This document shows positions 1 through 64,000 of a DNA stretch of 64,000 nt, in pieces; within the stretch, counting starts at the first letter, position 1; every line of letters starts with the position of its first letter. Under the pieces are notes generated by a model that saw nothing but the letters and a program-made list of their open reading frames with translations, ran no database searches and was not told the origin of the DNA. The stretch is from the NCBI RefSeq assembly GCF_028609845.1, contig NZ_CP063191.1, positions 310,001 to 374,000 of the forward strand. Reading direction: 5' to 3'. Source of the DNA: Corynebacterium heidelbergense. GTDB taxonomy: Bacteria; Actinomycetota; Actinomycetes; Mycobacteriales; Mycobacteriaceae. The translations under genes were made by a program, and so were the position numbers.

Positions 1-688
1 CCTCGTCGTACTGGAGGTCCTCCGGGTCCACCACGATCTCGATGGTGTCGGAGATATTGAGTTCCTTCAGTTCCAGCGGAGTGAACTTGGCCTGCGCGGG
101 CCCGCGGCGGCCGAACACGTGGACTTCGGTGGCCTGATTATCTTTCAAAGAGTCGTACACATTGTCCGGGATCTCGGTGACTCGCAGCTCCTCGCCGGTC
201 TTCGCGAGGACGCGGGCGACATCGAGGGCCACGTTTCCTACGCCGATCACGGCCACGGCGGGGGCGGAGAGGTCCCACTTGGGCTCGAAGTTCGGGTTGG
301 CGTCGTAGAACCCGACGAACTCCCCGGCCCCAATGGTGTGCTCCCCGCCGGGGATAGCGAGATCCTGGTCATCGGTCGCGCCGGTGGCGTAGATCACGGC
401 GTCGTAAAGCTGCTTGAGGTCGGCGAGCGTGACATCGGCGCCTACATTGACGTTTCCGAACAACCGGATCTGTGGCTTATCCAAGACTTTGTGGAGTGAC
501 TTGATGATGCCCTTGATGCGGGGGTGATCCGGGGCCACGCCGTAGCGGATGAGTCCGAAGGGTGCGGGCATCCGCTCGAAGATGTCGATGCTGACATCCG
601 CGTTGGCTTTGGTCAGAGCGTCCGAGGCGTAGATCCCGGCTGGTCCGGAGCCGATGACGGCTACGCGCAAGGGGCGGTTTTCTGGCAT
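1..688 (-). CDS. fpr: Ferredoxin/flavodoxin-NADP+ reductase (FprA/adrenodoxin-reductase type), 3' end outside window
   Basis: Read on the minus strand from ATG at 688, the protein opens MPENRPLRVAVIGSGPAGIY, a typical FAD-binding Rossmann GxGxxG start. It continues with ERMPAPFGLIRYGVAPDHP, which is characteristic of adrenodoxin-reductase-like FprA enzymes. About 229 codons are visible and the C-terminal NADP-binding part lies beyond base 1. Such enzymes pass NADPH electrons to ferredoxin. The gene is divergent from cysI with a McbR-type operator between them, the arrangement known for fpr2-cysI in Corynebacterium glutamicum. Its likely job is therefore to feed electrons to sulfite reductase. 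The partner ferredoxin is not in the window. Confidence 0.9.
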   Translation of the reverse strand, partial: MPENRPLRVAVIGSGPAGIYASDALTKANADVSIDIFERMPAPFGLIRYGVAPDHPRIKGIIKSLHKVLDKPQIRLFGNVNVGADVTLADLKQLYDAVIYATGATDDQDLAIPGGEHTIGAGEFVGFYDANPNFEPKWDLSAPAVAVIGVGNVALDVARVLAKTGEELRVTEIPDNVYDSLKDNQATEVHVFGRRGPAQAKFTPLELKELNISDTIEIVVDPEDLQYDE

Positions 689-729
689 GGCTACACATCC
701 TAGTCGTTTGCGTTTGTCCAGCGCCACAC

Positions 730-745
730 TAGACAGGGTGGTCTA
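730..745. promoter_or_regulatory. McbR-type operator (fpr side of the fpr/cysI gap)
   Basis: The sequence TAGACAGGGTGGTCTA matches exactly the TAGAC-N6-GTCTA consensus described for the TetR-family repressor McbR, which controls sulfur assimilation in C. glutamicum. It lies 42 bp upstream of the fpr start and 127 bp upstream of cysI. That McbR is the regulator here is inferred, because the mcbR gene is not in the window. Confidence 0.75.
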
Positions 746-837
746 TTACGGGCAAATATCCCCCTGAATCAACGGGGCAGACAGCCTGCGCCAATGCCTA
801 AACTTGCGTAAATGTACCGATCTGTCTAGCGTCATCA

Positions 838-853
838 CAGACTGAACGGTCTA
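838..853. promoter_or_regulatory. McbR-type operator immediately upstream of cysI
   Basis: CAGACTGAACGGTCTA fits TAGAC-N6-GTCTA with one mismatch in the first position. It ends 18 bp before the cysI GTG start and 7 bp before its GGAGGAGAG ribosome-binding site. A bound repressor there would block transcription initiation or early elongation. The inner bases match those of the two sites upstream of cysH. Confidence 0.75.
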
Positions 854-871
854 TTCGGATGGAGGAGAGCC

Positions 872-2503
872 GTGCGCTCCAGAAAACCCCAGGGCCAATG
901 GCTCGTCGACGGCACTGAACCCCTCAACGACGACGAGCGCATCAAGCAAGAGGACCCGGGCATCTCCGTCATGCACCGGGTGCGGGACATCTACGCCAAA
1001 CAGGGCTTCGATTCCATCCCGGCGGAGGACCTCGCGCCCCGCTTCAAATGGGTGGGGATGTACACCCAACGCAAGCAAAACATGAGCGGGGAGCAGACCG
1101 GCAAGCTCACCAACGCCGAGCTGCAGGACCGGTACTTCATGATGCGCATCCGCCTCGACGGCGGCCAGGTCAGCGCCCGCGCCCTGCGCACCATCGGCGA
1201 ACTCAGCAGTCAGTTCGCCCGCGGCACCGCGGACTTCACCGACCGCCAAAACGTCCAACTGCACTGGATCCGCATCGAGGACGTTCCCGAAATCTGGGAC
1301 CGCCTCGCCGCCGTGGGACTCGACACCTTCTTCGGATGCGGCGATGTTCCCCGCGTCGTCCTCGGCTCCCCCGTAGCCGGCATTGCGGCCGATGAGATTG
1401 TGGACGCCACGCCCGCGATCGAAAAGATCAAACACGATCTGCTCCCGCGAGAGGAGTTCGGCAACCTCCCCCGCAAGTTCAAGTCCGCCGTCTCCGGATC
1501 GCGCCGTCAGGACGTCACCCATGAGATCCAAGACCTCGCCTTCATCGGCAGTGAGCACCCCGAGCACGGCCCAGGCTTCGACGTGTGGGTCGGCGGTGGG
1601 CTATCCACCAACCCCATGCTGGCCAAGCGCCTCGGGGCGTGGGTCCCGCTGGAAGAGGTCCCGGAGGTCTGGGCGGGCGTTGTGCGCATCTTCCGGGATT
1701 ACGGCTACCGCAAGGTGCGCAATCGGGCCCGCCTGAAGTTCCTCGTCGCAGACTGGGGCATTGAGGAGTTCCGGCGCGTGCTGGAGGAGGATTACCTGGG
1801 GCGCAAACTCATCGACGGGCCCGAGCCGGAGAAGGCCCCGGCCTATCGGGATCACGTCGGGGTCCATCCCCAGCGCGACGGGAAGTTTTACCTGGGGGTC
1901 AAGCCCACGGTCGGGCACACCGATGGCGATCAACTGCAGCAGCTCGCAGACCTGGCCGACAAGTACGGTGTCACCCAGTTGCGGACCACCTCCGATAAGG
2001 AGCTGTTGTTCCTCGGCCTGACGGAGGAGGATGCCCCCAAGCTCGCCGCCGAGCTGGAGCAGATTGGCTTGTCCGCGCACCCGTCCGCCTTCCGCCGGGA
2101 CATCATTAGCTGCACCGGCCTCGAGTTCTGCAAACTCGCCCATGTCGTGACCAAGCAGCGTGCCATCGAACTCGCCGACGAGTTGGAGGAACGCCTGGGG
2201 GACCTCGATGTTCCCCTGAAGATCAGCCTCAACGGTTGCCCCAACTCCTGCGCCCGCAGCCAAGTGGCGGACATTGGCCTGTCCGGCAAGATCCTCACCA
2301 CCGACGAGGGCGAGCGTGTCGAGGGCTTCCAGGTTCACCTCGGCGGCAGCGTGGGGATGGACCCCAAGTTCGGCAAGAAGGTCCGTGGCAACAACGTCTT
2401 TAGCAAGGACCTCGGCGATTACGTCGTGAAGATCGTGGAGGACTTTAAGGAGCAGCGCGAGGACGGCGAGCAGTTCCGTGACTGGGTTGCGAGGGCGATA
2501 TGA
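872..2503 (+). CDS. cysI: Ferredoxin-dependent sulfite reductase (hemoprotein)
   Basis: This 543-residue enzyme carries out the six-electron reduction of sulfite to sulfide with ferredoxin as donor. The siroheme/[4Fe-4S] ligands are visible as C414-x5-C420 and C456-x3-C460, the latter in NGCPNSCARSQ. The two ferredoxin-like halves of the nitrite/sulfite reductase fold are present. The GTG start at 872 is chosen because GGAGGAGAG sits just upstream at 861-869. The stop overlaps the cysX start by four bases (ATGA), indicating translational coupling. An operator at 838-853 suggests repression when sulfur is plentiful. A ferredoxin-nitrite reductase is the only close alternative; the cys neighbourhood strongly favours sulfite. 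Confidence 0.93.
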   Translation: MRSRKPQGQWLVDGTEPLNDDERIKQEDPGISVMHRVRDIYAKQGFDSIPAEDLAPRFKWVGMYTQRKQNMSGEQTGKLTNAELQDRYFMMRIRLDGGQVSARALRTIGELSSQFARGTADFTDRQNVQLHWIRIEDVPEIWDRLAAVGLDTFFGCGDVPRVVLGSPVAGIAADEIVDATPAIEKIKHDLLPREEFGNLPRKFKSAVSGSRRQDVTHEIQDLAFIGSEHPEHGPGFDVWVGGGLSTNPMLAKRLGAWVPLEEVPEVWAGVVRIFRDYGYRKVRNRARLKFLVADWGIEEFRRVLEEDYLGRKLIDGPEPEKAPAYRDHVGVHPQRDGKFYLGVKPTVGHTDGDQLQQLADLADKYGVTQLRTTSDKELLFLGLTEEDAPKLAAELEQIGLSAHPSAFRRDIISCTGLEFCKLAHVVTKQRAIELADELEERLGDLDVPLKISLNGCPNSCARSQVADIGLSGKILTTDEGERVEGFQVHLGGSVGMDPKFGKKVRGNNVFSKDLGDYVVKIVEDFKEQREDGEQFRDWVARAI

Positions 2504-2712
2504 GCGTCCCCGATCAGGACTCCCTCCCCCCGGTGAACCAGGCCATCGGGGGGCGCACCGGGCACCCCAACGGCAGGCGGGCAACCGTGAACTACTGCCC
2601 CTACTGCATGGGGGAATACCTCTTTCCCGACAACGAGACGGACAACGCCTGGCAGTGCCGCGAATGCATGCGGGTTTTCTCTGTGAAGTTCCATGGTCAC
2701 TTGAACTTCTGA
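2500..2712 (+). CDS. cysX: CysX, small four-cysteine protein coupled to sulfite reductase
   Basis: A 70-residue protein with two CxxC pairs, NYCPYCMGEY and QCRECMRVF, which could bind zinc or an iron-sulfur cluster. It starts inside the cysI stop (ATGA overlap) and so is translationally coupled to it. A small ferredoxin-like gene called cysX occupies the same place in C. glutamicum. Its biochemical role is not established; electron transfer to, or maturation of, CysI is inferred from position. The 20-odd N-terminal residues are unordered-looking, while the cysteine region and the KFHGHLNF tail look conserved in type. Confidence 0.8.
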   Translation: MSVPDQDSLPPVNQAIGGRTGHPNGRRATVNYCPYCMGEYLFPDNETDNAWQCRECMRVFSVKFHGHLNF

Positions 2713-2731
2713 ATCGTTTTAAGCTCAGGCT

Positions 2732-3448
2732 ATGAGAACTCAAGGGACCCCTCACATCAACCCCAAGGGTGCGGCGATCGCGCCCACCGTCCTCATGCCC
2801 GGAGATCCCCTCCGCGCGAAGTTTATCGCCGAGACCTACCTGGACAACGTCACCCAATTCAACGACGTCCGCAACATGCTGGGATTCACCGGCACCTACC
2901 GGGGCACGGACGTCTCGGTCATGGGCTCCGGGATGGGAATCCCCTCCATCGGGATCTACTCCTACGAGCTCATGCACTTCTTCGACGTGCAGCGAATCAT
3001 CCGGATCGGTTCTATCGGCTCCCTCCAGAAGGACATCCCGCTCTACGACGTCATCGTCGGTGCCTCCGCCTCCACCGACTCCAACTACCTGAGCCAGTAC
3101 AACCTGCCCGGGGCCTATGCCCCCACCGCTAGCTGGAAGCTGCTGCAGGGTGTCGCGCGCGAGGCTGAGCGGCAGAACGTCCACGTGCATGTGGGCAACA
3201 TCCTCAGCTCCGATGTCTTCTACAACGCCGACGAGACCGTGAACGACCGTTGGGCCCGGATGGGGGTTCTGGGCGTCGAAATGGAATCGGCCGCCCTCTA
3301 TGCCAACGCCGCCTACGCGGGCGTGGAAGCGCTGGGCCTGTTCACCGTGTCCGACAACATCGCGACCGGGGACCGTGCGACTGCGGAGGAGCGCCAGAAC
3401 GCCTTCACCCAGATGATGGAGCTGGCCCTACCCCTGGCGGCCTTGTAG
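2732..3448 (+). CDS. deoD: Purine nucleoside phosphorylase, DeoD type
   Basis: This 238-residue protein closely follows the E. coli DeoD pattern: TPHIN near the N-terminus, VLMPGDPLRAKFIAET (phosphate site), NMLGFTGTYRG, VEMESAALYA (ribose contact) and TVSDNI carrying the catalytic aspartate. It phosphorolyses purine (deoxy)ribonucleosides to base and (deoxy)ribose-1-phosphate. It begins 19 bp after cysX without a visible terminator, so read-through from the cysI promoter is possible. A weak TAAGCT -10-like hexamer six bases upstream could also give a leaderless transcript. With deoC and the phosphomutase downstream it forms a deoxynucleoside-salvage pathway. A related nucleoside phosphorylase specificity (uridine) cannot be fully excluded. 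Confidence 0.9.
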   Translation: MRTQGTPHINPKGAAIAPTVLMPGDPLRAKFIAETYLDNVTQFNDVRNMLGFTGTYRGTDVSVMGSGMGIPSIGIYSYELMHFFDVQRIIRIGSIGSLQKDIPLYDVIVGASASTDSNYLSQYNLPGAYAPTASWKLLQGVAREAERQNVHVHVGNILSSDVFYNADETVNDRWARMGVLGVEMESAALYANAAYAGVEALGLFTVSDNIATGDRATAEERQNAFTQMMELALPLAAL

Positions 3449-3546
3449 GCCTCACTAATCCCCCTCACCGCAGCGCCCACTATTCCCCCCCCAGTTTTCC
3501 TGTGATCCACCCGCGGTGCGATCACCTCGGAAGGATGATCCCCGCC

Positions 3547-4965
3547 ATGGCCGACCCGTCCCCATCGCCCCAGCCCGCGCAACCGACCTCAGCGCAACCC
3601 ACCCCGCCGCGATCCACCACTTCGCCGCCCTCCGCCAAACCCCGTCCAGTCACCGCCGCGGTGCCGATCCTGCTGTTTACCTTCGTCTTCAGCCTCATCA
3701 TCGACAACGGGTTCAAAACCATGATCGGCCCCATGGCCGAGGGACTGCACATCGAGGTCGGCAAGGCCTCGCTCCAAGCCTCCCTGGCCGGTGTCATCAT
3801 CGGTATCGGCGCCGTGGTCTACGCCGCTCTGGCCGACGCGTTCTCCATCCGCAAGCTTGCCCTCGTCGGCATCGGACTCGTGGCGATTGGCTCAGTCATG
3901 GGGTTCGCCTTCTCCAGCTCCTGGCCCCTGGTGCTCACTGGTCGGCTGATTCAGACCGCCGGACTCGCGGCCGCCGAAACGCTGTATGTCATCTACGTGA
4001 CCAAGTATCTGCCGGCAAAGGATCGGAAAACCTACCTTGGCTTCTCCACCGCAGCCTTCCAGGCCGGGCTGCTCGTGGGTGCGCTGACCTCCGGCTTCCT
4101 GTCCACCTACGTCAGTTGGACCGCGATGTTCCTGCTGCCCCTCGTCTTGGTTGCTGCGGTGCCATTCATTCTTAAGTACGTCCCGGAGGGGGAGTCCTTC
4201 TCCACCCACCTGGACGTCATCGGCCTCCTGCTGGTCGCAGTCTTCTCCACCGCCCTCATCGTGTACCTGCAATTCAAGTACTGGTGGTGCATCCCTGTTG
4301 CGGTGTTGGCCGTGGCGCTATTCGCCTGGCGCGTGGTCGCCGCCGCCCACCCCTTGGTGCGCCCCGAGTTCTTCACGAATGGGCGCTACGTCTGGGCGCT
4401 CGTGCTGGTGCTGGTTGTTTATTCCACCCAGCTCGGGTATATCGTGCTGATCCCCTTCGCAGCCAAGGAGTTTCACGGACTCAACCAGTCCGACGCCGCC
4501 CTGCTCATGGTGCCCGGGTACATCTGCGCCGTCATCGTCGGCATCACCTCCGGCAAGATTGGCCGCATCCTCACTTCCCGCCAGACGATTATGGCGGCCC
4601 TCGGGTTGATCATCGGCGCGCTCGTCTTCGGCGCACTGAGCATTCATCTGTGGGTTGGCTTGCTCATCGTGTCCATCGTCTTGTTCGCTTCCGGCTTCGC
4701 ACTGCTGTACGCCCCGTTGGTGAACACCGCCCTGTCCGACATCTTGCCGGAGAAATCGGGCATCGCCATCGGCTTCTACAACCTGACCATCAACATCGGC
4801 ATCCCCGTGGGCATCGCCTACACCTTCTGGCTGATGAAGCATCTGCCCAACTACAACACCGTGTTGTGGGCGCTAGCCGCGATAGCCTCGGCCGGGGCTG
4901 TGGTCTACCTCGTCGCCGATAGGTCCATGCTGGCCGGGGAGAAGCGGCGCGACCGCGTGGCTTAA
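3547..4965 (+). CDS. Major facilitator superfamily transporter, possibly for nucleosides
   Basis: About 472 residues with a proline-rich, polar N-terminal tail followed by 12 or more hydrophobic segments beginning around [17 protein letters not shown]. The segment [20 protein letters not shown] resembles the drug-efflux (TetK/DHA) branch of MFS carriers. The start is taken at ATG 3547, with AAGGA 11 bases upstream; ATG 3535 is an alternative. It sits between deoD and deoC, and that context suggests movement of nucleosides or deoxyribose rather than a drug, but no substrate motif proves it. The upstream and downstream gaps are C-rich, with short ACCCCCAACC repeats near 4985-5010. Confidence 0.8.
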
Positions 4966-5030
4966 TTCCCTCCCATCCCGCACTACCCCCAACCACCCCC
5001 AACCACCCCCGCAGAAAGGACCCCCAAAAA

Positions 5031-5705
5031 ATGCCAGAGATCACCCGGCGCGACGTCGCCGCCATCATCGACCACACCCTGCTCAAGCCGGAGGCAACCG
5101 CCGCCCAGGTAGCGGACCTGATCCGTCAGGCCAAGCAACTGGGCACCTATGCCGTGTGCGTGTCCCCCTCTCAGTTGCCCCTGGCCGACACAGCTGAAGT
5201 ACACGTGGCCACCGTCGTGGGCTTCCCCTCCGGAGCGGTAAAGCCGCAGATCAAGGCCGCCGAGGCTGAGCAAGCCGTGCGGGACGGGGCGGAGGAGGTG
5301 GACATGGTCATCAACATCGCCCTGGCCAAGCAGGGCGACTTCGCCGCGCTGGAGGAGGAGATCGCCACCGTCCGGCGGGCCATCCCGGAAACGCTGCTGA
5401 AGGTCATCATCGAATCCGCCGCGCTCACCGACGATGAGATCGTGGAGGCCTGCCGCGCCGCAGAGCGGGCGGGGGCGGACTTCATAAAAACCTCCACCGG
5501 TTTCCACCCGAGCGGTGGGGCCAGCATTCACGCCGTCTCCCTCATGCGCTCCACGGTGGGGGACCGCCTGGGGGTCAAGGCATCCGGCGGCATCCGCACC
5601 CCGGAGGCCGCAATCGCCATGATGAAGGCCGGCGCCTCCCGCTTGGGCCTATCCGCCTCCGCCGACATTTTGGAGGGCGTGAACCAAGAGGGCACGGACC
5701 GATGA
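5031..5705 (+). CDS. deoC: Deoxyribose-phosphate aldolase
   Basis: This 224-residue class I aldolase splits 2-deoxyribose-5-phosphate into glyceraldehyde-3-phosphate and acetaldehyde. The Schiff-base lysine is K153 in FIKTSTGF. The proton-relay lysine is K183 in GVKASGG, and the catalytic aspartate is D91 in [19 protein letters not shown] near the N-terminus is a family hallmark. AGAAAGGA lies just upstream of ATG 5031. The stop overlaps the phosphomutase start by four bases, so the two are coupled. It consumes the product made by deoD plus the phosphomutase. Confidence 0.95.
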
Positions 5706-7348
5706 GCATCGCCGAGGATCTCCGCGACCGCGCCCAGCACTGGGCCGACCACGACCCGGACCCCACCACCAGGCAACAGGTCCTGGACCTCCTCTCCGCC
5801 GAGGATGCGGTGGGCCTCGCCGAGGCCTTTCACGGACCCTTGAGCTTCGGCACCGCCGGCCTGCGAGCCCCCCTGGGCCCCGGCGAATCCCGCATGAACC
5901 GGGCAGTGGTCATCCGGGCCACGTCCGGCCTAATGGCCTGGCTGCGGGAGCAGGTGGATTCCCCCGTGGTCGTCGTGGGATGCGATGCCCGCCACGGCTC
6001 GGCCCAGTTCCAGCTCGATGCCGCGCGCGTCATCGCCGGTGCCGGGGGCCGGGCCCTGCTCCTCCCGCCTCAGAACCCCACGCCGCTGACCGCCTACGCC
6101 GTTAAGAGCGAGGGTGCGGATGCCGGCATCATGGTCACCGCCTCCCACAATCCGCCGCAGGATAATGGCTACAAGGTGTACCTCGGTGGACGGATAGCTA
6201 CGGGCTCCGCTGAGGGGGTGCAGCTCATCTCGCCCGCCGACCGGGAGATCGCTGCCGCCATTGCCGCGGCCCCGCCGGCCGACGAGGTGGCCCTGGCGTC
6301 CGAAAATATCGAGCACATCGACCCCCGGCAGCAGTACGCTCGCCGCGCCGCCGGTCTGGCAGGGAACAACACCGATGTTCACATCGCGCTGACCGCCATG
6401 CACGGGGTGGGGGCGCAGCTCGGCCGGCAGATCCTGCAGACTGCGGGTTTCCAGGTGTTCCTCGTACCCGAGCAGGCCGATCCCGACCCGGATTTCCCCA
6501 CCGTTTCCTTCCCCAATCCGGAGGAGCCCGGGGCGCTGGATCTGGCCAAAAATCATGCCGATGCGGTGGGCGCGGATGTTCTCATTGCGTACGATCCGGA
6601 TGCTGATCGGTGTGCTGTTGCCATTCCGGACGCCAGGGAGCCGGGCGCGTGGCGGCAGCTCACCGGAGACGAGATGGGGGCCCTGCTCGGGGACTATCTG
6701 GCCGCGCGGGGTGCGACGGGGACCATGGCCAACTCGGTGGTGTCCAGCCGACTGCTCGGGCGCATCGCGGAAGCTCATGGACTGGAGCACCGGACGACGC
6801 TCACCGGCTTTAAGTGGATCGCCCGCGCGCCGGGGTTGTGCTTTGGTTACGAGGAGGCCATCGGCTACTGCTGTGATCCGGAGGCGGTGGCCGACAAGGA
6901 TGGGGTGGGGACCTCCGTGGTGCTGGCCAGCTTGGTGGGGGACTTAAAGGCACAGGGCAAGACGTTGGAGGACGGGCTGGCGGACTTGGCCCGGCAGCAC
7001 GGGCTGTATCAAACGGCGCCGCTGACTTTTCGGGTGGCGGACCTCACGCTCATCGCCCGAGGGATGGATAAGCTCCGCGCCGACCCGCCGACGTCGCTCG
7101 GGGGTTCTGCGGTGACGACCGTGGCTGATCTGGCGCAGGATCCGCTGGGGATTGGCGCGACGGACGGGATGATGTTCCTTACGGAGGACAACGACCGGGT
7201 CATTTGCCGCCCGTCTGGCACGGAGCCAAAGCTGAAGTGCTACCTGGAGGTGGTCTTGCCGGTGCGGGGGGAGACGGTGCCTCGGGACGAGGCGATCGCG
7301 CGCCTGGCGGGTATCTCGAGGGACTTGCGGGAGTTTCTGCAGATGTAG
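5702..7348 (+). CDS. Phosphohexomutase-family phosphopentomutase/phosphoglucomutase (PmmB-like)
   Basis: This 548-residue alpha-D-phosphohexomutase has the catalytic serine loop [15 protein letters not shown], the metal-binding loop AYDPDADRC, the sugar-binding loop [10 protein letters not shown] and the phosphate-binding loop [11 protein letters not shown]. The N-terminus has [17 protein letters not shown], typical of the long subgroup that includes bacterial phosphopentomutases. It overlaps deoC by four bases. Context argues that it converts (deoxy)ribose-1-phosphate from DeoD into the 5-phosphate used by DeoC. Glucose- or mannose-phosphate activity is the alternative. Confidence 0.85.
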
Positions 7349-7360
7349 CGGTTTTTCCTG

Positions 7361-7406
7361 GGGGTGATGGGGGGGGGGGGAATGGCGGGTAACGGGGGGT
7401 GGGGGT
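7361..7406 (+). repeat. G-rich tract with 12-G homopolymer
   Basis: The tract has five separated G runs of three or more, including twelve consecutive G at 7369-7380, then GCGGGT, a six-G run and a five-G run. It could form a G-quadruplex in the non-template strand, and the homopolymer could slip during replication. It lies directly after the phosphomutase stop, ahead of the cysH operators. Confidence 0.7.
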
Positions 7407-7455
7407 TGTTCAAGGCGGGCCTGGAATGATCCGCCTGCGGTAAACGCTGCAACTA

Positions 7456-7471
7456 TAGACCGAACGGTCTA
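7456..7471. promoter_or_regulatory. McbR-type operator 1 upstream of cysH
   Basis: TAGACCGAACGGTCTA is a perfect TAGAC-N6-GTCTA site and near-palindromic over 16 bases. It lies 320 bp upstream of cysH. A second copy of the core CGAACG arrangement lies 71 bases further on. Confidence 0.8.
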
Positions 7472-7542
7472 GGAAAAGCGGGTCGAAACACGGCCCGAGG
7501 GGCCTTCCTTGCGCTGTAGACGCGTTACCCCTAGGCTCTAAG

Positions 7543-7558
7543 CAGACCGAACGGTCTG
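7543..7558. promoter_or_regulatory. McbR-type operator 2 upstream of cysH
   Basis: CAGACCGAACGGTCTG keeps the AGAC-N6-GTCT core with symmetrical outer changes (C and G instead of T and A). Its start is 87 bp after the start of the first site, about eight helical turns, so cooperative binding on one DNA face is possible. It is the likely control point for the cysHDNYZ half of the split sulfur cluster. Confidence 0.7.
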
Positions 7559-7791
7559 TTCGGAATACGCAGCCAACGCAGGAAGAACTGCGGCACGTGC
7601 AACCGCCACGGGCGCCGATCTCCACCCGGGTCTAGGCCTCAACTGAGGCCCCGACCTCAACTGGGGCACCGACCTGGACCGCGGTACCGATTCTCACCGG
7701 TCCGGCAACGTCGGTGCATCGGTAGGGCAGGGGACGCGACCTGCGCCCGTAGTGGTTCACAGCAGCGGTTCACAAAAAGAGGACAAACACC

Positions 7792-8577
7792 ATGCACAGC
7801 CTGATTCGCAGCGACTCGGGCGCGGAGGACTACCGGGACCCCGAAGTCAGCCCGGAGGGCGCCGCGACCACCACGCAGCCCTTGCCCGCCGAGCGGAGGC
7901 AAGCCCACGAAGATCTCGTGGACGAATGGAACCACCGGCTGGAAGGGGCCAGCGCGGAGGAGATCATCGCCTGGGCCCACGCCCACGTCCCGGGGCCCAT
8001 CGCCGTGACTATGTCCATGCAGGACACGGTCCTCGCCGAGTTGACGGAAGGCGCCCTGGACAACGCCGAGCTCGTCTTTCTGGACACTGGCTTCCACTTC
8101 CCAGAAACCCTGGAAACCCGAGACAAGGTCGCGGAACGCTACCAGCTCCCCGTGCGCAACATCACGCCCGTCTACAGCCGTTCGCAGCAGGACCGGATCT
8201 ACGGCCCCCGCCTGTACGCCCGAAATCCCACTGCCTGCTGTCGCATGCGGAAGGTGGAGCCCCTCGCCCGAATGCTGGACCCCTTCGAAGCCTGGATCAC
8301 GGGTGTGCGCCGAGCCGACAGCGCCCTGCGCGCGAATACCCCCGTGCTGGAAGTGGACCGCACGGGTCGGCTGAAAATCAATCCCCTCGTCGACTGGTCC
8401 GACGGGGACGTGGAGAACTACATCGCCGACCACGACCTCATCACCAACCCCCTGACCCGCCAGGGCTACCCCTCCATCGGATGCTCCACCTGCACCCTTC
8501 CCGTGGCCGAAGGTGAAGACCCCCGCGCTGGCCGTTGGGCTGGCACCTCCAAGACAGAATGCGGACTGCACACATGA
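7792..8577 (+). CDS. cysH: Phosphoadenylyl/adenylyl-sulfate reductase (iron-sulfur APS type)
   Basis: This 261-residue enzyme reduces activated sulfate to sulfite. It has the cluster-binding cysteines of APS-type reductases, C149-C150 (ACCRMRK) and C231-x2-C234 (GCSTC), plus the catalytic C257 in KTECGLH. The CC...CxxC pattern implies a [4Fe-4S] cluster and APS as the natural substrate, consistent with no APS kinase domain on CysN. The N-terminus is about 30 residues longer than the minimal core. AGAGGACAAACACC precedes ATG 7792. It overlaps cysD (ATGA) and is headed by two McbR-type operators. Confidence 0.93.
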   Translation: MHSLIRSDSGAEDYRDPEVSPEGAATTTQPLPAERRQAHEDLVDEWNHRLEGASAEEIIAWAHAHVPGPIAVTMSMQDTVLAELTEGALDNAELVFLDTGFHFPETLETRDKVAERYQLPVRNITPVYSRSQQDRIYGPRLYARNPTACCRMRKVEPLARMLDPFEAWITGVRRADSALRANTPVLEVDRTGRLKINPLVDWSDGDVENYIADHDLITNPLTRQGYPSIGCSTCTLPVAEGEDPRAGRWAGTSKTECGLHT

Positions 8578-9575
8578 CTTCTTCTCAAACAACTTCTACG
8601 CCTCGAAGCGCTTCAGAGATCCAAGACACTCCCGCGCCCCACACCGCGCCCACCCCCCAGAGCGCCCTCGCCTCCCAGAGCGCCCTCATCCCCCACCTCG
8701 CCGAGTTGGAGGCTGAATCCATCGAGATTCTGCGCGAGGTGGCTGGCCAATTTGACCGCCCAGCCCTGCTGTTCTCCGGCGGGAAGGATTCCGTCGTAGT
8801 GCTGGAGCTAGCCAAGCGGGCCTTCCAGCCGGCCGGGGTGCCCTTCGAGCTGCTGCACGTGGACACCGGCCACAACTTCCCGGAGGTCATCGCTTTCCGG
8901 GATGAGATCGCCGCCGATCCGCGGATCAGCCTCCACGTCGCCCACGTCCAGGACTGGATCAACCGCGGCGAGCTCACCGAACGCCCCGATGGCACCCGCA
9001 ATCCCCTGCAAACCGTGCCACTGGTGGAAACCATCGAGGAGCGCGGGTACGACGCGGTACTCGGCGGGGCCCGCCGCGACGAGGAGAAGGCCCGCGCAAA
9101 GGAGCGCGTCTTCTCCGTCCGGGACACCTTCGGCGGTTGGAACCCCCGCCGCCAACGCCCGGAACTGTGGGGCCTGTACAACGGCCGCCACCAACCCGGC
9201 GAGAACATCCGCGTGTTCCCCATCTCCAACTGGACCGAGGCGGATGTGTGGGACTACATCGCGGCTCGGGGCGTCAAAGTGCCTGATATCTATTACGCCC
9301 ATATCCGGGAGGTGTTTGACCGCGGCGGCATGTGGCTGACCCCGGGGGAGTGGGGTGGCCCCCGCAGGGGCGAACAGTTGCATGTCAAGACCGTTCGCTA
9401 CCGCACGGTGGGGGACATGAGCTGCACGGGGGCGGTGCTGTCCACGGCGCGCACGACAGCCGATGTGATCGAGGAAATCCGCCTGTCCACCACGACCGAG
9501 CGCGGGGCAACCCGGGCCGACGACAAGCTGTCCGAATCCTCCATGGAGGACCGTAAGAAGGAGGGCTACTTCTGA
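8574..9575 (+). CDS. cysD: Sulfate adenylyltransferase subunit 2
   Basis: About 333 residues. The PP-loop S68-GGKD-S73 binds ATP, and GGARRDEEKARAKER and WNPRRQRPELW are family signatures. Together with CysN it makes APS from sulfate and ATP. The ATG at 8574 overlaps the cysH stop (ATGA). An upstream in-frame ATG at 8535 would extend into cysH and is less likely. The first 40 or so residues are a serine/threonine/proline/alanine-rich extension with short QSALASQSAL repeats and no counterpart in the minimal family. The stop overlaps the cysN start (TGATG). Confidence 0.93.
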   Translation: MTSSQTTSTPRSASEIQDTPAPHTAPTPQSALASQSALIPHLAELEAESIEILREVAGQFDRPALLFSGGKDSVVVLELAKRAFQPAGVPFELLHVDTGHNFPEVIAFRDEIAADPRISLHVAHVQDWINRGELTERPDGTRNPLQTVPLVETIEERGYDAVLGGARRDEEKARAKERVFSVRDTFGGWNPRRQRPELWGLYNGRHQPGENIRVFPISNWTEADVWDYIAARGVKVPDIYYAHIREVFDRGGMWLTPGEWGGPRRGEQLHVKTVRYRTVGDMSCTGAVLSTARTTADVIEEIRLSTTTERGATRADDKLSESSMEDRKKEGYF

Positions 9576-10867
9576 TGAGCCACCCCACCCCACTTTCCAC
9601 CCCGGACTCTGTTTCCCACCCCACCCCAGCGTCCGCCCCGCTGCCCACCCTGCGCCTCTGCACTGCCGGGTCCGTGGACGACGGTAAATCCACTTTCGTC
9701 GGCCGCTTGCTGCACGATACGAAATCCATTCTGGCGGACCAGTACGAATCCGTCGTCCGCGCATCCACCGCCAAGGGCCTGGAGAACCCCGATCTGTCCC
9801 TCCTGGTGGACGGTCTGCGCGCGGAGCGGGAGCAGGGTATCACCATCGATGTCGCCTACCGCTACTTCGCCACGGACAAGCGCAGCTTCATCCTCGCGGA
9901 TACCCCGGGCCACGTGCAGTACACCCGCAACACCATCACCGGGTTGTCCACCTCCGAGCTGGTCGTCATCCTCATCGACGCCCGTAATGGCGTGACGGAG
10001 CAGACGAAGCGGCACCTCGCCGCCGCGGAGCTCATAGACATTGGGCACGCCGTCATCGCCGTGAACAAGATCGATGCGGTCGGCTACGACCAGGCTGTGT
10101 TTGATCGGGTTCGCGCGGAGGTGGAGCAGCTCAGCCAGCACATCGAGCGCGTGGATGTGGTGCCGATCTCCGCCCTGCTGGGGGACAATGTCGTGACCCC
10201 CAGCGGCAATACGCCGTGGTACGAGGGCCCCAGTGTCCTGGAGATTCTGGAAACCGCCGAGGTTCCCGCCGAAACCCACTCGGACCTGCGCTTGCCGGTG
10301 CAGCTAGTCATTCGGGATCACGCGAGCGACTACCGGGGTTACGCCGGACGGATCGCCGCAGGTGCCGTGGAGCTCGGCCAGCAGGTGGAGGTCGCCGGGC
10401 GGCACTCCGAGGTGGTGGGCATTGACACCCCCGACGGCCCGGCCGTGCGGGCGGAGGCGGGGGAGTCCATCACGCTGCGCCTTGCCGACGAGATCGACAT
10501 TTCCCGCGGGGACCTCATCACCACCGGGGAGCGACCGGAGGCGGTTGACCAGTTCACCGCGCGCGTATTCCACCTGTCCGAGCAGCCGGTGCGTTCCCGG
10601 GCGAAGTTGCTACTGCGCTATGGCACGGCCGTGGTGCGTGCCCGCATCGACGCGGAGCTGGATGTCAACGACATGGCCACCGTGACCGTCACGACAGCGG
10701 AGCCGTTGCCGGTGGAACCCTACCGTCGTGGCGGCAAGGTCGGTTCCCTCCTGCTCATCGATCCGGCCAGCGGCGATACCCTCACGGCCGGTCTCGTCGG
10801 GGAGGGCGCCAAGCCCCGCACCGGCGAACCCGCCAAGCCCCCCACCGATCGGTTCGGTGCACCATGA
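9575..10867 (+). CDS. cysN: Sulfate adenylyltransferase subunit 1 (GTPase)
   Basis: This 430-residue EF-Tu-like GTPase stimulates APS synthesis by CysD. The GTP-binding motifs are GSVDDGKST (residues 32-40), DTPGH and NKID. The downstream beta-barrel domains are present, and there is no C-terminal APS kinase (CysC) domain. This fits a pathway that reduces APS directly through the iron-sulfur-type CysH. The first 25 residues are a repetitive SHPTP-rich tail. It is coupled by overlap to cysD upstream and to the chelatase gene downstream (ATGA). Confidence 0.93.
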   Translation: MSHPTPLSTPDSVSHPTPASAPLPTLRLCTAGSVDDGKSTFVGRLLHDTKSILADQYESVVRASTAKGLENPDLSLLVDGLRAEREQGITIDVAYRYFATDKRSFILADTPGHVQYTRNTITGLSTSELVVILIDARNGVTEQTKRHLAAAELIDIGHAVIAVNKIDAVGYDQAVFDRVRAEVEQLSQHIERVDVVPISALLGDNVVTPSGNTPWYEGPSVLEILETAEVPAETHSDLRLPVQLVIRDHASDYRGYAGRIAAGAVELGQQVEVAGRHSEVVGIDTPDGPAVRAEAGESITLRLADEIDISRGDLITTGERPEAVDQFTARVFHLSEQPVRSRAKLLLRYGTAVVRARIDAELDVNDMATVTVTTAEPLPVEPYRRGGKVGSLLLIDPASGDTLTAGLVGEGAKPRTGEPAKPPTDRFGAP

Positions 10868-11535
10868 GCCGGGCCATCATTGTGCTGGGCCACGGTTCCC
10901 GGCATCCGCTCGCCGAGCACACCGTCGCCCGCATCGCTGCCGCCGTCGACGGCGAGTACGCCATGCTCGATTTCTCCGCGCACACCCTCACCAATGCGGC
11001 GATGTTGCTGGCGGCGCGGGGGATCCGTCAGGCCGCCGTGGTGCCGTTGTTGTTTACGGACGCCTACCACCTCAACCACGATGTCCCGGAAGCCGCCGCA
11101 GAGGCCCAGGAGGCCAGCGGCGTTCAGCTCCAGGTCACGGCGGGGCTGGGCACCGGGGCGGACATGGAGCGGTTGTTGGGGCAGGTCATTGGGGATCTTC
11201 AGGACGCCAGGCCCCAGCGCTTCACGAACATCGCGCTCTATGCCGTAGGTTCCTCCACCCCGGGTGCGAACGACTCTGTGTGGGACCTAGCCGCCAGGGT
11301 GGGGGCGCGGGCCGTCTTCGCCACGGGGGCTCCGCCAAAGGGCGTTGCCGCCCTGGAGGGGTTCGATGCGGTCATTCCGCTGTTCGTGGCCGAGGGCGTG
11401 CTGTGGGACTCCGTGGTCCGGGAGGGGTTGCCGGCCGTCCTCGGTGAGCCTCTCGGCGAGCGAGTCGCGGAAATTGTACGCCAGCGCGCCGAGCAGCCCG
11501 GCCCAGTCGCTGTCGGACGGGAGCACGTGGCATGA
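10864..11535 (+). CDS. cysY: Sirohydrochlorin ferrochelatase-like protein (CbiX/SirB type)
   Basis: This 223-residue protein starts SRAIIVLGHGSRHPLAEHT, the CbiX/SirB active-site signature in which the histidine coordinates the metal. A second half-domain contains NIALYAVGSSTPGAND. It would insert iron into sirohydrochlorin to complete siroheme for CysI. In C. glutamicum the gene in this cluster position is called cysY. It overlaps cysN and cysZ by four bases each. Cobalt chelation is the alternative activity; no cobalamin genes are nearby. Confidence 0.85.
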   Translation: MSRAIIVLGHGSRHPLAEHTVARIAAAVDGEYAMLDFSAHTLTNAAMLLAARGIRQAAVVPLLFTDAYHLNHDVPEAAAEAQEASGVQLQVTAGLGTGADMERLLGQVIGDLQDARPQRFTNIALYAVGSSTPGANDSVWDLAARVGARAVFATGAPPKGVAALEGFDAVIPLFVAEGVLWDSVVREGLPAVLGEPLGERVAEIVRQRAEQPGPVAVGREHVA

Positions 11536-12461
11536 GCAAGCTGCTGTTGTTCGCCATCGCGGGCCTGGCCGCCCAGCTCGTGGACGGGGCACTGGGGATG
11601 GCCTTCGGCGTCACGGCCACGACGCTGCTGCTGTTCACCGGCCTAGCCCCCGCCCACGCCTCTGCGGCGGTGCACTTCGCGGAGCTGGGCACCACCTTCT
11701 TCTCCGGGATCTCCCACTGGAAGCTGCGCAACGTGCACTGGCCAACCGTGCTCTTCCTGGGCGGGCCCGGCGCCGTGGGGGCCTTCGCCGGCGCCACGGT
11801 GCTCGCCCACCTGTCCACCAAGGCCGCCCAGCCGGTGGTGTACATGCTGCTCACCGGCCTGGGCCTGTACGTGTTCGTGCGCTTCGCCCTGTTTCCCGTG
11901 GCCACCCGCCCGCCCGCAGATGGCGGTGCACGCGGGAGTGACGAGGGCCCGGGGGTGCGCACATCTCAGATGGGTTTGGCAGCCCTCGGATTGTTCGGCG
12001 GTTTCCTGGACGCGACGGGCGGTGGCGGTTGGGGCCCCACCACTACCTCCACGCTCATGAGTGTGGGCCGCAGGCATCCCCGCACCATCATCGGCACGGT
12101 AAATACCGCTGAGTTCTTCGTCACTCTCGCCGCGTCTGCCGGGTTTGTCCTCGGTTTGGAGGATCTGGCCGTGGGTTCCTGGATGCCCGTGGTGGGCCTG
12201 CTCATCGGCGGCATCATCGCCGCGCCCATTGCGGCGTGGGCGGTCAGCCACTTCCGGCCGCGGGTGCTCGGGGTGGCCGTCGGTTGCCTGCTGGTGGGAA
12301 TGAACTCCTGGCGGTTGGCCGCGCTCTACGGCTGGCCGACGGTGGGGGCGGTTATCGCGCTGGGTTTCCTGGCCCTGTTCGCGCTCGTGCGGCACCGGGC
12401 AGCGGGGGTACGCGCGGGAGAGTTTGCGGCCGAAAACAATGTGCCCGTGGACGTTATGTAG
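11532..12461 (+). CDS. cysZ: TSUP-family sulfate/sulfur-compound transporter
   Basis: This 309-residue membrane protein of the TauE/SafE (DUF81) family has about eight hydrophobic segments. It has the paired family signatures near LVDGALGMAFGVTATTLLL and in the second half GLFGGFLDATGGGGWGP. Being last in the cysHDNYZ run, it is the likely sulfate importer, as its positional counterpart CysZ is in C. glutamicum. It is translationally coupled to cysY by a four-base overlap. It is unrelated in sequence to enterobacterial CysZ despite the shared name. Confidence 0.87.
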   Translation: MSKLLLFAIAGLAAQLVDGALGMAFGVTATTLLLFTGLAPAHASAAVHFAELGTTFFSGISHWKLRNVHWPTVLFLGGPGAVGAFAGATVLAHLSTKAAQPVVYMLLTGLGLYVFVRFALFPVATRPPADGGARGSDEGPGVRTSQMGLAALGLFGGFLDATGGGGWGPTTTSTLMSVGRRHPRTIIGTVNTAEFFVTLAASAGFVLGLEDLAVGSWMPVVGLLIGGIIAAPIAAWAVSHFRPRVLGVAVGCLLVGMNSWRLAALYGWPTVGAVIALGFLALFALVRHRAAGVRAGEFAAENNVPVDVM

Positions 12462-12512
12462 GCACAATGGGAGGGCAGTAACCGCCGTACCACGGAAAGG
12501 CCCTCACGCACT

Positions 12513-13916
12513 GTGTCCGAGTCAACCCCTCGTTCCATCCTCAGCCCCATAGCCAGCGCCGCCGCCCGGCGCGCAGAACTCCTGCAGACCTTCCCGGGTG
12601 CGGTGGACATCTTCAACCACATCCGGCCCGCGGCTCCCGAATTCGCCGCTGCCCTCGACATCACCGGGGACATCATCGTCGGCACCGGGTCCATCACCTT
12701 CGACGCCCGCCTGGCCGGGGCCCTGGGCGCCGCCCACTTCCTCGTCTCCGCCGACAAGGAGGACGGGATCGCCGTCCAGCAGGCGCTGGGTCAGCTCGTC
12801 CGTATCGACCGCGTCCCCGCCGGCCTGTACGTCATCGACGAGCCCGAGCGTACGGGCAGTGCAGTGGAATGCGAAGGCCAGGCGGTGCGCCGGGTCGATG
12901 TGGCGTCCATAAGAGATGCACAGACCCGGGAGCCGATCATCGGCCCGGAGCTGTTCGAGCGCAACCTGCTCAAACAGGCCCGAGAGAAAAAGGCCCACAT
13001 CGTCCTGCCGGAAGGCGACGACGACCGCATTTTGCAGGCCGCCGATCAGCTGCTGGCCAAGAAGGTGTGCGAGCTGACGATTCTGGGGGATCCGGACGCC
13101 ATTGCGGCGCGTTCTAAGGAGCTGGATTTGGATCTGTCCGGTGCCACCCTGGTCGACCCCACCGGCGGGGACCAGTTAGAACAGTTCGCCAAAGACTTTG
13201 CTGAGCTGCGCAAAGCCAAGGGGGTCACCCTGGAGCAGGCCCGCGAGACGATGCAGGACATCAGCTACTACGCCACCATGATGGTGCACCAGGGGCTCGC
13301 CGACGGGATGGTCTCCGGGGCCGCCCACACCACGGCGCACACCATCAAGCCCTCCTTCCAGATCATCAAGACCGCGCCGGGCTCCTCTGTGGTCAGCTCC
13401 ATCTTCCTCATGGTCATGGACGGGGTGTTGTGGGCTTTCGGGGACTGCGCCGTCAACCCCAACCCGACCTCCGACCAGCTCGCCGAGATCGCCGCCGTGA
13501 GCGCGAAAACCGCCGCCCAGTTCGGGATCGAACCGCGCGTGGCCCTGCTGAGCTACTCCACCGGCACCTCCGGGTCGGGCGAGGACGTGGAGGCCGTGGC
13601 CGCCGCAGTGGAGAAGGCCAAGCAGGATAACCCCGACCTAGAGCTCGACGGACCCCTGCAGTTCGACGCGGCCGTGGTGGAATCCGTGGGCCAGAAGAAG
13701 ATGCCCGGCTCCGACGTCGCGGGCCGGGCCACCGTGTTCGTCTTCCCGGACCTCAACAGCGGAAACATCGCCTACAAGGCCGTGCAGCGCACCGCGGATG
13801 CCCTGGCCGTGGGACCCATCCTCCAGGGGCTCAACAAGCCCGTCAACGACCTCTCCCGCGGTGCCACGGTGCCGGACATCGTCAATACCGTGGCCATCAC
13901 CGCCATCCAAAGCTAG
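12513..13916 (+). CDS. pta: Phosphate acetyltransferase
   Basis: This 467-residue protein has the PTA_PTB catalytic domain from about residue 150 (KKAHIVLPEGDDDRIL) to the end, with SGAAHTTAHTIKPSFQIIKT and LLSYSTGTSGSGEDVE in the CoA/acetyl-phosphate site. The shorter N-terminal region resembles the DRTGG-like part of long Pta proteins. It interconverts acetyl-CoA and acetyl-phosphate. The GTG start at 12513 follows GGAAAGG by 12 bases. The gene is 18 bp upstream of ackA in the classic acetate-activation operon. Confidence 0.95.
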   Translation: MSESTPRSILSPIASAAARRAELLQTFPGAVDIFNHIRPAAPEFAAALDITGDIIVGTGSITFDARLAGALGAAHFLVSADKEDGIAVQQALGQLVRIDRVPAGLYVIDEPERTGSAVECEGQAVRRVDVASIRDAQTREPIIGPELFERNLLKQAREKKAHIVLPEGDDDRILQAADQLLAKKVCELTILGDPDAIAARSKELDLDLSGATLVDPTGGDQLEQFAKDFAELRKAKGVTLEQARETMQDISYYATMMVHQGLADGMVSGAAHTTAHTIKPSFQIIKTAPGSSVVSSIFLMVMDGVLWAFGDCAVNPNPTSDQLAEIAAVSAKTAAQFGIEPRVALLSYSTGTSGSGEDVEAVAAAVEKAKQDNPDLELDGPLQFDAAVVESVGQKKMPGSDVAGRATVFVFPDLNSGNIAYKAVQRTADALAVGPILQGLNKPVNDLSRGATVPDIVNTVAITAIQS

Positions 13917-13934
13917 AAGGTTTCGTCTTCCACC

Positions 13935-15149
13935 ATGTCTGATACCAAGTATGCGCTGGTCCTTAACAGCGGCTCCTCCTCCATCAAATTCCAAGTTCTG
14001 GACCCTGCGGCGGACTCCACCGAACCCCCTTTCGTCTCCGGCATCGTCGAGAAGATCGGGGAGCCCAAGGGCCACATCAAAATCCAGACGGAAACCTCCA
14101 AGATGGAGGACACCCGCCCGCTGCTCTCCCACTCCGTCGGCCTGGAACGCGCCTTCGGCATGATGAGCCTGCTTGGCGTGGGCCCCCAGGACCTCGACCT
14201 CGTCGCAGTGGGGCACCGCGTGGTGCACGGCGGCCCGACCTTCAGCGGCCCCGTCGTCATAGACGACAAGGTTGTGAAGGACATTCGCGACCTCATCCCC
14301 CTGGCCCCGCTGCACAACCCCGCCCACATCGACGGCATCGAAAACGCCCGGGCTCTGCTGCCGGGCGTGCCCCACGTGGCCGTGTTCGACACGAGTTTCT
14401 TCTCCACCCTGCCGGACAAGGCGGCCTTCTACGCCCTGGACAAGGACGTGGCCACCGAGCACAACATCCGCCGCTACGGTTTCCACGGCACCAGCCACGA
14501 GTACATCTCCGCACAGGTCCCCGGCCTGCTCGGCAAAGAGCCGGAGGACGTCAACCAGATCACCCTTCACCTGGGCAACGGGGCCTCTGCCGCCGCAGTG
14601 CGCGGTGGGGTGGCCGTGGACACCTCCATGGGCCTAACCCCACTGGCCGGGCTGGTCATGGGCACCCGCTGTGGGGACATCGACCCCTCCATCATCTTCC
14701 ACCTCAAGCGCTCTGCCGGGATGGGCGTCGACGAAATCGACAACCTGCTGAACCGCAGATCCGGGCTCAAGGGCCTATCCGGGGTGAACGACTTCCGCGA
14801 GCTCAAGGAGATGATCGACAACGGTGACGAGAACGCCAAGCTCGCCTACGACGTGTACATCTACCAACTGCGCCGCTTCGTGGGTTCCTACATGCTCAAC
14901 CTCGGCCGGCTCGACGCTATTTCCTTCACCGCGGGCGTGGGGGAGAACGCCGCCCAGGTGCGCGCCGACGCTATGGCGGGGCTGGAGAACTTCGGCATCG
15001 TCATGGACGCCGAGCGCAACGCGAACCGGGACGTGGACGGCCCCTTCGAAATTTCCGCCTCGGATTCTGCGGTGAAGGTGTTCGTGGTGCCCACTAACGA
15101 GGAGCTGGCCATCGCCCGATACGCGGTAAAGCTGGCCGAGCAGGAGTAG
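13935..15149 (+). CDS. ackA: Acetate kinase
   Basis: This 404-residue ASKHA-fold kinase makes acetyl-phosphate from acetate and [19 protein letters not shown] at the N-terminus is the phosphate-1 signature, HRVVHGG the acetate site, [12 protein letters not shown] and [11 protein letters not shown] the nucleotide site, and [14 protein letters not shown] the adenosine-binding signature. It works with Pta for acetate uptake or overflow. It converges on pknG, and the 77-bp gap has no convincing T-tailed terminator. Confidence 0.96.
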
Positions 15150-15226
15150 GCAGCCGGCCGCGTAGAGGGCGCAAAAGCTGGACGCACAGGGGGCTGGAGC
15201 CGCTCCCTCCTCCTCCCCCGGGGAAA

Positions 15227-17539
15227 TCAGAACCAGGTGCGCGGCCGGATCCGGTTGGCCATGTCCACCAGCCGATACCGGTGCCGGGCGAACTGGGCCT
15301 GCCGGGCCAACTGCCGCAGGCCCGCCTCCAGACCCGTGCGCAGGCCGCGTTCCGTGAACTCCACGTCGAACAGCGGATTGGTGCTGTGGGAGGCCCCCGA
15401 GCGCAGCCACTGCAACCCCGCCGAGAGCACGGCAAGGCGGACCTGCGGCATCCGCGGCTCGTTCGTCGGCAACATCTCCAGGCGCCGGGCGGCCCGCCGG
15501 ATGCGGGATTCCGTGAGGTTCGCTGAATCGGAGATGAGCAGCAAGATGGTGGTCAACCGGGCCAACCGCTGATGGCGGGAGGACTGGGGCACCCGGTCTA
15601 GGGCAGAGACCGCCGTATCCACCATCGCCTCCGCCTGGAGCTGGCGGGCGAGGCCGAAGGCGCTGGACACCGTGTTCGGATTAGTGATCCACACCAGCCC
15701 GTACAGGCGCATGGCGTGAAACCGCAGCGCGACCGGATCGTTGGTTATGTGCCCCCAGCCCGGCAAGGTGGAGTAGTCATCCACCGGCACCCGCTGCGCA
15801 TAGGCCAGGGAGCCCGCCGCGCGGGCCGCCCGCTGATTGAGCAGACGGGTATTGTTCACGCCCTGCTGCTGCAACATCAACTCGTCAGTGGCGGCCAGGG
15901 CCAGCTTGGGGGCGGGCTCCCCCGGCAGGATGTACAACACCCGATTGAACCGTTGCTGGGCCTTCGCGTAGTCCCCGGTGAGCAGGGAGGCGATCCCCGA
16001 GTGCCAGTGATAGCGCCAATCGTCACCCAACTGCTCGCCCAACTCCTCCAACTGCTGCGTGGCCTGGGCGATCTGGCCCATGTCCAGACGGGCTCGCACC
16101 ATGGTCAGGGGAATCTCTACAGACTGGGCCAGATCCTGCTGGCCCAAGGCCCGGCGCAGCGTGTCCACCACCTCTCCGGGCTCTGTGAAGCTCGCTGCGG
16201 ACAGTAGCGCCGCGCCGGGATCCTCCGGGTCCGTCAGAGGAGTGGGCAGCGCCGCGACCACCTCCGGGGCGGAGATCTCCACGGACCGCTTAATGCCATC
16301 GATGAGCTGATCCGTGCGAAAGACGATGTGCTTCGTTCCGAACGTTGAACGCTGGGCCGTGAACCGCGTGTTGAGGTGCGGGAAGTTTCGGCCGTCCCGC
16401 ACAGCGAGGATCTCCCGCAGTACGCCCACCATCTGGTTGGCCATCGCCGTGGCCGAGGAGAATCTCGCCTCCGGGTCCGGATCCGTCGCCCGCAGCAGAA
16501 GGCGATACAGCGACATGTATTCCCGGAACAGAGGCTCCTCATCCGGGGTCGGGAGGGTGGCGTCGTAAACCCCATCAGTGACCGGCAACCGCACAATCAA
16601 ACTGGCCAGCGTCCGCCCTACGGTGTAAATATCGCTGGCCACGGTCGGACCGGTTTTAGTGATCTCCGGGGCCTGGAACCCGCGCGTACCGAAGATGTGG
16701 CCGTAGGCCCCCACCCCCGTCACCGCGCCCAGGTCGATGAGCTTGACCTGATCCTCGGTGATGATGATGTTGTCCGGCTTCAGGTCGTTGTACACCACCC
16801 CCCGCGAGTGCAGGTAGTCCAAGGCCGGCAGGACCTCCAGGATGTACCCCATCGCCCGATCCACGTCCAGCACCTGCCCCGGGGCCAGCCGCCGCCGATT
16901 GCGCAGGGAAGGGCCGCCGACGAACTCCATGACGATGAACCCGCCGGGGGCGCGGGGATCGTCGATGAAGTTGAAGATCTTGACAATCCCCGGGTGCGTG
17001 ATGTCCGCCAGGAAGGAACGTTCAGATTCCGCGACGGCCCGCTCGTGCTCGTTCTCCGTCTCCATGAGGCCCTTGAGCACCACGTAGCGGTCCGCGACGA
17101 AATGGTCGATGGCGATGTAGATCCAGCCGAGCCCGCCGTGGGCCACCGGGCCTAGAATCTCGTACTGGTTCGCGATGATGTCCCCCTTGCGCAGGGTCGG
17201 CGGCTCCACCCCCTTGGCGATCTCCTCCGCAGGGTCGATGATCGCCTCCGCCGGCTCCGTGGGGTGCACAAAGGGCAGGGTCACCATGCCTCCGGCGACC
17301 ACGGCACCGCCCCGGGACGTGCCGCGGCGCTGCCGGAACGTGGACAGCGCGCGCTGGCGGCTCAGCTCGGAAGAATCCACCTGCGGGGCCAGGGGAGCGG
17401 CGATCTCCGAGCTGTCGCTGTCCTCGTCGGCGAATGGGTCGAAGGGCACTGCGGCGGTGGCCTCCTCCGGGTGGTCCACAAACCCCGTGTCCATATCTTC
17501 TTCGGGGTCCCAGTCCTTGGGGTGCTGTGAAGCCGTCAC
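15227..17539 (-). CDS. pknG: Serine/threonine protein kinase PknG (no rubredoxin domain)
   Basis: A 770-residue soluble kinase. An acidic N-terminal tail (residues 1-110) is followed by the kinase domain, with lysine K156 in VVLKG and catalytic aspartate D252 in VVYNDLKPDN, an atypical YND in place of HRD. DLG replaces DFG, and the C-terminal half is a TPR-like helical region. PknG controls 2-oxoglutarate dehydrogenase by phosphorylating OdhI. The protein contains no cysteine at all, so the rubredoxin domain of mycobacterial PknG is missing. It overlaps glnH by four bases and is last in the glnX-glnH-pknG run. Confidence 0.95.
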   Translation of the reverse strand: MTASQHPKDWDPEEDMDTGFVDHPEEATAAVPFDPFADEDSDSSEIAAPLAPQVDSSELSRQRALSTFRQRRGTSRGGAVVAGGMVTLPFVHPTEPAEAIIDPAEEIAKGVEPPTLRKGDIIANQYEILGPVAHGGLGWIYIAIDHFVADRYVVLKGLMETENEHERAVAESERSFLADITHPGIVKIFNFIDDPRAPGGFIVMEFVGGPSLRNRRRLAPGQVLDVDRAMGYILEVLPALDYLHSRGVVYNDLKPDNIIITEDQVKLIDLGAVTGVGAYGHIFGTRGFQAPEITKTGPTVASDIYTVGRTLASLIVRLPVTDGVYDATLPTPDEEPLFREYMSLYRLLLRATDPDPEARFSSATAMANQMVGVLREILAVRDGRNFPHLNTRFTAQRSTFGTKHIVFRTDQLIDGIKRSVEISAPEVVAALPTPLTDPEDPGAALLSAASFTEPGEVVDTLRRALGQQDLAQSVEIPLTMVRARLDMGQIAQATQQLEELGEQLGDDWRYHWHSGIASLLTGDYAKAQQRFNRVLYILPGEPAPKLALAATDELMLQQQGVNNTRLLNQRAARAAGSLAYAQRVPVDDYSTLPGWGHITNDPVALRFHAMRLYGLVWITNPNTVSSAFGLARQLQAEAMVDTAVSALDRVPQSSRHQRLARLTTILLLISDSANLTESRIRRAARRLEMLPTNEPRMPQVRLAVLSAGLQWLRSGASHSTNPLFDVEFTERGLRTGLEAGLRQLARQAQFARHRYRLVDMANRIRPRTWF

Positions 17540-18582
17540 TGTTCACCTGCCTTGCGCTCTTCCAACAACTCCGCAGATTGCTGATCGGTGCGATAGCGCA
17601 TCGGCAGGGCCCCGGGGGACCCGAGGTACTGCTGCATCCATTGCCGGTACAGGCGGTCCCACGTCCCATCGGCGCGGATGCGTTCGATCGTGGCATTGAC
17701 CTGCATGGCCAACCCCGCGGTATCGCGCGGGGCCCCCGGCGGGGCAGTAGCCACCGCGTAGTACCCGGAATCCGCGCTATCGCCCACTAACTCCGTGTTC
17801 GGATCTTGGGCCTGCAGCCCGGAGAGAATGGCATCGTCGGAGTAGATCGCGTCCACCTGGTGGCGCTGCATTGCCATGAGGCATTCGGACCACGTCAAGG
17901 TCTGCAGCAACCAGGCGACTTTGAGGTTCTGCACCGTCTGCGCGGAGGTGGAATCCTGTGTGACGCACACTGTGGAGTTCTCCAAGTCCGCAATGGAGCT
18001 GATACCGGAACCCCGCAGGACCAGCAGGCGGGGGTGTACCTGCAGGTAAGGGAGGGAGAATTCCACCGTCTTCTGCCGATCGCGGGTGATGGACATCGTG
18101 CGCACGACGATGTCCACATCCCCGTTGCGCAGGGCCTCCTCCCGCTGGCGGGACTCTACGTAGCGAAATTCGATTTTTGTTGGATCGTTGAAGATATCCC
18201 GGGCTACCTCCCGGGCTAGGTCCACCTCGAAGCCCGCCAGCTCGCCGGTAATCGGATCCCGGAAGCCCAGCCGGTTCAGGGATTGCGCCACCCCCACGAT
18301 GAGCCGGCCCCGTTCGATGATCTGCGGTACCCGGGAACCCACGGGCCGATCGTCTGGGCGCAGGGCCCCCAGCGGCTCTCTCGCGGAGATCGGTGGTAGG
18401 CCCGCAGGATAGGGCTTGGCCAACTTGGAGCCTGCCGGAAGGTCCGAGCCGGGGTTCTTCAAGGGCGTGGGCCACGAGGGCAGCGTCGGTTCGGCGGCGA
18501 CGCACCCGGAGCAGGCCAGGCACACGGCGGCCACCGCAGCCAGAGTGCTGCGTCGGGACAGCGGGTGGCGGTGGCGGCTCAT
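17536..18582 (-). CDS. glnH: Extracellular amino-acid-sensing lipoprotein GlnH
   Basis: This 348-residue solute-binding protein has a lipoprotein signal ending at LACSGC, where the lipidated cysteine follows a hydrophobic AAVAAVCL stretch. The binding fold begins near RGRLIVGVAQSLNRLGFRD and includes FEVDLAREVARDIF and VDIVVRTMSITRDRQ, as in polar-amino-acid binding proteins. In this gene set GlnH senses aspartate/glutamate and signals through GlnX to PknG; no ABC permease is adjacent. The start at 18582 shares one base with the glnX stop (TGATG). A longer upstream reading would run into glnX. Confidence 0.9.
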   Translation of the reverse strand: MSRHRHPLSRRSTLAAVAAVCLACSGCVAAEPTLPSWPTPLKNPGSDLPAGSKLAKPYPAGLPPISAREPLGALRPDDRPVGSRVPQIIERGRLIVGVAQSLNRLGFRDPITGELAGFEVDLAREVARDIFNDPTKIEFRYVESRQREEALRNGDVDIVVRTMSITRDRQKTVEFSLPYLQVHPRLLVLRGSGISSIADLENSTVCVTQDSTSAQTVQNLKVAWLLQTLTWSECLMAMQRHQVDAIYSDDAILSGLQAQDPNTELVGDSADSGYYAVATAPPGAPRDTAGLAMQVNATIERIRADGTWDRLYRQWMQQYLGSPGALPMRYRTDQQSAELLEERKAGEQ

Positions 18583-19952
18583 CACAGGAACTCCTGCAGG
18601 CGGGGGCGGGTTCCGGCGATGGTACACGCCGCGGCGATGAGAGTGAGGATGAATACCGCAGTTGCCGTCCGCTCTGCCCCAATGCGCCCGGCCAGCAGCA
18701 CATCCCGCAGTTCCGTGCGCGTCTGGGTGATGAGCTTCTGCAACTGCTGATCGAAGTTTTCGAAATTGGTGCCCGTCGCATTTTCCTTCTGGGTACCGAC
18801 GGCGATGTTGTAGGCCGAGTCGTAGTTGCCGGCCTGGATCTGGGAGACCATTTGGGCATGGGCGGTATCCCACCCGCGCAGAGCTTCCCGGGCGGCGTCG
18901 ATCCGCTGGGGGCTGGAGACTTGGTCCCGCAGACTGTCCAACGTCTGGTCAATCTTGGCGACGCGGGAGGAAAAGGCGGATTGGGTAGAGGAATCGTAGT
19001 TGCGCTGTACCAGCCCCAGCGCCTCATCCGTCCTGGCCTGCTGGGCGGAAATCCGCGCATCCGTCAGGCTCTCCAGGGGATCCACCGTCCCCTGTACCCC
19101 TTGCGCACCCGAGTGCCACGTCAGCGCGGCGTTGATTCCGGCGAAGAGGAGGGCCACAACCATGAGCACGGTGGCCGCGCAGTATCCCACGTTGATCCGG
19201 CGGTTCGTCCAGGCGGCGAGCCACAACTGCGCCAGGATGAGCATGATCACCGCCGCCACCAGCCCGGATAGGGGGAACCACATGGGCTTGACCATGTTCG
19301 CCTGCTGCTGGCTGACCAGCGAGCTGGTGCGGGAGTAGAGCTCGCGGGCCGCGGGCAGGATCTCGTCCTGCATGAGGGTGCTGGCCTGGGTGAGGTAGGC
19401 CGCGCCCACCGGGTTCTGCACGCGGTTGTTGGTCTGTGCCTGGGCCACGAGGCGGACGTACTCCGGCAGGCGGTTTTGCACGTGGAGGACGAGTTCCATC
19501 TCTCGGGACTCGATGTTGTCGATGCCGGAGGTTGCGCGGACGATGGCGGAGCTGGCGTCCTGAATTGCGTCCTGGTAGGCCTTGTCCGGCTTGCTATCCG
19601 AAAACCCCGTCTGCAGGAACCCGGTGGTGGCCACCGAGTCCGCCACCGACAGTGAGTTGAACATGTCCTGGGCCGCATTCGACAGGGGCTCGGTTCGGGT
19701 CACCAGGGTGTTCAGGTCGTCCTGCCGCGCGGTGGAGCTCAGGGCCATTGCGCCACCGGCAGCGAGAATGGCGAGGACGAGGATGGTGGACACGAGGGTG
19801 AGGATGCCCGGTGTGGTGCCCGCGAAGTCCGCCAGCCGCCGTGGTGCCTGCAGCGCCGGGTTGATAAACCCGCGGAAGGAGTGCGTCCCGTGGGCAGAGG
19901 CCTCTTCGTTGTCCATCCACCGGTCGGCCTCAAACGCGGGGAGTGCTGGCAT
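18582..19952 (-). CDS. glnX: Membrane signal-transfer protein GlnX
   Basis: About 456 residues with four membrane segments: ILTLVSTILVLAILAAGGAM, a second near PLSGLVAAVIMLILAQLWLA, a third near AATVLMVVALLFAGINAAL, and a last near TAVFILTLIAAACTI. Two extracytoplasmic helical domains lie between them, an architecture like chemoreceptor sensor domains. It is thought to relay ligand binding by GlnH across the membrane to PknG. The start is placed at ATG 19952, 7 bases after a TATACT -10 element on the same strand, suggesting a leaderless message. A nearby in-frame ATG (MDNEEA) is the alternative. Confidence 0.87.
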   Translation of the reverse strand: MPALPAFEADRWMDNEEASAHGTHSFRGFINPALQAPRRLADFAGTTPGILTLVSTILVLAILAAGGAMALSSTARQDDLNTLVTRTEPLSNAAQDMFNSLSVADSVATTGFLQTGFSDSKPDKAYQDAIQDASSAIVRATSGIDNIESREMELVLHVQNRLPEYVRLVAQAQTNNRVQNPVGAAYLTQASTLMQDEILPAARELYSRTSSLVSQQQANMVKPMWFPLSGLVAAVIMLILAQLWLAAWTNRRINVGYCAATVLMVVALLFAGINAALTWHSGAQGVQGTVDPLESLTDARISAQQARTDEALGLVQRNYDSSTQSAFSSRVAKIDQTLDSLRDQVSSPQRIDAAREALRGWDTAHAQMVSQIQAGNYDSAYNIAVGTQKENATGTNFENFDQQLQKLITQTRTELRDVLLAGRIGAERTATAVFILTLIAAACTIAGTRPRLQEFL

Positions 19953-19959
19953 GCCCAAG

Positions 19960-19965
19960 AGTATA
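19960..19965 (-). promoter_or_regulatory. -10 element of glnX, leaderless arrangement
   Basis: On the minus strand TATACT is followed by seven bases and then the glnX ATG, so transcription would begin at or next to the start codon. The opposite strand reads TATACA at about the same place and could serve the divergent ABC gene at 20004. Confidence 0.5.
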
Positions 19966-20003
19966 TACAGCCCCGCCAGGCTTTCTCTGGCACACTGGTC
20001 CGC

Positions 20004-20966
20004 ATGATCGAAGTCCGCGAGCTCACAAAGATGTACCGGGGAACCGCTGCGGTCAACGACCTGACCTTCTCGGTCAAACCTGGGGTAGTGACGGGGTTCC
20101 TCGGCCCGAACGGTGCGGGGAAGTCCACGACGATGCGGATGATTACTGGCCTGGACCGGCCAACATCCGGCAGCGCGACCGTCGACGGCAAACCGTACGC
20201 CGCGTACAAGCGGCCCCTGGAGAAGGTCGGTACGCTGCTGGACGCGAAGTGGGTTCACCCCAATCGCAGCGCCGCAGCCCACCTGAAGTGGTTGGCCGCC
20301 GCGAACGGTTTTCCGAAAAAGCGGGTGGATGAGGTGCTGGGGCTCGTGGGCCTGTCGGACGTCGCGGGGCGCAAGGCCGGCAAGTTCTCCCTCGGCATGG
20401 GCCAGCGGCTAGGGCTGGCGGCAGCGCTGCTGGGCGATCCGGAGGTGCTCATCCTGGACGAGCCGGTCAACGGCCTGGACCCGGAGGGCATCCGGTGGGT
20501 GCGGGGGTTCGTGCGACACTTGGCCAGCGAGGGCCGTACCGTCCTCATCAGCTCCCACTTGCTGTCAGAGATGGCCCAGACTGCCGATCACCTCGTCGTG
20601 ATCGGCAAGGGGAAGTTGATCGCCGATACGTCGACGAAGGAATTCATCAAGTCGGCCTCCACCACCAAGACGGTGGTGCGCTGCGATCACATGGACGAGC
20701 TGCAGGCCGGTTTGTTAGAGGAGGATGTCCCCTTCGAGCGTGCCAAGGACGACGAGGACCGGGAGATTCTGGTTATCGACTCTCAAGACACGGACTGGGT
20801 CGGCGGCTTGGCCTTCAGCTGCGGTGTGCGGCTGCGTGAGCTGACCCAGCAGCGCGCCAGCCTGGAGGATGCCTTCATGTCCATGACGGGCGATTCGGTG
20901 GAGTACCACGCCACAGCGAGCCCGTCTTTGCCCGCCCAGCCCAACCCGGAGGAAGTTAGCCAGTGA
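20004..20966 (+). CDS. ABC transporter ATP-binding protein
   Basis: A 320-residue ATPase with Walker A GPNGAGKST, signature FSLGMGQRLGLA (S-L-G-M-G in place of LSGGQ), Walker B VLILDEPVNGLDPEG and the switch histidine in SSHLL. The extra C-terminal 90 residues are typical of DrrA/CcmA-like exporters. It is divergent from glnX. It is coupled to the following permease by a GTGA overlap, so the two form a two-gene exporter. The substrate is unknown; antibiotics, lipids or peptides are usual for this subfamily. Confidence 0.9.
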   Translation: MIEVRELTKMYRGTAAVNDLTFSVKPGVVTGFLGPNGAGKSTTMRMITGLDRPTSGSATVDGKPYAAYKRPLEKVGTLLDAKWVHPNRSAAAHLKWLAAANGFPKKRVDEVLGLVGLSDVAGRKAGKFSLGMGQRLGLAAALLGDPEVLILDEPVNGLDPEGIRWVRGFVRHLASEGRTVLISSHLLSEMAQTADHLVVIGKGKLIADTSTKEFIKSASTTKTVVRCDHMDELQAGLLEEDVPFERAKDDEDREILVIDSQDTDWVGGLAFSCGVRLRELTQQRASLEDAFMSMTGDSVEYHATASPSLPAQPNPEEVSQ

Positions 20967-21775
20967 TCAACCTCATCCGTTCCGAGTGGATTAAGCTCAC
21001 GTCCACCAAAGCCCTGTGGTGGACCACATTCCTGGCTCTCGTCATCCCGATTGCGCTGACGGTGATGAGCGGCGTGTTCACCGGCCAGTACGTCGCCAAT
21101 CCGCCGTCGGACCAGGAACCGTCTACAACGGCCCAGATCCTCGAGGGCCTGTCCGTGGACGGTGCTCTGTCCCAGTTCCTCTTCTTCGGCCTCATGATCA
21201 TCATGATCCAGGCGGTGATGACGGTCACCACCGAGTATGGTTCCGGCACGGCAAAGACCACCCTGCTGGCCACACCGTCGCGCTGGCCGGTGGCGGTGGC
21301 CAAGCTGCTCACCTATGGCACGATCGCCGCGGTGATCTCCTTTGTCACCGCTGTGTTGAGTGTCGTGGGGATGCACTGGGCTGCGGGCCTGAAAATCGAG
21401 GATGCGGCTCTGCTGGATCGCGTGTCGCTCGGCGCCGATAGCGCTTGGACGATGATTGGTCGTCTGGTGCTTTACACGGTGCTCAGCGTGGTTATTTCTC
21501 TGGGCGTGGGGTATCTGACCCGCAATACGGCCGGCGGCATCGCGTTGCTGCTGCTGTGGAAGCTGGTTTTGGAGGGAATCCTGCTTGGCACGCTGCCCTG
21601 GGTGCGGGACCACATCGCCCCGTTCGGTCCGTTCAGCAATATGGACAACGCCGCGCAGATGAAGGATGTGACCGATGCTCCTTGGGGTCAAACGGGATCC
21701 ATTCTGTACTTTGCGGCGTGGTGTGCGGTGATCTTCGTCCTCGGCGTCATTGCGCTGAAGCGTCGGGACGCCTAG
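20963..21775 (+). CDS. ABC transporter permease (ABC-2 type)
   Basis: A 270-residue protein opening INLIRSEWIKLTSTKALWW, the short cytoplasmic start common to ABC-2 permeases. It has six hydrophobic segments, ending with ILYFAAWCAVIFVLGVIAL and a KRRDA tail. The GTG start at 20963 overlaps the ATPase stop by four bases. It faces the convergent MarR-family gene with only 15 bp between, so that regulator may control the pair; this is inferred from position. Confidence 0.88.
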   Translation: MINLIRSEWIKLTSTKALWWTTFLALVIPIALTVMSGVFTGQYVANPPSDQEPSTTAQILEGLSVDGALSQFLFFGLMIIMIQAVMTVTTEYGSGTAKTTLLATPSRWPVAVAKLLTYGTIAAVISFVTAVLSVVGMHWAAGLKIEDAALLDRVSLGADSAWTMIGRLVLYTVLSVVISLGVGYLTRNTAGGIALLLLWKLVLEGILLGTLPWVRDHIAPFGPFSNMDNAAQMKDVTDAPWGQTGSILYFAAWCAVIFVLGVIALKRRDA

Positions 21776-21790
21776 CCCAGCGCGCGCCCG

Positions 21791-22333
21791 CTAGTCTAGC
21801 GAGTAGTCCTGCCTGCGCTGCATGTCATCCACCAGGCTTTCCGCCGCCATGGACAGGTTGCGCAGCGCGGGCACGCCGCGGCGGAGCTTCGCGATGTCCC
21901 GGGCATCCATTCGGCGTGTGGCCCCGGCGATAAGCATGGCCCATTCGTCGGTGACCTGGTTCATGACCTCGATGCCGTCATCGGAGAGGAAGAGGTCCTG
22001 GGCCCGCCGGTCCAGATCGTTGGCCTGCCGGGTGACCAGGCCTGCGTTGATCAATCGGCGCACCGTGGCGGACACGTTGGAGGCGCGCAGAAACCGTAGG
22101 CGCGCGATGTCGGATACCCCGCATCCCGGGTGGTGTGCGATGAACTGCAGCACTTCGATTTCGGACTGGGAGACGGAGAGCTTCTGGTTGGGTCGCTCCA
22201 TGAGGCGCCGGGTGGCGGAGAGGAAGTCGTACACGGAGGCTGCGATCTCCGCCACGTCGACTTCGGGGAGAACTTCTGCGGCTCGCCGTCCGCGGATGGG
22301 CGGGGTGGTTATACCGGTCCGATGGGGCGTCAT
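21791..22333 (-). CDS. MarR-family transcriptional regulator
   Basis: 180 residues. The winged-helix region spans roughly residues 45-130 and includes LSVSQSEIEVLQFIAHHPG, VSDIARLRFLRASNVSATVR (recognition helix) and NDLDRRAQDLFLSDDG (wing with the family DxRxxxxxLT-like motif). The N-terminal 40 residues are an extension. It converges on the ABC exporter pair and lies downstream of cls with a 62-bp gap that could hold its promoter. Ligand unknown. Confidence 0.85.
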   Translation of the reverse strand: MTPHRTGITTPPIRGRRAAEVLPEVDVAEIAASVYDFLSATRRLMERPNQKLSVSQSEIEVLQFIAHHPGCGVSDIARLRFLRASNVSATVRRLINAGLVTRQANDLDRRAQDLFLSDDGIEVMNQVTDEWAMLIAGATRRMDARDIAKLRRGVPALRNLSMAAESLVDDMQRRQDYSLD

Positions 22334-22395
22334 GGACGGGAGTTTAGCGGCCAGACGTGCAGCGATAGGTACTTTTGTGCAAAACTCATCGGTGC

Positions 22396-23907
22396 CTACT
22401 GTAAGGCGCTGGTGAGCCGGGCCACGTTGTCCAAATAGCGTTCATACCAGGGGCGCCCTCGCCATTCGTCCTCGGTGAGTTCGTGGCTCGCTCGGCGGTA
22501 TGTGGTGACGACACCATTTAGCGCGTCGAGGGTTCTTCCTGCGCAGGTCATTAAAGTGAGCTCGTAGTTGAGGCTGAAGGAGCGCATGTCCATGTTCGCG
22601 CTGCCCATCACGGCCACCTGGTCGTCGGCGATCGCCAGCTTGGTGTGGAGCACAGCGGGGTAGGGGTACTGGAAGATGCGTACGCCCGCTTTGAGCAGTT
22701 CCCAGTAGTAGGAGCACTGCGCCCGGTTCACGAGTGATTGGTCCGACTTCTCGGAAACGTAAAGCTCCACGTCCACACCGCGATACGCGGCAGTGGTCAC
22801 CGCGGCCATGAGGGATTCGTCCGGGATGAAGTAAGGGCTGACGATGCGCAGGCGCTGCTGGGCGTGGTGGGCCATGGAGGTGAACAATCGCAGGTTGGGC
22901 TCGGTGCGGAAACCCGGGCCGGAGGGCACGATCTGCATGAGGTCCTCCCCGGTGTCCCGGTTATCGTCATCCAGTTGGGCCGTGCGGACGGAGGGTTCTA
23001 CGAGGTCGAGGGATTGCCCGGATTCGGTATACCAATCCACGGCGAAGACGGAGTTGATCTCCGTGACAACCGGGCCGGAGAGCTCGGCCATGATGTCCAC
23101 CCAGTGCCGCTTGTTCTTGCGGTTTTTGCGTACAAGGTAGCTCGAATCGATCATGTTCTGTGAACCGACAAAGGCGGTTTCGCCGTCGATGACCACCAGT
23201 TTGCGGTGGTTTCGTAGGTCCGGGCGGCGGAAGCGCCAGCGCCAGGGCTTGAGTGGCAGCATGACCATCCACTCGATGCCGAGGGCATCTAACCGATTGC
23301 CGAGCTTGGCGGAGCCGGGGTACTTCAGCGAGCCGATGTGGTCGTAGAGCAGGCGCACCTTGACCCCGCGATCTACGGCCCGGCCCAGCGCCTGGAAGAA
23401 GACGTCCGTCGTCTGATCCCAGGCGACGATGTAGATTTCCACGTTCACGTAGCTGCGGGCCCGGTCCACGGCCGCGGCCATCGCTACGATACTGGCTTCG
23501 TACTCGCTGTGTAGCGCCTGCAGGGTTCCCCCGGTGGAGGGCAGCGCGGTGAGGTGGCGGTTAAGTCGGACGAGGGCCCGTAGCTCCGGGGTGATTCGCG
23601 CCCCTATGGGCACGTCCGGTTCGTGCTCCCCCAGTTGGCGGAGCATGTCGTTGGCCCGCTGCTGGATCATGTGGCGGCGCCGGTTGATGAAGGGGGATCC
23701 CATGAGGAAGAACAGCAGAATTCCCACGAAGGGGATGAGGAAGATGGCCAACAGCCACGCCATCGCCGAGGACGGTTTTCGGTCCTGCGGCACCCACCCC
23801 AGAGCCACGATCTTCAGGGCATAGTCCGCAACCAATAGTGCGATCTGCCACCACTGGATCTCCGGGGAGAGGTCCAGGACAAAATGTGTCCAGCTATCCC
23901 AAACCAT
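22396..23907 (-). CDS. cls: Cardiolipin synthase (phospholipase D family)
   Basis: A 503-residue protein with two N-terminal membrane helices (IALLVADYALKIVALGW and LAIFLIPFVGILLFFLMG) and two HKD motifs: HRKLVVIDGETAFVGSQN and HTKLAIADDQVAVMGSANMD. These give the H-x-K-x4-D catalytic pairs of the PLD superfamily. It condenses phosphatidylglycerol units into cardiolipin at the membrane. Length and topology match bacterial ClsA. Its start overlaps the end of the exonuclease gene upstream by 14 bp, so the two are probably co-transcribed. Confidence 0.9.
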   Translation of the reverse strand: MVWDSWTHFVLDLSPEIQWWQIALLVADYALKIVALGWVPQDRKPSSAMAWLLAIFLIPFVGILLFFLMGSPFINRRRHMIQQRANDMLRQLGEHEPDVPIGARITPELRALVRLNRHLTALPSTGGTLQALHSEYEASIVAMAAAVDRARSYVNVEIYIVAWDQTTDVFFQALGRAVDRGVKVRLLYDHIGSLKYPGSAKLGNRLDALGIEWMVMLPLKPWRWRFRRPDLRNHRKLVVIDGETAFVGSQNMIDSSYLVRKNRKNKRHWVDIMAELSGPVVTEINSVFAVDWYTESGQSLDLVEPSVRTAQLDDDNRDTGEDLMQIVPSGPGFRTEPNLRLFTSMAHHAQQRLRIVSPYFIPDESLMAAVTTAAYRGVDVELYVSEKSDQSLVNRAQCSYYWELLKAGVRIFQYPYPAVLHTKLAIADDQVAVMGSANMDMRSFSLNYELTLMTCAGRTLDALNGVVTTYRRASHELTEDEWRGRPWYERYLDNVARLTSALQ

Positions 23908-24661
23908 AGGTCACTACTACAGGTGCGTGGTCTGAGGCGCCTTTGCCTTTGCGTTCATCCCGGTCCACCCGGGCCGACTCGGGGGCGATGCCCCGGGCGA
24001 ACTGCAAATCGATGCGCATCCCCTCATTCTTGCTGAAGCGCATGGCTTGGTAATCCCAATAGGTGTACTCATTCTCCACGAGCGCGGTGGCCTGCGTCAT
24101 GCCAGCCGCCTCCAGGTCCGCCAAGGCCTGGCGCTCCCGAGGGGTCACGTGGGTGCGCCCGTTGAACACCTCCCGGTCCCAAACGTCCTCGTCCCGCGGA
24201 GCGATGTTGAAATCCCCGGTTAGGCACAGCTTGGATGGGGCCTCATCCGCGGCATAGGTGGCCAGAGCCTCCAACCAGGCCAGTTTGTAGGTGTAGTGGG
24301 GGTCGCAGATCTCCCGGCCATTGGGGACGTAGAGGCTCCACACCTCCACGCCGCCGCAGATGGCGCCGATGGCCCGCGCTTCCTGCTCCTGGGTGGCGGT
24401 GAGGTCCTTGGCAAAGCCCGGCTGCCCGAAGTCCGTCCGCACGTCCTTCAGTCCCACCCGGGAGAGCAGGGCCACCCCGTTGAAGGCATGAAGGCCGTGA
24501 TGGGCTTGTTCGTAGCCGGTGCTGGAGAAGTCCGGGAACTGCTCGTCCGTGCACTTCGTCTCCTGGAGGCACAACACGTCCACATCCGAACGTTCCAGAA
24601 AGTCCCGCACGCGCTCGGTTCGGGTGCGCACGGAGTTGATGTTCCAGGTGGCGATCCGCAT
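23894..24661 (-). CDS. xthA: Exodeoxyribonuclease III / AP endonuclease
   Basis: A 255-residue endonuclease/exonuclease/phosphatase-fold protein beginning MRIATWNINSVRTRTERVRD. It has LCLQETKC (metal-binding Glu), YVPNGREICDPHYTYKLAW, LTGDFNIAPRDEDVW (catalytic Asp/Asn) and GASDHAPVVV (catalytic His). It repairs abasic sites and 3'-blocked ends. The ATG at 24661 gives the family N-terminus; a GTG 18 bases upstream would only add six residues. It overlaps cls by 14 bp. Confidence 0.93.
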   Translation of the reverse strand: MRIATWNINSVRTRTERVRDFLERSDVDVLCLQETKCTDEQFPDFSSTGYEQAHHGLHAFNGVALLSRVGLKDVRTDFGQPGFAKDLTATQEQEARAIGAICGGVEVWSLYVPNGREICDPHYTYKLAWLEALATYAADEAPSKLCLTGDFNIAPRDEDVWDREVFNGRTHVTPRERQALADLEAAGMTQATALVENEYTYWDYQAMRFSKNEGMRIDLQFARGIAPESARVDRDERKGKGASDHAPVVVTYGLG

Positions 24662-24706
24662 GGGCACCACACTACCCACCGGTCGGCGGTGCGAATCCCC
24701 CCGCTG

Positions 24707-25885
24707 TTACTCCCGGTGGTTGTCCGTGCTGGCCACGGTGATGCAGCGGTGGCGGTGGTGCTCGGAGAAACCCAGTCGCTGGTACAGCGCGCGGCCGGGC
24801 GTATTGCTCTGCACCACTTGTAGATACGCGCCCGAAGCACCTTCTCGGCGGCCCCAGTGCAACATGGCGATGCCCAGGAGGGTGCCCAGGCCCTGGCGTC
24901 GATAAGAGGGAGCGACCTCCACCGCCGAATACCCCAACCATTGCCGCCCACCGCCATGGGTGACGGTCCCTCGAGTGATGGCAGCCAACTGGCCATCGAG
25001 GAGCACGCGCCCGAAGCCCAGGTGGCCCTCGATGCGCTGGGACAGCAGCCGGAGCGCATGCCGGGGCAGGGGCTGGCCCCGGAAGTGGTACATGGACAGC
25101 CACTGCTCCTCCGGGGCGGGGTCGATCTGGACCTGCAGGCCATGCGAGGAAGGGGTGCCCCCCGGTCCCAGGCGGGCATCCATCCCCTCCGGCAGCGGCG
25201 GGAGGTCGGTGAGGTCGCGCGTCATGACGACGATCTCCGGACCCACGTCGGCTGAGGCGACGCCCTGGGCCGGGCGGCCAATCCGATCGGGGATCAGCAG
25301 GCGGGTCGGCAGGTGGTGCTCGGCGTAGAAGCGCTGGATCGCCGCCAGAGGAACGGGCTGGGTGCTGGCTTCCGGGGCCAGGGGGACGGCAGAGTTGCTC
25401 CGCTCCGTAATGCCATCGCCGGCGCGGGCGAGCCAGCCGCCGAACCACTGGTTGTGCAGGCCCGGGAAGGCCGCTGCTGTGGCTTCCTCCACCGCGCGGA
25501 TATCGCGATTGCGGACCGGGCGGGCGCTGAGCGTCTTGAGCACGACGACGTCCTCATGGGGGATGGTGATGCCCGCGTCATCTTCCCCGTTGTACGTTGA
25601 CGGGTGTGCTGGCGTTATAACCCCGGTGTTCCCAACAGCCTTGGCCCGCGCCTGCGGGCGCACCCGAAGCGGGTCGATGCTCAGCAACTCGCCGATCACA
25701 TCCGTGACCGTGGGCCCGGAGGACCCCTCGCGCTCCTCAGCCGGTAGCAGCCGCCGCACAATGACCCGCGCGCCGGGCACGATACTCACGGGATCCGTGC
25801 GCCGGGAGACGGGAAAGCCCAGCCCCACCTCCCGCGCACCCGCCCGAGAAGCGGAGATGTCCGTGTCGCGCCGTTCAGTCGTCAT
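24707..25885 (-). CDS. GNAT-family N-acetyltransferase
   Basis: A 392-residue protein whose C-terminal ~150 residues form a GNAT domain, with the acetyl-CoA loop [20 protein letters not shown] (R/Q-x-x-G-x-G/A) and [20 protein letters not shown]. The N-terminal half includes a beta-strand-rich segment ([17 protein letters not shown] and [13 protein letters not shown]) of unknown role. It starts inside the deformylase stop region (11-bp overlap), so the two are coupled. Its closeness to def invites the idea of N-terminal protein processing, but the substrate cannot be told from sequence. Confidence 0.85.
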
Positions 25886-26486
25886 GGCCGAAGGGGTCCT
25901 TATCCACTCCCGGGGTCCAGGTGTGCCCCGGGGTCACCCACCCCTCGGCCCTGATCGCCTTCTTTGCCGCCCGCCGCCAACGGCCGATCGTCTTGTCCGT
26001 GTAGAGGAATCCATCCAGGTGGCCCACCTCGTGCTGCAGGCACCGGGCGAAAAAGCCCGTCCCCTCGACGTCGACTGGCTGGCCCTGCTCGTCGAAGCCC
26101 GTGACCCGTGCCCACTGCGCCCGCCCGGTGGGGAAGGAGTAGCCCGGCACGGACAGGCATCCCTCCTCGTCGTCCTCCTCGTCCGGCATGGTCTCTGGAA
26201 TTTCGGAGGTCTCCAGCTCTGGATTGATCACGCACCCCCGGCGCATGGTGCCCTTGTGGGGGCCGTCGATATCCGGGCAGTTGTAGACGAACAGCCGCTC
26301 CGTCCGGCCCACCTGGTTGGCGGCAAGGCCCACCCCGTGGGCCGCGTCCATCGTCGCGTACATGTCCGCGATGAGCGCCTGGATTTCCGCGCTGGGAGCG
26401 AGCCCGCCCAGCTCTACCGGGCGGGTGGGGTTGTGCAGGACGGGATCACCGGCGATCACGATGGGGAGGATGCTGGGGGAGGACAT
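25875..26486 (-). CDS. def: Peptide deformylase
   Basis: A 203-residue metallo-hydrolase that removes the formyl group from new proteins. The three family motifs are present: GVGLAANQV (residues 51-59), EEGCLSVPG with the metal-binding cysteine, and QHEVGHLDG with H152-EVG-H156 and catalytic E153. An acidic insertion ([13 protein letters not shown]) precedes the cysteine motif, and the C-terminus is extended by about 30 residues. ATG 26486 lies in a short gap shared with the divergent DUF3263 gene. Confidence 0.95.
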
Positions 26487-26513
26487 GGCCCCTTAGTTTA
26501 GGCACTAAGGTCT

Positions 26514-26732
26514 ATGGCCATGCTCAGTGCTGAGGACAAGCGGATGCTGGCCTTCGAACGCCAGTGGTGGCTGCAACGCGGGGCCAAGAACGAACGCATC
26601 CGCGAGGAGTTTCACATGGAGCCGGTGCGCTACTTCCAGATCCTCAACGCGCTCATCGAGCGCCCGGAAGCCTTGGAACACGACCCGGTGCTGGTGCGCA
26701 CGTTGCTGCGTCGCCGCGAAGGGGAACGGTAG
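26514..26732 (+). CDS. DUF3263 family small protein
   Basis: A 72-residue, highly charged helical protein (LSAEDKRMLAFERQWWLQRG, then RIREEFHMEPVRYFQILNAL). This is the whole of the actinobacterial DUF3263 family, small proteins that look like helix-turn-helix units and are usually encoded beside def and a LytR_C protein. ATG 26514 or 26520 may be used. Function unknown. It is divergent from def and 9 bp upstream of the next gene. Confidence 0.85.
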   Translation: MAMLSAEDKRMLAFERQWWLQRGAKNERIREEFHMEPVRYFQILNALIERPEALEHDPVLVRTLLRRREGER

Positions 26733-26741
26733 GCTAGTTCC

Positions 26742-27461
26742 GTGACTGAACCGCACCGCCCGCGCCACGCGCTCGACGAAGATCCCGCTTTCGCCGTCCC
26801 GGCCGAAGCCCCAGAAACCACCGAACCCTCCCCGGGGCTGCCCCTGCGCGGTCTGGCCATGGTCCTGCTGGCCGTTGGGGCCCTGCTCGCCGCATGGGGG
26901 GCATTCAGCTTCTTCGGGGGATCTGACGGGGACCAGTCCACCAACGCCGCGCAGAGCGCCGCCACGTCCAGCGCGCGCATCTCCACCGTCCCCTCCGCGC
27001 CCCCGGCGTCTAGCAGCGCCGCCGCCCAGCCCAGGGGTTCCCAGCAGCCCCCCGCACCCAGCAGTGAGCCCCCGCGCGATGGCGGGGCCGCCGCCGGAAG
27101 CGGCACCGGCAACCAAGGGGCTCAGGTGGACCGCGCCCGCACCTACGTCACCGTGCTGAACAACAGCCCGGTGCAGGGCCTGGCCGGGGATACGGCGGGT
27201 AAGCTGCGCGGCCGCCAATGGGCCAACACCGGGGTGGGGAACCTCCCGGATACGCAGTATCGATTCCCGCGCTCCGTTGTTCTCTATCCCGCTGGGGACG
27301 CCAATGCCCGCGCCGCGGCCGAAAGCGTCGCATCCGATTTGGGCCTGCCCGCCGAGCAGCGCACCCCAGAGATCGATCGTTCCCTGGGCGGCGCCCGCAT
27401 GCAGCAGGGCCCCAACCCCGGGGCGGTGGTCGTGGTGACCACCAACGATCTGGGTCGATAG
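26742..27461 (+). CDS. LytR C-terminal-domain membrane protein
   Basis: 239 residues. A cytoplasmic tail of about 35 residues is followed by one membrane helix (LAMVLLAVGALLAAWGAFSF). Then comes a Ser/Ala/Pro-rich linker and a LytR_C domain of about 95 residues starting at RTYVTVLNNSPVQGLAGDT and ending GAVVVVTTNDLGR. LytR_C domains occur in cell-envelope proteins linked to LytR-CpsA-Psr enzymes, but no LCP catalytic domain is present, so it is a stand-alone accessory protein. The GTG start follows GGTAGGCTAG. It lies in a run with DUF3263 and the GCS2 ligase. Confidence 0.85.
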   Translation: MTEPHRPRHALDEDPAFAVPAEAPETTEPSPGLPLRGLAMVLLAVGALLAAWGAFSFFGGSDGDQSTNAAQSAATSSARISTVPSAPPASSSAAAQPRGSQQPPAPSSEPPRDGGAAAGSGTGNQGAQVDRARTYVTVLNNSPVQGLAGDTAGKLRGRQWANTGVGNLPDTQYRFPRSVVLYPAGDANARAAAESVASDLGLPAEQRTPEIDRSLGGARMQQGPNPGAVVVVTTNDLGR

Positions 27462-27482
27462 CACGTCGCTATACTGAGCCGC

Positions 27483-28673
27483 ATGGATTTTCCGCCCTCC
27501 CGACCCACTGTGGGCATTGAATGGGAGGTCTGCCTCGTGGACCGCAAGTCCCGTGAGCTCGTCCCGCGCGCCGGGGATCTGCTGGACCTCATGGACGAGC
27601 GCCACCCCGGGCACCGCGTGACCCGCGAGTTCATGGCGAACACGGTGGAGCTGGTCACCGGCATCCACGATGACGTTCCCGCCGCCGTGGCGGACCTGCG
27701 CGAGCAGCTAGGCCAGCTCTACGAGTGCGCAGACATCATGGGCGTGGACCTGTTTAGCGCCGGAACCCACCCCTTCGCGGATTGGGGGGACCAGCAGATG
27801 AGCGACAAGGCCTCCTACCGGGAGATCATCGAGCGCACCCAGTATTGGGGGCGCCAGATGATCATCTTCGGGATCCACATGCACGTGGGGGTGGGTAGCA
27901 AGGAGAAGGTGTGGCCCATCATCAACGCGGTTATGACCCACTACCCCCACGTGCTGGCCGCCTCCGCCTCCTCCCCCGCCTGGGAGGGGTTGGATACCGG
28001 CTATGCCTCCAACCGGACCCTGCTGTACCAGCAGCTCCCCACGGCCGGCCTGCCCTACCAGTTCACCACCTGGCAGCAGTGGGAGGAGTTCAACCGGGAC
28101 CAAGACCGCTCCGGGGTGATCAGCCACACCGGGTCCATGCATTTCGACGTGCGGCCCTCCAAGTACGGCACGATCGAGATCCGCTTCGCGGACGCCACGA
28201 TGGCGGTGTGGGAGGTCGCCGCCCTGAGTGCCTATGTGCACTGCCTGGTTTTGTATTTTGAGCGCGCCTACGATGCCGGCCAGCCGCTGCCGATCCTGCA
28301 GCCCTGGCACGTCGCGGAGAACAAGTGGCGGGCCGCCCGCTATGGGTTGCAGGCCCTCATCATCACGGACCGGGAAACCACCGAAAAGCAGGTGGCCGGG
28401 GAGCTGCGGCAGTGGGTTGACCGGCTCATGCCCCTGGCCCGGGAGCTGCACTGCGCCGAGGAGCTCTCCGGCATTCTGCGGATCCTGGAAACCGGCGGGG
28501 ACTATGCCCAGTTGCGCCGGGCGGCGCGGGCGGCCGGCGCAGCCCTAGAGCCGGGGGTACGCACCCGCGGCGATGCCGGGGCGGAGGAGGGCTTCACCCA
28601 ACCGCACGCCTGGCGCGCGGCCGTGGACCTCAATGTGGAGACGCTGCGGGCCTCCCTCGCCGAAGGGGCATAG
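27483..28673 (+). CDS. GCS2-type carboxylate-amine ligase (YbdK-like)
   Basis: A 396-residue protein with the glutamate-cysteine ligase 2 fold. [12 protein letters not shown] near the N-terminus carries the metal-binding glutamates, [16 protein letters not shown] is a family signature, and [14 protein letters not shown] lies in the active site. YbdK-type enzymes have weak glutamate-cysteine ligase activity, but the true substrate in actinobacteria is not established. Because such bacteria normally use mycothiol, glutathione synthesis should not be assumed. It ends 88 bp before the convergent LeuA-domain gene, with a hairpin between. Confidence 0.85.
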
Positions 28674-28714
28674 ACCCTTCGGCTCGAAAAGTGGGGACCG
28701 CGTTGGGTGGGGGT

Positions 28715-28738
28715 GGCGTCCTAAAGGAAGAGGACGCC
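28715..28738. terminator. Hairpin between convergent genes
   Basis: GGCGTCCT (28715-28722) and AGGACGCC (28731-28738) form a perfect 8-bp stem with an 8-base loop. No T-run follows on either strand, so termination efficiency is uncertain. Its place between convergent genes suits a bidirectional terminator. Confidence 0.5.
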
Positions 28739-28761
28739 GACCCTAGCGCCGATGCAGACCC

Positions 28762-29382
28762 CTAGCGCAGGTGCAGACGAGTGGCCGCGCTGCACAGGGC
28801 GCTGGCGATCGACAAATCCCGATTGGACCCGAACCCGACCGCCCAGACGCGCTTGCGCTTGTGGACGGTGTAGATGAAGGTAACGGTGGCCTCGAAGATG
28901 TCGTACTGGTGAAACTCCGCGATCTCCACGGCATACCCGTGATCGGCGAGGACCTCGCTCATGGCGCTCGCAACCCCCATGGCGGTGATGGAGACCTGGG
29001 TGCCGATGCCGTCGGAGCGCAGCCCGGTCATGCCGATCTCGTAGCCGAAGCGCCCGGAGGACTGCCGGGAGGAGTACCAGGACTCCACGCGAATATCGGC
29101 CGGGGCGTAGGTGTTGATGAAGCTCTTCCAGTCCAGGCCGCGGGCTTCCTCGCGCATGGCCTTCGGCAAGCGGCGCCCGAAGCGGGAGCGGAAGGGATCC
29201 TCCGCGAAAGTGCGGGTGCGTTGGCGGCGCTTCTCAATCCGGGAGGGGTTGGCCTCCGTGAAGGTCACGGCCGTGGAGCGGCGCAAATTCGGTTGAGCGG
29301 AATAGATCGGCTGCTCGCTATAGAACTCCGGGCGGGCGAAGCGGATGATGGTGGTGGGTTCGGCGGCGGTGTCGGTGAACAT
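28762..29382 (-). CDS. Stand-alone LeuA allosteric (dimerisation) domain protein
   Basis: A 206-residue protein. Residues from about 110 to the end match the C-terminal leucine-binding domain of 2-isopropylmalate synthase: GIGTQVSITAMGVASAMSEV, HQYDIFEATVTFIYT, and VWAVGFGSNRDLSIASAL. The N-terminal part loosely recalls LeuA linker segments (RRLPKAMREEARGLDWKSF). The TIM-barrel catalytic domain and its HxH metal site are absent, so it cannot make isopropylmalate itself. It may regulate a full LeuA by forming mixed dimers, or sense leucine independently; this is inferred. The start at 29382 follows CCAAGGA by 12 bases. It is preceded by a leucine-coding leader peptide. An upstream in-frame start at 29499 would swallow that leader. 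Confidence 0.7.
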   Translation of the reverse strand: MFTDTAAEPTTIIRFARPEFYSEQPIYSAQPNLRRSTAVTFTEANPSRIEKRRQRTRTFAEDPFRSRFGRRLPKAMREEARGLDWKSFINTYAPADIRVESWYSSRQSSGRFGYEIGMTGLRSDGIGTQVSITAMGVASAMSEVLADHGYAVEIAEFHQYDIFEATVTFIYTVHKRKRVWAVGFGSNRDLSIASALCSAATRLHLR

Positions 29383-29482
29383 GTTTTTCGATCGGTCCTT
29401 GGAGGGTCGTGGCTGGTGCAGATGGTTGTCCGTCGGACCGACGCTTAAGCGGTGTACGCGGTTAACCCCGGTTGTGGAGGGG
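29383..29482 (-). promoter_or_regulatory. Candidate attenuator between leader peptide and LeuA-domain gene
   Basis: On the transcribed (minus) strand the sequence just after the leader peptide pairs with its end: plus-strand 29474-29480 (GTGGAGG) with 29493-29499 (CCTCCAC), extended by CCGG pairs. CGCTTAAGCG at 29442-29451 is self-complementary and can also pair with the CGCTTAAG copy at 29514-29521 inside the leader codons. A further stem, CGTCG/CGACG, lies at 29431-29443. Mutually exclusive pairings that involve the leucine codons are what translational or transcriptional attenuation needs. No T-run terminator was found, so control at the ribosome-binding site is more likely. Confidence 0.45.
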
Positions 29483-29533
29483 TCAGTCCGCGCCTCCACC
29501 CGGGTTGGGTACTCGCTTAAGAAGGGTGCTCAT
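29483..29533 (-). CDS. Leader peptide with consecutive leucine codons (MSTLLKRVPNPGGGAD)
   Basis: A 16-codon reading frame on the minus strand, ATG at 29533 and TGA ending at 29483. Codons 4 and 5 are both CTT, a rare leucine codon in this GC-rich genome. The ATG falls eight bases after a -10 element, so it would be translated as a leaderless message. It lies 100 bases upstream of a LeuA regulatory-domain gene, where a leucine-responsive leader is expected. That it is translated is inferred, not proven. Confidence 0.5.
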   Translation of the reverse strand: MSTLLKRVPNPGGGAD

Positions 29534-29541
29534 GGGCTAAC

Positions 29542-29570
29542 AATGTAACGCGGTTCACTGGGTCTGGCAA
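29542..29570 (-). promoter_or_regulatory. Promoter of the leader/LeuA-domain transcript
   Basis: On the minus strand TTGCCA (29570-29565) and TACATT (29547-29542) are separated by 17 bases, a good sigma-70-type promoter. It overlaps the last codons of the upstream M20 peptidase gene. Transcription would start at or near the leader ATG at 29533. Confidence 0.6.
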
Positions 29571-30976
29571 ACGTCTGCGGCGGTGCGGGCGAGGAAGAGC
29601 AGCTCGGCGGCGGCGATGGCGGCAATCTCCTCCGGGTGGACCGATTCATCCGCGGAGTGGATGCGGCAACTGGGTTCCTCGATGCCGTAGAGGGCCAGCT
29701 CCGCCTCGGGGTAGGCAGTCAGCAGCTTGTTGGTCAGGGGGATGGAGCCGCCGGAGGCGACCTCGGCGGTGGGCTTGTCGTACACGTCCGCTAGCGCCGT
29801 CATGAGGCGTTGCAGCGCGGGGCCGGAAGTGTCGGCGCTGAAGGGTTCTGCGGTGGAGAGCCGCTCGATCTCCATGAGGGCGTTGGGCCGGTTGCGTTCG
29901 AGGTGGGCGACGAGGAGGTCCTGGCACTCCTTGGGGTCCCGCCCCGGGGGGACGCGCAAGCTGATCACCGCTGCGGCGGCGCCGGGGACGGCGTTGATGG
30001 CATCCGCGACGGATAGGGAGTCTAGGCCGGTGACGGTGATGGAGGCGTTGGCGACCGTGAGGTCGTTGGGGGCATAGTTACGGTCCGTCCCGAGGACGTC
30101 TACTCCATTGAGGACGCCCGCGTTATCGCGGAACGTGGCCTCCGTGGGGCCCGCGCCCTCCCAGTGGGTGGTAGGGGTGAGGCCCTCAACGGCCACGAGG
30201 CCGTCCTCGTCGTGGAGGGTGCCGAGGAGGCGGATGAGCTCCAGGAGGGCATCCGGGGCGGCGCCGCCGAACTGGCCGGAGTGCATGGGTTGGGCGATGG
30301 TCTTCAGGGTGACCTGAACGGGGCAGGAGCCGCGCAGTGCCGTGCAGACGGCGGGCTCGCCGAGAGCGTCGTTGCCGGAATCGGCGATGAGGAAGGTTTC
30401 CGCGGCGAAGAGCTCCGGGCGTTCGGCCAGCAGGTCCTCTAGGCCGTAGCCCCCGCGCTCCTCCGAGCCCTCCACGACGATGCGCAGTCCCAGGTTTCGC
30501 AGTTCTGGGTGGCCGCCGTCGGCCAGCGCCTGGAGGGCGCGCAGGACGGCCAGGTGGACAGCGACATGGCCCTTGCAATCGGCCGTGCCCCGGCCGTACC
30601 AGCGCCCCTCGCGCTCGGTGAGGGTCCAGGGGTCCGAGGTCCACTCGGCGGTGTCCCCGGCGGGCTGGACGTCGTAGTGGGAGTACAGCAGGATCGTGGG
30701 GTATCCCTCGGCGGCGGGGCGGTGGCCGATGACGGTAATGGAACCGTCGCTGGTGGTCACGGGCTCCACGTTAACGCCGGCGGCGCGGAAGGCCTCTACC
30801 ACCCAGGCGGCGGCGGAGGCGTTGGCTTCTTCCAGGCCGGGGGTGGAGTGGACGCTGGGGAAGGCGACGAGTTCACCGAGGTCCTGGCGTACCGTGGGCA
30901 TCTGCTCGGCGATGAGGGCGCGCACGTCAGTAGGGGTGATGGGGGCTCCGGGGGCGGGTGAATTGGAGGTCGTCAT
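29555..30976 (-). CDS. M20-family dipeptidase
   Basis: A 473-residue metallopeptidase. The zinc-binding and catalytic residues are visible in LYSHYDVQPAG (His and catalytic Asp), YGRGTADCKGH (bridging Asp), EGSEERGG (catalytic and binding Glu), LIADSGN (Asp) and CRIHSADESVHPEE (His). Dimerisation-domain motif PMHSGQFGG is also present. The pattern matches the CNDP-like dipeptidases that cleave small peptides in the cytoplasm. ATG 30976 is preferred over a GTG three codons upstream. It is divergent from groEL and upstream of the LeuA-domain gene on the same strand. Confidence 0.9.
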   Translation of the reverse strand: MTTSNSPAPGAPITPTDVRALIAEQMPTVRQDLGELVAFPSVHSTPGLEEANASAAAWVVEAFRAAGVNVEPVTTSDGSITVIGHRPAAEGYPTILLYSHYDVQPAGDTAEWTSDPWTLTEREGRWYGRGTADCKGHVAVHLAVLRALQALADGGHPELRNLGLRIVVEGSEERGGYGLEDLLAERPELFAAETFLIADSGNDALGEPAVCTALRGSCPVQVTLKTIAQPMHSGQFGGAAPDALLELIRLLGTLHDEDGLVAVEGLTPTTHWEGAGPTEATFRDNAGVLNGVDVLGTDRNYAPNDLTVANASITVTGLDSLSVADAINAVPGAAAAVISLRVPPGRDPKECQDLLVAHLERNRPNALMEIERLSTAEPFSADTSGPALQRLMTALADVYDKPTAEVASGGSIPLTNKLLTAYPEAELALYGIEEPSCRIHSADESVHPEEIAAIAAAELLFLARTAADVCQTQ

Positions 30977-31003
30977 GAGCCCCACCGTAGTACTCCATTA
31001 ATC

Positions 31004-31032
31004 TTGCAGTCGGCCGAGGTGAGTGCTAGAAC
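31004..31032 (+). promoter_or_regulatory. groEL promoter
   Basis: TTGCAG at 31004-31009 and TAGAAC at 31027-31032 are spaced by 17 bases. The -10 element overlaps the first CIRCE-type half-site, so HrcA binding would block polymerase. The transcript would have a leader of about 150 bases. Confidence 0.55.
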
Positions 31033-31064
31033 GGGGGCTAGCACTTTAGCCTTTGGAGTGCCAG
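31021..31064 (+). promoter_or_regulatory. CIRCE element (HrcA operator) with an additional half-site
   Basis: CTAGCACTT (31038-31046), nine bases, then GAGTGCCAG (31056-31064) gives the canonical CIRCE geometry with mismatches at the outer bases. A third half-site, GAGTGCTAG (31021-31029), precedes it and pairs as an inverted repeat with the first arm across eight bases. HrcA repression of chaperonin genes through CIRCE is established; the extra half-site is unusual. Confidence 0.8.
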
Positions 31065-31173
31065 CACAAATCTGTACATCCGTCAGATGCAGTGAGGGTG
31101 GGCGCCGCGACATTCGCCCATCCGCGCCGTCGCGGGCGCTGGGTCTGATCTACGCGTGTCGCGCCAACTCTAA

Positions 31174-32835
<1,662 letters not shown>

Positions 32836-32915
32836 CTGCCCCTGTCCTCAGCGGTCCGGTCGGTACCTCTTGACCGAGGGGCTTGAAGGCCCGCTGGGAA
32901 AACGTAGGACCCGAA

Positions 32916-32950
32916 GAACCCCACCCGCTTTTGCGGTGGGGTTCGTTTCT
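32916..32950 (+). terminator. Rho-independent terminator of groEL
   Basis: GAACCCCACCCGC (32916-32928), loop TTTT and GCGGTGGGGTTC (32933-32944) form a 12-bp stem with one bulged C. It is followed by GTTTCTT. It lies 81 bases after the groEL stop. Confidence 0.85.
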
Positions 32951-33271
32951 TGCCCGACCTGGCCTTGCCCTCCGGGCCGACCGGCGCAACGCCGCCTCCT
33001 CGGGCCGACCGGCAACCCGCCCCGAGACGCCGCCACGGTTAGTCCGGGGGACGAGGAGGTCACGGAAAGATCACGGAATTGAGTGGCGCCTCCGAGGACT
33101 TTTCGGGCCTTTTGAAAAAGTTGTCTGCACCCTGTAACGCTAGCCAAAAGTGCAGTTCAGCGCGTCAAAAACATGGGGTAAACACAAGGTGAACAGAGGG
33201 GATTGAATCCCAGGAGTACCCCCGAATTGGGGCAAAATGTAACACTTTCCGTGGTTTTCCCCTCCCCGGGG

Positions 33272-33299
33272 TTGTGACCAAACTGAAACCCGCTATTCT
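33272..33299 (+). promoter_or_regulatory. Promoter of the small porin-like gene
   Basis: TTGTGA (33272-33277) and TATTCT (33294-33299) are separated by 16 bases. Transcription would begin near 33306, giving a leader of roughly 90 bases before the ATG at 33393. Confidence 0.55.
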
Positions 33300-33392
33300 C
33301 CTTGCTTAGACGGGCTCGTGAAGAGACGTCGGACACCTCCAAAATCGCCAGAACTCGCGCTGGCAACAACCTCATCAAGGGAGTATTTTCTC

Positions 33393-33521
33393 ATGGGCAT
33401 CTCTGACATCGTTGACCTCTTCGGCCAGATCAAGACCTTCATCAGCGGCTTCTCCTCCATCTTCGGCGGCCTGAAGGACATCCTGGGCACCATCGCTACC
33501 TGGGCTGGCGCTGAGGAGTAA
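33393..33521 (+). CDS. Small cell-wall channel protein (PorA/PorH-like)
   Basis: A 42-residue peptide starting MGISDIVDLFGQIKTF and ending WAGAEE. It has no signal peptide, and hydrophobic residues every three to four positions make an amphipathic helix. Its size, composition and place between groEL2 and ppk2 match the mycolate-layer channel proteins of corynebacteria (PorA/PorH in C. glutamicum, a 40-residue PorA in C. jeikeium). Such peptides oligomerise into channels in the outer mycomembrane and can be O-mycoloylated on serine. AAGGGAG lies nine bases upstream of the ATG. C. glutamicum has two genes here, and only one is seen. A strong terminator follows. Confidence 0.75.
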   Translation: MGISDIVDLFGQIKTFISGFSSIFGGLKDILGTIATWAGAEE

Positions 33522-33525
33522 GCTC

Positions 33526-33576
33526 TAGCTCTTCCAAGAGCTAACTCGACCCCGGCTTCGGCCGGGGTTTCTTTTA
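33526..33576 (+). terminator. Tandem hairpins and terminator after the porin-like gene
   Basis: A first perfect hairpin, TAGCTCTT/AAGAGCTA with a two-base CC gap (33526-33543), is followed by ACCCCGGC, a TTC loop, GCCGGGGT and TTTCTTTT (33549-33576). The second is a classic rho-independent terminator; the first may stabilise the short message. Confidence 0.85.
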
Positions 33577-33706
33577 CGCCCACGCGATCTGCTTCCTCCC
33601 ACCCGCCAGCGGTTCACCTCACTAGACTGGTAATCATTGCCAGGGCGAGAAAGTCCCACCCCAGGCCGAGAGAACGATCGCACTCGAGAACAGGAGCACG
33701 CCCGCC

Positions 33707-34639
33707 ATGTCTGAGGCCCACACCGAGGCTCAATCCGAGGGGAACCAAGACGCTACAGAGGAGTTCCACATGGTGGATCTCGCGGCCACGGAGGGGTACC
33801 TCGTGGACGATTCGGACGAGGATGACCCCACCCTCATCACCCCGGACGGCCACCGGGTGGACACCTGGCGGGACGATTACCCTTACCCCGAGCGCATGAG
33901 TCGTGAGGAGTACGAGTCCACCAAGCGCTCCCTGCAAATCGAGCTGCTGAAGTGGCAGAACTGGACGAAGGATACGGGTCAGAAACACATCATCCTCTTC
34001 GAGGGCCGGGACGCCGCCGGCAAGGGGGGCACGATCAAGCGCTTCAACGAGCACCTCAACCCCCGCGGTGCCCGCACCGTCGCCCTGGAAAAGCCCACCG
34101 AGCGCGAATCCACCAGTTGGTACTTTCAGCGCTACATCGAGCACCTGCCCTCCGGCGGGGAGATCGTCTTCTTCGACCGCTCCTGGTACAACCGCTCCGG
34201 GGTGGAGCGCGTCATGGGCTTCTGCACGGCTGGCCAGCATGCCGAGTTTTTGCGGGAGGTCCCGATGCTGGAGAACATGCTTATGGGTTCCGGGATTTCC
34301 GTGACCAAGCTGTGGTTCTCCGTGACCCAGAAGGAGCAGCGCACCCGCTTCGCCATCCGCCAGGTAGACCCGGTGCGCCAGTGGAAGCTCTCCCCGATGG
34401 ACCTGGCCTCCCTGGACCGCTGGGACGACTACACCCGGGCGAAGGAGGAGACCTTCCGCTACACGGACACGAACGAATCCCCGTGGATCACGATCAAGTC
34501 CAACGACAAAAAGCGCGCCCGCATCAACGCTATGCGCTACGTCCTCAGTAAGTTCGAGTACACGGGCAAGGATCATGAAGTGGTGGGGGAGCCGGATCCG
34601 AAGATCGTCAAACGTGGCCGCGACCAGATCGGCGATTAA
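33707..34639 (+). CDS. ppk2: Polyphosphate kinase 2
   Basis: A 310-residue P-loop kinase that transfers phosphate between polyphosphate and nucleotides. Walker A is EGRDAAGKGG (residues 99-108). VVFFDRSWYNRSGVER-like text (FFDRSWYNRSGVERVMGF) is the Walker B/lid signature, and SPMDLASLDRWDDYTRAKEE completes the family pattern. An acidic N-terminal extension of about 50 residues precedes the core. It is a single-domain PPK2 of the class found next to porA/groEL2 in corynebacteria. AACAGGAGCACGCCCGCC precedes ATG 33707. Confidence 0.93.
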   Translation: MSEAHTEAQSEGNQDATEEFHMVDLAATEGYLVDDSDEDDPTLITPDGHRVDTWRDDYPYPERMSREEYESTKRSLQIELLKWQNWTKDTGQKHIILFEGRDAAGKGGTIKRFNEHLNPRGARTVALEKPTERESTSWYFQRYIEHLPSGGEIVFFDRSWYNRSGVERVMGFCTAGQHAEFLREVPMLENMLMGSGISVTKLWFSVTQKEQRTRFAIRQVDPVRQWKLSPMDLASLDRWDDYTRAKEETFRYTDTNESPWITIKSNDKKRARINAMRYVLSKFEYTGKDHEVVGEPDPKIVKRGRDQIGD

Positions 34640-34765
34640 CCGCCCCTTTTTGGCCGCAGATCATCCTTGTCATCTGAACTGCCCGGGTGGTTGATCGGGC
34701 CCGGCATGTCTGCCCGCCTAGCTTGTCGAAGCGCCCGGATTTCCTACCTGCCCGGTGGCCGTCGC

Positions 34766-35212
34766 CTAATCCTCGTCGGCGGCGATGATGGACTTCGCCA
34801 ACTTGCGCAGGTGCTTGAGCTGCTTGGAGGTGGACTCGTCCAGGGCCTCGTCCTCTGCAGCGTGAACCAGTGGTTGCAGGGCGGAGTGGGCCTTGCGCCC
34901 CTTCTTGGTCACGGAGATGATTTGCCGACGGCGGTCCTTCGGGTCCTTCACCCGCTTGGCCAGGCTGCGCTCCTCCAGGGAGTCCACGAGGCGAACCATG
35001 TCCGAGCGGTCCACGCCGAGGATCTCCCCTAGGGTGGCCTGGCTGGCGGCATCCCCGGCGACTAGGCAAGTGAGGATCCAGTACTCGCGCAGGTTGAACC
35101 CCTCGGCGGCGAGGGCCTGCTCAACGTGGTCGCGGGTGCGGCGACGGAGGCGCTCGAGCTGGAAGGAGGGGGAGGACAACAAGTCCGAGGGGAGGGGCAT
35201 GGACTCACGCAT
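34766..35212 (-). CDS. MarR-family transcriptional regulator
   Basis: A 148-residue winged-helix protein: FNLREYWILTCLVAGDAASQ, LGEILGVDRSDMVRLVDSLE (recognition helix) and VKDPKDRRRQIISVTKKGR (wing, DxRRxxxxxT). This is the standard MarR length. No adjacent divergent target is obvious, and the rhodanese gene upstream is on the same strand. Ligand and targets are unknown. Confidence 0.88.
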   Translation of the reverse strand: MRESMPLPSDLLSSPSFQLERLRRRTRDHVEQALAAEGFNLREYWILTCLVAGDAASQATLGEILGVDRSDMVRLVDSLEERSLAKRVKDPKDRRRQIISVTKKGRKAHSALQPLVHAAEDEALDESTSKQLKHLRKLAKSIIAADED

Positions 35213-35280
35213 GCCCCTAGTCTACGTCCAATGGTGGGGGTTGTCTAACAGTGGGGTATGCCCACTATCTAGCGGGTCTG

Positions 35281-35595
35281 CTACTTGGAGTTTCGCACGA
35301 TCGGGAGATCCGCATCCCGCCAGCCGGAGGTGCCGTTGGCCACGTTGATGGCCTCCACACCATTCATTTCCAGCCACTGGCAGGCCCGCGCGGACCGGCC
35401 CCCGGAGAGGCAGATGACGTAGACGTCCCGGTTGAGGTCCAACTCCCCGTAGCGCTGCTGGAGTTCGGACAGGGGAAGGTTCGTGGCCCCCTCGGCGTGC
35501 CATTCAATGAATTCGTCTGCCTCGCGCACATCGACTAGCTGCGCGTCGGCCGGCACGTCGGTGGGCTGGACGGTCTCAAACTGAAAGTCGCTCAT
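35281..35595 (-). CDS. Rhodanese-domain protein
   Basis: A 104-residue single rhodanese domain. ADAQLVDVREADEFIEWHAE is the domain start and CLSGGRSARACQWLE holds the active-site cysteine loop (C-x-S-G-G-R-S-A). It ends NVANGTSGWRDADLPI. It probably moves sulfane sulfur from thiosulfate or protein persulfides to an acceptor. The ATG at 35595 gives the compact domain; longer readings add arginine-rich noise. It lies 37 bp after ppa on the same strand. Confidence 0.88.
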   Translation of the reverse strand: MSDFQFETVQPTDVPADAQLVDVREADEFIEWHAEGATNLPLSELQQRYGELDLNRDVYVICLSGGRSARACQWLEMNGVEAINVANGTSGWRDADLPIVRNSK

Positions 35596-35632
35596 ACTTC
35601 CGCATTCTATGCCAGCGGGGGCGACATGCCCC

Positions 35633-36115
35633 CTAGCCCTGGTAGCGCTCGACAGCCTCGGCGAGGATGCGCTCTGCCTCGGCGGCCTCACCCCAACCGG
35701 AGCCCTGAACGTCCTTGCCCGGCTCCAAGTCCTTGTAGTGAGTGAAGAAGTGCTCGATCTCGGAGCGAGTGAACTGGTCCACGTCGCCCAGGTCCTGAAT
35801 GTGGCTGAAGCGCACGTCATCCACAACGCACAGCAGCTTGTCATCGCCGCCGGCTTCATCCGTCATCTTGAACACACCGACCGGGCGGGCCTTCACAATG
35901 ACCCCGGGGAACACCGGCTCCGGCAGAATCACGAGGGCATCCAGGGGGTCCCCATCCTCACCGAGGGTGTGGTCGATGAACCCGTAGTCGGCCGGGTAGG
36001 CCATGGGGGTGAATAGGTAGCGGTCGAGGAAGACCTTGCCGGTCTCGTGGTCTACCTCGTACTTGTTTCGAGAACCCTTGGGAATCTCGATGGTGACTTC
36101 GATGCTGGTGGCCAT
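35633..36115 (-). CDS. ppa: Inorganic pyrophosphatase (soluble, family I)
   Basis: 160 residues, the usual length for bacterial family [35 protein letters not shown] (the D-x-D-P-x-D metal-binding signature) and [13 protein letters not shown] (basic active-site residues) are all present. It pulls biosynthetic reactions forward by hydrolysing pyrophosphate. ATG 36115 is divergent from dacB, and the 116-bp gap between them must carry both promoters. Confidence 0.96.
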
Positions 36116-36231
36116 TTGGGTAAACCAACCATCCTTCGTGTGCTCGTTGAGATAAAGGGAGTCAAAGAACTCCCCGCTATACTAGCGGCCCTGCAACCCC
36201 CCGACCGATTTGAAGGCGGACGTAAACAACC

Positions 36232-37620
36232 ATGAGCACCTCCACCGCCAAGCCCGCCGGGCGCCCGCAGGGGCGACGGGGCATCCTTCGCCTGCCCGTC
36301 CGCTGGCTGGTGGCAATCCTTGTGTTCCTGCTGGTTCTGGTCCTGCTCATTGCTGCCGCCGTGTGGTTCGCAGGGGCCCACCGTTACACGGTCCAGGCTG
36401 CGCCGGAGCCGGCCGTCCCCCAGCCCCTGGTAACCCCCGCCCGGCCCACGGCCGCCCCTCCAGCGCAGATGAACCTCGGGGCGGCGGCAGCGGACCCCGC
36501 CTTGGGCAAGCTCTCCGCCCACGTCACTGATCTCGAGACCGGTCAGGTCCTCTTCGCGCAAGATGAGGGAAAGCCGCTGGTCCCGGCGTCCGCAGCAAAA
36601 TTGACCACGTTCGCCGCCAGCACCCTGACCCTCCCCCGGGACCACCGCCTGGCCACCAGAGTTCTCCAGAACAGCCCGGAGGAGCTGGTCATCCGGGGCG
36701 AGGGCGATGTGACCCTGGAAAAGTCCCCCGGCAGTGGCTTCTTCACGGGGCCGGCCAGTGTGCAGGACCTGGCGCAACAGGTCCGGCGCTCGCTCGGCGC
36801 GGATGTGGGCAAGATCGAACGCATTAGGGTGGACAACAACGTGCGGGAATCCGCCCTGTTCAACCCTACGTGGGACCGCAAGGACATCGGCGGAGGGAAC
36901 GTCACCAACCTGGACGCCGTCATGCTCGACGCCGGGCGATTGGATCCCTCCGATAGCTACTCGCCGCGCAGTGAGCACCCCGGGCAGGACGTCGCCGCCA
37001 ATCTCGCCGATCAGCTCGGCCTGAGCGGCGTGGATACGGGGGTGACCGATGGGGGTCAGGTCGCGGGCGGATCCGGCGGCCGGGAGGTGGCCAAAGTGGA
37101 ATCCGCCCCGTTGAGCGTGCGGCAGCGGGACATGATGGTCCACAGCGACAACCTGCTGGCGGAGGCCATCGGCCGCGAAATCGCAGCGGCCGCCGGGAAA
37201 CCGGCTACCTTCGACGGGGCCACCCAGGCCACCCTGGAGATATTGCGCAGCCACGGCATCGATACCGAGGGTGCCGTGCTCAAAGACAACTCCGGAATGA
37301 GCGGGGACGATCGCCTCACCGCCCGTACTCTCGACAGCATCCTCGCCAACGCGGACCTGCGCGGGAAGCTGGAGGAACTGCCCGTTGCCCACGCCGAGGG
37401 CACATTGTTGACCCGGTTTGGTCAGGGGAGCGGTGCCGAGGATGCCGCCGGGCGGGTGCGCGCCAAGACGGGGACCCTGTCCGGTGTCAACGCGCTGGCC
37501 GGTAGCGTCACCACAAAATCCGGGCGGCCGGTGAGCTTCGCCTTCCTGTCCAACGCCTCCGAGGCGGATTCGGCCCGGCCCGCGCTTGATCGCCTCGCCG
37601 CGGCGCTGTACCGCCAGTAG
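36232..37620 (+). CDS. dacB: D-alanyl-D-alanine carboxypeptidase/endopeptidase (PBP4, S13 family)
   Basis: A 462-residue penicillin-binding protein. One N-terminal membrane helix (WLVAILVFLLVLVLLIAAA) anchors it. The active-site motifs are S120-AAK123, SDN in MMVHSDNLLAE, and KTG in VRAKTGTLSG. It trims peptidoglycan stem peptides outside the membrane. A proline-rich linker of about 35 residues separates the anchor from the domain. It lies just upstream of tilS and divergent from ppa, the order usual in actinobacteria. Confidence 0.93.
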   Translation: MSTSTAKPAGRPQGRRGILRLPVRWLVAILVFLLVLVLLIAAAVWFAGAHRYTVQAAPEPAVPQPLVTPARPTAAPPAQMNLGAAAADPALGKLSAHVTDLETGQVLFAQDEGKPLVPASAAKLTTFAASTLTLPRDHRLATRVLQNSPEELVIRGEGDVTLEKSPGSGFFTGPASVQDLAQQVRRSLGADVGKIERIRVDNNVRESALFNPTWDRKDIGGGNVTNLDAVMLDAGRLDPSDSYSPRSEHPGQDVAANLADQLGLSGVDTGVTDGGQVAGGSGGREVAKVESAPLSVRQRDMMVHSDNLLAEAIGREIAAAAGKPATFDGATQATLEILRSHGIDTEGAVLKDNSGMSGDDRLTARTLDSILANADLRGKLEELPVAHAEGTLLTRFGQGSGAEDAAGRVRAKTGTLSGVNALAGSVTTKSGRPVSFAFLSNASEADSARPALDRLAAALYRQ

Positions 37621-37630
37621 GGGGGCCGGG

Positions 37631-38677
37631 GTGAGTTGGGGTGAAAACCGCGGGAGCACGCTGAGCCCCGTTCGGGCGTGGCTGGACGAGCTGGACCGGG
37701 AGTACCCCGAGCAGGCGCGGGACCTGCGGCAGGGTCCGGTGGTGGTGGGTGTTTCCGGCGGAGCGGACTCCCTGGCTCTGTTGGATGCCTGCGTGAAAGT
37801 GCTGGGGGCTGCAGCAGTCCGGTCCGTGACGGTGGATCATCAACTGCAGGAGGGTTCCGGGCAGGTGGCCCGGGAGGCGGCGGAGTGTGCCCGGTCCTGG
37901 GGGGTAGCGGCGGAGGTTCGGGCGGTGGAGGTGTCCGGACGTGGGGAGGCGGGGGCGCGTCAGGCCCGCTATACGGAGCTGGGCCGGGCGGCAGCAGGGC
38001 GGCCGGTGCTGGTGGCGCACACGGCGGACGACGATGCCGAGGGCTTGCTGCTCGGACTCGCCCGGGGTTCCGGGGGCAATTCGCTGGCGGGGTTGCGGCC
38101 GGTGGCGTTGCAGCACCCGGCGGTGCGGGCGGGGGCCGCGTGGGTGGGCCGGCCCCTGCTGGCGGTGACGCGGGCACAAACCGAGGCCGCCTGCGCCCGA
38201 GCGGGGGTGGACTTCTGGCGGGACCCCCACAACACCGACGCGCGGTTTCTGCGCAGTCGGGTTCGCGCGGAGGTGCTGCCGGTCCTAGAGGAGGTGCTGG
38301 GTCCTGGGGTGGGCGGTTCTCTGGCGCGTAGCGCGCAGATGCTGCGGGAGGATGCGATTGTTCTGGACGCCAGCGCCCGGGCACTCGTCGAGCGGGCCCT
38401 CACGCCGGACGGGGAGCTGCGCTGCGCGGTGCTGGCGTGCGAGCCAGTGGCGCTGCGGACCCGGGCGGTGAAGTTGTGGCTGGCCGAGGGTCCGCGGGCG
38501 GGGGCGGTGACGCATGCTCAACTGCGGGCGGTGGACGCACTGGTGGCGCAGTGGCGGGGCCAGGGTGGGGTGGCTGTGCCGTGGCCTACAATGAACCCCA
38601 TCCGCCGTACTCACCGGCTTGTGGTCCGGCGTGAAGCGGCATTGCTCCGCCTGGTTGAGGTGGAGCGGTTGCGGTAG
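37631..38677 (+). CDS. tilS: tRNA(Ile)-lysidine synthase
   Basis: About 348 residues. The PP-loop [15 protein letters not shown] binds [23 protein letters not shown] is the second signature, with D-D-D in place of the common [21 protein letters not shown] completes the active site. It modifies the wobble cytidine of the AUA-reading tRNA to lysidine and is essential. A GTG at 37631, ten bases after the dacB stop and close to a GGGGG-rich Shine-Dalgarno, is chosen; an ATG at 37586 would overlap dacB by 35 bp. Confidence 0.92.
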
Positions 38678-38697
38678 ACAACGACGAGGCCGAGGAC

Positions 38698-39300
38698 GTG
38701 AGAAGTACCAGCATGCACAGTGCAGATTTTTCCGGGGATGTGCCGCCGAACGCTTACGGCGAGGATGTGGAGAGCGTGCTCATCGATGAGGCCACGCTGC
38801 AGGCCCGTATCCGGGAGATGGCCCACGCCACCTCGGAGCGGTTTCGGGATGCCCCGGATGATCTGATTTTGGTCTGTGTGCTCAAAGGGGCGGTGTTCTT
38901 CATTACCGACTTCGCGCGGGCCTTGGACGTTCCCACCCAGGTGGAGTTCATGGCCGTGTCCTCCTATGGCAATGCGACGTCCTCCTCGGGGGTGGTGCGC
39001 ATCCTCAAGGATTTGGATCGGGACATCGCCGGCCGGGATGTGGTGATCGTGGAGGACATCATCGATTCGGGTCTCACCCTCTCCTGGCTAATGAAAAACC
39101 TTCGCAATAGGAACCCTCGGTCCCTATCTGTCGTTACGCTATTGCGCAAGCCAGACGCGGTGAAGGTCACCATCGAGCAAATGGCGGACGTGGGTTTCGA
39201 TATCCCCAATGAATTCGTGGTGGGATATGGCCTCGACTTCGCCGAGCGCTATCGGGACCTGCCCTACGTGGGCACACTGCGCAAGTCCGTGTACGAATGA
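38698..39300 (+). CDS. hpt: Hypoxanthine phosphoribosyltransferase
   Basis: A 200-residue purine salvage enzyme that makes IMP or GMP from base and [18 protein letters not shown] is the PRPP-binding loop, [11 protein letters not shown] and [17 protein letters not shown] form the substrate pocket and flexible loop, and the C-terminal [13 protein letters not shown] is typical. The GTG start at 38698 follows GAGGCCGAGGA; ATG 38713 would give a five-residue shorter protein. It sits in the conserved tilS-hpt-ftsH order. Confidence 0.94.
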
Positions 39301-39330
39301 CGCGCCTTCCCCGGCGCCGGAATAGGAAAT

Positions 39331-41535
39331 ATGGCCAAGTCGAAGGTTTTGCGGATCGCCGGTTTAGTCGCGGCGCTGCTCATCGCGATTTACGCATTCA
39401 GCGTGCTCAGCGACGATTCCCGGGGTTTCTCCAAAGTGGATACCTCCGTGGCGCTGGCCCAGTTGAACGAGAAGAACGTCTCTGAGGCCCGCATCAATGA
39501 TCGCGAGCAAGAGCTGCAGCTCAAGCTGAAGAAGCCGATCAACGCCGATGGCAAGGACGGCGTGGAGCAGATCACCGCGCAATATCCCGCACGGACGGGG
39601 GAGAAGATTTTCGACGCCGTTCAGGGCGCGCAGGTAGATAAGTACGACACAAAGGTCACACAGGATTCCATTTTAGGATCCATCCTCCTCACGATCATCC
39701 CCATGGTGCTCGTCCTGGGCCTGCTCATGTTCTTCCTGTCCAAGATGCAGGGCGGCATGGGGCCGATGAGCTTTGGCAAGTCGCGCGCCAAGCAGCTAAA
39801 CAAGGATCACCCGGACACGACCTTCGACGACGTCGCCGGCGCAGATGAGGCGGTGGAGGAGCTCGACGAGATCCGCGACTTCCTCTCCGATCCGACGCGC
39901 TACGAGACGCTGGGGGCAAAGATCCCCCGGGGCGTGCTACTTTACGGGCCGCCCGGTACCGGTAAGACGCTGCTGGCCCGCGCCGTCGCCGGGGAAGCCG
40001 GGGTGCCCTTCTTCTCGATCTCCGGGTCGGATTTCGTGGAGATGTTCGTCGGCGTGGGCGCCTCCCGCGTGCGCGACCTCTTCGCCCAGGCCAAGGAGAA
40101 TGCGCCGTGCATCATCTTCGTGGACGAGATTGATGCGGTGGGCCGTCAGCGCGGGGCCGGTATGGGTGGTGGCCACGACGAGCGGGAGCAGACGCTGAAC
40201 CAGTTGCTCGTGGAGATGGATGGCTTCGGTGACCGCGAGGGTGTGATCCTCATGGCCGCTACCAACCGCCCGGACATCCTCGACCCGGCCCTGCTTCGCC
40301 CGGGCCGGTTCGACCGGCAAATTCCGGTGTCCAATCCGGATCTTTCCGGCCGGGAGCAGATCCTGCGCGTGCACGCCAAGGGCAAGCCAATTGCCCCGGA
40401 TGTGGACCTGAAGTCGCTGGCAAAGCGCACTGCGGGCATGTCCGGTGCCGACCTGGAGAACGTGCTCAACGAGGCGGCGCTGCTCACTGCCCGGGTCAAC
40501 GGCAGCATCATCACGGCCGATGCCCTGGAGGAGGCGACGGACCGCGTCGTGGGCGGGCCCCGCCGCAGCTCCAAGATCATCTCGGAGCAGGAGAAGAAGG
40601 TCACCGCCTACCACGAGGGCGGGCACACGCTGGCGGCGTGGGCCATGAAGGACATCGAGCGCGTGTACAAGGTCACCATCCTTGCCCGCGGCCGCACCGG
40701 CGGGCATGCCATGACCGCGCCCGAGGACGATAAGGGCATGTACAACCGCTCAGAGCTATTCGCTCGTCTCGTCTTCGCCATGGGTGGGCGCGCCGCCGAG
40801 GAGCTGGTTTTCGGCAACCCCACCACGGGTGCCAGCGCCGATATCGAGATGGCGACGAATGTCGCCAAGGCCATGGTCACCGAGTACGGCATGAGCCCAT
40901 CCATCGGAGCCGTGAAGTTCGGCGAAGAGCAGGGTGATCCCTTCGTGGGCAGGGGCGGCGGCGGCCAGTTCGCCCCCTCCCAGGCCGTCGCGGGAACCAT
41001 CGACTCGGAGGTCCGCCGCCTCATGGACCGGGCCCAGGCCACCGCCTACGCCGTGCTGCGGGAAAACCGCGCCTACCTGGACAAGCTCGCGGAGAAGCTG
41101 CTGGAGAAGGAAACCCTCCGCCGCCCAGACCTGGAGGCCATCTTCGAGGGGATCGAGCCCAAGGAGATCCACGAGGTCTTCGACGGCCAGGACGTGGATC
41201 GCCCCAAGGACTTCCGCGAGCCGGTGAAAACTCCCACCGAGCTGGCCCACGAACGAGGCGAGGAGCCCCCGGAGCGCCCCGACTTCTTCTCCGCCGCCCG
41301 CAAGGCCCGCATGGCCCGCCGGAAGGCCGAGCAAAACCAGCAGCTAGTCGGCGCCGTCCCCGGGCCCCTGAATCAACCGAACGGCCCGTACCCCCAGGGG
41401 TTCACTCTGCCGGAGCACGAGCGCCCAGATCACGAATGGACGTCTGAGGACGCCCCCACCCGGAAATTCCCGGAACAGCAGTACCCCTGGGACCCGGCCC
41501 CGGAGGACAAGAAGGAGGGACCCAAGCCTTCATGA
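39331..41535 (+). CDS. ftsH: ATP-dependent zinc metalloprotease FtsH
   Basis: A 734-residue membrane protease. Two helices, near [20 protein letters not shown] and [19 protein letters not shown], flank a periplasmic-type domain. The AAA domain has Walker A G206-PPGTGK-T213, Walker [11 protein letters not shown] and the arginine-finger region [20 protein letters not shown]. The protease domain has the zinc site H428-EGG-H432. The tail after about residue 640 is proline/glutamate-rich and variable. It degrades misfolded membrane and regulatory proteins. It overlaps folE by four bases, an FtsH-folate link usual in actinobacteria. Confidence 0.96.
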
Positions 41536-42125
41536 CTTCTGATCGCCCCGCGACGGGGAAGTTCGACCACGCCCGGGTGGAGGCCGCAGTGCGTGAACTG
41601 CTGTTCGCCGTCGGGGAGGACCCGGACCGGGAGGGACTGCGGGAAACCCCGGCCCGTGTTGCCCGCGCCTACGAAGAGGTCTTCTCCGGGTTGTTTGAGG
41701 ATCCCCGGGAGGTGTTGGCCAAAACATTTAACGAGGAGCACCGGGAGCTTGTGCTGGTCCGGGATATTCCCTTCTACTCCACCTGCGAGCATCACCTCGT
41801 GCCGTTCTACGGCAAGGCCCATATCGGGTACATCCCCGGCAAGGAGGGGAAGGTCACCGGCCTGTCCAAGCTGGCCCGCCTCATCGAGGGATACTCCCGC
41901 CGCCCCCAGGTGCAGGAGCGCCTGACCAGCCAGGTGGCCAATGCGCTGGAAAGCGCGCTGGGGGCCCAGGCGGTGGTCGTGGTCATTGAGGCAGAGCACC
42001 TGTGCATGGCCATGCGCGGCGTGCGCAAACCCGGTGCAAATACCGTGACTTCTGCGGTGCGTGGATTGTTCCAGACCAACCCGAGTTCCCGAGCCGAGGC
42101 GATGTCCCTCATCCGGGGTAGCTAG
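41532..42125 (+). CDS. folE: GTP cyclohydrolase I
   Basis: A 197-residue enzyme for the first step of tetrahydrofolate synthesis. [19 protein letters not shown] and [17 protein letters not shown] carry the zinc ligands and catalytic histidine, and [19 protein letters not shown] is the family signature. Its ATG overlaps the ftsH stop (ATGA), and folP begins 15 bp downstream. Together folE, folP, folB and folK cover the pterin branch; folC and folA are not in the window. Confidence 0.96.
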
Positions 42126-42140
42126 GACCGCACTGATCAC

Positions 42141-43085
42141 ATGACTTCCCCAGCGCCCAGAACCCTCGTCATGGGTATTTGCAACGTCACCCCGGACTCC
42201 TTTTCCGATGGCGGCGACCACGCCGAAGCCCCCGCTGCCATCGCCGCCGCCCGCCGGATGATCGCGGATGGGGCGGACATCATCGACATCGGCGGAGAGT
42301 CGACCCGCCCCGGGGCCAAGCCCGTCGACCCCGCCGAAGAGATGGGTCGCGTCCTGCCGGTCATCCGCGAGCTCGCGGCCGCGGACCTCGGGGGAGGTAC
42401 GGGGCAACGGCCGCAGATCAGCATCGACACGATGCACGCCCGCACCGCCGAGGCGGCGCTGTCGGCCGGGGCGGACATCGTCAACGATGTGTCCGGTGGC
42501 CTCGCCGACCCGGATCTCCTGCGGGTGTGCGCGCAGGCCGCGGTACCGGTGTGCCTCATGCACTGGGGCAAGCAGCAGTGGAGTGACCAGCTGCGGAGCA
42601 AGCAGCAGTGGAGCGAGGAACACCTCGGTAAGGGCCAACCTCGCGGCGAAGGCCACGCCGATGAGATCGTTGCCGAGGTTCGTGATGGCCTGCTGCGCAG
42701 GGTGGATGCGGCGCTAGGGGTTGGCGTCCAGAAGAAGAACATCATCCTGGACCCCGGAATCGGATTTGCGAAATCGGCGGCGGACAATTGGGCGCTGCTC
42801 GCTGCTCTCGACGAGCTGGTCGCGCTCGGCTTCCCGCTGCTGCTCGGGGCCAGCCGCAAACGCTTCCTCACCGCCCTTCGCCCCGGTCCGGACGGCAACC
42901 CCGGTACACCGCAATCCGCCGACAGCGCCACGGCCGCCACGAGCGCGCTGGCCGCCGCCGCCGGGGTATGGGCCGTGCGCGTCCACAACGTTGCCCCCAG
43001 CCGGGCGGCCGTGGACGTCGCGCACTGCATAGCCACCGGCAGCGGACCAGAGGTACCAGAGGGATGGCGGGCGCGCCGTGGCTGA
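42141..43085 (+). CDS. folP: Dihydropteroate synthase
   Basis: A 314-residue TIM-barrel enzyme that joins p-aminobenzoate to the pterin, the target of sulfonamides. MGICNVTPDSFSDGG, DIIDIGGESTRPGA and ILDPGIGFAK are the pterin-phosphate site, and LLGASRKRFL the pABA side. An in-frame duplication, KQQWSDQLRSKQQWSEEH (about residues 145-162), lengthens a loop after CLMHWG. It is coupled by an 8-bp overlap to folB. Confidence 0.94.
   Translation: MTSPAPRTLVMGICNVTPDSFSDGGDHAEAPAAIAAARRMIADGADIIDIGGESTRPGAKPVDPAEEMGRVLPVIRELAAADLGGGTGQRPQISIDTMHARTAEAALSAGADIVNDVSGGLADPDLLRVCAQAAVPVCLMHWGKQQWSDQLRSKQQWSEEHLGKGQPRGEGHADEIVAEVRDGLLRRVDAALGVGVQKKNIILDPGIGFAKSAADNWALLAALDELVALGFPLLLGASRKRFLTALRPGPDGNPGTPQSADSATAATSALAAAAGVWAVRVHNVAPSRAAVDVAHCIATGSGPEVPEGWRARRG
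42568..42613 (+). repeat. 16-bp direct repeat inside folP
   Basis: GCAAGCAGCAGTGGAG occurs at 42568-42583 and again at 42598-42613, a 30-base period that keeps the reading frame. It encodes a repeated KQQWS and is probably a recent slippage or tandem duplication. Confidence 0.85.
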
Positions 43086-43578
43086 TCGGATCGAACTCAT
43101 CGGCCTGGAGGTTTACGGCTACCACGGCGTGTACGACGAGGAGAAGCGCTGCGGGCAAGAATTCGTGGTGGACATCGTCGTGTGGAGGGACTTCGGCGCG
43201 GCGGCTCAGGCGGATTCCATCGCGCGGACGACCTCCTACGTGGACCTCGCGGACATCGCCGTGGAGGTTGCCTGCGGGGCGGGATGCGACCTCATCGAGA
43301 CGGTGGCTGCACGGATCGCCGATCGGATCAGCGAACTGCCTGGGTTGCACGCCGTGGAGGTCACGGTGCACAAGCCGCAGGCGCCAATCCCATACCCCTT
43401 CGCCGACGTGCGGGTGGTGGCGCGGCGCTCGATGCAGGGGCGGTCGGCGCAGGACCGGCGGGCCCAGCACGACGAACAGCACCGGCGGGCCAGCGGAACC
43501 GAACAGGCCCCGGCAGGCACCGGCAACACCCCCGGGGAGGGACACGATGGGTCGGGCGATCCTCGGGCTGGGCAGTAA
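43078..43578 (+). CDS. folB: Dihydroneopterin aldolase
   Basis: 166 residues. The first 120 are a standard FolB domain (ELIGLEVYGYHGVYDEEK with the catalytic tyrosine/glutamate region, TSYVDLADIAVEVA, and VEVTVHKPQAPIPYPFADV). The last 45 are a hydrophilic, glutamine/arginine-rich tail (DRRAQHDEQHRRASG) that overlaps the folK start by 32 bp. The tail may exist mainly because of that overlap. The GTG at 43078 overlaps the folP end by 8 bp. Confidence 0.93.
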   Translation: MADRIELIGLEVYGYHGVYDEEKRCGQEFVVDIVVWRDFGAAAQADSIARTTSYVDLADIAVEVACGAGCDLIETVAARIADRISELPGLHAVEVTVHKPQAPIPYPFADVRVVARRSMQGRSAQDRRAQHDEQHRRASGTEQAPAGTGNTPGEGHDGSGDPRAGQ

Positions 43579-44104
43579 CCTCCCTGGGGACCTGGCCACC
43601 CCCGCCGACCAGCTCCGACGAGCGGTTGCCGCGCTACACGCCCTCCCTGGGGTGACGGTCTGCGCCACCTCCCGCCACTTCCGTACGCCCCCGTGGGGAG
43701 GGGTGGATCAGGCGGAGTTCGCCAACGCCGCGGTGGACGTGGCCACGACACTGCCCCCACTGGATCTACTGCACGCCTGCCAGAACGTGGAGCGCGCGGG
43801 CGGTCGGGTGCGGGAGGTGCGGTGGGGGCCGCGCACGGTGGACGTGGACGTCCTTGCCTTCTTTCCGGACGCCACCAACCGGCGCGTCGAAACACTGTCC
43901 CAGGGGCGGTGGGGCGACGAGCTGGTTCTGCCGCATCCCTACGCCCACCGGCGGGGCTTCGTGCTGCTGCCGTGGGCCGACATCGGGCCGGAGGACGGTT
44001 TGCGGGGGCGGCCCGTGCGCGAGTGGCTGGCGGGACTGCCACCCGCCGAGACCCGGGCCATCGAACCGGTGGGCCAGTTAGGGTGGAGGCCATGCAGCGA
44101 GTAA
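43547..44104 (+). CDS. folK: 6-Hydroxymethyl-7,8-dihydropterin pyrophosphokinase
   Basis: A 185-residue kinase. AILGLGSNLPGDLATPADQL is the N-terminal signature, TPPWGGVDQAEFANAAV the pterin site, and GPRTVDVDVLAFF with VLPHPYAHRRGFVLLPW the ATP/Mg site. The ATG at 43547 is chosen because GGGGAGG lies six bases upstream and the family N-terminus begins there. It overlaps folB upstream and the DUF3180 gene downstream by 13 bp. Confidence 0.94.
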   Translation: MGRAILGLGSNLPGDLATPADQLRRAVAALHALPGVTVCATSRHFRTPPWGGVDQAEFANAAVDVATTLPPLDLLHACQNVERAGGRVREVRWGPRTVDVDVLAFFPDATNRRVETLSQGRWGDELVLPHPYAHRRGFVLLPWADIGPEDGLRGRPVREWLAGLPPAETRAIEPVGQLGWRPCSE

Positions 44105-44571
44105 CCCCGGTGAAGATAGCGGCCCTGCTGTGGACCGCCATAGCCGCCGCGCTGGTGGGATGGGTGACGGCGACGGGGTTCTACGGCAGCTTCCCGCCAA
44201 TTCACCTCAGTGCGTCGGCGGCGCTGTGGCTGGCGGCGGTGCTGTGCGCGGTCGGCGGCGTGGTGGTGCGGCGGCGGATCGAGGAACGCCGGATCGGCTT
44301 CGACCGCAGCCAGCTTCAGCCATCCACGGTGGCGCAGCTTGCGTTGTGCGGACAGGCGGTGGCGTGGATGGCGGCGCTGATCGGGGGGTTGTACGCGGGC
44401 GTGGGCGTGCACGTGCTTTTCAATGCGGGGCGATTGATGGCCGCCCAGCAGGATGTTCCGGGTGTGCTGGCCGGATTTGCCGGGGGGATCGCCGCCGCCG
44501 TAGCAGGTGTGTGGCTCGAGCGGGGATGTATCGCGCCACCCGCTGATTCTGCGCTGCTCGACGCGGAGTAG
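44092..44571 (+). CDS. DUF3180 membrane protein
   Basis: A 159-residue protein with four hydrophobic segments (IAALLWTAIAAALVGWV; ASAALWLAAVLCAVGGVVV; LALCGQAVAWMAALIGGLYAG; VLAGFAGGIAAAVAGVWLE). This is the DUF3180 family, regularly found after folK in actinobacteria. Function unknown. ATG 44092 is used; GTG 44083 three codons upstream is possible. It overlaps folK by 13 bp and so is part of the folate operon. Confidence 0.85.
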   Translation: MQRVTPVKIAALLWTAIAAALVGWVTATGFYGSFPPIHLSASAALWLAAVLCAVGGVVVRRRIEERRIGFDRSQLQPSTVAQLALCGQAVAWMAALIGGLYAGVGVHVLFNAGRLMAAQQDVPGVLAGFAGGIAAAVAGVWLERGCIAPPADSALLDAE

Positions 44572-44588
44572 CGGGTAGGCTGGTGCGC

Positions 44589-45758
44589 ATGATTTCTGAG
44601 CCCCGGCAGAACTACAACTCGGCTTCGGATAGCAGCGGAGTATCGAAAGCCCTGATGGTGGGGCTCATTGTGCTGGCCGTCGCCGCCAGCATCCTCATGC
44701 TGTTTTTCGATTCGCAGTTGTGGTTGCGCATCGCGGTGATCGCCGCGCTATGGGCGGCGGTACTGGGTTTGGTTCTGGTGTCTAAGTACTCCTCCCAACT
44801 GGCCGCGCAGCGCAAGCGGGCCCACCAGGTGGAGGAGAGCCACCGGGCCCAACTGACCCGGGCGGAGGAAAGCCACCGGGCCCGCGAGCTGGAGCTGGAG
44901 CGGGAGTACACACAGCGGCTGCGCAGCGAGCGGGACCAGCACTTGGAGGAACTCCGCCAGGAGCTGGCGGCGATGCGGGTGCAGCTCGCGGAGCTGACGG
45001 GGGAGGATCTGACGGAGGAGCAGACGGCGCTGCGGGCCCGCGCGGAGCGGATCATCGAGCTGGAGCAGCCGCGGCCGCAGGGTCAGCGGGTTCAGGCCGG
45101 AGGGTCGGGCCAGCGGCCGGAGCCGAGGACTGGTGGCACGCAAGCGCCGCCGGCCGGGGTTGGCGAGCGGGGCGGGGAGGAGTCCCAGCGCAAGGTGCCG
45201 GGCTTTTCCACCGGTTCCTTCGCCGCCGTGCGCTGGGGTGGCGGGGATGCCGACGAGACCTCGCAGATCCCCTTGGTTGTGGACACGTCCAATGTGCCCG
45301 GGAGGGACGGCGGCCGCGCGGGTTCCGCCAACCATCGCGGTCCCCATCGCAACGGCGCGTCCCAGTCCGGGCGCCAAGCTCCGACCGCGAACCGCTTCGA
45401 GCGTGGCCAGCAACAACCCGGCGGCCCTGCCTCCGCAGGTGGTCACACTCCGGCGGGGACCGCTGCTCCTGTCGGCGGTGCCGCTCGGGGCGGTAGCGCT
45501 CCCGCCCAGCAGGCTCCCGCTGCACGGCCTAGCGCCGCGCAGCCCACGGGCTCCGGGTTCACGGCCGCCGGGTCGGCGGCTCCGGCGGGAAGCGGTAGCT
45601 CCCACCATGGGCATCACGAGCGCCAGACCCCGGAGCAGTTCCCTCCGACGGGCCAATACCAGCCGCCGGAGGAAACCCACGGCCGCCGTCGAGTTGATGA
45701 ATCCCCGGCGGGGCTCACCGTCGCGGAGCTGATGAACCGTTTCAAGAAGAACTCCTAA
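44589..45758 (+). CDS. Membrane-anchored coiled-coil protein (DUF6779-like)
   Basis: About 389 residues. Two adjacent membrane helices, LMVGLIVLAVAASILMLFF and IAVIAALWAAVLGLVLVSK, are followed by a charged coiled coil (residues 75-160, EESHRAQLTRAEESHRAREL). Then come some 200 disordered residues rich in Gly/Ala/Pro/Gln, and a short conserved C-terminal helix LTVAELMNRFKKNS. Proteins of this type are found at this locus in corynebacteria, and a role in envelope or septum organisation is only a guess. The ATG at 44589 is taken; a GTG two codons earlier is possible. Confidence 0.75.
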   Translation: MISEPRQNYNSASDSSGVSKALMVGLIVLAVAASILMLFFDSQLWLRIAVIAALWAAVLGLVLVSKYSSQLAAQRKRAHQVEESHRAQLTRAEESHRARELELEREYTQRLRSERDQHLEELRQELAAMRVQLAELTGEDLTEEQTALRARAERIIELEQPRPQGQRVQAGGSGQRPEPRTGGTQAPPAGVGERGGEESQRKVPGFSTGSFAAVRWGGGDADETSQIPLVVDTSNVPGRDGGRAGSANHRGPHRNGASQSGRQAPTANRFERGQQQPGGPASAGGHTPAGTAAPVGGAARGGSAPAQQAPAARPSAAQPTGSGFTAAGSAAPAGSGSSHHGHHERQTPEQFPPTGQYQPPEETHGRRRVDESPAGLTVAELMNRFKKNS

Positions 45759-45797
45759 ACGACGGTTCAGTGGACCGGATGACGCGGACTAGATGAC

Positions 45798-46697
45798 GTG
45801 GAACCAGTAGCCCCCAGTCCCCGCCTGCAGGTAGGAATTATTTCGGCCGGTCGGGTTGGCGTTGCTTTGGCGGAGGTTTTTGCCGCCTCGGGTCATCGCG
45901 TGAGCGGGATCGTGGCACCCAGCGAGCGATCCCGCCGCCGGGCCGAGCACCGTGTCCCGGAGGTGCCCTGTGTGGATGTGGCTACAGCCGCCCGCGCGCA
46001 ATTGGTTGTGCTCGCCGTTCCAGACCCGCATCTGGGAGGGGTGGCCCAGCAGGTCGCTGAGTACACCCATGACGGCCAGATGGTGATGCACACGTCCGGC
46101 CGGTTCGGATGCGCCGCGTTGCAGCCCGTCACCGATACGGGTGCCCTTCCACTGGCCCTACATCCGGCCATGATGTTCACCGACGCCCCTCGGGATAGCG
46201 CCAACTTAGACGGATGTGCCTGGGGAGTGACCGCAGATTCGGAGATCGGCCAGGTCGCCGCAGAGGTACTGATCCACTCGTTGCACGGCCGCCCGGTGAC
46301 TATCCCGGAGGATCGCCGCGCGGCTTATCACGCGGTGCTGGCCCATGCGGCGAACCACACCACAGCCCTATTGGCAGACGCCGCGACGATGATGGACGCG
46401 GTTCTCGCTTCCGACGGGGTCGATGGCGCGGGCGGGAATTCCTGGGCTTTCCAGCCTCAAACGGCCGCGTTGCTGCAGCAGATCACCCAGGAGGCCGCGC
46501 ACACGGGGGTTACCTCCCGTCTAGCGGGGTTGACGGGGCCCATCATTCGCGATGACGCCAATGCGGTGCGCGGCCATCTAGCGGCGCTGGAAGAATTGGG
46601 AGTCTCCACCGACTTTTACCGCAGTGCCGCCATCCCAACTGCCCGACAAGTGGGCGCGGCTGATGTCCTCCGGGTCCTCCTCGATCCAGATCGCTAA
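45798..46697 (+). CDS. Rossmann-fold DUF2520 oxidoreductase upstream of panC
   Basis: A 299-residue protein. The N-terminal half is an NAD(P)-binding domain (QVGIISAGRVGVALAEVF, VVLAVPDPHLGGVAQQV). The C-terminal half is helical DUF2520 (ALHPAMMFTD, AAYHAVLAHAANHTTALLAD, LAGLTGPIIRDD), the overall plan of ketopantoate reductase or pyrroline-carboxylate reductase. It lies 24 bp before panC and is found beside panC in other actinobacteria. A ketopantoate-reducing role in pantothenate synthesis is plausible but inferred; panB and panE are not here. GTG start at 45798. Confidence 0.82.
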   Translation: MEPVAPSPRLQVGIISAGRVGVALAEVFAASGHRVSGIVAPSERSRRRAEHRVPEVPCVDVATAARAQLVVLAVPDPHLGGVAQQVAEYTHDGQMVMHTSGRFGCAALQPVTDTGALPLALHPAMMFTDAPRDSANLDGCAWGVTADSEIGQVAAEVLIHSLHGRPVTIPEDRRAAYHAVLAHAANHTTALLADAATMMDAVLASDGVDGAGGNSWAFQPQTAALLQQITQEAAHTGVTSRLAGLTGPIIRDDANAVRGHLAALEELGVSTDFYRSAAIPTARQVGAADVLRVLLDPDR

Positions 46698-46721
46698 AGC
46701 CCAGGTGTTAGGTTGAGCCTC

Positions 46722-47618
46722 ATGACCGAAGCTGTACATGCGACCGCGCCGACTTTTACCCCGGGTTCCACCACTGTCTACCGCAGCACCGACGAAATCT
46801 CTCAGCTAACCCGAGCCCTGCGCAAAGCGGGCCGCCCGGTAGCACTGGTCCCCACGATGGGGGCTCTGCACCAGGGTCACCTGTCACTGGTGCGCGCGGC
46901 ACAGCGGCTACCCGGCGCGGTGGTGATCGTCAGCATTTTCGTCAACCCGCTGCAGTTCGCCGAGGGGGAGGACTTGGATGCGTATCCCCGCACCCTCGAC
47001 GAGGACGTGGTTAAGCTGCGCCACCTGGGCGTGGATGCGGTGTTTGCGCCCTCCGCGCGGCAGATGTACCCGAATGGTCCGCGCACAACGGTGCAGCCGG
47101 GACCGGAGGGGCAGCAGTTGGAGGGGGTCCACCGGCCAACCCACTTCGCCGGGGTGCTCACGGTGGTGGCGAAGCTCTTCGCCCTGTGCCACTGCGATCA
47201 CGCCTTCTTCGGGGAGAAGGATTATCAACAGTTACAGCTAATCCAGCAAATGGTTACGGACCTTAATCTCGAGGTGACGGTTCACGGCGTGCCCATTGTG
47301 CGGGAAGCCGATGGCTTGGCTCTGTCCAGCCGGAATGTGTACCTCTCCGAGGAGGAGCGGGAGGTGGCTGTGGTTCTATCCGCGGCGCTGACGGCGGGGG
47401 CCCATGTGTCCGCGCAGGGCGGGGATGCGGTGGTGCAGGCGGCGCGGAGCGTTCTGGAGGACCAGGGGGAGGTGGAGGTGAGCTACCTGGAGCTGCGGGC
47501 GCCCGATCTTGGCGCGGCCCCGGAAGCGGGGGAGGCGCGCTTGTTGGTGGCCGCGAAGGTCGGCCAGACCCGACTGTTGGACAACATCGCCGTGCACCTG
47601 GGGCCACCCACCGAGTAG
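46722..47618 (+). CDS. panC: Pantothenate synthetase (pantoate-beta-alanine ligase)
   Basis: About 298 residues. [20 protein letters not shown] carries the HxGH-type ATP-binding motif. [39 protein letters not shown] and [15 protein letters not shown] are the pantoate and AMP-binding signatures. It condenses pantoate with beta-alanine supplied by PanD downstream. The ATG at 46722 is used, and a TTG nine bases upstream is in frame. The extra N-terminal 25 residues are unconserved. Confidence 0.95.
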
Positions 47619-47697
47619 GCCCCCGCCGCTCGGGCGCTCCGGGCCCAGTCGCCGCATTCTTCGTATTCAAACTGGCCGGGAGGTAAGGTGGGCACCC

Positions 47698-48114
47698 GTG
47701 TTGCGCACCATGTTGAAGTCCAAGATCCACCGGGCCACTGTCACACAGGCGGACCTGCACTACGTGGGCTCTTGCACCATCGACCGGGACCTCATGGAGG
47801 CTGCGAACCTGCTTGAGGGGGAGCAGATCGATGTGGTGGATATCAACAACGGTCACCGCCTGACGACGTACGTCATCGCCGGCGATCGGGGGAGCGGCGT
47901 CATCGGTATCAATGGCGCCGCCGCACGGCTTATCAGCCCCGGGGACTTGGTGATCATCATCGGATATGCCGCCTTTTCCCCTGCCGACCTGGAGGAATAT
48001 AGCCCCAGCATTGTGTTCGTGGACGGGGAGAACAAGCAGGTGGAGATCGGGGAGGACCCCGCCCACGCGCCGGAGGGCTCCGGACTGATTGACCCCCGCC
48101 ACCCCGAGGGTTAG
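47698..48114 (+). CDS. panD: Aspartate 1-decarboxylase proenzyme
   Basis: A 138-residue pyruvoyl enzyme making beta-alanine from aspartate. Starting at GTG 47698 the protein reads [20 protein letters not shown], and the self-cleavage site is G24-S25 in [28 protein letters not shown] is the conserved core. AGGTAAGG lies just upstream. The cysteine after the cleavage serine is less usual than valine at that position. It follows panC by 79 bp. Confidence 0.94.
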
Positions 48115-48137
48115 CCCGGGCCCATGCAGTACCCTCT

Positions 48138-49883
48138 GTGAGTGTGAATCAGGCAGCGAATAAATCTCCGAACAGCACCGAGGACCCGGCGAGCCAGGGG
48201 CGCTCCGGGCAGCTTTCCGGGTCGGCTGGGCAGCGCTCTGGGGCGGCGTCTGGGACCGCGACTGAACAGCTCCCCGAGCAGCTGCGTATCCGCCGGGAGA
48301 AGCGCCAGGGCATGCTGGATAGCGGACGCGAGCCCTATCCGGTGGAGGTGCCCCGGACGCACACGCTCGCGCAGATTCGCGCTGGGTGGCGGGTGAGTGC
48401 CTCGGAGGATGGGCAGGCGCAGGGCGGCCAGGCTCGAGACGGGCAGGCGCGGGACGGCCAAGCGCAGCCGGTCGAGACCGCCGCTGAGGGCGCCGGTCAG
48501 CCCCGGTTGCTGCAGGTGGGGGAAGAGACGGACACGGTCGTGGGGGTTGCCGGGCGCGTCATGTTCGTCCGCACCACCGGTCGGCTGGCGTTCGCGACGC
48601 TGCAGGACGGCGATGGCACCCAACTGCAGGTCATGCTGTCCCAGGCGGAGGTGGGCAAGGAGTCCCTCGCGCAGTGGAAGGCCGAGGTGGACCTGGGGGA
48701 CATGGTCTTTGTGGAAGGCCGGGTCATTGCCTCTAAGCGCGGGGAGTTGTCGGTGCTGGCGTCCCGGTGGTTCATGACGTCAAAAGCACTGCGTCCCTTG
48801 CCCGTGGCGCACAAGGAACTCAGTGAAGATTCCCGGATCCGCCACCGCTACACGGACCTCATCATGCGGCAACAGGCGCGGGAGAACGCGCTGACGCGCA
48901 TCAAGGTGGTGCGCGCGCTGCGCAACGCCCTCGAGCGGCGCGGCTTCCTCGAGCTGGAGACGCCGATGCTGCAGACCCTGCACGGCGGCGCGGCGGCGCG
49001 GCCCTTCGTGACCCGCTCCAACGCCCTGGATATCGACCTCTACCTGCGTATTGCGCCGGAGTTGTTCCTCAAGCGGGCAGTGGTGGGGGGCCTGGACAAA
49101 GTCTTCGAGATTAACCGCAACTTCCGCAACGAGGGCGTGGATTCCTCCCACAGCCCGGAGTTCGCCATGCTGGAGACTTACCAGGCCTATGGCACCTATG
49201 ACACGGCAGCGCAGAGCACGCGGGAGATCATACAGGAGGTCGCCCGAGAGGTGTTCGGTTCCACCACGGTGACGCTGGCGGACGGCTCCGAGTACGACTT
49301 CGGTGGCCAGTGGCGCGAAATGAAGATGTACCCTTCCCTCAATGAGGCGCTACAGCGCAAACACCCCGGGCAGGAGGAAGTGAGCCCGCAGAGCTCGGTG
49401 GAGCAGCTCAAGGAGCTGGCGGACGTAGTGGGCCTTGAGGTGCCGCAGAAGGGCGGCTGGGGCCACGGCAAGCTGGTGGAGGAGTTGTGGGAGCACCTGT
49501 GCGCCGACCAGTTGGACGGGCCGATCTTCGTGCGGGACTTCCCGGTGGAAACCTCTCCGTTGGTGCGGCAGCACCGCTCGGAACCGGGGGTGACGGAAAA
49601 GTGGGATCTTTACGTTCGCGGGTTCGAGCTGGCCACGGGGTACTCCGAGCTGGTAGACCCGGTGATCCAGCGGGAGCGGTTCGAGGATCAGGCGCGCCTA
49701 GCTGCCGGGGGCGACGATGAGGCCATGATGCTGGACGAGGACTTCCTGGCCGCGATGGAGCAGGGGATGCCGCCGACCGCGGGGACGGGAATGGGAGTGG
49801 ACCGGCTGCTGATGGCTCTGACCGGGCTCGGTATCCGGGAGACGGTTCTGTTCCCGATGGTGAAGCCGCTTCCGCAGAGCTAG
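48138..49883 (+). CDS. lysS: Lysyl-tRNA synthetase, class II
   Basis: A 581-residue synthetase. The anticodon-binding OB domain spans about residues 120-230 ([19 protein letters not shown]). The catalytic core carries motif 2 ([20 protein letters not shown]) and motif 3 ([13 protein letters not shown]). The N-terminus is about 50 residues longer than E. coli LysS and low in complexity. A 15-bp tandem repeat adds GQA(Q/R)(G/D) units at residues 92-111. The GTG at 48138 has only a weak Shine-Dalgarno. It lies 23 bp after panD. Confidence 0.93.
48411..48470 (+). repeat. Four copies of a 15-bp tandem repeat in lysS
   Basis: Units start at 48411, 48426, 48441 and 48456 with consensus GGGCAGGCGCRGGRC. 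They encode [15 protein letters not shown] and GQAQP. The array sits between the N-terminal helix and the OB-fold domain, where an added loop may be tolerated. It could vary in copy number between strains. Confidence 0.85.
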
Positions 49884-50225
49884 CAGGGGCTGGGTGGTGC
49901 GGCGCCGCGCTAGGGAGGTGCGGCGCCGCGCTGGTGGCGGGCAGACAATGTGCCCGGCGCCGCGCGTGCCCGGTGTGGCGTCGTTCTCACCCGGCGTGGT
50001 GCGGGGATGGGTGTGACGAGACCGTCATGACCGAATCTCCGCGAAACTGTGATGGCCATTACGGGTGTGGTTTATGCTATTGATGCTAACGACATACATA
50101 CCTAGGAGGTGCACCCCTAGAATCCCTGCCCACCCGGGCCGGGGAGCTAGACGGGTGCGTCTCGTCGGGTGTCGAAGACCCCCAAGATCTAACGCTGACA
50201 TTCCAGTGAAAGGTAGCTACAGCGA
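49884..50225 (+). other. Intergenic region between lysS and the FadE pair
   Basis: 342 bases without a gene. Two copies of GGTGCGGCGCCGCGCT stand at 49896-49911 and 49917-49932 (21-base period), with a shorter GGCGCCGCGC at 49956-49965. The right half becomes AT-richer (TTTATGCTATTGATGCTAAC near 50071-50090) and probably carries the fadE promoter. A bulged palindrome lies at 50102-50120. Confidence 0.65.
50102..50120. promoter_or_regulatory. Palindrome upstream of the fadE pair, possible operator
   Basis: The perfect eight-base palindrome GGTGCACC (50108-50115) is flanked by CTAGG on the left and CCTAG on the right, with one extra A. It lies just downstream of the presumed promoter and 106 bp before the start codon. 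A repressor of fatty-acid catabolism could bind here, but no known consensus was matched. Confidence 0.4.
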
Positions 50226-51644
50226 ATGAGCGACCGTACCAAGCGCGACGATTCCACTCCCGGCCTGAACAACATTAAGCGCGACGCCGTGGGCAAGTTC
50301 ATGCGCGTTCTCACCCAGATCACCGGTTCTGAGTTCGCGCAGAAGAACGACCTGTCCAAGAAGGTCGACCGCGCCGCCTACCAGACCACCAAGACGGGCG
50401 TGCGCACCTTCGGGGCGGCTAACCGCCAGTTCGCCAAGATCAAGGGCTCCGGCAAGCCGGTACGCCTGCCGAAGCAAACGGTGGATGAGTCCAACGAGCC
50501 CGTTCCCTCCGAGACCCCCGCACCCGGCAAGGCTCCTTTCGACCTGAATCCCACGGAGGATCAGGAGATGATCGTGGCTGCCGTCCGCGAATTCGCTGAG
50601 GAGCGTCTGCGCCCCGTGGCCGGCGAATGCAACGAGGCCTCCAAGCCCGCCGAGGGCCTCCTTGACACCGCCGCCGAGCTCGGTGTCGCCCTGGTGAACC
50701 TCCCGGAAGAGTACGAAGGCATCGCCACCGCCTCCGGCGCAACCACCTCCGCCCTCATCGCCGAGGCGCTGTCCTACGGTGACATGGGTCTGGCCGTGGC
50801 CATCCTGGCTCCCGCCGGTGTCGCGAACACCATCACCAACTACGGTGACGACGCTCAGCAGAAGACCTACCTGCCGGCCTTTGCCGGTGATTCGGTGCCC
50901 CCGGCGGCCGTCGTAGTTTCCGAATCTCGCCCGCTGTTCGATCCGTTCAGCCTGCAGACCACCGCCAAGCGCGAGGGCAGCGAGATCGTTATCAACGGTA
51001 CGAAGACACTGGTCCCCAACGCCGCTGAGTCCGAGCTGTTCGTCGTCGCCGTCGACCTGGATGGCGTGAACACCTTTGCCATCGTTGAGTCCAAGAACGA
51101 AGGCATCGAAATCGAAGCCGACCCGTCCATGGGTCTGCGTGGAGCTGCCCTGGGACGCATTAACTTCAAAGACGTCCGCATCCCCGCCGAAAACCTCCTC
51201 GGTGGTGCAGACCTGTCCAAGGAAGACCGCACCGAGGCCTACGCAGAGATCATCCGCCGCTCCCGCCTCGGGTGGGCCGCCCTGGCGATGGGCACCGGCC
51301 AAGCCGTCCTGGACTACGTCCGCGATTACGTCAACGACCGCGAGGCCTTCGGAGAGCCGATCTCCCACCGCCAGGCCGTGGCCTTCATGGTCGCGAACCT
51401 TCGCATCGAGCTGGACGGGCTGCGCATGCTTGTGCTGCGCGGCGTATCCCGCCTGGACCAGGGCCTGTCCTACCACCGCGAGGCAGCCCTGGCCCGCCGC
51501 TTCGCCTCGGATAAGGGCATGGTGTTCGGCCTCGACGGCGTGCAGCTGCTCGGCGGCCACGGCTTCACCAAGGAGCACCCCGTGGAGCGCTGGTACCGCG
51601 ACCTGCGGGCCGTCGCCATCACCGAGGGCGTTGTCGTCCTGTAA
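50226..51644 (+). CDS. Acyl-CoA dehydrogenase subunit (FadE24-like)
   Basis: A 472-residue flavoprotein of the acyl-CoA dehydrogenase family. An N-terminal extension of about 100 residues precedes the core, which begins DLNPTEDQEMIVAAVREFAE. VVSESRPLFDPFSL lies in the FAD/substrate area, and LLGGHGFTKEHPVERWYRDL in the C-terminal domain. The chain stops soon after AITEGVVVL, so the last helix seen in ordinary enzymes is missing. Size and neighbour order match mycobacterial FadE24-FadE23, and the two probably form a mixed complex. AAAGGTAGC precedes ATG 50226. The substrate is unknown. Confidence 0.87.
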   Translation: MSDRTKRDDSTPGLNNIKRDAVGKFMRVLTQITGSEFAQKNDLSKKVDRAAYQTTKTGVRTFGAANRQFAKIKGSGKPVRLPKQTVDESNEPVPSETPAPGKAPFDLNPTEDQEMIVAAVREFAEERLRPVAGECNEASKPAEGLLDTAAELGVALVNLPEEYEGIATASGATTSALIAEALSYGDMGLAVAILAPAGVANTITNYGDDAQQKTYLPAFAGDSVPPAAVVVSESRPLFDPFSLQTTAKREGSEIVINGTKTLVPNAAESELFVVAVDLDGVNTFAIVESKNEGIEIEADPSMGLRGAALGRINFKDVRIPAENLLGGADLSKEDRTEAYAEIIRRSRLGWAALAMGTGQAVLDYVRDYVNDREAFGEPISHRQAVAFMVANLRIELDGLRMLVLRGVSRLDQGLSYHREAALARRFASDKGMVFGLDGVQLLGGHGFTKEHPVERWYRDLRAVAITEGVVVL

Positions 51645-51701
51645 ACCCCGCCAAGAACCGCACTTCGATCACCAACTGACGAGAATCACGAGGAACTCAT
51701 C

Positions 51702-52910
51702 ATGATCAACCTGGAACTTCCCAAGCGTCTCAAGGCGGGCGTGAACCAGGCGCACCAGGCCGCCGAATCCATCTTCCGCCCCATCTCCCGCAAGTACGAC
51801 CTCAAAGAGCACGCCCGTCCGGTCGAGCTGGACACCATGGCCTCCCTCGTGGAGGGGATGGCCGATGCCGGTCAATCCATGGCCGGTGCTACCGGCAGCC
51901 GGGGTGATAAAAAGCCCCAGGCTGATGGCGTCAAAAATGGTGGGAACATGGCCGCCCTGCTCAACGTCATCGAGACCTGCTGGGGTGACGTGGGCCTGAC
52001 CTTGTCCATCCCCTACCAGGGCCTGGGCAACTCCGCGATCGCCGCCGTCGCCACCGACGAGCAGCTGGAGCGCTTCGGCAAGGTGTGGGCCGCCATGGCG
52101 ATCACCGAGCCCCAGTTCGGCTCGGACTCCGCGGCCGTCGCCACCACCGCCAAACTGGACGGCGACGAGTACGTGCTCAACGGTGAGAAGATCTATGTCA
52201 CCGCCGGCGAGCGCTGCACCCACGTTGTGGTGTGGGCGTCCGTGGACAAGTCCGCTGGACGTGCGGCCATCAAGTCCTTCGTCGTGCCGCGGGATACACC
52301 CGGGTTCGAGCTGATCCGCCTCGAGCACAAGCTCGGCATCCGCTCCTCCGACACCGCGCACTTCATGCTGGACAACGTGCGCATCCCCAAGGAGAACCTG
52401 CTGGGTTCCCCCGAGGTGGACACCAAGAAGGGCTTCGCCGGTGTGATGGCGACCTTTGATAACACCCGTCCGCTGGTGGCCGGCATGGCCATCGGCGTGT
52501 CCCGAGCGGCGCTGGAGAAGCTGCGCGAGATTCTCACGGACGCCGGTGTGGTCATCGACTACGACGCCCCTGCATGGAACCAGCCTGCTGCTGCGGCTGA
52601 ATACATCCGGTTGGAGAGCGACTGGGAGGCCGCATACCTGCTGGCACTGCGTGCTGCCTGGATGGCTGACAACAAGATCCCGAACTCGAAGGAAGCCTCC
52701 GAGTGCAAGGCGAAGGCCGGGCGCACCGCGACCGACCTGACCTTGCGCGCGGTTGAACTGGCCGGTGCGTACGGCTACTCCGAGCGGGACCTGTTGGAGA
52801 AGTGGGCGCGAGACTCCAAGATCCTCGACATCTTCGAGGGTACTCAGCAGATCCAGCAGCTCATCGTTGCTCGCCGCGAGCTGGGCCTCAGCTCCGCTGA
52901 GCTGAAGTAG
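51702..52910 (+). CDS. Acyl-CoA dehydrogenase subunit (FadE23-like)
   Basis: A 402-residue dehydrogenase: AMAITEPQFGSDSAAVATTA (FAD site), YVLNGEKIYVTAGERCTHVV, DNVRIPKENLLG, and at the end DIFEGTQQIQQLIVARRELG with the usual catalytic-base glutamate. It is complete, unlike its upstream partner. The gene follows 57 bp later with CGAGGAACTC before the ATG and ends in a strong terminator, so the two make a two-gene operon for oxidation of an acyl-CoA. FadE24/23-like pairing is inferred from lengths and order. Confidence 0.88.
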   Translation: MINLELPKRLKAGVNQAHQAAESIFRPISRKYDLKEHARPVELDTMASLVEGMADAGQSMAGATGSRGDKKPQADGVKNGGNMAALLNVIETCWGDVGLTLSIPYQGLGNSAIAAVATDEQLERFGKVWAAMAITEPQFGSDSAAVATTAKLDGDEYVLNGEKIYVTAGERCTHVVVWASVDKSAGRAAIKSFVVPRDTPGFELIRLEHKLGIRSSDTAHFMLDNVRIPKENLLGSPEVDTKKGFAGVMATFDNTRPLVAGMAIGVSRAALEKLREILTDAGVVIDYDAPAWNQPAAAAEYIRLESDWEAAYLLALRAAWMADNKIPNSKEASECKAKAGRTATDLTLRAVELAGAYGYSERDLLEKWARDSKILDIFEGTQQIQQLIVARRELGLSSAELK

Positions 52911-52951
52911 CTGGTCACAGGCTCCTTCCTTCCTTAGCTGGGACCTACTGA

Positions 52952-52996
52952 AGCCCCGCGCCAGGTCACTCCACGACCACCGGCGCGGGGTTATTC
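52952..52996 (+). terminator. Terminator of the fadE operon
   Basis: AGCCCCGCGCC (52952-52962) pairs with GGCGCGGGGTT (52982-52992), a ten-base GC-rich stem with a loop containing a secondary GGTC/GACC pairing. The sequence ATT follows. It starts 42 bases after the fadE stop. Confidence 0.7.
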
Positions 52997-53155
52997 ATGT
53001 TTCAGCACTGAGACGCTTGCTACGGATGTACGAGCCGAGGGCGGCCTCGCCCAAGCGGCAATCCATGACTACCCGAAGAGCTCGTCGAGCGTAGTGGGAG
53101 GTATGTTCGCCCCCGGCGCCCGCAGACTAAGTTCCCGTCACACAAGGAGGCCTGA

Positions 53156-54094
53156 CTACTTAAGTTGCTCCACCCCGTAGCGGGCCTCTTCGGGTGTGAA
53201 CTTCCCTGCCGCATCCGAGGTCAGAGTGTTGTAGATCATATCTTCGGGGGTGCCGACATCCTTAAGGAGTTGGGCGGACTTCGCAGCGTTTTCTTTCCAG
53301 TCCGCGTCGATGTGATCCACGGCGTACCTTGCAATTTCAGGTGGGTATGACCCCCCAATCCCGTTTGTCATCATGTCGATGATGGCGCGGCGCGAAAGAT
53401 GCGAGCTGTCACTGTAGAGGCGGGCCCGTCTGATGGCTCCCTCATCTTCCTTATATTCGTCGGGCAGGCCTTTTCCGTCTTGCCCTAACTGTTCAAACTG
53501 TCGGGTCGGATCATCGGTGGCTAGAGACGGTGGCGGGACTTGCGCACCGCTGGGTGTACTGAAGGTTGTAACTGGGGCGCTCGGAGTAGATCCGATGGCC
53601 TGATTTGAACCTTCAGGTGAGGCATTGGACCCTAAATAGTTGGCTATGAAAGCGCTGCCCCCGAGAATGAGCACAGCAGCGAGCGCACCCACAATCCACT
53701 TCACTGTCTTGTTGTTACCGGAAGGCTTCATACCGGGGTAAGGTTGTGCCCCATTGAAGGGCGGTGGGTTGTGGTGAGCTGTTTGGCGAATGTACTGCTG
53801 CCCCTGGGTCATTGGTTGTGGTTGGTTAGGTCGGCCGTACTGTTGGTCAGCCTGATGGGGTTGGTGACCGGGCTGGGGCTGTTGGCCATTCGGAACGTAC
53901 GATCCGTACTGCTGGTTTGGATGCGCCGTTGAGCCCGGCGGCACGTGCCGGTCGTATTCGGGGCCAGGAGATCCTTCGGGTTGACCGGGCGGGGTGGGTT
54001 GGCCGTAATAGTTGGGGCGCTGGGCACCTGATGGCGAGCGGGTGGCATCTTGGCTGGTGGGACGGGGCCCGGAGCGTGAACCTTGTGGTGACAC
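53156..54094 (-). CDS. Membrane-anchored protein with two Ltp (host cell surface-exposed lipoprotein) repeats
   Basis: 312 residues. A Pro/Gln/Tyr-rich cytoplasmic-type tail (residues 1-125, with NQQYGSYVPNGQQPQPGHQ) is followed by a membrane helix (VKWIVGALAAVLILGGSAFI), a Ser/Thr/Pro linker, and about 95 residues with two Ltp-like units. One spans AIRRARLYSDSSHLSRRAII to IARYAVDHI, the other ENAAKSAQLLKDVGTPEDMI to EARYGVEQL. Ltp domains are known from phage TP-J34 superinfection-exclusion lipoproteins and are common on corynebacterial surfaces. Here the lipobox is replaced by a membrane anchor. The start is GTG 54094, with AAAGGA 13 bases upstream. GC and codon use are looser than in neighbours. 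Confidence 0.72.
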   Translation of the reverse strand: MSPQGSRSGPRPTSQDATRSPSGAQRPNYYGQPTPPGQPEGSPGPEYDRHVPPGSTAHPNQQYGSYVPNGQQPQPGHQPHQADQQYGRPNQPQPMTQGQQYIRQTAHHNPPPFNGAQPYPGMKPSGNNKTVKWIVGALAAVLILGGSAFIANYLGSNASPEGSNQAIGSTPSAPVTTFSTPSGAQVPPPSLATDDPTRQFEQLGQDGKGLPDEYKEDEGAIRRARLYSDSSHLSRRAIIDMMTNGIGGSYPPEIARYAVDHIDADWKENAAKSAQLLKDVGTPEDMIYNTLTSDAAGKFTPEEARYGVEQLK

Positions 54095-54394
54095 TGGCGG
54101 GTGTCCTTTCTTGTTGGAGCATGCGAGCGGAAGGGGAGGCCGACCGAGGGGTTGGGGGGACCCTCATAGACTACGTTTGCGGCCATCCTGGCACATCGCA
54201 TGGTTGAAGGCACCGGGCTGGGTGGCCCCAACCCACCCGCTGCTGGGTATCCGCCAGGTTCTTCCCATGCAGTTCAAACGATGGACACACTCTGTTGGCT
54301 GCCGGTCTATCGCGGGGTCACTCGGGGATGAGACTGTCGTGAGTGACCACCTGGGGATCACGACCGGTTCGCAGGACGACTTGAAAGGCCGTTT
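54095..54394. other. Divergent gap between the Ltp-domain gene and the phosphate transporter
   Basis: 300 bases carrying both divergent promoters. An inverted repeat GGGTGG/CCACCC lies near 54219-54238 and GTGA/TCAC arms near 54341-54360. No recognised operator was found. Nothing here looks coding on either strand. Confidence 0.5.
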
Positions 54395-56059
54395 ATGACT
54401 AGCCCAACTACCCAGTCCGGCAAAGAAGCGCCCTCAAATCGCCAGACTGCCGGAAAGCCCCGGCCGACGACTGCTCAGCCGATCACCGAAAAGAAGTCCA
54501 GTGACAAGTGGTGGCACCTAGCTTTCGGCTTACTGCTCCTTGCTACCGTTATCACCTTCGGTATGTGGGTGGTGGGGTACGTCGACAATTCTGCGCACCA
54601 CGTCGTTCTGGCGGTCACCGTCGCTTTCGGCCTGTTCATGGCGTTCAACATCGGTGGCAACGACGTAGCCAACTCCTTTGGAACTTCCGTGGGTGCAGGT
54701 ACGCTTTCAATGAAGCAAGCGCTCATGGTAGCGGCAGTCTTCGAGGTCGGTGGTGCTGTCCTCGCTGGCGGGAACGTGACGGAGACGGTTCGCAGCGGGA
54801 TCGTGGACCTGCAGGGTGTGCAGCTCGTGCCAATCGAATTCGTCTACATCATGATGTCTGCCCTGCTGGGGGCAGCATTGTGGCTTCTGCTGGCTACCAA
54901 GATGGGCTGGCCGGTATCAACAACGCACTCCATCATCGGCGGCATTGTCGGTGCAGCTCTGACCACCGGATTCCTGACCGGGTCCGGTGGGTGGGAGATG
55001 GTCCAGTGGAGCCAGATTGGGCAGATCGTCATCTCGTGGTTCCTGTCTCCCGTCCTCGGTGGCCTTGCCGCCTATCTTCTGTTTAGAGGGATCAAGTCTG
55101 GGATCTTGTCCTACAACGAGGAAGCGGACAAAAAGCTCCGAGAACTGCGAAGGCAGAAGTTCGAACATCGCGAAAAGCAGAAGCGAGCGTTTGAGCGACT
55201 CGACGAGCTGCAACAGATTGCTTACACGAATGCGATGGCGCGTGATGCGGTCGTTGCTTCCGCTACCGATTTCGATCGTGATGAGCTCGAGAGCGACTAT
55301 TACCGGGAACTTTACGATCTCGAGGATCGTGCGAACGATGTCGATGCGCACCGCGCCCTAGAAAATTGGGTGCCGATGCTCGCAGCAGCAGGCGCAGTGA
55401 TTATCACAGCGATGTTGCTGTTCAAGGGACTATCGAATATCGATTTCACCCTGAGCACGTTCAACACCGTTCTAGTCATGCTGATGGTCGGGGCGGCGGT
55501 GTGGATGGCCGTCTACATCTATACCCGTACCTTGAAAGACACGAACATTGGGAGGTCCACGTTCCTCGTATTTAGCTGGATGCAGGTCTTCACCGCATCG
55601 GCATTCGCCTTCAGTCATGGCTCGAACGACATTGCCAACGCGGTCGGCCCCTTTGCTGCCGTTGTCGATGTGCTGGCAACCGGGGAAATCAACGGATCTG
55701 CCGCAGTTCCGGCAGCTCTCTTGGCGGCAGCCGGTGTTGCACTGGTTGCGGGTCTGTGGTTCATCGGGCGCAATGTCATCACAACCGTAGGTTCGGGTCT
55801 CACCGCTATGCACCCGGCATCTGGCTTCGCCGCTGAGCTTTCCGCTGCCGCAGTGGTGATGGGGGCATCGTTGCTGGGGCTACCGGTCTCCTCGACCCAC
55901 ATTCTCATCGGCGCCGTGTTGGGTGTCGGCATCGTAAACAAAGCGGCGAACTGGAAGCTCATGCGTCCCATCGCCATGGCTTGGGTAATCACTGTTCCGG
56001 CAGCTGCCTTGATTGGGGCGGTTACAGTGTCGATCTTGCGGACAGTCTTGGGCGTATGA
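54395..56059 (+). CDS. pitA: PiT-family inorganic phosphate transporter
   Basis: A 554-residue permease with about eleven membrane segments. The duplicated family signature is clear: [20 protein letters not shown] in the first half and [20 protein letters not shown] in the second, with [12 protein letters not shown] and [14 protein letters not shown] charged cytoplasmic loop of about 110 residues ([20 protein letters not shown]) separates the halves. It is a low-affinity phosphate (metal-phosphate) symporter. The N-terminal 35 residues are Ser/Thr/Lys-rich. GAAAGG lies before ATG 54395, and a long hairpin terminates it. Confidence 0.93.
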
Positions 56060-56066
56060 CGCTATC

Positions 56067-56120
56067 CCGCGGCGGCTATCTCGGCAGTAGTTAGATAGCT
56101 GCTGCGGATTCATATTCTTT
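56067..56120 (+). terminator. Terminator of the phosphate transporter gene
   Basis: CCGCGGCGGCTATCT (56067-56081) pairs with AGATAGCTGCTGCGG (56093-56107), 13 of 15 bases, with an 11-base loop. ATTCATATTCTTTC follows. It starts eight bases after the stop codon. Confidence 0.8.
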
Positions 56121-56257
56121 CTTCGCCAGCCCTTGTATTCGGTTCGGATGCGCCGTTCCCCGAGCAAGCGGAATCTCTTCACCTAGGGCGGGTAGGTCAG
56201 AAGTCTGCCCACGGCGGGAAAGCTTCTGAAAACCCGAAATAGTTTCGGTCATTGAAT

Positions 56258-56263
56258 TAAACT
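56258..56263 (+). promoter_or_regulatory. -10 element of the first monooxygenase-hydrolase gene
   Basis: TAAACT is followed by eight bases and then the GTG start at 56272, so the message would be leaderless or nearly so. No good -35 hexamer is seen. Confidence 0.4.
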
Positions 56264-56271
56264 CTCGCGTT

Positions 56272-58857
56272 GTGACCGATGTAACCACGCACCCTCCAGA
56301 AAACGCAGCCACCCCGGATTCCGCCCTCGACCTCCTCATTGTGGGCGCCGGAATGTCCGGCGTCGACCTGGCCTACCACGTCACCCAGAACTTCCCAACG
56401 TGGTCCTGGGAGATTCACGATAATCACGCCGAAGTCGGTGGCACGTGGCACACCGTCCGCTACCCGGGCATTCGCTCCGACTCGGACATGGCCACCTTCA
56501 ATTTCCCGTTTCAGCCCTGGCCGCACCGCGGAACCCTTGGGCAGGGCCCGGATATAAAGCGCTACATTACTGAGGCCGCGCAGGTCGCCGGGGTCCCGGG
56601 CCATCTGCACCTGAGGTCTTGGATCAAAAACGTGGACTGGTGTAGCGAGCACGCCGTCTACCGCGTTACCGCCCTGCGTACCACGGGGGCCATCGGTGGC
56701 GGCGAGGATGCGGTGGACGATTCGCCAAACGCCGCAGACCCCGCCGCACCGGGGGAGGGCCCGCAGCGCGTCTTCTACGCCCGCCGGGTCCATTTCGCCG
56801 TGGGTTACTTCGCCCACGGCCGTGGCCACCGGCCCTCCTTCCCAGGGGAAGAGGCCTTCCGAGGCTCCATCGTGCACCCTCAGCAGTGGCCAGAGCAGAT
56901 GGATTACGCCGGACGCCGCATCGCGGTCATTGGCTCGGGTGCCACGGCCATCTCCCTCATCCCAGCGCTCGTGGATCTTGGCGCTCAGGTCACGATGGTG
57001 CAGCGCACTCCCAGCTACGTCGCCCCGCTGCCGGAGGTGGATGTGATCTCGGCGGTGTGGAAAACCCTGCTGCCGCATCGCTGGGCCCTCCCGGTGGCTC
57101 GGTTGAACCACGCTGCCCGCGATGAGTTGCAGTACCTCATCGCGCAGCACCTGCCCTCCCTGTTCGCGCTGGCCCTGCGGCTCATGCAGCGGCGCTACCT
57201 CAGCGCGGCGGCCATCGACCAGCACTTCACGCCCTCTTACCGCCCCTGGGACCAGCGGGTCTGCAAGGCCCCGGACGGGGACATCTTCCGCGCGATGAAC
57301 AAGGGAGCCCAGGTTGTCACGGGTTCTATCGACTGTTTCACCCCAACGGGCATTCGCATGACGGATGGCCAAGAGGTACCGGCGGATGTGATCGTCACGG
57401 CCACGGGCATGGATCTGCAGGCCTTTGGCACGGGGACGGTTAGTGTGGATGGCCAGATCATGGACCCTGCGGAACTGGTGACATACCGGGGTGCTCTGGT
57501 GGCTGGGTGCCCAAACTTCAGCTTCACCTTGGGGTACCTCAATGCCTCTTGGACGCTGCGGGCGGATCTGGTGTCCCGGTACCTCGTGCGGCTGTGGAAG
57601 TTAGGGGAGGACGTGTATGTCCCGGTTCTTCCGCCTGGGCGTTCGGATCGCAGGATTTGGGAGTTCGAGTCGGGCTATATCCAGCGGGGGATCGCGCAGT
57701 TCCCCACGCAGGGGGATGCCGCCCCGTGGCGCTACGAGCAAAACTACTTGGCTGAATTGAAGGAAATGAGATTTGGGGATGTGCGGAGGGATATGGCTTT
57801 CGGGCGGGAAGTCACAAAACACGTCGGTATAGACGACTATCGAAAGGTAAAACAGATGGAAATTCAATCGTTCGGAGCAAAAACTCCGCAGCCGCATACT
57901 GATTTAACTGGGCTGCCTGTACCGAAGTTCGTTGGTGGGGGTATGTACCCGATGAGGGTCCGGGTGCGCCCCCCTTCAGGTTCGGACGTTCCGCGTCGAG
58001 TTGTGGTGATGGTTCACGGTCTGAGCCGGTCCCTGGAGGACTGGGATGACCAGGTTGCACTCTGGGACGATCGTGATCAGCTCATTGCCGTTGACTTGCC
58101 GGGCTTTGGCCGGACTCCAGGCCTCTTGCAGCCCTCCGTCGCGGGATTCGCTCGGCGAATTTGGGGTGCGGTCGATGAGGTGGCTGAAATGCAGCAGAAC
58201 CAAGGAGTGTCTGGCGGCATTCATATCGTCGGCAACTCCTTGGGTGGATCGATAGCGATGGAGATGGCCATCGGTCGACCCGCATCGGTGGCCAGCATCA
58301 CCATGGTGGATCCCGCGGGGTTCGGGAGCAGCATGTCTGTACTCCTGAAACTGATTGCGCTGCCTGGAATTGGGAAGGTGAACGCGTGGGCAACGCGCCT
58401 ACGCCCAATCTATCAACCGGTAGAGCATGTGATTCTGCGTCGCCGGGGCGCGGTTACGCGACATCGCATCGCCGTAGCGGGCCAAGTTACCAAGAACCCG
58501 GATCGAACGGATACTTATTACCGACTGGTCCGGCTCCTTTGTTCTCCTAGAGGGTGGCGAAGCCAATGGCAGAGACAGTTGTCGGAACGCTTTCGGGCTG
58601 TAAACCTGCAGCACGAGGTTCCTGTCTCCGTTGTTTGGGGACGGGGAGACAAGATCGTTCCATTCAGCCACTTCCGTCGAAGCCTGGAGGAGCTAGCTCC
58701 CAAAGCGGCTATGGTGTTCGATAATTGTGGGCACATGCCGCAGTTGGAGTACCCCCAGGAATTCTGTGATGCGGTGGACCGATTCCAGCAGGAGGCGGAA
58801 GCGTTTCGGTGTAATGGCGTGACTGCGTCCACTCGTGGGGCTCAACCGATGTTCTGA
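56272..58857 (+). CDS. Bifunctional Baeyer-Villiger-type flavin monooxygenase / alpha-beta hydrolase, copy 1
   Basis: 861 residues in two domains. Residues 1-520 are a class B flavin monooxygenase: FAD motif GAGMSG (25-30), the Baeyer-Villiger fingerprint F196-x-G198-x3-H202-x3-W206-P and the NADPH motif GSGATA. Residues 555-845 are an alpha/beta-hydrolase with nucleophile S656 in GNSLGG, D793 in WGRGDK and H821 in CGHMPQLE. The first domain would insert oxygen next to a carbonyl to give an ester, and the second could hydrolyse that ester. The substrate is unknown. The GTG start lies eight bases after a TAAACT box. The hydrolase half is AT-richer than the monooxygenase half. A paralogue follows 16 bp later. 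Confidence 0.82.
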   Translation: MTDVTTHPPENAATPDSALDLLIVGAGMSGVDLAYHVTQNFPTWSWEIHDNHAEVGGTWHTVRYPGIRSDSDMATFNFPFQPWPHRGTLGQGPDIKRYITEAAQVAGVPGHLHLRSWIKNVDWCSEHAVYRVTALRTTGAIGGGEDAVDDSPNAADPAAPGEGPQRVFYARRVHFAVGYFAHGRGHRPSFPGEEAFRGSIVHPQQWPEQMDYAGRRIAVIGSGATAISLIPALVDLGAQVTMVQRTPSYVAPLPEVDVISAVWKTLLPHRWALPVARLNHAARDELQYLIAQHLPSLFALALRLMQRRYLSAAAIDQHFTPSYRPWDQRVCKAPDGDIFRAMNKGAQVVTGSIDCFTPTGIRMTDGQEVPADVIVTATGMDLQAFGTGTVSVDGQIMDPAELVTYRGALVAGCPNFSFTLGYLNASWTLRADLVSRYLVRLWKLGEDVYVPVLPPGRSDRRIWEFESGYIQRGIAQFPTQGDAAPWRYEQNYLAELKEMRFGDVRRDMAFGREVTKHVGIDDYRKVKQMEIQSFGAKTPQPHTDLTGLPVPKFVGGGMYPMRVRVRPPSGSDVPRRVVVMVHGLSRSLEDWDDQVALWDDRDQLIAVDLPGFGRTPGLLQPSVAGFARRIWGAVDEVAEMQQNQGVSGGIHIVGNSLGGSIAMEMAIGRPASVASITMVDPAGFGSSMSVLLKLIALPGIGKVNAWATRLRPIYQPVEHVILRRRGAVTRHRIAVAGQVTKNPDRTDTYYRLVRLLCSPRGWRSQWQRQLSERFRAVNLQHEVPVSVVWGRGDKIVPFSHFRRSLEELAPKAAMVFDNCGHMPQLEYPQEFCDAVDRFQQEAEAFRCNGVTASTRGAQPMF

Positions 58858-58873
58858 GAGGACCCAGAATTCT

Positions 58874-61564
58874 ATGGAATCACCTACAGGACCCGTGGGC
58901 TCTCGACACCTCCGGACGCTAGATCTGCTGATCGTGGGCGCTGGGTTGAGTGGCGTCGATATGGCTTACCACGTCTCCAGCGCCTTCCCGGACTGGCGGT
59001 GGGAGGTCCACGACACCCACGCGGAGATGGGCGGCACGTGGCACACATTCCGCTACCCGGGCATTCGTTCGGACTCGGACATGGCCTCCTTCGGGTTCCC
59101 CTTCCGGCCGTGGACGGGGTCCAGCACTCTGGGGAGGGGTGCGGAGATCATGTCCTATCTGCGTGAGGTTGCTGAGGACGCCACCATGACCCAGCGCCTG
59201 CACACGTGCAGCTTCATCCGCAACGTGGATTGGCGGTCAGAGCGCGGGATGTGGCTGGTCACGGCGGTGCGAACGAACGGCGAGCCGGGGGACGTGCCGG
59301 AGTCCACGCGCCCGGGGGCAGGCAGCGCCGACCCCACAGCCCGAGCCGTGGGGCAGACGGAGCGATTCTGGGCCAAGCGCGTTCACTTCGCGTCTGGCTA
59401 CTACTCCCACGGTCGTGGGCACCGTCCGCAGTTCCCCGGGGAGGGGGACTTCACCGGCCAGATCATCCACCCCCAGGCCTGGCCGGACGGCCTGGACGTC
59501 CGCGGCAAGCGGGTAGTGCTCATCGGCTCCGGGGCCACGGCGGTCACGATGCTGCCGGCGCTGGTGGACTTCGGCGCGGACGTCACAATGTTGCAGCGCA
59601 CGCCTAGTTACATCGCCCCGCTGCCGGAGAAGGACGTGATCTCCGCGTTCTGGAAGCGCCTGCTACCCGCCCGCTGGGCGGGGCGGGCAGCCCGGTTGAA
59701 CCACGCCACCCGCGACGAGTTCGAGTACCTGCTGGCGCAGCACGCGCCTGAAGTTTTCGCTGGTGAGCTGCGGCGAATGCAGCGCAAGTTCATCTCGCCG
59801 GAGGAGATCGAGCGCAACTTCACCCCGCCCTACAAGCCCTGGGACCAGCGGGTGTGCAAGGCCCCGGATGGGGACTTCTTCCGGGCCCTCGCCGGGTCGC
59901 GTGCGCGGGTAGTGACCGACCGGATCGAGCGGTTTACGCGGCGCGGGGTGGAGGTGGCGTCCGGAAGAGAAATCGACGCGGACATTATCGTCACCGCGAC
60001 GGGACTGGAGCTGCAGGCCTTCGGGGGCGGAACCGTTTCCCTCAACGGCGTGGAGCAGGACCCGGCCGAGCATGTGGTGTACCGCGGCATGATGGTCGCG
60101 GGACTGCCCAATTTCAGCTTCACGGTGGGGTACATCAACGCGTCCTGGACGCTGCGGGCGGACCTCGTCAGCCGGTACATGGTCAAGCTGTGGAAGGCGG
60201 GGCATAGCGCCTACACCCCCGTTTTGCCGCCCGGGCGATTTGATCGGCACCTGCTGGAATTCGACGCGGGGTACATCCGGCGCGGCGTGCACCGGTTCCC
60301 GCGGCAGGGCGATAGCGCGCCGTGGGTCTACGAGCAGAACTACCTGGCGGAGTTGAAGGACCTGGGCTTCGGCGACCAGGAGCGGGATATGGCCTTTGAT
60401 GACGAGGCCCTGGCCCAGGTGGGCCGGGCCAGGCCGGCCCCGTGCGTGGAGACTGTCGACGTGGGCGGGCCCTATGTGGAGCCGGACATGCGCTCCTTGC
60501 CGCCGTGCGATTACGTGCGGGTGAACGACCGGGTTTGCAGTACCGCGGGGCGGCCGGTGCGGCGCGGTGATGGGCAGGGATGCGGCGGCGACTACGCCTG
60601 CGGGGGGCCGCGCGTGCGGGTGCGGGTGCGGGAGGGGGCGCCGGGATGTACCAATACGGTGGTGCTGATCCATGGGGTCGGTCGCAGTCTCGACGACTTT
60701 GACGACACCTTCGCCGTCTGGCAGGGCAAAGAGCAACTGGTGGCCGTGGATCTTCCTGGATTTGGATTCAGCGACCCCTTGACGGAGCTGTCCATGGAGA
60801 CTGTCTCCCGGGCAGCGTGGGAGGCTGTAGACGCCGTGACCACCGGGGAGGAGACCTATCATCTTGTGGGAAACTCCCTGGGTGGGGCGGTGGTCATGGA
60901 GATGGCGGTGCAGCGGCCGGCGGCCGTGGGAAGCGTAACGCTGGTGGACTCGGCGGCCTTCGGCACAACGGCGACGTGGCTACTGCGCCTGGTGGCAATC
61001 CCGCTGCTGGGACAGACCAACGCGTGGGCGATGCGGATCCGTCCGATCTACGGGCTGGTGGAGCGGGTGGGGCTCCGCCGACCAGGGGCGGTGACGAAGC
61101 GGCGCGTGGAGGTGACGCGGCGGGTGGTGCGCCATGCCGCGCGGCCGAAGGCGTTCTACGGGTTGGTGCGGCAGTTGGGGTCCCCGTTGTCTATCCGCAG
61201 CGACTGGCAGGACGACCTGATCGAGCGGTTCCGGGCTGTGGTTAGGCCCAGTGAGGGGGTTGCATCGGACGATGCTGGGGCGCGCAGCGATGGGTTGGAC
61301 GGCGACGGGGTGCGCGGTGATGGACTGGACGCCGGGGCGAAGATCGAGGGCGACAGCGCTGCTGCTACCCCCCGCCGGGGCATACCCGTGTGGGTGGTGT
61401 GGGGCGAGGACGACAAGGTCTTGCCCTATTCTCAGTTCCGCACAGCGCTAGAAAATGTGCAGCCGGACGTGGCTACGGTGTTTAACCACTGCGGCCATAT
61501 GCCGCAGCTGGAGTACCCGAAGGAGTTTGCCGAACGTTTGGAACGGTTCATCCGGCGGGGGTAG
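58874..61564 (+). CDS. Bifunctional Baeyer-Villiger-type flavin monooxygenase / alpha-beta hydrolase, copy 2
   Basis: 896 residues with the same order as copy 1. GAGLSG lies near the N-terminus, F193-x-G195-x3-H199-x3-W203-P is the Baeyer-Villiger fingerprint, and GSGATA the NADPH site. The hydrolase triad is S668 (GNSLGG), D847 (WGEDDK) and H875 (CGHMPQLE). It differs by a longer inter-domain linker with several cysteines (residues 535-590) and by a repetitive Gly/Asp insertion (SDGLDGDGVRGDGLDAG) before the catalytic Asp. GAGAGGA lies 11 bases before ATG 58874; a GTG at 58835 would overlap copy 1. It is GC-rich throughout. The two genes are probably co-transcribed. Confidence 0.82.
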   Translation: MESPTGPVGSRHLRTLDLLIVGAGLSGVDMAYHVSSAFPDWRWEVHDTHAEMGGTWHTFRYPGIRSDSDMASFGFPFRPWTGSSTLGRGAEIMSYLREVAEDATMTQRLHTCSFIRNVDWRSERGMWLVTAVRTNGEPGDVPESTRPGAGSADPTARAVGQTERFWAKRVHFASGYYSHGRGHRPQFPGEGDFTGQIIHPQAWPDGLDVRGKRVVLIGSGATAVTMLPALVDFGADVTMLQRTPSYIAPLPEKDVISAFWKRLLPARWAGRAARLNHATRDEFEYLLAQHAPEVFAGELRRMQRKFISPEEIERNFTPPYKPWDQRVCKAPDGDFFRALAGSRARVVTDRIERFTRRGVEVASGREIDADIIVTATGLELQAFGGGTVSLNGVEQDPAEHVVYRGMMVAGLPNFSFTVGYINASWTLRADLVSRYMVKLWKAGHSAYTPVLPPGRFDRHLLEFDAGYIRRGVHRFPRQGDSAPWVYEQNYLAELKDLGFGDQERDMAFDDEALAQVGRARPAPCVETVDVGGPYVEPDMRSLPPCDYVRVNDRVCSTAGRPVRRGDGQGCGGDYACGGPRVRVRVREGAPGCTNTVVLIHGVGRSLDDFDDTFAVWQGKEQLVAVDLPGFGFSDPLTELSMETVSRAAWEAVDAVTTGEETYHLVGNSLGGAVVMEMAVQRPAAVGSVTLVDSAAFGTTATWLLRLVAIPLLGQTNAWAMRIRPIYGLVERVGLRRPGAVTKRRVEVTRRVVRHAARPKAFYGLVRQLGSPLSIRSDWQDDLIERFRAVVRPSEGVASDDAGARSDGLDGDGVRGDGLDAGAKIEGDSAAATPRRGIPVWVVWGEDDKVLPYSQFRTALENVQPDVATVFNHCGHMPQLEYPKEFAERLERFIRRG

Positions 61565-61616
61565 GTATCGCGTGTTTCACAAGCTCTGAAGCCAAGCTTT
61601 AGGTACCGTTTCACAT

Positions 61617-61683
61617 GAGCGCAGCCGGTAAGCGCGAGAGTGGATGTGGTGTCTCCCCAATGGTGAGTGAACCGGCTGCGCTC
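61617..61683 (+). repeat. Perfect 13-bp inverted repeat with 41-base spacer
   Basis: GAGCGCAGCCGGT (61617-61629) and ACCGGCTGCGCTC (61671-61683) are exact reverse complements. The stem is GC-rich, and CCTTATGTCTG follows. It lies 53 bases after the end of monooxygenase copy 2, so it may be an unusual terminator, an mRNA-stabilising structure or the trace of a mobile element. The loop itself shows no strong inner stem. Confidence 0.6.
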
Positions 61684-61740
61684 CCTTATGTCTGCCTCGG
61701 CCCCCGGAGCTCATCGGCGTCGTCCAGAGACCCCTTGCTA

Positions 61741-61757
61741 ATCACAATCATTATCAA
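61741..61757. promoter_or_regulatory. Fur/Zur-like AT-rich box
   Basis: The segment contains AATCATTATC (61746-61755), identical to one half of the classic Fur box, in the wider context ATCACAATCATTATCAA. It stands about 66 bases upstream of the flavoprotein start at 61823. A Fur-family regulator (Zur or Fur) is a possible binder; DtxR sites look different. This is only an informed match. Confidence 0.35.
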
Positions 61758-61822
61758 TAGTGTCTAAGCTAAGCGAGGAGAGACGGTCACAGCAAATAAG
61801 GGCCGGGAAAAGGAGCTTGACG

Positions 61823-62827
61823 ATGTCGCCCGCAGATTCCACGATTGTTCCTGAGTCCGCCGAGGGCCTCGCCAACGTGTTGTACGACTTTGCCATCGTT
61901 GGCGGGGGAGCGGCCGGCCTGAGCGCCGGAATCACTCTTGCCCGGGGGATGCGAAAGGTCGTTGTTTTGGACGCGGGCAACCCGCGCAATCGGGCCAGCC
62001 CGGCAGCGCATGGTCTGCTCGGGCACGATGGAACGTCCCCGGTTGACCTGCTCGCCCGGGGCCGTCGGGACTATGAAACTTATGGGGGTGAGTTTCGCGA
62101 AACGACAGTTCACAGCGCAGAGCGTTCGGATGACGGGAACTTCCAGCTCGAGGTAGTCCCTAGCAGGTCGGCAGTTCCCGAGGTTGTCCGATCTCGCGCC
62201 GTCATTGTTGCCACGGGCCTGCGTGACGAACTCCCCGACATCCCCGGTTTGCAAGAGAATTGGGGCACGCGCGTTCACCACTGCCCCTACTGCCATGGTT
62301 ACGAAAGCCGCGGCTTGGATTGCGTGGTCATTGGCGGCGAGAACCACTTTTTCGCCGTCCATCAGTCCGCGTTGTTGAAAAATTGGTGCCCGCAAGTCAC
62401 GCTCATCCAACATGGCAGCCCCTTGTCAGACGAGGACTCAGCTATGCTCCGGCGCGCTGGTGTTGACGTCGTGCAGCAGCGGGTTGCTCGTGTCGATATT
62501 GCAAAATCCGATCCGGACGGTGGGCCGAACCAACGCGTCGCTGTGCATCTCATCGATGGAACCCGGAAGCTTTTCGGAACGTTGTTTACGCCACCGGTGT
62601 TCGTACCGAACGACGCGCTCCTCCGCCAGCTCGGATGCGAGGTGGAGGACGGCTGGGTTCGCGTCGACCAGATGTGCGCCACGTCCGTGCCTGGCGTGTG
62701 GGCGGCGGGCAACTGCAGCAGTATGGGAGATCAGATTGCTCACGCCATGGCGCGCGGGACCACGGCGGCGATGCAGGCGAACTTTTGGCTTCTTCAGCAG
62801 GATTTGGCGGCGCATGAGGAGAGGTAG
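61823..62827 (+). CDS. Thioredoxin-reductase-like FAD/NAD(P)H oxidoreductase
   Basis: 334 residues. FAIVGGGAAGLSAGI is the FAD site, VHHCPYCHGYESRG carries a redox-active CPYC pair in the position of the thioredoxin reductase disulfide, VVIGGENHFF begins the NAD(P)H site, and GVWAAGNCSS is the C-terminal FAD motif. Ordinary TrxB has CATC and GDV, so this is a divergent paralogue with GNC in place of GDV. AAAAGGAGC lies eight bases before ATG 61823; GTG 61760 would add 21 residues. No thioredoxin gene is adjacent. A Fur/Zur-like box lies upstream. GC content is lower than in the core region. Confidence 0.83.
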   Translation: MSPADSTIVPESAEGLANVLYDFAIVGGGAAGLSAGITLARGMRKVVVLDAGNPRNRASPAAHGLLGHDGTSPVDLLARGRRDYETYGGEFRETTVHSAERSDDGNFQLEVVPSRSAVPEVVRSRAVIVATGLRDELPDIPGLQENWGTRVHHCPYCHGYESRGLDCVVIGGENHFFAVHQSALLKNWCPQVTLIQHGSPLSDEDSAMLRRAGVDVVQQRVARVDIAKSDPDGGPNQRVAVHLIDGTRKLFGTLFTPPVFVPNDALLRQLGCEVEDGWVRVDQMCATSVPGVWAAGNCSSMGDQIAHAMARGTTAAMQANFWLLQQDLAAHEER

Positions 62828-63475
62828 CCGTGTTCGGTCGGGTGCTGATCCTTCTTGATTGAGGACGCCACCTTCCCCGCGTCCCGAGAACCAGAACCGC
62901 CGGGTAGACAGAGGGAACTGGTTGGGGCAGAGACTTCGGGGGAGACAGGGGGGATTTGGGTGTTGGCGGGGGTCGGGGGACTGGCTAGAACAATTCACCC
63001 GATTCAATGTTCCCGGCCACCTGGTCCCTGGTAAGCCGCAGGTTGTATGACACCGCCTTAGCCTGGGTTTCATGCCCGAAGTCGTCCCTTAGGTGCTGGT
63101 GGTTGCCGCATTCTCAGCAACCGCCAAACGGGTAGACGGCTGTGCCCGATTAGCCGGCGAGCACCGTTGCCGACATGGGACCAGAACCGCCCTATATCTA
63201 CGACTCTCAGTACATCAACGGCACGGTGACCTGACCGGCGAAAAACTCGAAACCGTCAGAGCGCTTGAATAAGATGGCGAGGGGAATCACGGTCAGGAGA
63301 AATTTCGCTTCTTTGCTGATCCTAGTGGGTTAGCATCCTCCCGTGAGTGCCGACCGGTAGCGCTATGACCAACGGGAACGGCGCCACGGAGTTCGTCCTC
63401 CGCCGAGCGGGTCTCGATGCAGCGGACGCTTGCGGCGGTGGCACTGTCACCGAGAGCCTTCTATGAGGAGGAAAG
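62828..63475. other. Low-coding region after the flavoprotein gene
   Basis: 648 bases with no complete gene. The first 150 are G-rich. A minus-strand reading frame at 62985-63114 looks like a gene remnant. Short plus-strand frames such as 63094-63273 lack ribosome-binding sites. The composition is mixed, and the area may be the scar of an old insertion or deletion. Confidence 0.5.
62985..63114 (-). pseudogene. Possible C-terminal gene remnant, unidentified
   Basis: On the minus strand an open frame of 42 codons without any start codon ends in TAG at 62985. It reads HLRDDFGHETQAKAV and then LTRDQVAGNIESGELF in normal-looking, codon-biased protein text. It could be the tail of a lost gene, such as a phage or mobile-element protein, but no family was recognised. 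A TGA lies directly upstream in frame. Confidence 0.3.
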
Positions 63476-63691
63476 ATGAAGACCAAATTCAAGGAGTTTA
63501 CAGGCGGAGCAAGTGCAACCGTCTTTGTTCTTGTCGCAATCGTTATCATCGTGCTCGCTGTCGTGACTCACGGGATGCCGCCATGGGTCGGTTACCTAGC
63601 GCCGCTGGCTACCGCAGCAGTGGCCATTCTCTTCCTCTTCTCTACTGGGATGGGCCGTCGCTCGAAGCCCCATCGCGGGCGAGACCGCTAA
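63476..63691 (+). CDS. Small two-helix membrane protein
   Basis: 71 residues. A short basic start (MKTKFKEFTGGAS) is followed by two membrane helices (ATVFVLVAIVIIVLAVVTHG and VGYLAPLATAAVAILFLFST) and a basic tail RRSKPHRGRDR. AGGAGG lies four bases before ATG 63476, a strong ribosome-binding site. No family was recognised. The positive tail suggests both ends are cytoplasmic. Neighbours give no clear hint of function. Confidence 0.65.
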   Translation: MKTKFKEFTGGASATVFVLVAIVIIVLAVVTHGMPPWVGYLAPLATAAVAILFLFSTGMGRRSKPHRGRDR

Positions 63692-63736
63692 GCGCTGGAT
63701 AGAAGTTTCGGCCTGAGCTGGGTTTGTTGTGGCGCT

Positions 63737-63863
63737 GGTAAGAACCCAGTCTGATGTCAGCCGTCATCTGGCTCTTTCAAGGAGGGGGTGGGACGGTAGT
63801 GTCGCTTCACAATGCAGCGACAGGGGAATTAGATAAGCCCCTGCCTCCTATGAGGTTCTTACC
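63737..63863 (+). ncRNA. Strongly folded leader RNA candidate upstream of the last gene
   Basis: Perfect complementary arms GGTAAGAACC (63737-63746) and GGTTCTTACC (63854-63863) enclose a second stem AGGAGG (63780-63785)/CCTCCT (63844-63849). Inside it lie two hairpins, TGTCGC (63800-63805)/GCGACA (63817-63822) and GGGG (63823-63826)/CCCC (63838-63841), giving a multi-branched fold. An AGCC/GGCT hairpin lies at 63759-63773. The 3' arm of the outer stem abuts an ATG at 63864 and includes the GAGG that would be its ribosome-binding site. It may be a cis-acting riboswitch-like leader, but it matches no class recognised here. Confidence 0.45.
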
Positions 63864-64000
63864 ATGGAGTCGTTTGGTGAATTTCTGGTTCGAATCGAGG
63901 ACATAACTGGTACGAAAGTGTTAGACGCTTCTATGGCCCTCGAGTGCGCCGCTATTTGCAGATTTTTGGTCACCCCGGCTACCAAGAGCCTGCCCGTTCG
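63864..64000 (+). CDS. Start of an unidentified gene, cut by the right edge
   Basis: An ATG at 63864 opens 45 codons that remain open to the window end, beginning MESFGEFLVRIEDITGTKVL. GAGG lies eight bases upstream, inside the 3' arm of the RNA stem described just before it. The text has a normal alpha/beta look with two cysteines near ALECAAICRF. It is too short to identify. Codon use is less GC-biased than in the core genes. Confidence 0.35.
   Translation, partial: MESFGEFLVRIEDITGTKVLDASMALECAAICRFLVTPATKSLPV

Follow-up and report, generated by a model that had tools for sequence, protein, structure and literature searches.

Tandem fusions of a predicted Baeyer-Villiger monooxygenase with a serine hydrolase in Corynebacterium heidelbergense, and their relatives in Actinomycetota

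The mymA operon groups Baeyer-Villiger monooxygenase (BVMO), hydrolase and SDR functions, with LipR presumably being the hydrolase and SadH the SDR. It is described as comprising seven genes, with adhD in fourth place (PMC13234193). The BVMOs EthA, MymA and Rv0565c favour linear ketones according to a published account, which states the role of EthA and MymA beyond prodrug activation to be open (PMC9044951). In Gordonia sp. TY-5, a BVMO and an esterase encoded in one operon, AcmA and AcmB, are reported to act in series on a ketone (PMC6215540, PMC3604635), whereas engineered cascades on hydroxy fatty acids combine ADH, BVMO and esterase, separate proteins taken from different organisms and in one case including a BVMO named EthA (PMC6035261, PMC8403116).

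Here, we describe a locus in which two of these activities appear to be joined in a single chain, and this twice in a row. The window, i.e., the 64,000-nucleotide stretch of the C. heidelbergense genome (2.33 Mb, 2 contigs; G000) that was analysed, encodes two proteins, ORF1 and ORF2, each predicted to consist of a BVMO and an alpha/beta-hydrolase (Table 1). Like AcmA/AcmB, they would combine a BVMO with an esterase and convert a ketone via an ester into acid and alcohol, a likeness of function and of joint encoding; unlike AcmA and AcmB, which are two separate proteins, ORF1 and ORF2 are one chain each, in two tandem copies. The BVMO half carries the same fingerprints as the EthA/MymA/Rv0565c branch, and EthR_C- or AraC-type regulators stand beside the module in some relatives, but the account of EthA, MymA and Rv0565c consulted describes these enzymes as BVMOs, with a hydrolase domain unmentioned (PMC9044951), whereas ORF1 and ORF2 carry the hydrolase in-chain. 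The mymA operon is likewise unfused, and its resemblance to our locus is one of function, not of hydrolase sequence; the engineered cascades run through the same activities in the same order. Side-by-side BVMO and esterase genes are already known, but the natural one-chain form, although widespread, is apparently unstudied: none of the titles and abstract openings listed in searches of an open-licence library describes a natural BVMO-hydrolase fusion.

The two fused genes and their catalytic halves

The first-pass annotation had proposed two tandem paralogous fusions, and both frames were recovered where it had placed them, with no internal stops in either and 56% identity over 824 aligned residues. 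As called, ORF2 starts at a GTG (58835..61564, 909 aa) and overlaps the end of ORF1; however, the ATG at 58874 is the likelier start because the nearest ORF2 homologue, P0005 (named Corynebacterium heidelbergense and 97% identical over the 896-aa form), begins with the Met encoded there. Only 16 nt separate the ORF1 stop from this ATG which, together with the GAGGA motif in front of it, makes a joint transcript likely. Divergence between the two genes is concentrated at the third codon position (0.586, versus 0.351 at the first and 0.271 at the second; 824 codons), as expected for two genes kept under selection. In a tree of 119 rows, ORF1 groups with P0002 and ORF2 groups with P0005. These pairs form sister branches (SH-aLRT 88, branch not starred), the pattern to be expected from an ancient local duplication. 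The copies probably serve two substrate ranges.

Table 1. Features of the fused genes and of the upstream FadE-like genes, in window coordinates.
Feature	Position	Strand	Remarks
FadE-like acyl-CoA dehydrogenase a	50226..51644	+	69% homologue is second gene upstream of fusion in L038
FadE-like acyl-CoA dehydrogenase b	51702..52910	+	85% homologue is directly upstream of fusion in L038
ORF1, fused BVMO and alpha/beta-hydrolase	56272..58857	+	861 aa, GTG start, stop-free frame
ORF1 BVMO half, residues about 13-512	56308..57807	+	alignments to solved BVMOs within model residues 7-515
ORF1 BVMO1 fingerprint GGTWHTVRYPGIRSD, residues 56-70	56437..56481	+	includes conserved Asp70
ORF1 BVMO2 fingerprint FRGSIVHPQQWP, residues 196-207	56857..56892	+	
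ORF1 Arg329 (WDQRVC), putative catalytic Arg	57256..57258	+	Arg in 119/119 BVMO rows
ORF1 alpha/beta-hydrolase half, residues about 544-843	57901..58800	+	Pfam, model
ORF1 nucleophile elbow GNSLGG (Ser656)	58231..58248	+	Ser in 93/93 hydrolase rows
ORF1 triad Asp793 (WGRGDK)	58648..58650	+	alignment
ORF1 triad His821 (CGHMP)	58732..58734	+	alignment
GAGGA, putative ribosome-binding-like motif	58858..58862	+	11 nt before ATG 58874; function inferred
ORF2, second BVMO and hydrolase fusion	58874..61564	+	896 aa from ATG; start by P0005
ORF2 BVMO1 fingerprint	59030..59074	+	
ORF2 BVMO2 fingerprint FTGQIIHPQAWP	59450..59485	+	
ORF2 nucleophile elbow GNSLGG	60869..60886	+	
ORF2 Asp/Gly-rich insertion, about 45 aa	61247..61381	+	approximate bounds; precedes triad-Asp strand
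ORF2 WGEDDK, triad Asp	61400..61417	+	
ORF2 CGHMP, triad His	61490..61504	+	

The N-terminal half of both proteins should be an EthA/MymA-like type I BVMO, with predicted ketone-oxidising activity. Type I enzymes are defined by the fingerprints BVMO1, [GA]GxWx4[FY]P[GM]x3D, and BVMO2, FxGx3Hx3W[PD], accompanied by two GxGxx[GA] motifs, in the definition given in PMC9044951. The F-x-G-x3-H-x3-W-P motif and the two Rossmann motifs that had been reported for each chain are indeed there, and both proteins fall under the full definition, with GGTWHTFRYPGIRSD and FTGQIIHPQAWP as the ORF2 fingerprints and the GxGxx[GA] motifs at residues 25 and 221 of ORF1 and 35 and 231 of ORF2. Among 20,000 shuffles of ORF1, the BVMO1 motif appeared once, BVMO2 8 times and both together never. 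Strict matches to both fingerprints are found in 37 of 45 fused rows and 95 of 119 BVMO rows, one or both being missed by the other 24, including 8 of the 45 fused ones, which counts against the mechanism proposed below. Asp70, which in a profile search aligns with the KSD Asp of a solved cyclohexanone monooxygenase, is kept in 118 of the 119 rows, with a gap in one. Arg329 would be the counterpart of the catalytic Arg in BVMOs of solved structure; over this stretch, sequence searches, including a fragment search, gave no alignment to them. With a cut-off of 22 bits, the Pfam FMO-like scores are weak, 28.5 bits passing it and 18.1 bits falling short, but against this stand strong profile matches to solved BVMOs and, for ORF1, a predicted model that matches such structures over residues 12-515 with the two-dinucleotide-binding BVMO fold, so that the possibility of an incomplete fold is not borne out for this protein. 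A stand-alone relative with the UniRef name EthA, P0052, is 56% identical over 60% of ORF1.

The C-terminal half matches Pfam Abhydrolase_6 (70.4/60.6 bits) and, in the ORF1 model, serine hydrolases over residues 548-842, with a canonical fold. The GNSLGG, WGxxDK and CGHMP motifs previously noted are present in both chains, with WGRGDK in ORF1 and WGEDDK in ORF2, and the alignment places an intact Ser-Asp-His triad in each, which argues against a non-hydrolytic relative; carboxylesterase activity is predicted. In an alignment of 27 rows, ORF2 shares its Asp/Gly-rich insertion with P0005; the other 25 rows are either gapped there or carry an insert that is shorter and partial. In overall resemblance, the hydrolase half is as close to C-C hydrolases (BphD, HsaD, MhpC) as to esterases, an observation that weighs against the mechanism proposed below.

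Distribution of the fusion and its gene neighbourhood

Of 201 Corynebacterium genomes searched with ORF1, at least 16, the window's own included, have the fused gene among the matches listed. Both halves exceed 80 bits in one frame at 15 of these 16 loci, the window's among them; at the remaining one (L048), the hydrolase half scores lower, at 63 bits, in a single 796-aa frame. A scan of named species with the hydrolase half alone yielded at least 591 stretches; a relative is encoded in at least 486 of them, from which the best 80 were taken for analysis. Among these best 80 of at least 486 relatives, a BVMO is fused or adjacent in 74, comprising 23 fusions, 30 loci with the order BVMO-SDR-hydrolase, 20 with BVMO-hydrolase and 1 with BVMO-hydrolase-SDR, so that an SDR is present in 31 of the 74. 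The other six of the 80 have no BVMO nearby, a count that also speaks against the mechanism proposed below; at one of them, L119, the contig ends just upstream. Three of the 23 fusions (L050, L051 and L053) are on the same contigs as loci of the Corynebacterium survey; of the remaining 20, again within the best 80 of at least 486, one belongs to C. ulceribovis and 19 to Arthrobacter, Pseudarthrobacter, Enteractinococcus, Subtercola, Frondihabitans, Salinibacterium, Agreia, Cryobacterium, Naasia and Lacisediminihabitans. The fusion hence also occurs outside Corynebacterium, in Arthrobacter and Microbacteriaceae. Furthermore, there are three-domain proteins (BVMO, SDR and hydrolase) some 1100 aa long, part of them named Ornithinimicrobium, as read from the sequence for P0077 and from the Pfam list for the others. 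In the loci covered, there is no support for an arrangement special to this region: the fusion itself recurs in Actinomycetota, and what is particular is the tandem pair, seen in the window only, 1 of 93 distinct loci that include the best 80 of at least 486 relatives.

In a quick 119-row tree (L105, which is too short, and three duplicate loci left out; long branches flagged), the label 'fused' requires 7 changes, 6 of them forced by starred branches, with gain and loss not distinguishable. A test over 82 rows, with 37 of the 119 omitted, disfavours a tree in which all fused and stand-alone rows form one group (p-AU 0.0215), a group picked after the first tree had been seen. A plasmid origin was rejected: tblastn with ORF1 gave no plasmid match of at least 60% identity among 582 records, all of them below 60%, and 3 had a place covering at least 80% of ORF1.

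Going by the pairing in 74 of the best 80 loci (of at least 486), the fusion is a single-chain version of a recurring module that would act in the manner of AcmA/AcmB. Within the split loci of this set, and with the start of each gene set at the in-frame codon nearest the stop before it, neighbours overlap by 4 nt at 26 of 30 junctions between BVMO and SDR, 24 of 30 between SDR and hydrolase and 13 of 21 between BVMO and hydrolase. The identity matrices of the two halves correlate with r 0.925 over 84 loci, with 0 of 1000 permutations as high, a value that includes genome kinship, since relatedness alone would give part of it.

The SDR partner is less uniform. Of the 16 Corynebacterium fusion loci among the matches listed, 8 (L034-L041) have it immediately behind the fused gene; at L045, L047 and L048 the sole SDR match is kilobases off (none within 3 kb) and on the other strand, and no SDR match was obtained at L042, L043, L044, L046 and the window's L049 (20 kb around ORF1/ORF2). 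The absence of this partner from the window and from 7 other of the 16 loci is a further point against the proposed mechanism. In C. ulceribovis (L052), the fused gene has a neighbouring SDR gene of opposite orientation. Across the window's genome, the best SDR shares 32% identity with that of L035 and, because no SDR gene lies in the same operon, the window is best described as a two-activity, duplicated form and not as a full member of the SDR-BVMO-hydrolase module. Against the P0077 SDR domain, the SDRs beside the Corynebacterium fusions score 51-60 bits (L052, 85) versus 234-294 bits for those of the split triads, indicating that the two sets are not close kin, which again weighs against the mechanism; different SDRs thus seem to fill the partner place beside fusions and modules. 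Other families adjoining the module include EthR_C-type TetR regulators in 9 loci (one member annotated, L098) and AraC proteins with an Arabinose_bd domain in 7 loci (again with one annotated member). In 12 module loci there is a 3-hydroxyacyl-CoA dehydrogenase family, of which two members were annotated; neighbour genes were picked by longest frame, which is crude in GC-rich DNA.

The lipid-oriented setting put forward in the first-pass annotation stands in part. It is supported by the FadE-like pair, whose homologues lie by the fusion in L038 (Table 1), and by an acyl-CoA ligase, whereas the phosphate transporter is not shared: neither it nor the thioredoxin-reductase-like neighbour was found by BLAST beside other fused genes. 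In the window, the FadE pair ends 3.4 kb upstream of ORF1, with a transporter and a lipoprotein gene in between; in L038, it sits directly before the fusion and its SDR. Downstream, an acyl-CoA ligase family and a Clp ATPase are found in L038 and, beyond the window end, in the window's genome, the ligase being annotated in the latter and placed in L038 by BLAST family. Judging from these shared FadE homologues, ligase and Clp ATPase, the fusion has apparently stayed at an old chromosomal site beside the FadE genes.

Proposed reactions and alternative readings

We favour, with a probability of about 0.75, the reading that each protein is a bifunctional enzyme which would cleave a ketone via an ester into acid and alcohol. 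The N-terminal EthA/MymA-like half, using FAD, NADPH and O2, would insert oxygen beside the ketone carbonyl to give the ester, and the C-terminal Ser-Asp-His hydrolase half would split it; the SDR encoded next door in many relatives could supply the ketone from a secondary alcohol, FadE/FadD-type enzymes might take up the resulting acids, and tethering could limit loss of the ester intermediate. The observations comprise both folds in one chain (ORF1), the conserved catalytic residues (both proteins), the recurrent BVMO-hydrolase linkage, in many loci together with an SDR, and the occurrence of the fusion in several lineages. The reactions and their order, as well as any benefit of tethering, we infer; the substrate would most likely be an aliphatic or fatty ketone. 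In contrast to AcmA/AcmB, no dedicated alkane-oxidation genes were found in the window's genome by P450 and FA_desaturase searches (controls positive in 7 and 5 of 14), which revealed no source for secondary alcohols in the cell, a further point against this reading. AlkB is taken here to fall under PF00487; a PF02332 profile search matched zero control genomes.

A narrower version of this reading, which does not oppose it and is put forward tentatively, has a mid-chain keto fatty acid as the substrate: a hydroxy acid (e.g., 10-hydroxystearate) would be oxidised by the SDR to the keto acid, converted by the BVMO into an ester and split by the hydrolase into two shorter acids or alcohols destined for beta-oxidation. 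There are reported precedents, since an EthA-named BVMO of P. putida KT2440 together with a Micrococcus luteus ADH takes ricinoleic acid through the 12-keto acid to the ester (PMC6035261), and an artificial cascade built of oleate hydratase, ADH, BVMO and esterase has been published (PMC8403116); the nearness of genes for FadE and an acyl-CoA ligase to the fusion points the same way. Full-length oleate hydratase (PF06100, E <1e-170) is encoded in 19 of 201 Corynebacterium genomes, with G003 (marginal) and G123 (broken) excluded although over the cut-off, and among the matches listed it is found in 8 of 16 fusion genomes versus 11 of 185 without the fusion (Fisher p 1.1e-5, kinship ignored), in both groups of Corynebacterium fusions (4/10 and 4/6). 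However, the profile search gave no PF06100 match in the window's genome; the hydratase gene is not adjacent to the fusion where both could be placed (e.g., 43 kb apart in G087); Corynebacterium genomes with a stand-alone BVMO only display no clear link (3/26 versus 8/159, p 0.19, kinship ignored); and outside the genus there is no enrichment, matches at E <1e-70 being present in 2 of 49 module or fusion genomes and in 16 of 296 across the phylum, one of the 16 partial. Oleate hydratase was consequently rejected as a general substrate source, its link to the fusion being seen within Corynebacterium only and retained solely as part of this alternative. A broader picture is more speculative still: Actinomycetota might hold a three-step chain-scission machine of SDR, EthA-type BVMO and serine hydrolase, repeatedly fused into BVMO-hydrolase and BVMO-SDR-hydrolase chains for handing on the ester, in which case the role of the EthA/MymA family, known mainly for prodrug activation, would be mid-chain keto-lipid cleavage and the window pair a duplicate with two substrate ranges.

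It is unlikely that the flavin half mainly oxygenates S or N in the manner of EthA, with the hydrolase acting on unrelated esters in xenobiotic detoxification. EthA-type enzymes are reported to activate ethionamide (PMC9044951), and an EthR_C-type regulator adjoins the fused gene of L098, its family adjoining 9 loci, but neither type I BVMO fingerprint is disrupted, and the fact that the halves go together in 74 of the best 80 loci (of at least 486), 31 of them with an SDR, is more in keeping with successive steps of one route than with unrelated activities. We regard as improbable, too, that the hydrolase half is a C-C hydrolase of the meta-cleavage-product type, or an acyltransferase, instead of an esterase. 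Its solved relatives do include BphD, HsaD, MhpC and CarC, and the BphD (102 bits) and HsaD-type (108 bits) matches score slightly above the esterase 4ns4 (96) and the lipases 4opm (96) and 7ots (81); nevertheless, these proteins and the esterases form one large superfamily with close scores, and a BVMO partner makes esters, not ring-cleavage diketones. Finally, an assembly or frameshift artefact, or a relic in one half, can be dismissed: although split relatives mostly overlap by 4 nt and a single indel could join such genes, at least 37 fused genes besides the window's two are listed (34 distinct, three contigs having been read twice), 25 further full-length homologues, partly from the same genomes, align end to end with ORF1/ORF2, and divergence is lower at the first two codon positions than at the third.

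If each protein indeed cleaves ketones in two steps, the natural fusion would name the next pathway enzyme after an EthA/MymA-type BVMO, and the SDR of its relatives the preceding one, turning the question of the EthA/MymA role into a defined in vitro assay. The fusions might also offer natural one-chain catalysts for the cascade from ketone or hydroxy acid to acid and alcohol, which in published work is built from separate enzymes (PMC6035261, PMC8403116). Among the fused proteins that bear a database name, P0003, P0005, P0006, P0007, P0015 and P0105 are called 'alpha/beta fold hydrolase' by NCBI and the fused P0004 'monooxygenase' by JGI, each name hiding the other half.

Other fusions of the same parts

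Three homologous proteins of about 1100 aa (P0077, P0101 and P0103) are three-domain chains, which form a single clade in the quick tree of 119 BVMO rows. In P0077 the domains run BVMO, SDR, hydrolase, just as the separate genes are arranged in the split triads. In Mycobacterium and Mycolicibacterium loci (L094, 7890-9737; L073, 7953-9707), single frames encode a hydrolase followed by an SDR within one chain, another way of joining these components.

Unfused relatives

A split triad of adjacent BVMO, SDR and hydrolase genes (L086) is carried on contig00074 under the record title Vibrio cholerae strain 35D. The 119-row tree places it within the Arthrobacter group, and this contig is probably a contaminant. 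At three Clavibacter loci (L085, L102 and L125), the hydrolase half has relatives that are encoded without a neighbouring BVMO; the upstream frames of L085 and L102 gave no Pfam match at E 1e-8.

Further features of the window

The best NCBIfam score of the flavoprotein encoded downstream of ORF2 is 93 bits, well below the cut-off of that family, and BLAST detected no counterpart of it adjoining the other fused genes. The Asp/Gly-rich insertion of ORF2 is also present, as judged from the alignment, in the C. heidelbergense homologue P0005.

Additional features, in window coordinates
Feature	Position	Strand	Location
Lipoprotein_Ltp (PF07553) protein	53156-54094	minus	between FadE genes and transporter
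Asp/Gly-rich insertion	61247-61381		within ORF2 hydrolase half
Thioredoxin-reductase-like flavoprotein	61760-62827		downstream of ORF2
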